Positions 1 to 32,724 of a DNA stretch of 32,724 nt are shown in pieces (within the stretch, counting starts at the first letter, position 1; each line of letters opens with the position of its first letter). The notes below the pieces were generated by a model, which was not told the DNA's origin, did no database searches, and saw only the letters and a program-made list of their open reading frames with translations. The DNA lies in contig CAJQGZ010000061.1 of assembly GCA_905478065.1 (NCBI GenBank), positions 1 through 32,724 on the forward strand, read 5' to 3'. The position numbers and the translations under genes are program-made. The DNA is from an uncultured bacterium. Lineage in GTDB: Bacteria; Fidelibacterota; Marinisomatia; Marinisomatales; UBA1611.

Positions 1-2131
1 CTTGGTCTCCTTGAGGTCGAACGACGACTCTACATACAGGGCCATTACCTGGCTCAAGAGCAGCTGCACCCGCTAGAGGTCCAAAGCCTGCAATTGAAAT
101 TTTTCCATTATCATCTAATAATGAAAAGGTCCATGAAGGTTGTCCATTTGTTCCAGTCGTTCTTTCAGCTGGCAAAACACTCTCTCCAACAAGGACATCT
201 GGGAAATCTTCAATTTCAAAAAATAAACCACCCAATAAACTTTCATTATTAACGGAGATATCTATTGTATCGGCTATGCCAGTCAAAGAGCCACCATCAC
301 TAATGTAACACTCTATCCATTCAACCGGGGTTGCTGATACAGTACTTGTCGGTACAGATTCAGAACCATCAGGATATATAGCTGTCACATAATAATAGTA
401 GGCAGTATTATTTACGACATCTTCGTCTGTATAAGAAGTCACACTGGCTTCTAGCTCAACAATTTCTTCAAAATCAGACGTCTCACTTAGTGATTTGTAA
501 ACTTTATAGGCATCAATAGCTACAGGACGTTGGTTATTAAGATTAACTGGGTTGTCTAAATCAATTCTATCTGCAAAAGGAATTCCGCCTCCGTACTTGT
601 TCATGACATCCTCTTTAGGAGCGCTGACTACCCACTCACCCAGATCTGTTAAATTATAATGTACTAATCTCTCAGGAATTACTCGAGTTTCAAAAGAAAT
701 TGAAATATCATCAACCGCCCATCCAGACGCCCAAGCTGCATTATCATTTGAATGAAATAAAATATACAAATTATCGCCAGTAATAAAAGGCGTTAAATCT
801 ACTGTCTCATTAATCCACTCTGTTCCAGCAACTAACGGATACACCTCTGTAAAATCTACTCCATTATCACTTACACCAATAGAAGCAGTTTGACCATAGG
901 CCCCATCAAAATATGAATCAAAGTTTAGTATGACACTTGCAGCTCCGCTAACGTTTAGCATTGGAGTAACCATATAATCCAGCGCTCCGTCATCGTTTGC
1001 CTGGTCATCATTAGAACACATATAGTTTGTGTGTGCAGGAACTGTCCACCATTCACTCGTGCAATCTGTAGTTAAATACCACCCTTGCGCAGAACTAGTT
1101 GTAAGTGTCCAATCGTCTGGAATCCCATCTTCAAAATCTTCAGTTATGTTATCTGGTATAGGGCCTGATGGCGGGTTCCATGACAATGCAACATAGGCAT
1201 CTTGACCATCAATAGCTTGCAAGTTAGAAGGCTCTTCGATATACCCGGGGTAAACTGCTACAGTACCAGAGTCAGCCGCTGCTATCCAATAACTACCACC
1301 AACACCATCTGTAACCAGGATGTTTTCCATAAAAACAGAAACAGAATCAGCATAGGCATTATTTACAATTTCAAAAGTTGCTGAAAGTACCGGACCTGTA
1401 CCTGGTGCTAGGTTAACATTATCAGAGCTAAAAAGAATAATTCGTGAAGTGTCACCATCATTAATATTATTAAAATCAGCAGAAAATTCTGCAGTCCTAG
1501 CTGTTGTAGCAACTGAGACTAAACTTAAATAGTTTGGGCTATCTTTAACATCGAATTGAACTCCTCCGACTGCGCCTGTATTACTAATACTAAAGTCAAT
1601 AGAAACGGTTTCACCAACATCCCCAGTAGAAGTTGATCCGCTTAAGTATACTACATCACCAATTGTAAGATTTCCAGATGACGATTGAGAAGTAAGAACT
1701 CCACCCTCTCCATCACTTACAATTAAATTGTTTAATTTAATTTCAAGAACAGCAGACAACACGTCTGTGCCTCCAAAATGGAGATTTAGAACTCTAGCAT
1801 CTGTACCAGGGTTTAGGCCACTTGGATCACTCCCATTATAAAATACTACTCTTGAACTACCATCACTTAACGCATTGTAAGCAGCAGAAAAACTAGAAGC
1901 ATTACCCACGGATGAAACACCTGTTAAACTCACCATGTTAGGACTTACTGATACATCAAATTGAACTCCACCGACATTATTGTTCGGGTTTGAGATTAAA
2001 ATAGGCACAATGATTTCATCCGTGTAACCAGCAAACGAAGTGTCTACTATTGTAAGCTCAACATCCTGCGCCCCAATAAAGGAGAAGACAAGCGCAAGAG
2101 ACAAAAACGCATTATTTAAATATTTAAACAT
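1..2131 (-). CDS. Secreted multidomain protein with cohesin-like, FN3 and choice-of-anchor-J domains (C-terminus missing)
   Basis: The frame is open from an ATG at 2131 to the window edge (710 codons, no stop), so the C-terminus is missing. The start is fixed by a GGAGG ribosome binding site nine bases upstream and a signal peptide (residues 1-21, ending near FIGAQ). Residues about 22-137 and 157-292 are two related beta-rich modules, each with the pattern GGVQFDV...NYLSL and a closing V(S/T)DG(E/V)GG, resembling cohesin domains. A third, more divergent copy starts near residue 600. FN3-like sequence begins at about 298 (SNLQAIDGQ...LSWNPP), is interrupted from about 329 to 487 by a module with the choice-of-anchor-J look (EDFEDGIPDDW at its start, WAVDDISI at its end), and resumes to about 600 (YKVYKSL...YYYVTAIYPDGS). 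Probably a cell-surface or secreted adhesin or binding protein. Ligand and anchoring signal are not visible. Confidence 0.85.
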   Translation of the reverse strand, partial: MFKYLNNAFLSLALVFSFIGAQDVELTIVDTSFAGYTDEIIVPILISNPNNNVGGVQFDVSVSPNMVSLTGVSSVGNASSFSAAYNALSDGSSRVVFYNGSDPSGLNPGTDARVLNLHFGGTDVLSAVLEIKLNNLIVSDGEGGVLTSQSSSGNLTIGDVVYLSGSTSTGDVGETVSIDFSISNTGAVGGVQFDVKDSPNYLSLVSVATTARTAEFSADFNNINDGDTSRIILFSSDNVNLAPGTGPVLSATFEIVNNAYADSVSVFMENILVTDGVGGSYWIAAADSGTVAVYPGYIEEPSNLQAIDGQDAYVALSWNPPSGPIPDNITEDFEDGIPDDWTLTTSSAQGWYLTTDCTSEWWTVPAHTNYMCSNDDQANDDGALDYMVTPMLNVSGAASVILNFDSYFDGAYGQTASIGVSDNGVDFTEVYPLVAGTEWINETVDLTPFITGDNLYILFHSNDNAAWASGWAVDDISISFETRVIPERLVHYNLTDLGEWVVSAPKEDVMNKYGGGIPFADRIDLDNPVNLNNQRPVAIDAYKVYKSLSETSDFEEIVELEASVTSYTDEDVVNNTAYYYYVTAIYPDGSESVPTSTVSATPVEWIECYISDGGSLTGIADTIDISVNNESLLGGLFFEIEDFPDVLVGESVLPAERTTGTNGQPSWTFSLLDDNGKISIAGFGPLAGAAALEPGNGPVCRVVVRPQGDQ

Positions 2132-2257
2132 TAAAACTACCTCCAAAATGAAATTTTTGATTGCACATAAAATACAATTCTATCAGCAAAGGTTATAATC
2201 TAAGACTCTGTACCGAAAAATAATAAGTATTAAATGGTAAAACTTGCCACTAATTAA
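2132..2257 (-). promoter_or_regulatory. Intergenic leader of the secreted multidomain protein
   Basis: This 126-base gap follows the stop of the trans-sulfuration gene and precedes the secreted multidomain gene, both on the minus strand. Read on the minus strand it holds a possible -10 element, TATAAC, and then the GGAGG ribosome binding site. I see no convincing -35 box and no terminator hairpin for the upstream gene, so a promoter here is only likely from context. Confidence 0.3.
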
Positions 2258-3421
2258 TTAAGATAAAGCATTCTCTATATCTTCAATTAAATCATCGATA
2301 TGCTCAATTCCTACAGCAAGTCTTAACAACTCTGGAACTAAGTCCATCTCAGCTTTAACATCCGCTGGGACATCAGCATGAGTCATAAAATACGGAACAG
2401 ACATAAGACTCTCTACCCCACCCAGACTTTCTGCTAGTGAAAATAGATTTATTTTCTTGATAAAGGCTTCCATCTCAATCTTAGAATGAAAAACGATAGA
2501 AACCATGCTGCCGAATATGATATCTCCATGAGGCGTAATTTGCTGCTTTTTGGATATACTATTTTGGGGGTGAGATTCCAAGCCTGGATAAATTGTTTTA
2601 GCAATTTTTGAATTGGAATCAAAATACTTTGCAATCACCATAGCATTATCTGACGCTTTTTGAACTCGCATCCCTAATGTTTTAACAGACCTTAAAAGGA
2701 GCCAAGCATCAAAAGGACTTGGAATAGCTCCTCCCGATTTTTGGATGAAATGTAATTTATCTGCCAACTCTTTATCTTTGGCCACCAAAACGCCACCAAG
2801 CACATCGCTATGCCCACCAATGAATTTTGTTGTACTGTGCATAACACAATCTGCACCATGCTCAATTGGACGTTGCCCAAAAGGACTCATAAAGGTATTA
2901 TCAACAGCAAATTTTATATTACCCTCTTTACATATTTTTGAAACCGCAGCAATATCAGTTACTTCAAGCATAGGATTTGTAGGCGTTTCAATAAAAACCC
3001 ACTTGGTTTCTGGCTTGATTGCTTTTTTAATATTTTGCACATCCGTTGTATCAACAAAATCAAATTTCAAACCATGGTTACTCAATACTTGAGTGGTCAT
3101 TCGATAGGTACCACCATAAACATTTCTAGAAATTATTATATGGTCACCTTGCTTTAGATGTTGTAATAGTGCCGTGGTTGCAGCCATACCACTTGAGAAT
3201 GCAATTGCATCATAGCCACCCTCTAAAGAAGCTATATTTTTCTCTAGCCTTTCACGAGTTGGATTAGTGCCTCTTGAATAATCAAAGCCTTTATTTTTCC
3301 CGATTCCATCTTGAACATAAGTAGAGGTTAGGTGAATTGGTGGGGAAATAGACCCGGTTGAAGGATCGGGCTTATTGCCTACATGAATGGCATTGGTTTC
3401 AAATTTATTTTCTTTTGACAT
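2258..3421 (-). CDS. Trans-sulfuration enzyme, cystathionine gamma-synthase / gamma-lyase family (PLP-dependent)
   Basis: A 387-residue member of the Cys/Met metabolism PLP-dependent enzymes, at the usual family length. The PLP-binding lysine is K199 in the signature HSTTKFIGGHSD. D174 in AVDNTF would contact the pyridine nitrogen, and Y48-S49-R50 in FDYSRGTNPTR bind phosphate from the neighbouring subunit. It acts in the cytoplasm on homoserine- or cysteine-derived substrates. Sequence alone does not separate cystathionine gamma-synthase, gamma-lyase and related lyases, so no symbol is given. The ATG is preceded by GAGGTG, which lies in the last codons of secA. The gap to secA is three bases, so translation is probably coupled, and this is the last gene of the run that starts at phoH. 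Confidence 0.9.
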   Translation of the reverse strand: MSKENKFETNAIHVGNKPDPSTGSISPPIHLTSTYVQDGIGKNKGFDYSRGTNPTRERLEKNIASLEGGYDAIAFSSGMAATTALLQHLKQGDHIIISRNVYGGTYRMTTQVLSNHGLKFDFVDTTDVQNIKKAIKPETKWVFIETPTNPMLEVTDIAAVSKICKEGNIKFAVDNTFMSPFGQRPIEHGADCVMHSTTKFIGGHSDVLGGVLVAKDKELADKLHFIQKSGGAIPSPFDAWLLLRSVKTLGMRVQKASDNAMVIAKYFDSNSKIAKTIYPGLESHPQNSISKKQQITPHGDIIFGSMVSIVFHSKIEMEAFIKKINLFSLAESLGGVESLMSVPYFMTHADVPADVKAEMDLVPELLRLAVGIEHIDDLIEDIENALS

Positions 3422-3424
3422 AAT

Positions 3425-6400
3425 TTACACCTCAGTATAACCTTGATTTAAATATTGCTGTAATTTTTTATATTTAATTTGAATCTTTTCTCCACTAGGA
3501 GATTGAACATTTATTTTCTCATTTCTTCCAATTTTTTTATCAACAGTAACTGGAGTCGTTGGTTTTTTTTGACTCGCACTTCTTGACGGTTGCCCAACAA
3601 ACCCCATTCCCGTGGTGTCTTGGTGTTCTGTTTTAATATTTCTTACACTATTTGACGATAATGATGGCGCTTGATCCATCCCCTGTAATTGAGTACGGAA
3701 AATTCTTTGAGCCGTAACAGCATTCATGTCTTTCATCATCTCTTGAAACATTCCAAAACCCTCAGATTTATACTCTAATAAAGGGTTTTTTTGTCCATAG
3801 GCTCTAAGATTTATACCTTCTCGTAATTGATCCATAGCATATAAATGGTCCTTCCATTTTTCATCTATCGTCCTTAAAATAACAAATCTTTCAAAACCCC
3901 TGATTACTTCTGGAGAAACTAACGACTCTCTCACTTTGTAGACAGACTCTGCTTCGCTAGTGACCCAATCAATGAGTTCATCCGAACTAATATCTTCTTT
4001 GCCTAGTTCTGAAACTAATTTTTGATGACTAACATCAACTAATAAATGAGTAGCAAAATTATTGCGTATTAAATCCCAATCCCAATCAGCCATAGAATCA
4101 ATTCCCGCATGGGACTCAATCTCGTCAATGATATAGTCTTCAATAACCTGCATGACTGTCTCTCTCATATTCTTTCCAGAAAGAGCCTGACTTCTCAAGT
4201 CATAAACGACTTGCCTCTGTTGATTCATTACATCATCATATTCGAGCAAATGTTTTCTTACGCCAAAATTTCTTACTTCAACTTTTTTCTGAGCATTTCC
4301 GATAGCTCGAGTAATCATCCCAGCCGTAATTACCTCACCTTCTTCAATCCCCATTCTATCCATGATGCTCGCTACTTTATCTGAACCAAATAATCGCATC
4401 AAATCATCTTCAAGAGATAAATAAAACACCGACGAACCTGCATCACCTTGTCTACCTGACCTACCCCTTAATTGCAAATCGATTCTTCGAGAATCATGCC
4501 GCTCGGTTCCAAGTATATGTAAGCCACCTGCTTCTTTAACGCCGTCACCGAGTTTAATATCTGTACCTCTCCCTGCCATATTCGTAGCAATAGTCACTGC
4601 ACTTTTTTGACCAGCTCTAGCTACAACTTCAGCTTCTTTTTCATGCTGTTTGGCATTTAAAACACTGTGCGGAATGTTTTTTCTTTTTAACATCCTGGCT
4701 ATAAGCTCAGACGTCTCAACAGCTATCGTACCAACAAGTACTGGCTGCCCCCGATGGTGCGCGGCGACTATTTCATCTACAACAGCATTATATTTTTCTC
4801 TTTTAGTCTTATAAACTAAATCATCTCTATCGTCTCTTGAGATGTCACGGTGAGTTGGAATGACAACGACCTCTAATCCATATATTGACCCTAACTCTTC
4901 GGCCTCAGTCTCCGCGGTACCCGTCATACCAGAGATTTTGTCATAAAGCCTAAAATAGTTTTGAATTGTAATCGTTGCTAATGTTTGCGTTTCCCTCTCA
5001 ATTTTTACGCTTTCTTTTGCCTCGAGAGCTTGATGCAAGCCATCGGAGTATCTGCGTCCCGCTAATATTCTCCCAGTAAACTCATCTACAATCAACACTT
5101 TACCTTCTTGGACAACATATTCAACGTCTTTTTCATACATTGTATAAGCTCTAAGAAGCTGATTAAAATTATGGATTTGCCCGCTCCTTTGAGCATGGAA
5201 TTGATGAGCCTTCTCTTTTTCTATTTCTTTTGCACTACTGTCCAAATCTTGTTTTTCATCTATTTCTAGAAGGAGTTCTCCTATGTCAGGAATGATAAAA
5301 GTCTCAGGGCTATTGGGAGCTAAAACATTTCTTCCTTTTTCAGTAATATCCATAACATGCGATTTTTCATCAACAGAAAAATATAAATCGTCATCTACTT
5401 CATGTAATTTTTTATCTCTTATGTATTCCGATTCTACGCTCTGAGATAATTTCAGCGTGCCTGGTTCTTGAAAAATCTTCATAACCTGTGGATGCTTAGG
5501 CAGGGCCCGCTTAGCCTGTAATAATTTTAACCCTGCTTTATCTTTATCCGATTCTAATAATTCTTTTACGTCTTTAATTAATTCTGATACTAAAATATTT
5601 TGTTTTCTAACAAGGTCTTGGACATCGGGTTTTAACTTAACAAACGTGTCATCAACTGGCGCATCAACAGCCCCTGAAATAATTAAGGGAGTCCTAGCTT
5701 CATCGATTAAAACACTATCCACCTCATCTACTACAGCAAAGGCGTAATCTCTTTGACACAACTCATCTGGGTGAAGCGCCATATTGTTTCGAAGATAATC
5801 AAAACCAAATTCGTTATTTGTTCCGTACGTTATATCGCAGGCATACATTTCGCGACGCTTAACATTATCCATTGAGTTCAAAATAAACCCGACTGTTAGG
5901 CCTAGTCTTCTATAAACCTCGCCCATCCATTCAGCATCTCTTTGCGCTAAATAATCATTTACAGTAATAACATGCACGCCTCTTCCCGTAAGTGCATTTA
6001 GATAGATTGGCATTGTAGCAACAAGCGTTTTTCCTTCACCTGTTTTCATTTCAGAAACCTTACCATTATGAAGTACCATTGCACCTAATAGTTGGACATC
6101 ATATGGTATCATATTCCATTCTTCGTTCTGGCCTGAAACCCTAAAAGTTTGCCCAACCATTCTACGGCAGGTCTCTTTAACCATTGCAAAAGCTTCCACC
6201 ATAACAGCATCTAAAGCTTTTTGTTCTGCTTCTATTATTTTCTTCTTTAATTCATTGCCCTCAAGATCATTTTCATATTTCACTTTAGCATCTTCTCTCG
6301 CCTGATTAACTAAAGTTTTTAGCTCTAATGTCCTATCTACAAGATCTTGATCAGACTTAGATTCAAGCCCGCCATAAAAATCATTGATATTTTGAACAAT

Positions 6401-6460
6401 TGGAAATATTTTTTTTATATACCGGGTGGAACTGGTTCCAAAAATCTTCTTTAAAAACAT
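3425..6460 (-). CDS. secA: Preprotein translocase ATPase SecA
   Basis: SecA drives post-translational export through SecYEG by ATP hydrolysis at the membrane. Residues 141-145 (GEGKT) are the Walker A motif and 245-248 (DEVD) the Walker B/DEAD-box equivalent. SGMTGTAETE, ATNMAGRGTDI and RGRSGRQGD are the later helicase motifs. At 1011 residues it is longer than the 901-residue E. coli protein, mainly through an insertion after about residue 260, as in FCB-group SecA proteins. The C-terminal zinc motif CxCx8C(H/C) is absent: after KKIGRNE the chain runs into KINVQSPSGEKIQIKYKK and ends YTEV. The gene starts immediately after the nusB stop (TAAATG) with GAGA as a weak ribosome binding site inside nusB. 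Confidence 0.98.
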   Translation of the reverse strand: MFLKKIFGTSSTRYIKKIFPIVQNINDFYGGLESKSDQDLVDRTLELKTLVNQAREDAKVKYENDLEGNELKKKIIEAEQKALDAVMVEAFAMVKETCRRMVGQTFRVSGQNEEWNMIPYDVQLLGAMVLHNGKVSEMKTGEGKTLVATMPIYLNALTGRGVHVITVNDYLAQRDAEWMGEVYRRLGLTVGFILNSMDNVKRREMYACDITYGTNNEFGFDYLRNNMALHPDELCQRDYAFAVVDEVDSVLIDEARTPLIISGAVDAPVDDTFVKLKPDVQDLVRKQNILVSELIKDVKELLESDKDKAGLKLLQAKRALPKHPQVMKIFQEPGTLKLSQSVESEYIRDKKLHEVDDDLYFSVDEKSHVMDITEKGRNVLAPNSPETFIIPDIGELLLEIDEKQDLDSSAKEIEKEKAHQFHAQRSGQIHNFNQLLRAYTMYEKDVEYVVQEGKVLIVDEFTGRILAGRRYSDGLHQALEAKESVKIERETQTLATITIQNYFRLYDKISGMTGTAETEAEELGSIYGLEVVVIPTHRDISRDDRDDLVYKTKREKYNAVVDEIVAAHHRGQPVLVGTIAVETSELIARMLKRKNIPHSVLNAKQHEKEAEVVARAGQKSAVTIATNMAGRGTDIKLGDGVKEAGGLHILGTERHDSRRIDLQLRGRSGRQGDAGSSVFYLSLEDDLMRLFGSDKVASIMDRMGIEEGEVITAGMITRAIGNAQKKVEVRNFGVRKHLLEYDDVMNQQRQVVYDLRSQALSGKNMRETVMQVIEDYIIDEIESHAGIDSMADWDWDLIRNNFATHLLVDVSHQKLVSELGKEDISSDELIDWVTSEAESVYKVRESLVSPEVIRGFERFVILRTIDEKWKDHLYAMDQLREGINLRAYGQKNPLLEYKSEGFGMFQEMMKDMNAVTAQRIFRTQLQGMDQAPSLSSNSVRNIKTEHQDTTGMGFVGQPSRSASQKKPTTPVTVDKKIGRNEKINVQSPSGEKIQIKYKKLQQYLNQGYTEV

Positions 6461-6892
6461 TTAATTCTCTTTGCTATAATTTTTATAGATCGTATCTAAA
6501 ATACCGTTGACGAAGCTTGAGCTCTCTTCAGTACTATATTCTTTTGCTATTTCAACCATTTCACTTATGGTCACTTTAGGCGGTACGTCGCTAATGTGAT
6601 AAATTTCACTTACACCCATTCTGAGGAGTATTTTATCAAGAATGGCTACTCTTCCATATTCCCAGTTTTGGAGACACTCTGTAATTAAATCATCAGCCCA
6701 TGATTTTTTTTCAACAACACAATGAAATAATTCCTTCATATACTCATCATCTTCCGACTCATTAAATGACTGATCATATAATTCAAGAATATCAGTTGGA
6801 TAGCCATTATTTATTTCAAGAGCATATAGTGCCTGCATGGTGTACTCCCTTGCTTTACGCCTGGGATGTTTTTCAATGGTTTTTTCAATCAT
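6461..6892 (-). CDS. nusB: Transcription antitermination factor NusB
   Basis: NusB binds boxA RNA together with NusE (ribosomal protein S10) during rRNA transcription antitermination. The family signature is clear: an Arg/Lys-rich start (RRKAREYTMQALYALE) and a C-terminal half with LLRMGVSEIYH, TISEMVEIAKEYS and SFVNGILDTIYK. I chose the ATG at 6892 (143 residues) because AGGA lies five bases before it. An ATG at 6898 would overlap the aminotransferase stop as ATGA and adds two residues. A GTG at 6916 lies further inside the aminotransferase gene and looks unlikely. The next gene, secA, begins directly at its stop codon. Confidence 0.93.
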   Translation of the reverse strand: MIEKTIEKHPRRKAREYTMQALYALEINNGYPTDILELYDQSFNESEDDEYMKELFHCVVEKKSWADDLITECLQNWEYGRVAILDKILLRMGVSEIYHISDVPPKVTISEMVEIAKEYSTEESSSFVNGILDTIYKNYSKEN

Positions 6893-6894
6893 AT

Positions 6895-7920
6895 TCATCC
6901 TAATGGGACAACCCACCCAAACGGGTCTTCGATATTTTCATATTGTATATCGATAAGTTTTTCTCTGATTTTTTTTGTCATAGATGCATTATAACTGGTC
7001 TCAAATTGAACTTTATTATTTTTATAATTAATGCTCCCAGCTGGTGCAACAACAGCAGCTGTTCCAGTAAAAAAAACCTCATCAGCATTTAATAAATCTT
7101 CAACAGTGACATCTTCCTCATAAACTTCTAAATCAAATAATTCACGAGCTACCTTAATAGTTGAATCTCTAGTAATCCCAGGAAGAATAGATCCTTGTAA
7201 AGCGGGTGTTTTTAAAACATTCCCCTTAAGAACAAAAACATTTGCCGATCTCGCCTCATCAATAATATTTTCATCTGAAGAATTTAAAAATATAACCTCA
7301 TCAAATCCTTCTAATGTAATTTCTTTGTAGGGTAGCAATGTGCCCGCATAATTACCAACGGCTTTTGCAAAACCAATGCTTTTTGTTGCAATTCTGTGAT
7401 ATTTATCTGTTAAAATAGTATCTAACATTTTTAAGCCTGATTTAAAATATGAGCCTACAGGGGTAGCATAAACCAGGAAAGTATAATCATCTGAAGCTTT
7501 TACGCCTAACATAGGCCCATCTCCATAGGCTAGAGGTCTAATGTAAAGACTCCCTTGCTCTTGAGTTGGTAAAAAATCAGAATTGTCTTTTACAACTTCT
7601 TGCACTGCATTTAAAAACAGGCCCTCAGGTAATTGAGGAATACATAGGCGTTCTGAGGATGAAGCAAATCTTGCGGCATTTTCTTCAATTCTAAAACCGG
7701 CTACTCTATCTTTTGAAGTTCGATATGCTTTGGTACCTTCAAAAATCCCTTGACCGTAGTTTAATATTGTAGATGCCGGGGACATACTTACATTACCATA
7801 TGGAATTAATCCTTCGACCTGCCATTTTTTTTCGGCTGTATAAATAGCCTTAAACATACTTTTGGTTTCATGAGCATAAAAACCAAGGTTATCCCAATCT
7901 ATGTCTTTTTTGTTCATCAT
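6895..7920 (-). CDS. ilvE: Branched-chain amino acid aminotransferase (class IV)
   Basis: A 341-residue PLP fold-type IV aminotransferase of the longer BCAT type, catalysing the last step of valine, leucine and isoleucine synthesis or the first step of their breakdown. K186 in SIGFAKAVGNYAG is the PLP lysine. YGQGIFEGTKAYR (about 55-67), IRPLAYGDGPMLGV (128-140), SSDENIIDEARSANVF and FFTGTAAVVAPAGSI are the family blocks that line the cofactor and side-chain pocket. The ATG at 7920 overlaps the thiolase stop as ATGA. There is no good ribosome binding site, so translation likely reinitiates after the thiolase. Pairing with a thiolase would fit branched-chain amino acid degradation as well as synthesis, but that is inference. 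Confidence 0.94.
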   Translation of the reverse strand: MMNKKDIDWDNLGFYAHETKSMFKAIYTAEKKWQVEGLIPYGNVSMSPASTILNYGQGIFEGTKAYRTSKDRVAGFRIEENAARFASSSERLCIPQLPEGLFLNAVQEVVKDNSDFLPTQEQGSLYIRPLAYGDGPMLGVKASDDYTFLVYATPVGSYFKSGLKMLDTILTDKYHRIATKSIGFAKAVGNYAGTLLPYKEITLEGFDEVIFLNSSDENIIDEARSANVFVLKGNVLKTPALQGSILPGITRDSTIKVARELFDLEVYEEDVTVEDLLNADEVFFTGTAAVVAPAGSINYKNNKVQFETSYNASMTKKIREKLIDIQYENIEDPFGWVVPLG

Positions 7921-9065
7921 AATTTTTCAACTATCATAGCAGATGCTTCTCCGCCACCGATACAGAGCGTTGCCAAACCAAGATTTTTATCATACTTACC
8001 TAAAGAATGAACGAGAGTTGTCAATATTCTTGCTCCTGAAGCACCAATTGGATGGCCCAATGCCACTGCACCGCCGTGAATGTTAACTCTAGTTTCATCT
8101 AGTTCAAAGTCTTCAATCGCTGACATTGCAACAGCTGAAAAAGCTTCATTTATTTCCCATATATCTATATCATTTTTCGTTAAACCTGATAAGCTTAATA
8201 TTTTTTTAATAACTTGACTCGGAGCAGTTGTGAACCATTCTGGCTCATGCGCAAAAGAACAATGAGCGACAATTTTCGCCAGGGGTTTTAAGTTGTATTT
8301 TTTTACATTTTCTTTAGACATTAAAGTTATCGCAGCCGCACCATCATTTAGCTTTGATGCATTTGCAGCTGTAATAGTGCCGTTTTTATCGAAAACAGGC
8401 TTTATTTTAGGTATTTTTTCAAACTTAGCTCTTCCTGGTTCTTCATCTTTCTCTACTAAATCAATCGAAACCAATTCACTTTCAAAAGAACCATTGGAAA
8501 TCGCATTTTGTGCACGCTCATAAGATCGTACCGCAAAATTATCTTGCTCTTCTCGCGAATAACCTTTTTTTGAAGCTAGCATTTCAGCGCAACTACCCAT
8601 GTGCATATCGTTGTATGCATCCCATAATCCATCATGAACCATGCTGTCTAACATTTTATTATGACCAATTTTAGTAGGATTCTTTGTCATAAGAAGCGGC
8701 GCGTTTGACATGCTCTCCATGCCACCGGCTATGATTGCATTAGCACCATGGGATTTAATGGCACCATCTGCTAGCATTACCGCTTTTAATCCAGAACCAC
8801 ACATTTTATTTATAGTTAAACATTCAATATTTTGATTCAAGCCGGATAATAAAGCGGCTTGTCTGGCTGGAGCTTGGCCTAGTCCAGCAGATAGAACGTT
8901 ACCCATTATGACTTCGTCATATTTATTTTTTCCAATTTCTTCACTATTCGTCAGCGCTTTTATAACCTCAGCGCCTAGTTTAGGCGCAGAAAATGATGAT
9001 AATTGCCCACCAAAAGAGCCAATCGGCGTTCTTAGCGCACTTACGATGTAAGATTCATTCTTCAT
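7917..9065 (-). CDS. Acetyl-CoA acetyltransferase (thiolase)
   Basis: A 382-residue thiolase of the degradative/acetoacetyl-CoA type. The acyl-accepting cysteine is C89 in KMCGSGLKAV. The other catalytic residues are H338 in GHPIGASGAR and C368 in LCIGGGEAS. NEAFSAVAM and the substrate-loop GGMESMSN are also present. It interconverts two acetyl-CoA with acetoacetyl-CoA and CoA, or performs the last step of beta-oxidation for longer substrates; chain-length preference cannot be read here. The ATG lies three bases after the phoH stop, with AGGGA as ribosome binding site inside the phoH end. It is four-base-overlapped with the downstream aminotransferase. Confidence 0.95.
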   Translation of the reverse strand: MKNESYIVSALRTPIGSFGGQLSSFSAPKLGAEVIKALTNSEEIGKNKYDEVIMGNVLSAGLGQAPARQAALLSGLNQNIECLTINKMCGSGLKAVMLADGAIKSHGANAIIAGGMESMSNAPLLMTKNPTKIGHNKMLDSMVHDGLWDAYNDMHMGSCAEMLASKKGYSREEQDNFAVRSYERAQNAISNGSFESELVSIDLVEKDEEPGRAKFEKIPKIKPVFDKNGTITAANASKLNDGAAAITLMSKENVKKYNLKPLAKIVAHCSFAHEPEWFTTAPSQVIKKILSLSGLTKNDIDIWEINEAFSAVAMSAIEDFELDETRVNIHGGAVALGHPIGASGARILTTLVHSLGKYDKNLGLATLCIGGGEASAMIVEKL

Positions 9066-9068
9066 ATC

Positions 9069-10055
9069 TTAATCCCTGTTTTTTTGATCATTCTCATCAT
9101 AGGCAACTATGATTTTTTTAACTAATGGATGTCTGACAATATCAGATTCATCAAAATATGTAAAACCGATACCTTCAACATCTTGTAAAATGTTTTTAGC
9201 TTGAATTAATCCAGAAAGTTTATTTCCAGCTAAATCTATTTGGGTTGTGTCACCATTAATAATTGCTTTAGACCCCATGCCTAATCTTGTAAGAAACATC
9301 TTCATTTGCATTGCCGTACTATTCTGAGCTTCATCAAGAATTATAAATGCATTATCAAGAGTCCGACCTCTCATATAAGCCAAAGGAACGATTTCAATAT
9401 TTTTATTTTCAATCAATGCTCCTAATTTTTTTTTCGGTAACAAGGCATCCAATGCGTCATAAAGAGGAGATAGATAGGGATCTACTTTTTCTTTCAAATC
9501 GCCGGGCAAAAAGCCTAGGTTTTCTCCCGCTTCAACTGCGGGGCGGCAAAGAATTATTCTATCAACTTCATTCTCTTCTAATGAAGAGAGTGCAAAAGCC
9601 ATCGACAGAAATGTTTTACCAGTTCCCGCTGGGCCTATACCAAAAGCTATATCATTTTGAATAACGTTTTCTAAAAAAGAGACTTGACCTTTTGTGCGAG
9701 GGCCAATCACTCCCTTCCGACTTTTATAAACAATATTATTTTTATTTATTGTTCCATTTGAGCTTGTACTATTTGTTTTAATAAGCTTAATTAAATTGCT
9801 TACATCAGTAGAATGCAGAGCTCCTTTACTGGAAAAGGTTCCACTCATCTCTTTAAAAAGGCTATCAACTTTTTGAATGTCATCATCATTTCCATTAATA
9901 GATAAACGACCACCTCTAGCTGAGATAGAGACAGGAATACTTGACTCTATTAGCTTAATGTGCTGATCTCCAATGCCAAGCATATCCGCTAATTCAATTG
10001 ATTTTAGTTCTATAATTTTTTCCATATCTAGGAATAACATCGTAATTTTGTACAT
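9069..10055 (-). CDS. PhoH-family ATPase (PhoL/YbeZ type)
   Basis: A cytoplasmic P-loop ATPase of the PhoH family, linked in other bacteria to RNA and ribosome maturation together with YbeY. Walker A is GPAGTGKT at 141-148, Walker B is IILDEAQN at about 238-245, and LCRPAVEAGENLGFLPGD (169-186) is the family signature. A KH-like N-terminal segment (about 30-70) is typical. No ybeY follows; the thiolase does. The start is uncertain: ATG codons at 10055, 10040 and 10025 are all in frame and none has a clear ribosome binding site. The one at 10025 (MEKIIELKS) best fits the family. This is the first gene of the six-gene minus-strand run and is divergent from the TatT-like gene. Confidence 0.93.
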   Translation of the reverse strand: MYKITMLFLDMEKIIELKSIELADMLGIGDQHIKLIESSIPVSISARGGRLSINGNDDDIQKVDSLFKEMSGTFSSKGALHSTDVSNLIKLIKTNSTSSNGTINKNNIVYKSRKGVIGPRTKGQVSFLENVIQNDIAFGIGPAGTGKTFLSMAFALSSLEENEVDRIILCRPAVEAGENLGFLPGDLKEKVDPYLSPLYDALDALLPKKKLGALIENKNIEIVPLAYMRGRTLDNAFIILDEAQNSTAMQMKMFLTRLGMGSKAIINGDTTQIDLAGNKLSGLIQAKNILQDVEGIGFTYFDESDIVRHPLVKKIIVAYDENDQKNRD

Positions 10056-10091
10056 ATAAATTTACACATTCCAATGGTCTAATACTCAATA

Positions 10092-10967
10092 ATGAAATTC
10101 ATCTTTTCCCTTTCTAGACTCCTAATATTAATACTCTGCGTATTTAAGTCATGGCAATGTAGCAGCCAAAAAATAGAATTAGATCATGCTCAGTCCCAAA
10201 ATATAGATTTTCTTATTGAGCAAGCTAAAATGCTTTGGGAACAAAGATCTGATTCGACTGCTTTGAAAAATGCAAATCACATTCTAGGTCTTGCATATGA
10301 TGTTGAACAAGACAATCCTGAAATTTTAGAGCTATACAGCAAATCTCTTTTTTTTCAAGGTATGTTCTTAGAAGAAGATAATAAAATAAAAGATAGTCTG
10401 TTTTTAAAAGGATCTGAAATTTCAAAAACAGCGGTTTTAAGTAATTTCGCATTCAAACAAAAATTAAACAATATGATTGGTGATTCAAGTTTTAAAATTT
10501 TATCTACACTTTCAGAAGCGCCCAAAGAGCTAATTCCTGCAATGTATTGGTGGGCCACAAATAAGTTATGGTACCTAAATAATAAAGCAGCTATTGAACG
10601 TATACACCACAGAGAATTACTAGAGGTAATTATGCATAGAATAATTTCGCTTGAACCTGAATATGAGCAAGGGGGGGCATATAGATTTTTTGGGGTCTTT
10701 TATAGTCGAATACCTGGTGTAGAGTTAAATCAGTCAAAAATTTATTTTGAAAAAGCGATTACATCATCTGAAAATTATTTTGGTAATAAAGTTCAAAAAT
10801 CAGAATTTTATTATCAAAAAGCTGAAGACAAATCATCCTTTTTAACACTACTGAAATCAGTAATAAAACTTGATGCGTCTATTTATCCTGAAATAATGGC
10901 AGAAAACATGTTTTACCAAGAAAGAGCCAAATTACTGCTCAGGCAGCAAGATACTTTATTTGAATAA
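10092..10967 (+). CDS. TatT-like exported TPR protein (TRAP transporter T-component family)
   Basis: A 291-residue protein with an N-terminal hydrophobic export segment (4-18) and a cysteine at 23 (KSWQC) that could be a poor lipobox. The C-terminal two thirds match the TatT family layout: PAMYWWATNKLWY (149-161), RIISLEPEYEQGGAYRFFG (183-201), IPGVELNQSKIYFEKAI (207-223), a long helix near 235-262, and a terminal RAKLLLRQQDTLF (278-290). TatT (Treponema pallidum Tp0956) is a periplasmic lipoprotein trimer thought to work with a TRAP solute receptor. No TRAP receptor or permease gene lies in this window, so the ligand or partner here is unknown. No ribosome binding site is visible before the ATG. 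It heads a three-gene plus-strand group. Confidence 0.8.
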   Translation: MKFIFSLSRLLILILCVFKSWQCSSQKIELDHAQSQNIDFLIEQAKMLWEQRSDSTALKNANHILGLAYDVEQDNPEILELYSKSLFFQGMFLEEDNKIKDSLFLKGSEISKTAVLSNFAFKQKLNNMIGDSSFKILSTLSEAPKELIPAMYWWATNKLWYLNNKAAIERIHHRELLEVIMHRIISLEPEYEQGGAYRFFGVFYSRIPGVELNQSKIYFEKAITSSENYFGNKVQKSEFYYQKAEDKSSFLTLLKSVIKLDASIYPEIMAENMFYQERAKLLLRQQDTLFE

Positions 10968-10983
10968 ACGGGGTAACTAGAAA

Positions 10984-11313
10984 ATGATAAAAACATCAAT
11001 AATAAAATTATTTACCCTAATTGTTCTGTTAACCTTTTCTTCCCCTTTGTCTGGTCAGTCAGATAACTACTTAAAACGAGCAATATCAGCAATGGAAGTC
11101 GGCTTATTTGAAGAATCATTAAAGCAGCTTAATAATGCACTTAAAAATGAACCGAAAAATGCCCAAATTTATAAATTAAAAGCTCTTCTTTACGAAGCCT
11201 TATCAGAAGATGAAAATTCAATTCTTGCTTGGAAAGATTGTATTCGTTATTCAAAAGATCAAGAAATAATCAATGAAGCCAATATACATTTAGAATACTT
11301 AAATGGGTTTTAA
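10984..11313 (+). CDS. Small exported TPR protein
   Basis: A 109-residue protein with a signal peptide (1-25, KTSIIKLF then a Leu/Val-rich core, likely cleaved near SGQS) followed by about two tetratricopeptide-like helix pairs: YLKRAISAMEVGLFEESLKQLNNAL (about 29-53) and NAQIYKLKALLYEAL with ILAWKDCIRY (59-88). Such proteins are scaffolds for protein-protein contact in the periplasm. It sits 16 bases after the TatT-like gene and its last 11 bases overlap the next gene, so the three are probably one transcript. A specific role cannot be assigned. Confidence 0.8.
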   Translation: MIKTSIIKLFTLIVLLTFSSPLSGQSDNYLKRAISAMEVGLFEESLKQLNNALKNEPKNAQIYKLKALLYEALSEDENSILAWKDCIRYSKDQEIINEANIHLEYLNGF

Positions 11314-11944
11314 CTTGTTCAAAAACAAATTAATATTTTTTGTAATAATATATTTAAATGTAAGTTGCTTTGATGCTCCCGCAATAAATGAAAGCTATAA
11401 TTTTGACCTAGTAAGTGTTATAAATCTTGATAAAATAGCTGACCATGTAAATAGGCCTGGTTCAGGACAAATAATGGAAGACAACATATCGTTTATGTTC
11501 ATGAAAAATGGTTTCAACGTATCTCAGCTTAACAATAATAAAACAGTGATTAACCTAAATAACAAAGGTAAAAAGACACTTACATTGTCGTGCACATTAA
11601 CAGATTATACAGATAGAGAGACCATTCTAATCCCCTATCGACTTGAAGATAAAGGGACGATTGAAACTACAATCACTCAATCGTCGGCTTCCAGCGGCAG
11701 TGAAAAAAATGCTATTGCGACAACATCTACCACCACCACTACAGACGGTGGCTCGATCCAAGAAAGCGGAAAAATTGAATATACGCAAGCGAGAGTTGGA
11801 GTAATACTAAAAATCAAAGATGAAGACACCGGCCTTTTAGTTTGGACTCATTCTTATTGGTATAGTGGTATAGAACTATCAAGCACAACACAAATATGTG
11901 CAAAAAATTCCGTCGGTTTAATAAGTAAACTATTTAATAATTAA
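11303..11944 (+). CDS. Putative lipoprotein of unknown function
   Basis: A 213-residue protein with a hydrophobic N-terminus and a cysteine at 22 (LNVSC), likely a lipoprotein site although position -3 is Asn. Residues about 125-152 are very rich in Ser, Thr and Ala (a run of six Thr-rich residues after ATTS), probably a flexible loop. The C-terminal strand pattern VGVILKIKDEDTGLLVW resembles the part of CsgG/LpoB-type lipoproteins where a regular DVETGEVLW motif occurs, but this similarity is weak. The ATG lies inside the preceding gene. The stop at 11942-11944 directly abuts the aspS stop on the other strand, leaving no room for a terminator between them. Confidence 0.75.
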   Translation: MGFNLFKNKLIFFVIIYLNVSCFDAPAINESYNFDLVSVINLDKIADHVNRPGSGQIMEDNISFMFMKNGFNVSQLNNNKTVINLNNKGKKTLTLSCTLTDYTDRETILIPYRLEDKGTIETTITQSSASSGSEKNAIATTSTTTTTDGGSIQESGKIEYTQARVGVILKIKDEDTGLLVWTHSYWYSGIELSSTTQICAKNSVGLISKLFNN

Positions 11945-13696
11945 TTAGTTACTATCTAGCTTAAGCCCTAAATCCTTAAGCTGATTATTATCGACATAAC
12001 TTGGGCTTTCATCCATTAAAGATGTAGCTGATGTAGTTTTTGGAAATGCAATGACATCGCGAATATTTTCAGTTCCAGCTAACAGCATTACTAACCTATC
12101 AAACCCAAATGCAATTCCTCCATGTGGAGGAGCACCATATCGTAGCGCTTCCACCAAAAACCCAAATTTTTCTACAGCCTCTTTTTGAGTTAACCCTAAA
12201 AGAGAAAAAACTTTTTCTTGAATTTCTGGAGAATGTATACGAATAGAACCACCAGCAATTTCATGGCCATTCATTGTTAAATCATAACCGCGACTAAGAG
12301 CGGTAGCTGGTTCACTATTAAGTTTATCAATGTCAGACTCTCTAGGAGCTGTGAACGGGTGGTGCATGGCCACATAACGGTCGCTTTTTTCATCAAAATC
12401 AAACATAGGAAACTCAGTAACCCAAATAGGGTTAAATAAATTTTTATCTGTTAATTTTTCTCTAGAAGCTATCAAAATACGAAGTTTTCCTAGTGTTTTA
12501 CATACAATATTTTGCTGATCTCCAACGATTAATATTATCTCATCATTTTTAAGGTTTAAACTTTTAACCATATTTTTTTGTAAAACTTCAGAAAAAAACT
12601 TTGATATACCGCCACTAAGGCTTCCATCTTGAAATTTCATCCACGCAAGTCCTTTAGCGCCGCTTTTTTTAGCAATATCAGTTAACTCATCTATTACTTT
12701 CCGTGAAAACTTAGCTCCCGAATCAATAACGATAGCCTTGACAAATTCAACATTACTAAAAGCTTTAAATTCAGATTTATCAGTAAACGGCTTGATATCA
12801 ATAAGTTCCATACCATACCTCGTGTCTGGCTTATCCGAACCATATCTCTCCATCGCTTCTTTATACGTAATTCTAGGAAACGTATCGGGCAGATCTATGT
12901 TCTTCACTGATTTAAAAATATGTCTAGTTAAGTTTTCCATGTGCGAGAAAATAGTTTCTTCATCCACAAAAGACATTTCAATATCTATTTGAGTGAATTC
13001 TGGTTGTCTATCTGCTCTGAGGTCTTCATCTCTAAAACACTTTACAACTTGAAAATATCTATCGTACCCTGATATCATTAAAATTTGTTTATATATTTGT
13101 GGGGATTGAGGCAATGCATAAAATTTACCTTTTTGAACGCGACTAGGTACCAGAAAATCTCGAGCACCTTCTGGAGTTGATTTCATTAAAATAGGAGTCT
13201 CAATTTCAAGAAAATTATTTTTTGAAAGATATTTCCTTACAGCCTGATATGTTTCGTGTCTAGTAATAATGTTATTTTGAAGTTCATCAAATCGCAACTC
13301 GAGATAACGATATTTTAATCTAAGCTGCTCTTCAGAACTATTGCGATCAGTTAGCACAAAGGGCAATGTGGAAGCTTTATTCAACAATAAAAATTTAGAT
13401 ACAGCTATTTCTATTGCGCCCGTTTTCATTTTGGTATTTTCAGCGCCACCATCTCTGATTTTAACTATTCCCTCTACAGAAATAACATCTTCACTGGACA
13501 GTTTTTTAATGCTATCGAATTCATTAATAAAAGTAGTTTCATCAAGAACTAGTTGCGTTTTACCATACCTATCTCTTAAATCGATAAAAACAACTTTACC
13601 ATGCAACCTTGATGTGTTGACCCAGCCATTTAATATGACTTTTTCACCTATGTAAGATTTGTCTAACTCTCCGCAGGTATGTGTTCGTTTATACAT
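11945..13696 (-). CDS. aspS: Aspartyl-tRNA synthetase, predicted non-discriminating (Asp/Asn)
   Basis: A 583-residue bacterial-type AspRS: N-terminal OB-fold (about 1-110), class II motif 2 (CFRDEDLRADRQPEFTQID), GAD insertion domain in the middle and motif 3 (GIAFGFDRLVMLLAG) near the C-terminus. Two positions known to set tRNA specificity carry the relaxed residues. H32 in SRLHGKVVFIDLRDR corresponds to Pseudomonas aeruginosa H31 (Leu in E. coli), and G84 in RDGGAENTKM corresponds to G81 (Lys in E. coli). This predicts charging of both tRNA-Asp and tRNA-Asn, with GatCAB amidation of the latter. No gat genes are in the window. The ATG has no ribosome binding site; a TATATT six bases upstream suggests a leaderless mRNA. 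Confidence 0.97.
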   Translation of the reverse strand: MYKRTHTCGELDKSYIGEKVILNGWVNTSRLHGKVVFIDLRDRYGKTQLVLDETTFINEFDSIKKLSSEDVISVEGIVKIRDGGAENTKMKTGAIEIAVSKFLLLNKASTLPFVLTDRNSSEEQLRLKYRYLELRFDELQNNIITRHETYQAVRKYLSKNNFLEIETPILMKSTPEGARDFLVPSRVQKGKFYALPQSPQIYKQILMISGYDRYFQVVKCFRDEDLRADRQPEFTQIDIEMSFVDEETIFSHMENLTRHIFKSVKNIDLPDTFPRITYKEAMERYGSDKPDTRYGMELIDIKPFTDKSEFKAFSNVEFVKAIVIDSGAKFSRKVIDELTDIAKKSGAKGLAWMKFQDGSLSGGISKFFSEVLQKNMVKSLNLKNDEIILIVGDQQNIVCKTLGKLRILIASREKLTDKNLFNPIWVTEFPMFDFDEKSDRYVAMHHPFTAPRESDIDKLNSEPATALSRGYDLTMNGHEIAGGSIRIHSPEIQEKVFSLLGLTQKEAVEKFGFLVEALRYGAPPHGGIAFGFDRLVMLLAGTENIRDVIAFPKTTSATSLMDESPSYVDNNQLKDLGLKLDSN

Positions 13697-13767
13697 TATA
13701 AGAATATAAAGTAAAAAGAAAATGCATTAAAAATAAAAAGAGGATTTACAGGTGAATTCAATTAAGA

Positions 13768-14165
13768 TTATTTTTTGGATACTCTCAGCCTATTCACTGC
13801 TCTTAATAGTGATGCCTCTAAACGCATATTGTCAATAGGCTCTTTGGTATTTTTTTTTCTCTGGCTTGCTCTTTCCAGAGCGCCAGAAGCTCTTTTAACA
13901 TCTATCTCGTTAGATCGCTCGACTGATTCTAATAATAATTCAACTTTATTATCCAAAATCTCAACAAAGCCACCACTAGTAGCGTACCATTCAACATCAT
14001 CTTTAGTCTCAACTTTAATTTCTCCAACATCAAGAGCAATGACACCGTTTCTATGGTTTTTCATCACACCAAAGGACCCATCAATGCCAGGGCACCTTAA
14101 ATACTTTACATTTTCTTGATTAACAACCCTAATAGGCGTTACAATTTCAACAACAAAAGAGTCCA

Positions 14166-14166
<1 letters not shown>
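13768..14166 (-). CDS. atpC: F1Fo ATP synthase epsilon subunit
   Basis: A 132-residue epsilon subunit: an N-terminal beta-sandwich (residues 3-85, with CPGIDGSFGVMKNH and SGGFVEILDNKVELLLE) and a C-terminal helical hairpin (about 88-130, VKRASGALERASQRKK). It forms the central stalk with gamma and can inhibit hydrolysis. The start is GTG at 14166, one base of which is shared with the atpD TAG stop (TAGTG). AAGG upstream, inside atpD, is a possible ribosome binding site. It is the last gene of the operon; aspS follows after 71 bases on the same strand without a visible terminator. Confidence 0.95.
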
Positions 14167-15584
<1,418 letters not shown>

Positions 15585-16439
15585 TTACTCTTTTAAAGCT
15601 TCAGCACCACTGACTATTTCAAGCATTTCTGTTGTGATAGCCGCTTGCCTTGCCTTATTAAACTCCAATGTTAAACTTTTTATCATATCCCCTGCATTTG
15701 TTGTTGCATTCTCCATCGCCATCATTCTGGCTGCTTGCTCACTTGCATATGACTCAAGGAGATACTTCCATATTTGGATATTCAAATGCCTAGGTACTAA
15801 TGAACTGACTAATACCTCTTTCGATGGTTCATATAATCTGTCTTTTTCTTCAAAACCCTCATCGTGATAAGATAGAGGAAGTAATACTTCTGACTTTATT
15901 TCTTGTTGAGCCATATTTACAAAATAATTATAGATAACGTGTATTTCATCAACCTTACCACTTGTGAAATGCTCAATAGCACTTCTACCAATCATCATAG
16001 CATTATCGAAATTTAGTTCGCTCCAAAAATCAATATGGCTTTCTATAATATTATAGTCTCTTCTTTTAAAATGATCTCTAGCTTTCTTTCCAATACAGAA
16101 CAAGTCTACATTTTCTTTTCCGAATTCTGCAATTTCTTTTTCAGCAACTTTTATTATGTTAGAATTAAATCCACCAGCTAGTCCTCTATCAGCCGAAACA
16201 ATGACATATGCTTTTCGTCTAATTTCCCGGACATTTAATAAATCTAAATCCCCTCTACTAACATCTGGCAAGATATGATTTATCGTCTCTTCCAGAGCAT
16301 ATGTATAAGGCCTAGCCTGCTCCATTTTCTCTTGTGCTTTCCGAACTTTTGCAGCAGCAACCATCTTCATAGCACTGGTAACTTTTTGGATACTTTTGAC
16401 AGATTTTATTCTGTCCCGGATGTCTTTTAGACTAGCCAC
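15585..16439 (-). CDS. atpG: F1Fo ATP synthase gamma subunit
   Basis: A 284-residue rotor shaft of F1. The N-terminal coiled-coil helix (ASLKDIRDRIKSVKSIQKVT, then SAMKMVAAAKVRKAQ) and the C-terminal helix (LTLEFNKARQAAITTEMLEIVSGAEAL) form the antiparallel coiled coil inside the alpha3beta3 ring. The middle Rossmann-like domain contains VSADRGLAGGFNSNI. Length is normal and no regulatory insertion of the chloroplast type is seen. It starts three bases after the atpA stop. Confidence 0.98.
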   Translation of the reverse strand: MASLKDIRDRIKSVKSIQKVTSAMKMVAAAKVRKAQEKMEQARPYTYALEETINHILPDVSRGDLDLLNVREIRRKAYVIVSADRGLAGGFNSNIIKVAEKEIAEFGKENVDLFCIGKKARDHFKRRDYNIIESHIDFWSELNFDNAMMIGRSAIEHFTSGKVDEIHVIYNYFVNMAQQEIKSEVLLPLSYHDEGFEEKDRLYEPSKEVLVSSLVPRHLNIQIWKYLLESYASEQAARMMAMENATTNAGDMIKSLTLEFNKARQAAITTEMLEIVSGAEALKE

Positions 16440-16442
16440 TAA

Positions 16443-17966
16443 TTATGATATGAAACTATTTTTAAAATCAATAATAACTTTTTCGAGATCTTTACCTTGC
16501 TCGTCATTAAGATCACCAGCGTCACTTATTGCTTTAAGCTGTGCAGCCGCATTTGCATCAAGGTAGTCAAAAAGACTGCTTTCAAAATTAGCTACTTGCT
16601 CTATCGCAATATCATCAAGATGTCCTTTTGAAGCAGCAAATATGATAGCTATTTGCCTCTCAACAGTCATAGGCACGTACTGGTTTTGCTTCAGAATTTC
16701 GACCATTCTTTCACCTCTTGCCAGTTGCGATAGAGTAGATTTATCTAGATCTGATCCAAATTTAGCAAAAGCTTCTAGTTCTCTAAATTGAGCTAAGTCA
16801 AGTCTTAAAGTACCAGCAACCTTCTTCATTGCTTTAATTTGAGCATTACCACCTACACGTGATACAGATAGACCCACATCAATAGCTGGACGAATTCCTG
16901 AATTAAATAAATTTGTTTCTAGAAAAATCTGACCATCTGTAATTGAAATAACATTTGTTGGAATATATGCTGAAACATCACCTTCTTGCGTTTCAATTAT
17001 CGGAAGAGCTGTTAGAGAACCACCGCCGAGATCTTCTGACAATTTAGAGGCCCTCTCTAAAAGGCGGCTATGCAAATAGAAAACATCACCTGGAAAAGCT
17101 TCTCTTCCAGGAGGCCTTCTTAAAACCAATGACATCTGTCTATATGCAACCGCTTGTTTAGATAAGTCATCATAAACAATCAGGGCATGTTGTCCTTTAT
17201 CCCTAAAATATTCTCCCATAGAACAACCGGCATAAGGCGCAATATACTGCATAGGCGCAGGATCAGAAGCATTAGCAGCCACTACAACAGTGTATTCCAT
17301 TGCACCCTGTGCTTCAAGTTCTGAAACCAAACTAGCAACAGTTGATGCCTTCTGTCCAATCGCTACATAAACACAATAAACTGGTGCATCAGTCGAATGA
17401 GAATGTTTTTGATTAATAATAGCATCAATAGCAACAGCAGTTTTACCTGTCTGCCTATCTCCAATGATTAGTTCTCGCTGCCCTCTTCCAATTGGAACCA
17501 TACTATCGATTGCTTTGATCCCAGTCTGTAATGGTTGATTCACAGGACTTCTTGCCATAACTCCGAGCGCTTTTCGCTCAACAGGTAATGACTCACTCGT
17601 GTTAATAGGCCCTTTACCATCAATAGGTTGACCTAGAGGGTTAACTATTCTACCAAGCATTTCTTTACCAACCGGTACTTCAACAACTTTCCCAGTTCTT
17701 TTTGCGATATCACCTTCTTTGACTAATCTAGTATCTCCAAATAAAACAAGTCCGACATTGTCCTCTTCAAGGTTCAGTGCCATACCAAAAACGCCATTGG
17801 GAAGCTCAACCAATTCTGAACTCATTACGTTTTCTAGGCCTGAAGCCCTTGCTACCCCGTCTCCAACCTCTATAATTTCACCAACTTCAGAGACATCAAT
17901 ATCATTATCATATTTTTCTAATTGCTTTTTGAGCAACTCTGTTATTTGATCTGTTTTAATTTCCAT
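16443..17966 (-). CDS. atpA: F1Fo ATP synthase alpha subunit
   Basis: The 507-residue non-catalytic nucleotide-binding subunit of F1. GDRQTGKT (169-176) is the Walker A motif. [46 protein letters not shown] (read as separate blocks) and the arginine-finger block [12 protein letters not shown] are all present. The N-terminal helix ([13 protein letters not shown]) binds delta at the top of F1. AGGA five bases before the ATG supports this start. The C-terminal helical domain is complete. Confidence 0.99.
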
Positions 17967-17977
17967 AATTTCCTAAC

Positions 17978-18517
17978 TTATATTTTCATTAAATCTGATT
18001 TAATATTTTTCAATTGGCTTTTAATAGATGCGTCTAAAAATGTGTTTTCAATTCTAAATTTAGCGCCACCAATCAAAGACTCATCAACTTCAGTAGTTAA
18101 TTCTGTTTCTTTTTTTAAGAGATTGCCTATTTTTTTTTCCATGAACTTCAAATCGTCAACGCCGATTCGATCACTAAAAATTGCATGAACAGAAACTATA
18201 TTTTTGGCATGTTTATACTTTTCTACAAACGATTTTTTGATTTGATTAATAGTTCTATGGGCTAACATGCCATCGACATAAGACACAACGCCCAATACAA
18301 GCCCATTAAAAGAAACTCCTAAAGAATCAATTAATATTGCTTGTTTTTCAGTTTGAGAGAACCTTTTTGATTGAACAAAACTTTTTAAGTCATTATTTAT
18401 TCTTAAAATTCTATCAAACTCAGTAATCGAATCCCTTGCCGAATCAAGACTGCCGTTGGATTTTGCAGATTCGAAAAGAACATCTGCTAACCTTTTTGCG
18501 GAAAACTTATGCTTCAT
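17978..18517 (-). CDS. atpH: F1Fo ATP synthase delta subunit
   Basis: A 179-residue delta (OSCP-type) subunit joining the peripheral stalk to the top of F1. It has the N-terminal six-helix domain (AKRLADVLFESAKSNGSLD; about 5-105) and the C-terminal segment with the usual pattern ELTTEVDESLIGGAKFRI followed by DASIKSQLKNIKSDL. Its first 11 bases overlap the end of atpF, indicating translational coupling; the gap to atpA is 11 bases. Confidence 0.95.
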   Translation of the reverse strand: MKHKFSAKRLADVLFESAKSNGSLDSARDSITEFDRILRINNDLKSFVQSKRFSQTEKQAILIDSLGVSFNGLVLGVVSYVDGMLAHRTINQIKKSFVEKYKHAKNIVSVHAIFSDRIGVDDLKFMEKKIGNLLKKETELTTEVDESLIGGAKFRIENTFLDASIKSQLKNIKSDLMKI

Positions 18518-19082
18518 AACCTTCCATACTATCTAAGGACTTTTTAATTAATTCAACATTGTCTTCTTTTGATATGTTTTTTTTAATTATTTTTTCTGCA
18601 ACATGAATAGAGAGGTTCACAACCTCTTCACGGATTTCAGCCATAGCTTTATCTTTTTCAACATTAATTTGTATTTTTGCTTTTTCAAGTTGACCCTCTG
18701 CTTCAGACCTTGCTTTCGAGACAATATCCTCTTTCATATTATCAGCAGCTGATTTTGCTTCCCCAACAATAGACTGAGCCTCTGTTCTTGCTTTCATTAA
18801 AATTGATTCAGACTCTTGATTTATGTTTTCGAGCTCCTTTCTAGCTTTTTCAGCGGATAGGAGTGATTCTTCAATACTCTTATTCCTCTCATCAAGCATT
18901 AAGAGTAAAGGTTTCCAAGCAAATTTGGCTAAAACAGTGAGCAATAAAACAAATGTTAAAACCGTCCAAATAAAAAGACCCGGATCTAATTTGACTAAAG
19001 GATTTTGCTCAGATTGTGCTCCATGAGTACCAGTTGACTCATGGAGCGCATTATCCCCTGGAATAGTCCAATATTGATTCAT
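18507..19082 (-). CDS. atpF: F1Fo ATP synthase b subunit
   Basis: A 191-residue b subunit. Residues 36-58 (LFIWTVLTFVLLLTVLAKFAW) are the single membrane helix, followed by KPLLLMLDER and a long charged coiled coil (about 62-165) that forms the peripheral stalk. Before the membrane helix there is a hydrophilic stretch of roughly 34 residues (Asn-, His-, Ser- and Thr-rich), longer than in E. coli b. The ATG at 19082 lies three bases after the atpE stop. A later start is not excluded, but no other Met precedes the membrane helix. Confidence 0.95.
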   Translation of the reverse strand: MNQYWTIPGDNALHESTGTHGAQSEQNPLVKLDPGLFIWTVLTFVLLLTVLAKFAWKPLLLMLDERNKSIEESLLSAEKARKELENINQESESILMKARTEAQSIVGEAKSAADNMKEDIVSKARSEAEGQLEKAKIQINVEKDKAMAEIREEVVNLSIHVAEKIIKKNISKEDNVELIKKSLDSMEGYEA

Positions 19083-19085
19083 CGT

Positions 19086-19301
19086 TTACAGAATCAGCAT
19101 TAAGAATATGAATACTTCAGCAAGAATAGCCACACCCTCTAATAAGAAAAGCGGTAATTGAACTACCCCGCTAATCTTATCAGCAGCTTCAGGCTGCCGA
19201 GCAATAGCTTCTGCTGCTGCTGCTGCAAATTTTGATATTCCAAGCGCTGCGCCTATTACAACTATTCCTAATCCAATAGGTACTAATAAAGTTCCATCCA
19301 T
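19086..19301 (-). CDS. atpE: F1Fo ATP synthase c subunit
   Basis: A 71-residue two-helix proteolipid forming the rotor ring. Helix 1 runs about 5-33 and ends in the polar loop ARQPEA (34-39). Helix 2 runs about 45-70. By spacing from the loop proline (P37+18) the ion-carrying carboxylate is E55 in LFLLEGVAIL. Sodium-binding residues are lacking: position 22 is Ile where Na+ rings have Gln, and E55 is followed by Gly-Val rather than Ser/Thr, so protons are predicted. The GxGxGxGxG helix motif is relaxed to V15/G17/A19/G21/S23, much as in E. coli. A second glutamate, E62, lies two helix turns beyond E55. AAGGAAG is a strong ribosome binding site. Confidence 0.97.
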   Translation of the reverse strand: MDGTLLVPIGLGIVVIGAALGISKFAAAAAEAIARQPEAADKISGVVQLPLFLLEGVAILAEVFIFLMLIL

Positions 19302-19325
19302 TATATACTTCCTTTTTTTATTTTG

Positions 19326-20243
19326 TTAATGATGTACATTGATAGCCATGCCAACAAACACAGCCGATAATAAAGTAAAAACATATGCTTGAACAAGCAC
19401 TACTATAATTTCCAAACCTGATATTGCAGCAGCCATTGGTATAGATACAAATGCTACACCTATTCCGGCCGCGGCTGAAAACATTTCTCCAATTATAGCC
19501 ATAAGCGATAAAAGAGCTAATATTGCAATATGCCCTCCTGTCATATTTGCTGCAAGTCTCATGGTTAGAGCAAATGGTTTTACAAAGAGCCCCATTAGTT
19601 CAATCGGAATCAAAATAATATATACTGGCCAAGCTAAGCCATGAGGGACAAGATTTGCCCAATGCTTGATAAAACCATGTTTTTTGACACCTGCGATTAT
19701 GATAGAGAAAAAAGTGACTGCCGCAAGGCCAGCTGTTACATTAAAGTTTCCAGTTGCCGTTACACCGCCATGAAGCAAATTATTAATTGTTGAATGCGAA
19801 TCAGTCTTTAAAAGGAACCTATCTAGTAAACCTATGGTATCAAATATTGGAATCATGCCGATACCGTTTGCAAAAAGAATAAAAAAGAAAAATGTTAAAA
19901 AAAGAGGCGTCCATGTCATGACCCAATTAGGACCAACATTTGGCGCAGCAATTGTATCTTTCACAAACTCAACTATATACTCTATTAGAGAAACCCAATT
20001 AGACTTCTTTTTACCATTACTAGATAAATATTTTCTTATTGGCAGAATCACTACGATTGAAACTATAAACGCTACAAGCCATAACATTAGAACATGTTTC
20101 GTAACTGAAAAATCAATACCAAAAAATGAAGGCAACTGTATTATTGGGTGAGTTATATCTGAATTAGAAACATGATGGATAATATTAGGACCAACCTGTT
20201 CTAGGACAGTCTGATTACTATGACTGGAGTTGGCAGCTACCAT
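19326..20243 (-). CDS. atpB: F1Fo ATP synthase a subunit
   Basis: A 305-residue integral membrane stator that forms the two proton half-channels against the c ring. The essential arginine is R229 in FALTMRLAANMTGGH. The final helix contains ISGLEIIVVLVQAYVFTLL with the conserved Glu and Gln. The N-terminal part (about 1-45) is hydrophilic and outside the first membrane helix. It is the first gene of the ATP synthase operon proper, 207 bases downstream of atpZ; the ribosome binding site is weak (CGGAT, distant from the ATG). Confidence 0.97.
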   Translation of the reverse strand: MVAANSSHSNQTVLEQVGPNIIHHVSNSDITHPIIQLPSFFGIDFSVTKHVLMLWLVAFIVSIVVILPIRKYLSSNGKKKSNWVSLIEYIVEFVKDTIAAPNVGPNWVMTWTPLFLTFFFFILFANGIGMIPIFDTIGLLDRFLLKTDSHSTINNLLHGGVTATGNFNVTAGLAAVTFFSIIIAGVKKHGFIKHWANLVPHGLAWPVYIILIPIELMGLFVKPFALTMRLAANMTGGHIAILALLSLMAIIGEMFSAAAGIGVAFVSIPMAAAISGLEIIVVLVQAYVFTLLSAVFVGMAINVHH

Positions 20244-20450
20244 TTTAATATAAATCCGTAATCGTTAATTATTAGTTTTATAGTTAAAGACTAAATAAAT
20301 ACTACATTTAAGGTCGCAAAGGTAAGCATAAAAGCTGTGGGTTTAAAATAAATATCATTGATTATTTAAATACTTTTTTAAATAATGTGCTATGCCTTAT
20401 CATAAAACTGAGAATTATAACAATCTTGACAGACAACCAAATAAGTGATA
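20244..20450 (-). promoter_or_regulatory. Leader and extended -10 promoter of the ATP synthase operon
   Basis: On the minus strand, TGTTATAAT at 20422-20414 is a perfect extended -10 (TGnTATAAT); upstream only a poor -35 (TTGGTT) is seen, as is usual for such promoters. Transcription starting near 20407 would give a leader of about 160 bases before atpB. The leader contains a perfect 10-base inverted repeat, ATTATTTAAA / TTTAAATAAT, with a six-base spacer (20361-20386). It has no GC pairs and no T-run, so it is not an obvious terminator. A TACCTTTG word at 20324-20317 resembles a Bacteroidetes -7 element but lacks the matching upstream box. Confidence 0.5.
20361..20386. repeat. Perfect 10-base inverted repeat in the atp leader
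   Basis: The two arms ATTATTTAAA and TTTAAATAAT are exact reverse complements around the spacer TACTTT. All pairs are A-T. It could be a weak RNA hairpin or a protein-binding palindrome in the untranslated leader of atpB; chance occurrence in AT-rich DNA is also possible. Confidence 0.5.
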
Positions 20451-20666
20451 TCAACTCTTTTTTTTAAAATTTGTTGCTCGTGATAATTGATAAAAACCGA
20501 TTATTAAGCCCATGAAAAGAGCAATTAAAAACAGCAGTGGAAACGTATTAAAACTATTATCTAAAAAATACCCAAAGATTGATAAAATAATAACGTAAGA
20601 AAACAAAGAATGAACTGCAGACATAACTGGAACAGCTTTTTGCAAAACTTTTTGAAAAAAATTCAA
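20451..20666 (-). CDS. atpZ: AtpZ-like membrane protein (ATPase_gene1 family) with non-ATG start
   Basis: About 71 residues with two membrane helices (roughly 18-36, SLFSYVIILSIFGYFLDN, and 42-58, FPLLFLIALFMGLIIGF) and a Lys-rich C-terminus. Small size, two helices and position just upstream of atpB identify the AtpZ/AtpI class of ATP synthase assembly or Mg/Ca-transport proteins. No ATG exists between the bactofilin stop and the first helix; TTG at 20666 is the best start, with TTG at 20645 as an alternative. The first internal ATG (20624) would remove 14 residues just before helix 1. The frame is the same as that of bactofilin, separated by its single TAA, and no good ribosome binding site is seen. 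Confidence 0.8.
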   Translation of the reverse strand: MNFFQKVLQKAVPVMSAVHSLFSYVIILSIFGYFLDNSFNTFPLLFLIALFMGLIIGFYQLSRATNFKKKS

Positions 20667-20693
20667 AATAAGTTTTTTTAATAAACTCTTATT

Positions 20694-21065
20694 TTAAACC
20701 ACTTTGTTCGGTGTTGATGGGCCTGAAGAATCCAAGACCAAGTCGCATTGCCCCTCAAATTGAGCGCCATCTTCAATATGCAATTTTCTGTAACTAATAT
20801 TCCCTTTTAACTCGCTTGTTTTTTTTAATATAACAGATCCCTCAGATTTCAAATGTCCTACAACTTTCCCACCAAGCACAATACTGGCGCCTGTTACATT
20901 GCCGTCAACCATTGCCCCACGAGCTATTCTAATAGATCCTCTAGTTTGAACGTCCCCAAATACTTGTCCATAAACAATTAATCCTTGCTCAAGCTTAATA
21001 GAGCCTTTTAGTACGGCATCCGGACCTATCATCGTGTGAACATTTTTAAATTTAGATTTAATCAT
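20694..21065 (-). CDS. Bactofilin
   Basis: A cytoskeletal protein of about 123 residues with the bactofilin (DUF583) right-handed beta-helix: successive turns of Gly/Val-rich repeats such as LKGSIKLEQGLIVYGQVFGD, IRIARGAMVDGNVTG and VILKKTSELKGNIS. Short unstructured tails flank it (the C-terminal one contains SSGPSTPNK). Bactofilins form nucleotide-independent filaments that localise cell-wall enzymes or ParAB. The ATG at 21065 overlaps the M23 peptidase stop by one base (TGATG); a GTG at 21068 is also possible. Linkage to an M23 peptidase matches the CcmA/Csd and BacA/LmdC pairs of other bacteria. Confidence 0.92.
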   Translation of the reverse strand: MIKSKFKNVHTMIGPDAVLKGSIKLEQGLIVYGQVFGDVQTRGSIRIARGAMVDGNVTGASIVLGGKVVGHLKSEGSVILKKTSELKGNISYRKLHIEDGAQFEGQCDLVLDSSGPSTPNKVV

Positions 21066-21844
21066 CACTTTTTTAAAGTTAAGTCTTTTTTAATCAATTC
21101 TGGAAAATATATCAGCGGGTCAATCGACCTTCCGCCTTTCCAAATTTCGAAATGCAAATGAGGCCCAGATGAAATGCCTGTATTACCGACTAATCCTATC
21201 ACATCTCCTTTTTTGACCATATCAAGCCTTGAAACGATGTTTTGTTGGTTATGCCCATAATGAGTTAAGTAATCATCGCCATGGTAAATTATTATTAGAT
21301 TTCCCATTTTATAAGTCCAACCTGAAAAAACTACCACACCAGCAGAAGTAGATTTAATAGGAGTTCCTTGCTTTGCAACTATATCAATTCCACCATGCAA
21401 GTTATCAACATTTGAAAAAGCACCTTCCATCCGCTTGCTTACAAACCCTTCTATCGGAATAACAGATGGAATATTATCAGAGAAAGAAATTAACTGGTCA
21501 TCAGGGATGATCATTAAGACACTATCAATAATTTCAGGTTTTTCAGAAAAATTAAACTCTGAGCCCAAAGAATTTCTAACAAATTCATCCATTTGGTTTA
21601 ATCGTTCCAAGTTCTCTGCTAGTTTAAGAACTTTCATTCGTTCATTTACTAAAACGCTATATTTATTATCTAATTCTTCATAATTAGCAATTCGCGGAAT
21701 AGAAAAGAATAATATTAATGCACTCGTGAAAAAGAATACAACTAATACAACTAATGAAAAGTTTAAAAAAAACTTGTTGAAGCTATAGGACCTTGTTTCA
21801 GAATCATCGTCAGGTATAACAACAAGAGTGAGTTTTTTAGCCAT
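21065..21844 (-). CDS. Membrane-anchored M23 (LytM-type) peptidoglycan endopeptidase
   Basis: A 259-residue protein with a short cytoplasmic tail (1-26, LTLVVIPDDDSETRSYSF), one membrane helix (27-50), a periplasmic coiled-coil segment (about 55-92) and a C-terminal M23 domain (about 145-245). Zinc and catalytic residues are complete: H150 and D154 (HGGID), H198 (HYGH), H229 and H231 (PHLHFE). It should cut peptide cross-links in peptidoglycan. The tail fits proposed bactofilin docking segments of LmdC-type peptidases; that is inference from gene pairing. It lies five bases after parB and overlaps bactofilin by one base. Confidence 0.93.
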   Translation of the reverse strand: MAKKLTLVVIPDDDSETRSYSFNKFFLNFSLVVLVVFFFTSALILFFSIPRIANYEELDNKYSVLVNERMKVLKLAENLERLNQMDEFVRNSLGSEFNFSEKPEIIDSVLMIIPDDQLISFSDNIPSVIPIEGFVSKRMEGAFSNVDNLHGGIDIVAKQGTPIKSTSAGVVVFSGWTYKMGNLIIIYHGDDYLTHYGHNQQNIVSRLDMVKKGDVIGLVGNTGISSGPHLHFEIWKGGRSIDPLIYFPELIKKDLTLKK

Positions 21845-21849
21845 AAAAA

Positions 21850-22707
21850 TTATAGTGACTGAAGAAGATCAATAATTCTCTCCAAATCATCATCTGAAAA
21901 GTAGGTTATTTCTATCGACCCTCCAACCTGAGCGGGCTTCAATTTTACTTTTGTTCCAAAAATCTCGACCAACTGATTTTCAATTGCGCGAGCAGGAGCC
22001 TTATGAATTTTTATTTTTTTTACAACTCTTGTTTTAAGCTTAGGTTTTACAAGTGCTTCAGCTGCTCTAACACTTAACGAATCATTAATAATTTTTTTCC
22101 ATAAATTTTCCATAGCTGGAACAGATTTTTTCTGAAGTATAGCCCTACCATGGCCAGCAGAAATCTTTCCATTCCGTATGCTTTTACGAATTTCTGGCGG
22201 GAGCTTAAGTAGGCGAAGAGCATTAGAAACAGTAGTTCGCTTTTTACCAATTGTTTTAGCGATGTCATCATGGGATAAATTATGCTGACTATTCAAAATC
22301 GCGTAACCTTCAGCTTCTTCAATAGGGTTTAAATTCTCTCTTTGAATGTTTTCAATGAGAGCAACTTCCATCATTTCAGACGCATTTTTAATATTAATAA
22401 CATATGCAGGAACAGAGCGAAGCTTTGCCTTTTTTGCTGCTCGCCACCTTCTTTCTCCAGCAATGATTTCATAAGTCCCGGCATGCTCTCTAACTGTAAT
22501 CGGGGTGATAATACCTTTCTCTTTAATAGAAGAGCATAATTCATCTAAAGACTTTTCATTAAAGTCTCGTCTTGGTTGGTCAGGATTTGGCTTAATATCT
22601 TTTAGTTGTATTTTACTTACACCTGGTGCACTGATGGTTTTTTCACCTTTTTTAGAGTTCGTATTAATTATTGCATTAATACCTTTTCCTAATCTTTTAG
22701 ATGACAC
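21850..22707 (-). CDS. parB: Chromosome partitioning protein ParB (Spo0J family)
   Basis: A 285-residue parS-binding CTPase clamp. GERRWRA (84-90) is the CTP-binding C motif and ENIQRENLNPIEEA (119-132) the second nucleotide motif. A helix-turn-helix follows (about 142-165, HDDIAKTIGKKRTTVSNALRL). A C-terminal dimerisation segment ends IIDLLQSL. The start is GTG at 22707, supported by GAGGAG ten bases upstream; the gene overlaps parA by 11 bases. I found no parS-like TGTTnCACGTGnAACA site in the window. Confidence 0.96.
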   Translation of the reverse strand: MSSKRLGKGINAIINTNSKKGEKTISAPGVSKIQLKDIKPNPDQPRRDFNEKSLDELCSSIKEKGIITPITVREHAGTYEIIAGERRWRAAKKAKLRSVPAYVINIKNASEMMEVALIENIQRENLNPIEEAEGYAILNSQHNLSHDDIAKTIGKKRTTVSNALRLLKLPPEIRKSIRNGKISAGHGRAILQKKSVPAMENLWKKIINDSLSVRAAEALVKPKLKTRVVKKIKIHKAPARAIENQLVEIFGTKVKLKPAQVGGSIEITYFSDDDLERIIDLLQSL

Positions 22708-23461
22708 GCTGTAATATCTCCTCTGTAAGACTTAGATAGTTTTTTGCTCCATTTGAGCTCGCGTCATAAAGTAACGCAGGCTTTCCAAAACTGGGCGCTT
22801 CACTTAATTTTACATTACGGTAAATTAATGTTTTAAATAATTTTTCTTTAAAATAGCTTTTAACTTCTTGAACTACTTGTTTAGACAAATTCAATCTACT
22901 ATCATACATTGTCATTAAAACACCACCGATTACAAGTTTTTTATTTAGGTGTCGCTGTACTAATCTAAAGGTGTTTAAAAGTTGACTTAATCCCTCTAAG
23001 GCATAGTACTCACACTGTATTGGAATAATAATAGCATGAGAGGAGGTCAAAGCATTAATAGTTAACAACCCCAGGGATGGGGGACAGTCTAAAATTATGA
23101 CATCATATTTACGTACAATTTTTTTTAACGCTGTTTTTAATTGATACTCCCTAGCCATAATATTTACCAGTTCTATCTCAGCGCCAACTAAATCATTTGT
23201 AGAGGGCACAACATCTAAGCAAGGAAATGTCGTTTTTACAATTGCATCAGTAATATCAGTTTCATTTATCAAAACATCATAAATGTTTTTATCTGATTTT
23301 TTAGTTAAATCAGATAAACCAATCGTAGCATTTGCTTGAGGGTCTAAATCTACTATCAGCGTTTTTATTTCTGATACAGCTAGACTAAGCCCAACATTGA
23401 CAGCCGAAGTTGTTTTTCCAACTCCACCTTTTTGATTTATAAATGATAAAACTTTTCCCAT
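22697..23461 (-). CDS. parA: Chromosome partitioning ATPase ParA (Soj type)
   Basis: A 254-residue Walker-type ParA without an N-terminal DNA-binding extension, as in chromosomal Soj proteins. The deviant Walker A is KGGVGKT (11-17). VDLDPQANAT and the Walker B region VIILDCPPSLGLLTINAL follow. It binds the nucleoid as an ATP dimer and is released by ParB. It begins the parA-parB-M23-bactofilin-atpZ string and is divergent from secD across 162 bases. Confidence 0.97.
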   Translation of the reverse strand: MGKVLSFINQKGGVGKTTSAVNVGLSLAVSEIKTLIVDLDPQANATIGLSDLTKKSDKNIYDVLINETDITDAIVKTTFPCLDVVPSTNDLVGAEIELVNIMAREYQLKTALKKIVRKYDVIILDCPPSLGLLTINALTSSHAIIIPIQCEYYALEGLSQLLNTFRLVQRHLNKKLVIGGVLMTMYDSRLNLSKQVVQEVKSYFKEKLFKTLIYRNVKLSEAPSFGKPALLYDASSNGAKNYLSLTEEILQRVI

Positions 23462-23623
23462 GATTAAATAGATAGCGTCTAAATTAATTCTTATTAATTT
23501 GCAAAAAAATGTATTTAAGAAAGTATACCGCTAAATAAAAATGAATATGTTATGTTGCTCTAAGCCTTGTCCAAAGTTAAATTTCCGCTCTTAAATCAAC
23601 ATTTAAACAAATATAGATAAAAA
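23462..23623. promoter_or_regulatory. Divergent promoter region between parA and secD
   Basis: This 162-base AT-rich spacer must serve both directions. Toward parA, TATACT at 23527-23522 is a reasonable -10 with no strong -35. Toward secD I see only weak candidates, such as TTGTCC (from about 23568) followed 17 bases later by CTTAAA. There is no parS palindrome and no hairpin of note. Confidence 0.35.
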
Positions 23624-25519
23624 TTGAAAAATAGTTTAACACCCAGATACATAGTCATCATGGTCCTTCTTGGCTGGTCTTTTTATTCTCTATGGCCATC
23701 TATAAAATACCAAAATTTAGATGCAGAAGAAAAAGAGTTGTTAAGAGAGCAAGGAAACTTAGCTCAAATAGAATCTCGTATCATACGTCAAGGACTTGAC
23801 CTTAAAGGCGGCATGTATATTCTATTAGAAACAGATATTCCCACATTAGTTAAAAGTCTTGCTTCAAATCGTAATGAAAAATTTGATAACCTAATTGAAG
23901 AAATAACAAATGAGTTTAAATTAAATAGGGGAGAAAACTTTTTTAATATTTTTCGTGAAAAAATTGCCAATAGTGATATTAAGGTGGTCCGGTATTATCA
24001 TGAATATGGTTCCAACCTCGAAGATATCATTGCAGCAATTGAAGATGAGACAGAAGATTCAATTAACAGAGTATTAGAAATATTACAAAACAGAATAGAT
24101 CAGTTTGGTGTTTCTGAACCTACAATCCAAAAGCAAGGTAAATATAGAATTTTAGTTGAACTGGCGGGTATTCAAGATTCTGAAAGAGCTAGAGCACTGT
24201 TACAGAGTACCGCTTTACTTGAATTTTATTTAGTTAAAAACATTGCTTCTACAAATGAAATAATTTCTCAGCTAGACAATATTTTGAAAAAGTCAGTTAG
24301 CGAAGAAGAATTAGAGATACTTATCTCTGAATCTAAACTTGACAAAAAGCCAACCAAGGACTCCAACCAATCAGAAAACAATGTTACAACAGTTGATGAG
24401 ATTTTTGGAGAAACAACTGACTCTAACTCTGACAATTTGGGCGGAGAATCTGACCTTTCACTTGATTCACCGTTGCAGTCATTAATAGAATTTGTTCAAG
24501 GCGATCTGGTTGTGAAATCAAAAAATGTTTACGCTTTAAAAAAGTTATTATCTGAAGAGACAGCCAAACTAAAGCTTAAATCATCTTCAGGACAGTTTGT
24601 TTTTGGTAATGACTCTGAATCGCTAGGAGCCTCAGGAGAATATTTCAGACTTTATTACTTAGAAACTGTTCCAGAACTAACTGGCGGTGTTGTGGAAAAA
24701 GCAAAGGCAAACTTGGGTAGTCTTGGTGGCGGAAGCGCAGGTTTACCTGTAGTATCACTCGATATGAATAGTGAAGGTTCAAAAACTTGGTCCAGAGTAA
24801 CAGGTGCAAATATTGGACAGCGCATTGCCATAGTACTTGATAACAAAGTTCATATGGCTCCAAACATTAGAGAAAAAATCCCTGGAGGGAGAACTCAAAT
24901 TGAAGGGTTTGCTGACATAAATGAAGCTAAGGATATAGCAATTATTTTAAGAGCTGGTGCTCTGCCAGCACCCGTCAACATTATTGAAGAAAGAACTGTC
25001 GGCCCAAGTCTAGGAGCAGACTCTATTGCTAGAGGTCAAAAATCTATTCTCATTGGCCTTGGAGTCGTTTTTATTTTTATGCTCATTTACTATAGAGCGG
25101 CAGGGGCGATTGCAAATTTCGCATTGATTTGGAATATTGTTCTTATTTTAGCTGTATTAGCATCATTAGGCGCGACATTAACTTTACCTGGCATTGCAGG
25201 ATTAATCCTTACAGTAGGAATGTGCATTGATTCTAATGTTATTATTTTTGAAAGAATACGCGAAGAACTACGCAAAGGTAAGACACCTAAGTCAGCTATA
25301 GAAGCGGGATATAATAGAGCTATTACAACTATAATTGATGCAAACTTAACTACTGTTATTGCTTCATTAGTATTATACCAATTCGGAACTGGTCCCATTA
25401 AAGGATTTGCTACGGTACTTTTCTGGGGGATATTAATAAGTATGTTTACTGCTGTTTATGTTACACGAACTATTTTTTATACAATAACCAAAAAATCAAT
25501 CAAAACTTTAAGTATATAA
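23624..25519 (+). CDS. secD: Protein translocase subunit SecD
   Basis: A 631-residue RND-fold membrane protein that uses the proton-motive force to pull exported proteins from the periplasmic side. Helix 1 is at about 9-26. RQGLDLKGGMYILLE (55-69) is the conserved first periplasmic motif. ILRAGALPAPVNI and VGPSLGADSI lead into helices 2-6 (about 472-620), with IDSNVIIFERIREEL. A hydrophilic, Asp/Ser/Asn-rich stretch at about 238-275 is inserted in the periplasmic domain. The start is TTG: a stop codon lies two codons upstream, and the next ATG (23660) would cut into helix 1. Confidence 0.96.
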   Translation: MKNSLTPRYIVIMVLLGWSFYSLWPSIKYQNLDAEEKELLREQGNLAQIESRIIRQGLDLKGGMYILLETDIPTLVKSLASNRNEKFDNLIEEITNEFKLNRGENFFNIFREKIANSDIKVVRYYHEYGSNLEDIIAAIEDETEDSINRVLEILQNRIDQFGVSEPTIQKQGKYRILVELAGIQDSERARALLQSTALLEFYLVKNIASTNEIISQLDNILKKSVSEEELEILISESKLDKKPTKDSNQSENNVTTVDEIFGETTDSNSDNLGGESDLSLDSPLQSLIEFVQGDLVVKSKNVYALKKLLSEETAKLKLKSSSGQFVFGNDSESLGASGEYFRLYYLETVPELTGGVVEKAKANLGSLGGGSAGLPVVSLDMNSEGSKTWSRVTGANIGQRIAIVLDNKVHMAPNIREKIPGGRTQIEGFADINEAKDIAIILRAGALPAPVNIIEERTVGPSLGADSIARGQKSILIGLGVVFIFMLIYYRAAGAIANFALIWNIVLILAVLASLGATLTLPGIAGLILTVGMCIDSNVIIFERIREELRKGKTPKSAIEAGYNRAITTIIDANLTTVIASLVLYQFGTGPIKGFATVLFWGILISMFTAVYVTRTIFYTITKKSIKTLSI

Positions 25520-26443
25520 ATGCAGATTATTAAAAACTCAAATATTGATTTCATCAATAATTCAAAATTAACTGTTTTACTTTCTAGTGCATTAGTTTTA
25601 GCAGGAATTTTTTCATTAATAATAAATAATGGACCAAAGTTAAGTATCGACTTTAAAGGAGGGACATTAATAGCAGTTAAATATACCAAACCAGTCAATA
25701 TTAACGAATTTAGGTCTAAATTAAGCGATATTAATATTAATGGCCAAAAATTTGATTTTGGCTCATCTGAAATAAAACACTTTGGTAATACTTCTAGCGT
25801 CGCTTTGAGAATTGCTGAACTTGAAAACGAGCCAGAAAATTTTTCTAGAGATGTAATTGAAGTTTTAAAAACAATCTACCCAAATTCACTTCCAGAAGAC
25901 AAAAAAGACTTCGTCTTATCAAAAGATAAAATTAGTCCTAAAGTCGGTTCTGAGCTTAGCGCGAAAGCAATTATGGCAATTATTTACGCTCTGTCTTTAA
26001 TACTTATATATATATCTTTGAGATTTGAATTCATTTTTGCTATTGGAGCTATAGCTGCAATAGCTCATGATGTAATTATTACTCTGGGCATTTTTTCAAT
26101 ACTTGGTTATGAAATTTCACTATCAGTTATTGCAGCTTTTCTTACAATTGTTGGCTATTCACTCAATGACACAATTGTGATATTTGATAGAATCCGAGAG
26201 AACCTAAAAACTCTAAAAAGAGGATCCATTATTGATACTGTCAACAGAAGTATCAATGAATCTTTAAGCCGTACTATTGTCACTTCTATGACTACCTTAT
26301 TTGTGGTCCTTGTACTTTATTTCTTTGGCGGTGAAGTAATACACTCTTTCTCCTTTGCATTGATTATTGGAGTGCTGGTTGGAACTTATTCTAGTATATT
26401 TGTTGCAAGTCTAATTGTAGTTTATATGCAACCGAAGTCTTAA
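25520..26443 (+). CDS. secF: Protein translocase subunit SecF
   Basis: A 307-residue partner of SecD with six membrane helices. LSIDFKGGTLIAVKY near the N-terminus is the SecF counterpart of the SecD LDLKGG motif. The block VGYSLNDTIVIFDRIREN in the fourth to fifth helix region is the family signature. The ATG follows the secD TAA directly, without any gap, so the two are translationally coupled. The protein ends with a short tail, MQPKS. Confidence 0.97.
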   Translation: MQIIKNSNIDFINNSKLTVLLSSALVLAGIFSLIINNGPKLSIDFKGGTLIAVKYTKPVNINEFRSKLSDININGQKFDFGSSEIKHFGNTSSVALRIAELENEPENFSRDVIEVLKTIYPNSLPEDKKDFVLSKDKISPKVGSELSAKAIMAIIYALSLILIYISLRFEFIFAIGAIAAIAHDVIITLGIFSILGYEISLSVIAAFLTIVGYSLNDTIVIFDRIRENLKTLKRGSIIDTVNRSINESLSRTIVTSMTTLFVVLVLYFFGGEVIHSFSFALIIGVLVGTYSSIFVASLIVVYMQPKS

Positions 26444-26451
26444 AACGACAA

Positions 26452-26488
26452 CCGCTAACCAACTTCATAAATCTCTTAGCCTTTTTTT
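26452..26488 (+). terminator. Weak candidate terminator after secF
   Basis: GCTAA and TTAGC (26454-26458 and 26476-26480) can pair around a 17-base loop, followed by C and seven T. The stem is short and the loop long, so this is only a candidate. The rest of the 100-base convergent gap shows nothing else. Confidence 0.3.
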
Positions 26489-26543
26489 ATACGCCACAAG
26501 CTTTCCTATTTAACGTAATTTATAATTCTAATAATATATCGTG

Positions 26544-27791
26544 TTAGAATTTTTGTTGAACTGCAAAATGCAAGTTAAAATTCTTATTAAATTTCTTATT
26601 TTTAAATCCCCAACCTAAATCTATTCTAACAGATTGAAGAATCGGTACCGGTAATCTAATTCCAAACCCTGCTCCTCCAAGCATAGTATCTCTGGATATA
26701 GATTTCCAATTCTTGTTAATAGCTCCGATATCAGTAAATGCAACAATACCTATGCCCTTTTTGAAGCCAAACCAAGCTCCATTCTTATTAAAAAAAAGCT
26801 TTCTTAATTCAAAACTTGAGAATAGGAACTCATGCCCAAAACGATAATTATTAAAAGATTCATTTTTATCAGGCAGATTCCAACCTCTAATATTATAAGA
26901 ATTACCAAAATAGTTTAACCATACATCATTTTTATGACCAATTTTTCTTTGTATTGTTGTGTTCAATCCTAAAACTATATTTTTAAATGCAGGTAGGAAA
27001 AAACTATAAGATTGATTCCATACAATAAACTTATTATTGCCTAACATTGGAATAATTGATTGTATAATTCTAGAACCTTTTGTTGGGTTCCAAAAAATGT
27101 CTCTAGTATCTATCTCTATTTTTAACTCTGGGATAAAGAACTTGTAGGCCAATGTATTTATACTGTTTGTAAAACTTTTATTAATCAAAGCAGGAGAAAA
27201 CCTTAGCTTTATTTTTTCTCCGTACCATTTTCCAATGCTTATTTTTATGCTACTTATATTTATACTTCTATCTAAAAAAAGGTGATCATATGAATTTTTT
27301 TCTAAATAAGTGGATATTGAAATATGATCACCAAACAACCATGGATCACTGAATAATAATTGGATTTTTTGTTGACCGCCAAAACCTGCAAAAACTTCAA
27401 GAGTTCGATTTCTACCTTGCAAGTTTTTAATCATTAATAGAGAGTTTAATGACCATCCTTTTTCTTCATCATAACTAGGAAATAATAGTGGCGGAGTTTT
27501 ATTTATTGATTCAACCATAATATATTGTAGGATTGCATCACCATTTTCAAGAGGAACTAAACGCCAAGCGACATCTTCAAAAAGGCCCAAATTAAATATT
27601 CGATTTCTATCAAGAGTTGCAATGCTTGAATCTATGTGGACATCCAAAGAATGATAGATTTCCCTCTCCACAACATATTGCAAAGTTTTATCTAAACCAA
27701 TGAAATCAATATTTGTTATTTTTGGTTTATAATTAGCAGGAAAAACTATTGAGCTAAGTATTAAATATAATAATAAAAAAAGGCCTGTCAT
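26544..27791 (-). CDS. Small Omp85-superfamily outer membrane protein with one POTRA domain
   Basis: About 415 residues: signal peptide (MTGLFLLLYLILSS, cut near FPA), one POTRA domain (about 22-95; KITNIDFIGL, IFNLGLFEDVAWRL), then a beta barrel that fills the rest. It carries the Omp85 lid motif in the form YNIRGWN and a final phenylalanine (AVQQKF), as expected of Bam-inserted barrels. It has fewer POTRA repeats than BamA, and its cargo is unknown. I chose the ATG at 27791 because AAAGG lies six bases before it and a signal peptide follows at once. An ATG at 27848 would add 19 residues and overlap the preceding gene by 17 bases. The chosen start lies in the loop of an intrinsic terminator. 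Confidence 0.85.
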   Translation of the reverse strand: MTGLFLLLYLILSSIVFPANYKPKITNIDFIGLDKTLQYVVEREIYHSLDVHIDSSIATLDRNRIFNLGLFEDVAWRLVPLENGDAILQYIMVESINKTPPLLFPSYDEEKGWSLNSLLMIKNLQGRNRTLEVFAGFGGQQKIQLLFSDPWLFGDHISISTYLEKNSYDHLFLDRSINISSIKISIGKWYGEKIKLRFSPALINKSFTNSINTLAYKFFIPELKIEIDTRDIFWNPTKGSRIIQSIIPMLGNNKFIVWNQSYSFFLPAFKNIVLGLNTTIQRKIGHKNDVWLNYFGNSYNIRGWNLPDKNESFNNYRFGHEFLFSSFELRKLFFNKNGAWFGFKKGIGIVAFTDIGAINKNWKSISRDTMLGGAGFGIRLPVPILQSVRIDLGWGFKNKKFNKNFNLHFAVQQKF

Positions 27792-27800
27792 CGCAGGCCT
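27774..27800 (-). terminator. Intrinsic terminator overlapping the start of the Omp85 gene
   Basis: On the minus strand AGGCCTG, the loop CGATGA and CAGGCCT form a perfect seven-base stem (27800-27781), followed by seven T counting the last stem base. It lies 31 bases after the stop of the upstream secreted-protein gene. The ATG of the Omp85 gene is in the loop and its AAAGG ribosome binding site runs into the left arm, so folding would both end transcription and hide the start. Confidence 0.75.
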
Positions 27801-27831
27801 TTCAGTATAATCATTTCTAAATTTCAAAAAT

Positions 27832-28638
27832 TTACAGGTCAATACCATCCATCATTAAACGCTTCTTATATTCGATGCCCTGCTGAGAATAAACATCTTC
27901 AATCGCTTTATTAAGCTTATCTGCAATGGTTAAACCATCAACTTCGACTTTAACATTTCGTTCATCTAGTTTTCTTACTCTAAAGATTGAATTTTCATCT
28001 CCATAATTATGCCAAACTCCGTCATATTCCTTTGGGGTACCATATTCCATGAGGACTTTATGTTTAATAACATCTTCAGCTGTAAGCTGCGGGAAACCAG
28101 TATCTTTCAATTTTATTTTTTTAACAACACTTTCAAGTATGTAATGCGAATCACTATTGTTAGTTGTACTGTACACATAATCAATATTAACAAAACCCAG
28201 AGTAATTCTTTCTATTGTTAAACGCGTCACATAGTTAAACTCAACAGTCGCTCTCTTGATTGGTAAGACTATACCATCTTTTGTCGTACGAGATTCATCC
28301 GTATAGACAACTTCAACAGTGGTGTCTGGAACAATCGTTAATACTGCCGGCAAACTTGTTGACCACGGAGCAAGCAACTCGTCCCTAAATACCCAGCCAT
28401 CAGGTAACCTTTTTACAGGTATGACTGACTCTATCTTATTGCGACTAATGGGTGGTAAAATTTTAGGCATCTCCATAATTGGAGCTTCTTCCTGGACCAT
28501 CTGTTTGGATGCTTTATTCTTAGGATCAGAATCTTTTTCCTTACCACCAAACAATTGGTCTTCTGCCTTTAAAGAAGAAAAAGGATACAAAAGTAATGCA
28601 GAAGCGGTTAGTATGAATATTTTATGTTTTAATTTCAT
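27832..28638 (-). CDS. Secreted protein of unknown function
   Basis: A 268-residue protein with a signal peptide (1-25, cut after SSLKA), a charged linker rich in Lys, Asp and Glu (about 26-60) and a mainly beta-stranded body with alternating hydrophobic residues (VEVVYTDES, ATVEFNYVTRLTIERITLG, VKVEVDGL). The C-terminus is helical (KLNKAIEDVYSQQGIEYKKRL). I do not recognise the family. It sits just upstream of the Omp85 gene, separated by a terminator, so it could be a periplasmic partner or cargo of it; that is only positional inference. A TATATA-like -10 lies a few bases before the ATG and there is no ribosome binding site. Confidence 0.75.
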   Translation of the reverse strand: MKLKHKIFILTASALLLYPFSSLKAEDQLFGGKEKDSDPKNKASKQMVQEEAPIMEMPKILPPISRNKIESVIPVKRLPDGWVFRDELLAPWSTSLPAVLTIVPDTTVEVVYTDESRTTKDGIVLPIKRATVEFNYVTRLTIERITLGFVNIDYVYSTTNNSDSHYILESVVKKIKLKDTGFPQLTAEDVIKHKVLMEYGTPKEYDGVWHNYGDENSIFRVRKLDERNVKVEVDGLTIADKLNKAIEDVYSQQGIEYKKRLMMDGIDL

Positions 28639-28700
28639 TATTTTATATATCTAATAAATTTCTTCACAGAATTTAAAACATTTAATGAATACGCAAAGAC

Positions 28701-28734
28701 AAAAAAAAAGCCCTCATATGAGGGCTTTTTTTAA
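28701..28734. terminator. Strong bidirectional intrinsic terminator
   Basis: AGCCCTC and GAGGGCT form a seven-base GC-rich stem around ATAT (28709-28726), flanked by nine A on one side and seven T on the other, so it works on either strand. It most likely ends the transcript of the 76-residue repeat protein on the minus strand, 10 bases after its stop. Confidence 0.85.
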
Positions 28735-28743
28735 GAACATATT

Positions 28744-28974
28744 CTATTTCTTACGACCTCTGGCCATTGGTGATCTTGAGACATCACCATCTTTATCAAT
28801 AAAATATAGAAAACCAGACTCTCTGGTAACACCAGCTGTAGAAACTTTTTCAGCATTCCCACCGCCCTTACCAGCACGAGCCATTTGCGAACGAGATACA
28901 TCGCCTTCTTTATCAAGATAGTATAGGTATCCTTTTTCTTTAGATACACCTGTATTTTTTACTTTTTCAGCCAT
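28744..28974 (-). CDS. 76-residue two-repeat small protein
   Basis: Two copies of one unit, residues 3-36 and 42-75, joined by a glycine-rich linker (KGGGN). Of 34 aligned positions 21 are identical. The core reads G(Y/F)LY(Y/F)(L/I)DK(E/D)GDVSRS followed by xMAR. There is no signal peptide, membrane helix or cysteine; the protein is very basic at the ends (final RGRKK), which suggests a cytoplasmic nucleic-acid or ribosome contact, but no function is known to me. GGAGG seven bases before the ATG is an optimal ribosome binding site, and the gene stands alone with its own promoter and terminator, which indicates strong expression. Confidence 0.88.
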   Translation of the reverse strand: MAEKVKNTGVSKEKGYLYYLDKEGDVSRSQMARAGKGGGNAEKVSTAGVTRESGFLYFIDKDGDVSRSPMARGRKK

Positions 28975-29049
28975 TAAAGCCTCCGATTATTATTTGATTT
29001 GTTTTTTATGGTAGTGGTTAGAGTAAAATCTCACTCCCTCTGCCTATTA

Positions 29050-29079
29050 ATAGTACGAAATTTTAAAGGTTCATGTCAA
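29050..29079 (-). promoter_or_regulatory. Sigma-70-type promoter of the 76-residue protein
   Basis: On the minus strand the -35 is TTGACA (29079-29074, full consensus), then an 18-base spacer and the -10 TACTAT (29055-29050). Transcription from about 29043 gives a leader of roughly 70 bases before the ATG at 28974. The rest of the gap to the tRNA holds CGAGG-AGA-CCTCG (a short palindrome near 29089-29101) without a T-run. Confidence 0.7.
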
Positions 29080-29181
29080 GATTTTTATCGAGGAGACCTC
29101 GTCGAGAAAATAAGCTAATATTTCATTCGAAAAAGTCTTATTCATAAAGTAATTTAAGGCATCAAATTTTTGTGATATTAT

Positions 29182-29255
29182 GCCCCGGTAGCTCAGCTGG
29201 ATAGAGCATCGGATTTCTAATCCGGAGGCCACAGGTTCGAATCCTGTCCGGGGTA
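29182..29255 (+). tRNA. tRNA-Arg (anticodon TCT)
   Basis: Seventy-four bases that fold as a normal cloverleaf. The acceptor arm GCCCCGG pairs with CCGGGGT (first pair G-T), with A as discriminator. The D arm contains AGCTCAGCTGG. The anticodon loop TTTCTAA gives TCT, reading AGA/AGG. The T arm contains GGTTCGAATCC. The terminal CCA is not encoded. No clear promoter was seen immediately upstream. A weak AT hairpin (AAAAA-GAC-TTTTT) follows at about 29262-29275. Confidence 0.97.
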
Positions 29256-29272
29256 CTATCTAAAAAGACTTT

Positions 29273-30001
29273 TTATTTTATATTCTTCTCAAATACTTTT
29301 TGTAATTCCACTTTAAAAATCAAAACACTATTTGCCGGAATATTATTATTTGGTCTTGGACCATACGCTAGTCTAGGGTGGATAAAAAACTCATACTCAG
29401 AGCCTTCATTCATTAATTGGATACCTTCTGTCCATCCCTTGATAACCCTGTTCAATCTAGTAACGAAAGGTTCCCCTTTTTCATAAGAGCTGTCAAAAAT
29501 TGTACCGTCCACTAATTTCCCTTCATAATTGACTCTTACTTGATCAGAAGAAGAGTCTGGAGACTTACCCTCTCCTTTTCTTACGATTCGATATTGAAGT
29601 CCTGATTTTGTTTCTAATATATCCTTATTTTGATTTTTATTATCCTTCAAAAAATTTTCTGCTTTTTCTAATGCTTTTTTAGATTCAGCTTGCTGTTTTA
29701 CTCGCATACGATCTTGCATTGTTTTAAAAAGTTGCTTTCTTTCATTGGTAGTTAATAGATGTGTTTTCTTTTCATAACCCTTTTTAAATCCTCCTAAAAA
29801 AGCATCATAGTTAATATCTATACCTTGAGTAATTAAGTTATCTCCAATATCTGCTCCAATGGAGTAGCTTATTGAATCAACACTATCAACGATGTTTATT
29901 GCAATATCTTGATTTTGGTCAACACCACCACTACTACATGATGTATAAAATATCAAAAAAGTCATTAAAATAAATGGATTCATGTAAAATTTATTTTTCA
30001 T
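29273..30001 (-). CDS. FKBP-type peptidyl-prolyl isomerase lipoprotein
   Basis: A 242-residue protein with a lipoprotein-like signal (C22 in YTSCSSGG), a helical dimerisation domain as in FkpA/Mip (about 40-125, including SYSIGADIGDNL and a long charged helix) and a C-terminal FKBP domain (131-238). Active-site residues are visible: Y159, F169-D170 (IFDSS), V186-I187 and W190 (VIKGW), and Y213 (AYGPR). It should fold exported proteins in the periplasm, probably tethered to a membrane. Downstream of the small membrane protein at 30050-30223 on the same strand. Confidence 0.92.
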   Translation of the reverse strand: MKNKFYMNPFILMTFLIFYTSCSSGGVDQNQDIAINIVDSVDSISYSIGADIGDNLITQGIDINYDAFLGGFKKGYEKKTHLLTTNERKQLFKTMQDRMRVKQQAESKKALEKAENFLKDNKNQNKDILETKSGLQYRIVRKGEGKSPDSSSDQVRVNYEGKLVDGTIFDSSYEKGEPFVTRLNRVIKGWTEGIQLMNEGSEYEFFIHPRLAYGPRPNNNIPANSVLIFKVELQKVFEKNIK

Positions 30002-30049
30002 TGGATTCTTTCTGTTAAGGAGTTTATTTTTTTAAAAATGAACTATTAA

Positions 30050-30223
30050 TTATTTATTGTTATTGTTCAGAATTAGCATAATTAATCCCGCAAAAACTAT
30101 AATAATGGCAAGCCAATCAATTAGACTCAAACTGGAAAATAAAGCTACAATTAGGCGTAAAGCCAAGATTGCACATCCCCCTAGGATTAATATCCACGGA
30201 AGTTTTTCATTATAATCACTCAT
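30050..30223 (-). CDS. 57-residue two-helix membrane protein
   Basis: An open frame of 57 codons plus stop, beginning MSDYNEKLPW. Two hydrophobic segments follow: ILILGGCAILALRLIVALF (11-29) and WLAIIIVFAGLIMLIL (about 37-52), then a polar NNNNK end. The long uninterrupted hydrophobic pattern and the position 48 bases before the FKBP gene on the same strand support it as a real gene. No strong ribosome binding site is seen. The function is unknown. Confidence 0.6.
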   Translation of the reverse strand: MSDYNEKLPWILILGGCAILALRLIVALFSSLSLIDWLAIIIVFAGLIMLILNNNNK

Positions 30224-30289
30224 ATTTTCATTTTGTAAATTTATTATATGACAAATTAGTATAATAAATTAGTTTAAATAAGTTAAAGA

Positions 30290-30955
30290 ATGCGTAAAAA
30301 TATAAATAAACTTAATGCAACCTTTTCAATCCGATCTTTCGAAGGTGGATATGATAAAAACTTTTCTTATATACTTACTTGCTTAAAGACTACGAAGTCA
30401 ATAATTATTGATGCTAGTTTACACCCAAGCATTTTAGAACTTTCTCAAGGCGATAAACCATCAGCCATTTTTATAACACATTCGCATCATGATCATGTAA
30501 AATACATTAAAAATTTTATTGATCTCTATCCCGAGATAAAAATAGTCGGGCACCCTGAATCAAAATTTAATATTAGTGGAAATAATTATTTTCCTTCAAT
30601 GCATAATTCAGCGGTCAAAGTAGGAAAATTAAATATTAAAATATTGCACACTCCTGGGCACTACTTTGATTCTATCTGCTTTCATTTAGAAAATATAATT
30701 TTTACAGGAGATACAATGTTTGTTGGAAGGACTGGAAGAACGGTAAGCAATGGCAGCAATGTGAAGGATTTATATAATTCAATTTATAAAACCATACTCA
30801 CCTTACCTCAAAGTACGATTATCTATCCAGGCCATAACTATGGCAAAGTACCAAGCATTAGCATTCGAAAAAATATTGAAATTAGTCCACTACTACAAGC
30901 CAAGGATAAAAATGACTTTGAAAACAGAATGAAGGATTATGAAAAAAATAGATAA
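30290..30955 (+). CDS. Metallo-beta-lactamase-fold hydrolase, ETHE1/glyoxalase II-like
   Basis: A 221-residue cytoplasmic hydrolase with a full set of metal ligands: H64, H66, D68 and H69 (HSHHDH), H124 (TPGHYFDS), D141 (FTGDTMF) and H182 (YPGHNYG). The block FVGRTGRTVSNGSN with the later LPQSTIIYPGHNYG is closer to persulfide dioxygenases (ETHE1) and their hydrolase relatives than to classical glyoxalase II. The usual GRxDF segment is altered (GRTVSN). Oxidation of glutathione persulfide or hydrolysis of a thioester are both possible. It is divergent from the small membrane gene and convergent with msrB. Confidence 0.85.
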   Translation: MRKNINKLNATFSIRSFEGGYDKNFSYILTCLKTTKSIIIDASLHPSILELSQGDKPSAIFITHSHHDHVKYIKNFIDLYPEIKIVGHPESKFNISGNNYFPSMHNSAVKVGKLNIKILHTPGHYFDSICFHLENIIFTGDTMFVGRTGRTVSNGSNVKDLYNSIYKTILTLPQSTIIYPGHNYGKVPSISIRKNIEISPLLQAKDKNDFENRMKDYEKNR

Positions 30956-31016
30956 GATTTAAAGCTATGACTCGATAAAAAATCAATTTTAGAATGGTCG
31001 TGACTTAATTATTTAA

Positions 31017-31847
31017 TTACTTTTCTGAATTAAAATCTAAAGAGATTGAATTTACGCAGTACCTTAATCCAGAAGGCTGAGGGCCATCATTAAATACATG
31101 TCCTAAATGCCCCCCACAGTTTTCACATGTAATTTCTATACGCTTCATACCAAATGTATTATCCGCTGTCTCTTCAATTTTGTCAGGCAGAGCTTCATAA
31201 AACGCAGGCCAACCGCATCCAGAATCATACTTTGTATCAGAAGAAAATAATTCAGTACCGCAACCAGCGCATTTATACATGCCTTCTTTATCAAACTTAT
31301 CATACTCGCCCGTAAAAGGTTTTTCAGTTCCCTTTTCCCTTAATATATGAAATTCCTCTGGCGTTAATTTTTTTTCCCATTCCTGTTCAGTAACATTTTT
31401 ATCTTTACCCTTTTTTAATTTCATTCCGTTTTCATCTAACCTTTCATTTAAAAGACTAATTAATTGATTTAAATTTTTAATACTATTTATTTCATCCCTA
31501 GAAATTATCTCATTTAACTCCACACCGTCACGAATTATTATAGTTGGAAACTTTAAATTACTTAACTCTTTTTCCAAAGCCGAGACCTTATCTTTATATG
31601 TAAATGTCGATTTGATTGGTAAAGAATTAATATAGTCTGACCATCTTTTTTTTTTCGTAAATGTACCATACGACATAGCACAAAGATTACAGTCGTAAGT
31701 TCCGGGACTGACTATTTTATGAGCAAAATCAATCATTTCATTAACTAAACCACTTTTAGCATTATAAATAAAAATTAATTCTTTATCCCCTACTGAAAAA
31801 ATTGTTGAAGACAATAAAAGCATTGATATATATAATTTATATTTCAT
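31017..31847 (-). CDS. msrB: Exported CxxC domain fused to methionine sulfoxide reductase B
   Basis: A 276-residue fusion. Residues 1-19 look like a signal peptide. Residues about 22-135 are a domain of unknown function (ELIFIYNAKSG, then YDCNLCAMSYGTF with C53 and C56, and FPTIIIRDG) also known as a stand-alone protein in other bacteria. Residues about 152-272 are a complete MsrB domain: zinc cysteines C193, C196, C241 and C244, catalytic C264 (RYCVNS), and C211 in the CGWPAF block. MsrB reduces methionine-R-sulfoxide. Export would make it a periplasmic repair enzyme, and the CxxC domain could deliver electrons. The ATG directly follows the stop of the 56-residue membrane protein. Confidence 0.92.
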   Translation of the reverse strand: MKYKLYISMLLLSSTIFSVGDKELIFIYNAKSGLVNEMIDFAHKIVSPGTYDCNLCAMSYGTFTKKKRWSDYINSLPIKSTFTYKDKVSALEKELSNLKFPTIIIRDGVELNEIISRDEINSIKNLNQLISLLNERLDENGMKLKKGKDKNVTEQEWEKKLTPEEFHILREKGTEKPFTGEYDKFDKEGMYKCAGCGTELFSSDTKYDSGCGWPAFYEALPDKIEETADNTFGMKRIEITCENCGGHLGHVFNDGPQPSGLRYCVNSISLDFNSEK

Positions 31848-32018
31848 TTATTTATAATAGTTAATAGTTGAAGATATTGTCATTCCAATCGATAAAAAAA
31901 AAGCAGGCCCTGTTATTTCATCCGGTATATCAAAAGCTGCATTTATACTAAAAATAACTCCCGTAATAACTGTCATCCAAAATATCATTACGAATAGTAT
32001 CTTTGGTGTTATTTTCAT
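31848..32018 (-). CDS. 56-residue two-helix membrane protein coupled to msrB
   Basis: An open frame of 56 codons plus stop starting MKITPKILFV. Helix 1 runs about 5-26 (FWMTVITGVIFSI) and helix 2 about 38-52 (PAFFLSIGMTISS), separated by a short acidic segment (FDIPDE). The TAA stop is followed at once by the msrB ATG (TAAATG), a strong sign of translational coupling. It could anchor or feed electrons to the exported MsrB, but no heme-binding histidine or cysteine pair is visible. Unknown family. Confidence 0.65.
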   Translation of the reverse strand: MKITPKILFVMIFWMTVITGVIFSINAAFDIPDEITGPAFFLSIGMTISSTINYYK

Positions 32019-32307
32019 TTATCTGAAAGAAAGTTAAAAATGAGTAGACCAAATTATTAAATAGTAATATACCAAAAACCCGATTATGGAAATAATTGAC
32101 ATCCGAATTAAATATTTTTTCACGTAATTTTTTGAAGTTGTCTTTAAGAATAAATTTTTAGTATAAACATTTAATATGACTAATCGCTTGGTATTTATAT
32201 TTGGCCACAAACTAAAACCATAAACTAAAAACCTACAAATTAAAAAAAGACTTTTTCTTTATAAAGATAAGCATATCTAAGCATTTATTATCAACGATAT
32301 ATTCGAT
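32019..32307. other. Intergenic stretch between the MORN protein and the small membrane gene
   Basis: About 290 AT-rich bases. A 29-codon minus-strand frame starting GTG at 32123 and ending at 32034 encodes a hydrophobic peptide but has no ribosome binding site. Near 32244-32283 there are short AT palindromes (CTTTATAAAG, AGATA...TATCT) that could weakly end the MORN gene transcript. Nothing else is recognised. Confidence 0.4.
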
Positions 32308-32724
32308 TTAATTATCAAAATAATCATAATGTTTACCATCTGTTTGAACATCATTTGAATATTTCTCTTCTTTCTCAAGTTTTCCATTTTCAAACCAGTA
32401 AATAAATTTACCATTTTTTTTATCATTTTTATATACTTCTTCTTGAGATTTTTGCCCATTCTCAAACCATTTAATGAGTTTTCCATGCTTTTTATCTTTT
32501 ACATAATTCTCAATCCGCTTTTTCGACCCATTTTCATGATAGTATGTCCATGTTCCATTTTTCTTTCCAAGTTTGTAATTACCTTCTTTGATTTTTTGAC
32601 CTTTTGGTCCCCACCAAACCCATAAACCATCTTTTTCATCTAATTTAAAACTTTTCATAGCCGTCTTAATTCCATCGCCGTTCCATAATGTAGTTTTACC
32701 AAAGAGCTCTCCATCTTTCCATTG
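32308..32724 (-). CDS. MORN_2-repeat (YwqK-like) protein, N-terminus missing
   Basis: The frame stays open through the window end, so the true start lies beyond 32724; an internal ATG at 32658 would begin in the middle of a repeat. Visible are about five repeats of roughly 23 residues with the pattern (N/D)G.(W/L)..(W/Y)..(N/K)G.K..E..Y, such as KNGTWTYYHENGSKK, KHGKLIKWFENGQKS and KNGKFIYWFENGKLE. Repeats of this kind occur in YwqK-family antitoxin-like proteins and in many secreted proteins of FCB bacteria. The signal peptide, if any, is not in view. The last residues are HYDYFDN. Confidence 0.85.
   Translation of the reverse strand, partial: QWKDGELFGKTTLWNGDGIKTAMKSFKLDEKDGLWVWWGPKGQKIKEGNYKLGKKNGTWTYYHENGSKKRIENYVKDKKHGKLIKWFENGQKSQEEVYKNDKKNGKFIYWFENGKLEKEEKYSNDVQTDGKHYDYFDN

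Follow-up and report, generated by a model that had tools for sequence, protein, structure and literature searches.

A 76-residue Marinimicrobia protein belongs to a nameless, very strongly conserved family of bacteria and DPANN archaea that probably binds nucleic acid

By sequence comparison, the 76-residue protein studied here is a member of a very strongly conserved family that carries no name in Pfam or NCBIfam, and the family protein probably binds nucleic acid. We found relatives in hundreds of genomes of poorly studied bacteria and in DPANN archaea, a family far larger than was guessed in the first-pass annotation of the window (the whole 32,724-nucleotide stretch of DNA that was analysed). 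Within Marinimicrobia, the window's phylum, which appears in the records as Fidelibacterota, 109 of 151 genomes were positive, with full-length orthologues 64-100% identical to the window protein. The window's own order had the gene in 53 of 61 genomes, nearly always once and full-length, and whole families of the phylum were without it. In Elusimicrobiota the gene is single-copy and near-universal (78/80 genomes); positive genomes numbered 113 of 148 in Nanoarchaeota (DPANN archaea), 111 of 189 in Omnitrophota and 12 of 55 in Margulisbacteria. When a profile of the 36-residue unit was run against approximately 85,000 species genomes, at least 565 places were confirmed, the best 80 of which lay in Marinimicrobia, Omnitrophota, Woesearchaeota and other Nanoarchaeota, Margulisbacteria, Endomicrobia, Auribacterota and unplaced bacteria. 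Archaeal two-unit proteins were 56-67% identical to the window protein, and units of Elusimicrobiota and Nanoarchaeota shared a mean identity of about 70%. It is unusual for so short a protein to show such identity between bacteria and archaea, to occur in nearly all Elusimicrobiota and still to be nameless in Pfam and NCBIfam; this cross-domain spread is the main point of interest. Searches of plasmids and of named phage genomes by tblastn gave no match with two different queries, and six viral contigs in IMG/VR (L165-L170) were found to encode diverged one- or two-unit relatives.

The gene is present once in this genome (Table 1). Its first-annotated coordinates (28744-28974) were correct; the strand was missing, and the plus strand over these positions is full of stops. 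It had also been said that without homologues in related genomes this would be a chance frame. A chance open reading frame has the small size of the gene in its favour and nothing else, and we give it practically no probability: it is ruled out, since hundreds of genomes from five phyla, among them the 109 of Marinimicrobia, encode a full-length orthologue and since the expression signals are kept across relatives.

Table 1. Features of the 76-residue gene and its flanks, in window coordinates
Feature	Position	Strand	Basis or remark
Coding sequence, 76 aa, MAEKVKNTGVSKEKGYLYYLDKEGDVSRSQMARAGKGGGNAEKVSTAGVTRESGFLYFIDKDGDVSRSPMARGRKK	28744..28974	minus	translation; full-length orthologues
Unit 1, residues 3-36	28867..28968	minus	21/34 identical to unit 2
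Unit 2, residues 42-75	28750..28851	minus	21/34 identical to unit 1
Stop codon	28746-28744	minus	read from sequence
-35 element TTGACA	29074..29079	minus	direct reading; invariant in seven aligned relatives
-10 element TACTAT	29050..29055	minus	18-base spacing from TTGACA; 4/6 to TATAAT
Conserved 16-base leader block CTCTAACCACTACCAT, between promoter and ribosome-binding site	29008..29023	minus	relatives' alignment
Ribosome-binding site GGAGG	28980..28984	minus	direct reading; 5 nt to ATG
Intrinsic terminator, 13-pair hairpin and T-run	28703..28732	minus	starts 11 nt past stop

All of the strong signals first noticed at the gene were present, namely TTGACA, the 18-base spacing, a leader of about 70 nt between promoter and gene, GGAGG and the terminator hairpin. 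Most of the seven aligned relatives have a -10 element of the form TACTAT or TACAAT, and the leader block CTCTAACCACTACCA is almost identical in six of the seven; this block could be a regulatory RNA or a protein site. The aligned relatives keep the terminator hairpin, and in the most distant one both sides of its stem have changed. Because related genomes keep both the TTGACA promoter and the hairpin terminator, we take the gene to be real and separately transcribed. The signal set was also described as unmatched in the window. As to the promoter, exact TTGACA occurs 17 times, only two of these have a -10 with at least four of six matches at 16-18 bases, and the second of the two (plus strand, 20426) faces no gene in the ORF lists. 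With this genome's ribosomal-protein genes as reference, the codon adaptation of the gene is 0.663, the second highest in the window (0.618 for ATP synthase beta), a value to be read with caution as codon bias is weak throughout this genome. Very strong expression, as originally proposed, has the support of these sequence signals, and strong expression is likely. Given the conserved signals and the above-average codon adaptation, the protein may be abundant in the cell. The highest codon adaptation among the window ORFs scored belongs to 32308-32658, which by eye contains repeats of MORN or YwqK type. Another ORF of the window (31017-31847, 276 residues) looks by eye like a fusion with a C-terminal domain of methionine-sulfoxide-reductase-B type.

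The protein is built from two copies of one unit, identical at 21 of 34 positions, while the best of 2000 same-composition shuffles reached 11. This bears out the original description of the repeat. The unit follows the motif V-x-x-x-G-V-[KT]-[KR]-E-x-G-Y-L-Y-[FY]-x-D-K-x-G-[DN]-V-S-R-[AS]-x-M-A-R-G, with near-invariant G, Y/F, L, Y, D/G, K, G, V/I, M and R among 329 units from five phyla. All stand-alone members (189 distinct members, five phyla) carry one or two units. The first-pass annotation had suggested a profile search for one-, two- and multi-unit homologues; the former two exist, and none of the 189 members had three or more units. Single-unit relatives, which it had predicted, were found in Omnitrophota (14/35), Margulisbacteria (4/4 read) and some Nanoarchaeota (15/60), as proteins of approximately 36-80 residues. 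The two-unit form accounts for 66/67 Marinimicrobia and 23/23 Elusimicrobiota proteins, the sole one-unit Marinimicrobia case beginning inside the two-unit pattern and looking truncated (L121). As the two-unit form is common to four phyla, the duplication is not recent, which had been deduced earlier from the divergence of the two copies.

We modelled the two-unit window protein with AlphaFold2 from a 38-row alignment. The model (pLDDT 90.9, pTM 0.76) contains six strands and no helix, with strands at residues 3-6, 16-20 and 26-30 in unit 1 and 42-45, 55-59 and 65-69 in unit 2. A single-unit protein with a tail, modelled from a shallower 15-row alignment, gave three strands and a disordered tail at pLDDT 62.5 and pTM 0.34. 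Together with the rule of one or two units, this contrast between models (pLDDT 91 vs 62) suggests that the working body consists of two units, which would be a homodimer in one-unit proteins and a fused pseudo-dimer here. Foldseek returned no match at E <= 0.001 against PDB and BFVD; fold search handles small beta proteins poorly, so this miss does not prove a new fold. The top Foldseek matches, to the alpha-crystallin (small heat-shock) domain, were rejected (best E = 0.68, TM-score 0.27).

Marinimicrobia came out well resolved in a tree of 151 two-unit proteins over 77 columns, in which many forks were unresolved. Marinimicrobia rows grouped together in 63 of 64 cases; the row drawn outside is 'bacterium Cli_8', whose phylum was assigned by assumption. 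One starred branch held 41 of 44 Nanoarchaeota rows along with four Omnitrophota and two Elusimicrobiota rows. The pattern points to a history of mostly vertical descent within phyla with some exchange between phyla and domains, and a tree of 77 columns settles neither the direction nor the number of transfers between domains. A series from one-unit to fused two-unit proteins would be a clean natural example of dimer fusion.

The computed pI of the window protein is 9.7 (net charge +5.5, no tail), in line with the earlier description of a basic protein. Seven family members ranged from pI 9.4 to 10.6 and from +3.5 to +32 in net charge. Of the proteins examined, 14 of 23 from Elusimicrobiota, 16 of 60 from Nanoarchaeota and 7 of 35 from Omnitrophota have a C-terminal tail of at least 12 residues; these tails are 75-81% K+R+A and predicted to be disordered. 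No Marinimicrobia member examined had a Lys/Ala tail.

Neighbours of the gene differ from phylum to phylum. In Omnitrophota, an aspartate-dehydrogenase-like gene lies directly upstream in 23 of 28 loci and uvrA directly downstream, on the same strand and within 350 nt, in 13 of 28, so that the order on one strand is aspartate-dehydrogenase-like gene, family gene and often uvrA (L267-L286, L085, L096, L110, L130, L140, L147, L150). In some Woesearchaeota the family gene is followed by an ERCC4 helicase-nuclease gene. No ribosomal gene was among the conserved neighbours identified. These phylum-bound neighbours may be mere synteny. Fusions to other domains are rare: a 546-residue Omnitrophota protein (L235:1399-3036) has two units at its N-terminus and an HNH nuclease domain at its end, and in Nanoarchaeota genomes two-unit modules are fused to nitroreductase (L215) and to coiled-coil proteins (L216, L241).

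Nucleic-acid binding is favoured by the Lys/Ala-rich tails of many relatives, by basicity and the invariant basic residues, by the HNH fusion and by the uvrA adjacency in Omnitrophota. Our preferred reading, to which we give nearly even chances, is a small, basic, nucleic-acid-binding protein of auxiliary nucleoid type that acts as a dimer or pseudo-dimer. Each unit of about 34 residues would form its three predicted strands around the motif, and two units would pack as a pair, from two chains in one-unit relatives and within one fused chain here. The invariant Lys and Arg of the hairpins would let the pair bind DNA (or structured RNA) largely irrespective of sequence, and in many relatives the disordered Lys/Ala tail would help in the manner of histone H1. 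The conserved promoter and terminator of its own and the single, near-universal copy in Elusimicrobiota also speak for the nucleoid-type reading, and the protein shares with the nucleoid-associated class its small size, basicity, conservation and chromosomal encoding. Against it, the window protein has a charge of only +5.5 and is tailless, like all Marinimicrobia members examined; the Asp/Asn conserved in the turn is atypical for a DNA-contacting loop; the neighbours vary between phyla; and the nitroreductase fusion points nowhere in particular.

Such a protein would replace neither HU nor histones; it would work beside the former in bacteria and beside the latter in archaea. HU was found in all 151 Marinimicrobia genomes, gene-positive or gene-negative, and its replacement was rejected. 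Histones were detected in 120 of 148 Nanoarchaeota, independently of the family gene (92/21/28/7, p = 0.81), and histone replacement was rejected likewise. With HU universal in Marinimicrobia and histones independent in Nanoarchaeota, no replacement pattern lends support to a chromatin role. HU-family genes averaged 3.1 per Marinimicrobia genome without the family gene and 1.8 with it, a difference for which ancestry alone could be sufficient as the gene-negative genomes come mostly from few families.

Two other functions were weighed against the nucleoid-type reading. As the main alternative, the protein could be an extra ribosomal or ribosome-associated, rRNA-binding component of several lineages: it is small, basic, usually single-copy and slowly evolving, it has a strong-looking promoter of its own and ribosome-like codon use within the window, and many ribosomal proteins have Lys-rich termini. 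We regard this as rather unlikely, because the family spans bacteria and DPANN archaea despite their different ribosomes, the conserved neighbours offer no ribosomal gene, tail length is free to vary and occurrence within phyla is patchy, from the minority of positive Margulisbacteria and the incomplete set of Omnitrophota to the gene-negative families of Marinimicrobia. About equally unlikely is a protein-protein adaptor or enzyme-associated beta module that binds no nucleic acid and whose Lys-rich tails are incidental. The fusions to nitroreductase and coiled-coil proteins, the uncharged-to-mild net charge in Marinimicrobia and the aspartate-dehydrogenase-like neighbour in Omnitrophota would fit such a module; no partner gene is kept between phyla, however, and strong basicity with Lys/Ala tails marks three of the five phyla.

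On a wider and more tentative view, this beta-fold family would be a core nucleic-acid-associated component, of chromatin or the ribosome, in Elusimicrobiota, Omnitrophota, Marinimicrobia, Margulisbacteria and DPANN archaea, passed between domains, with a fold not yet in PDB and a path from single-unit homodimer to fused two-unit chain. If DNA or ribosome binding is true, it would be a basic cell component of lineages, ultra-small symbionts among them, for which metagenomes are nearly the sole source of knowledge. Even if its function is modest, a name for the family would improve the annotation of hundreds of genomes in one step.

The first-pass annotation had regarded the protein as novel unless it matched a characterised family, and none was found in Pfam, NCBIfam and PDB sequence searches. 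No Pfam model reached its cut-off for the window protein and 20 family members, and the NCBIfam and PDB sequence searches gave no credible match. The best Pfam match was FaeA-like (PF04703) at residues 14-33, with 19.2 bits against a cut-off of 20.7; it recurred in 7 of 20 members (best E = 0.0015). FaeA is a winged-helix DNA-binding domain. It was rejected on score and on predicted fold, which here comprises six strands without any helix; the similarity also covers no more than some 20 residues. The weak Pfam matches to FaeA, DotY, GldM_2nd, Proteasome and TetR_N, each sub-threshold or unsystematic, were judged to be chance. PHROG 9154, a phage family of unknown function, was matched weakly by 17 of 20 members (best E = 9e-6). 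The KCG start of some units prompted a check for a zinc ribbon, which was rejected as the commonest Cys column contains 17% Cys (329 units). The unit motif strings did not occur in the literature searched, that on proteomes or chromatin of Elusimicrobium, Omnitrophota, Marinimicrobia and DPANN had nothing on this family, and a paper about unknown gene families from uncultivated taxa (PMC10849945) leaves its phyla unmentioned in the main text.

Among chromatin proteins, the family resembles HU/IHF (PF00216) and H1-like proteins with Lys/Ala tails in being small, basic and often equipped with a disordered tail, and HU coexists with it in the same genomes. HU has a helical core that carries beta arms, whereas the family model is all-beta. 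Membership of HU/IHF was rejected, as PF00216 is absent from the Pfam matches of the 20 members and true HU is encoded separately in the same genomes; the same applies to archaeal histones (PF00808), absent from these matches and separate in Nanoarchaeota. Sul7d and Cren7 (small beta chromatin proteins of archaea), Alba and MC1 are tiny, basic, beta-rich, non-specific nucleic-acid binders. The family differs from them in its build of one or two repeats and in having no Pfam or PDB sequence match and no PDB fold match; if nucleic-acid binding is true, it would work much as they do.
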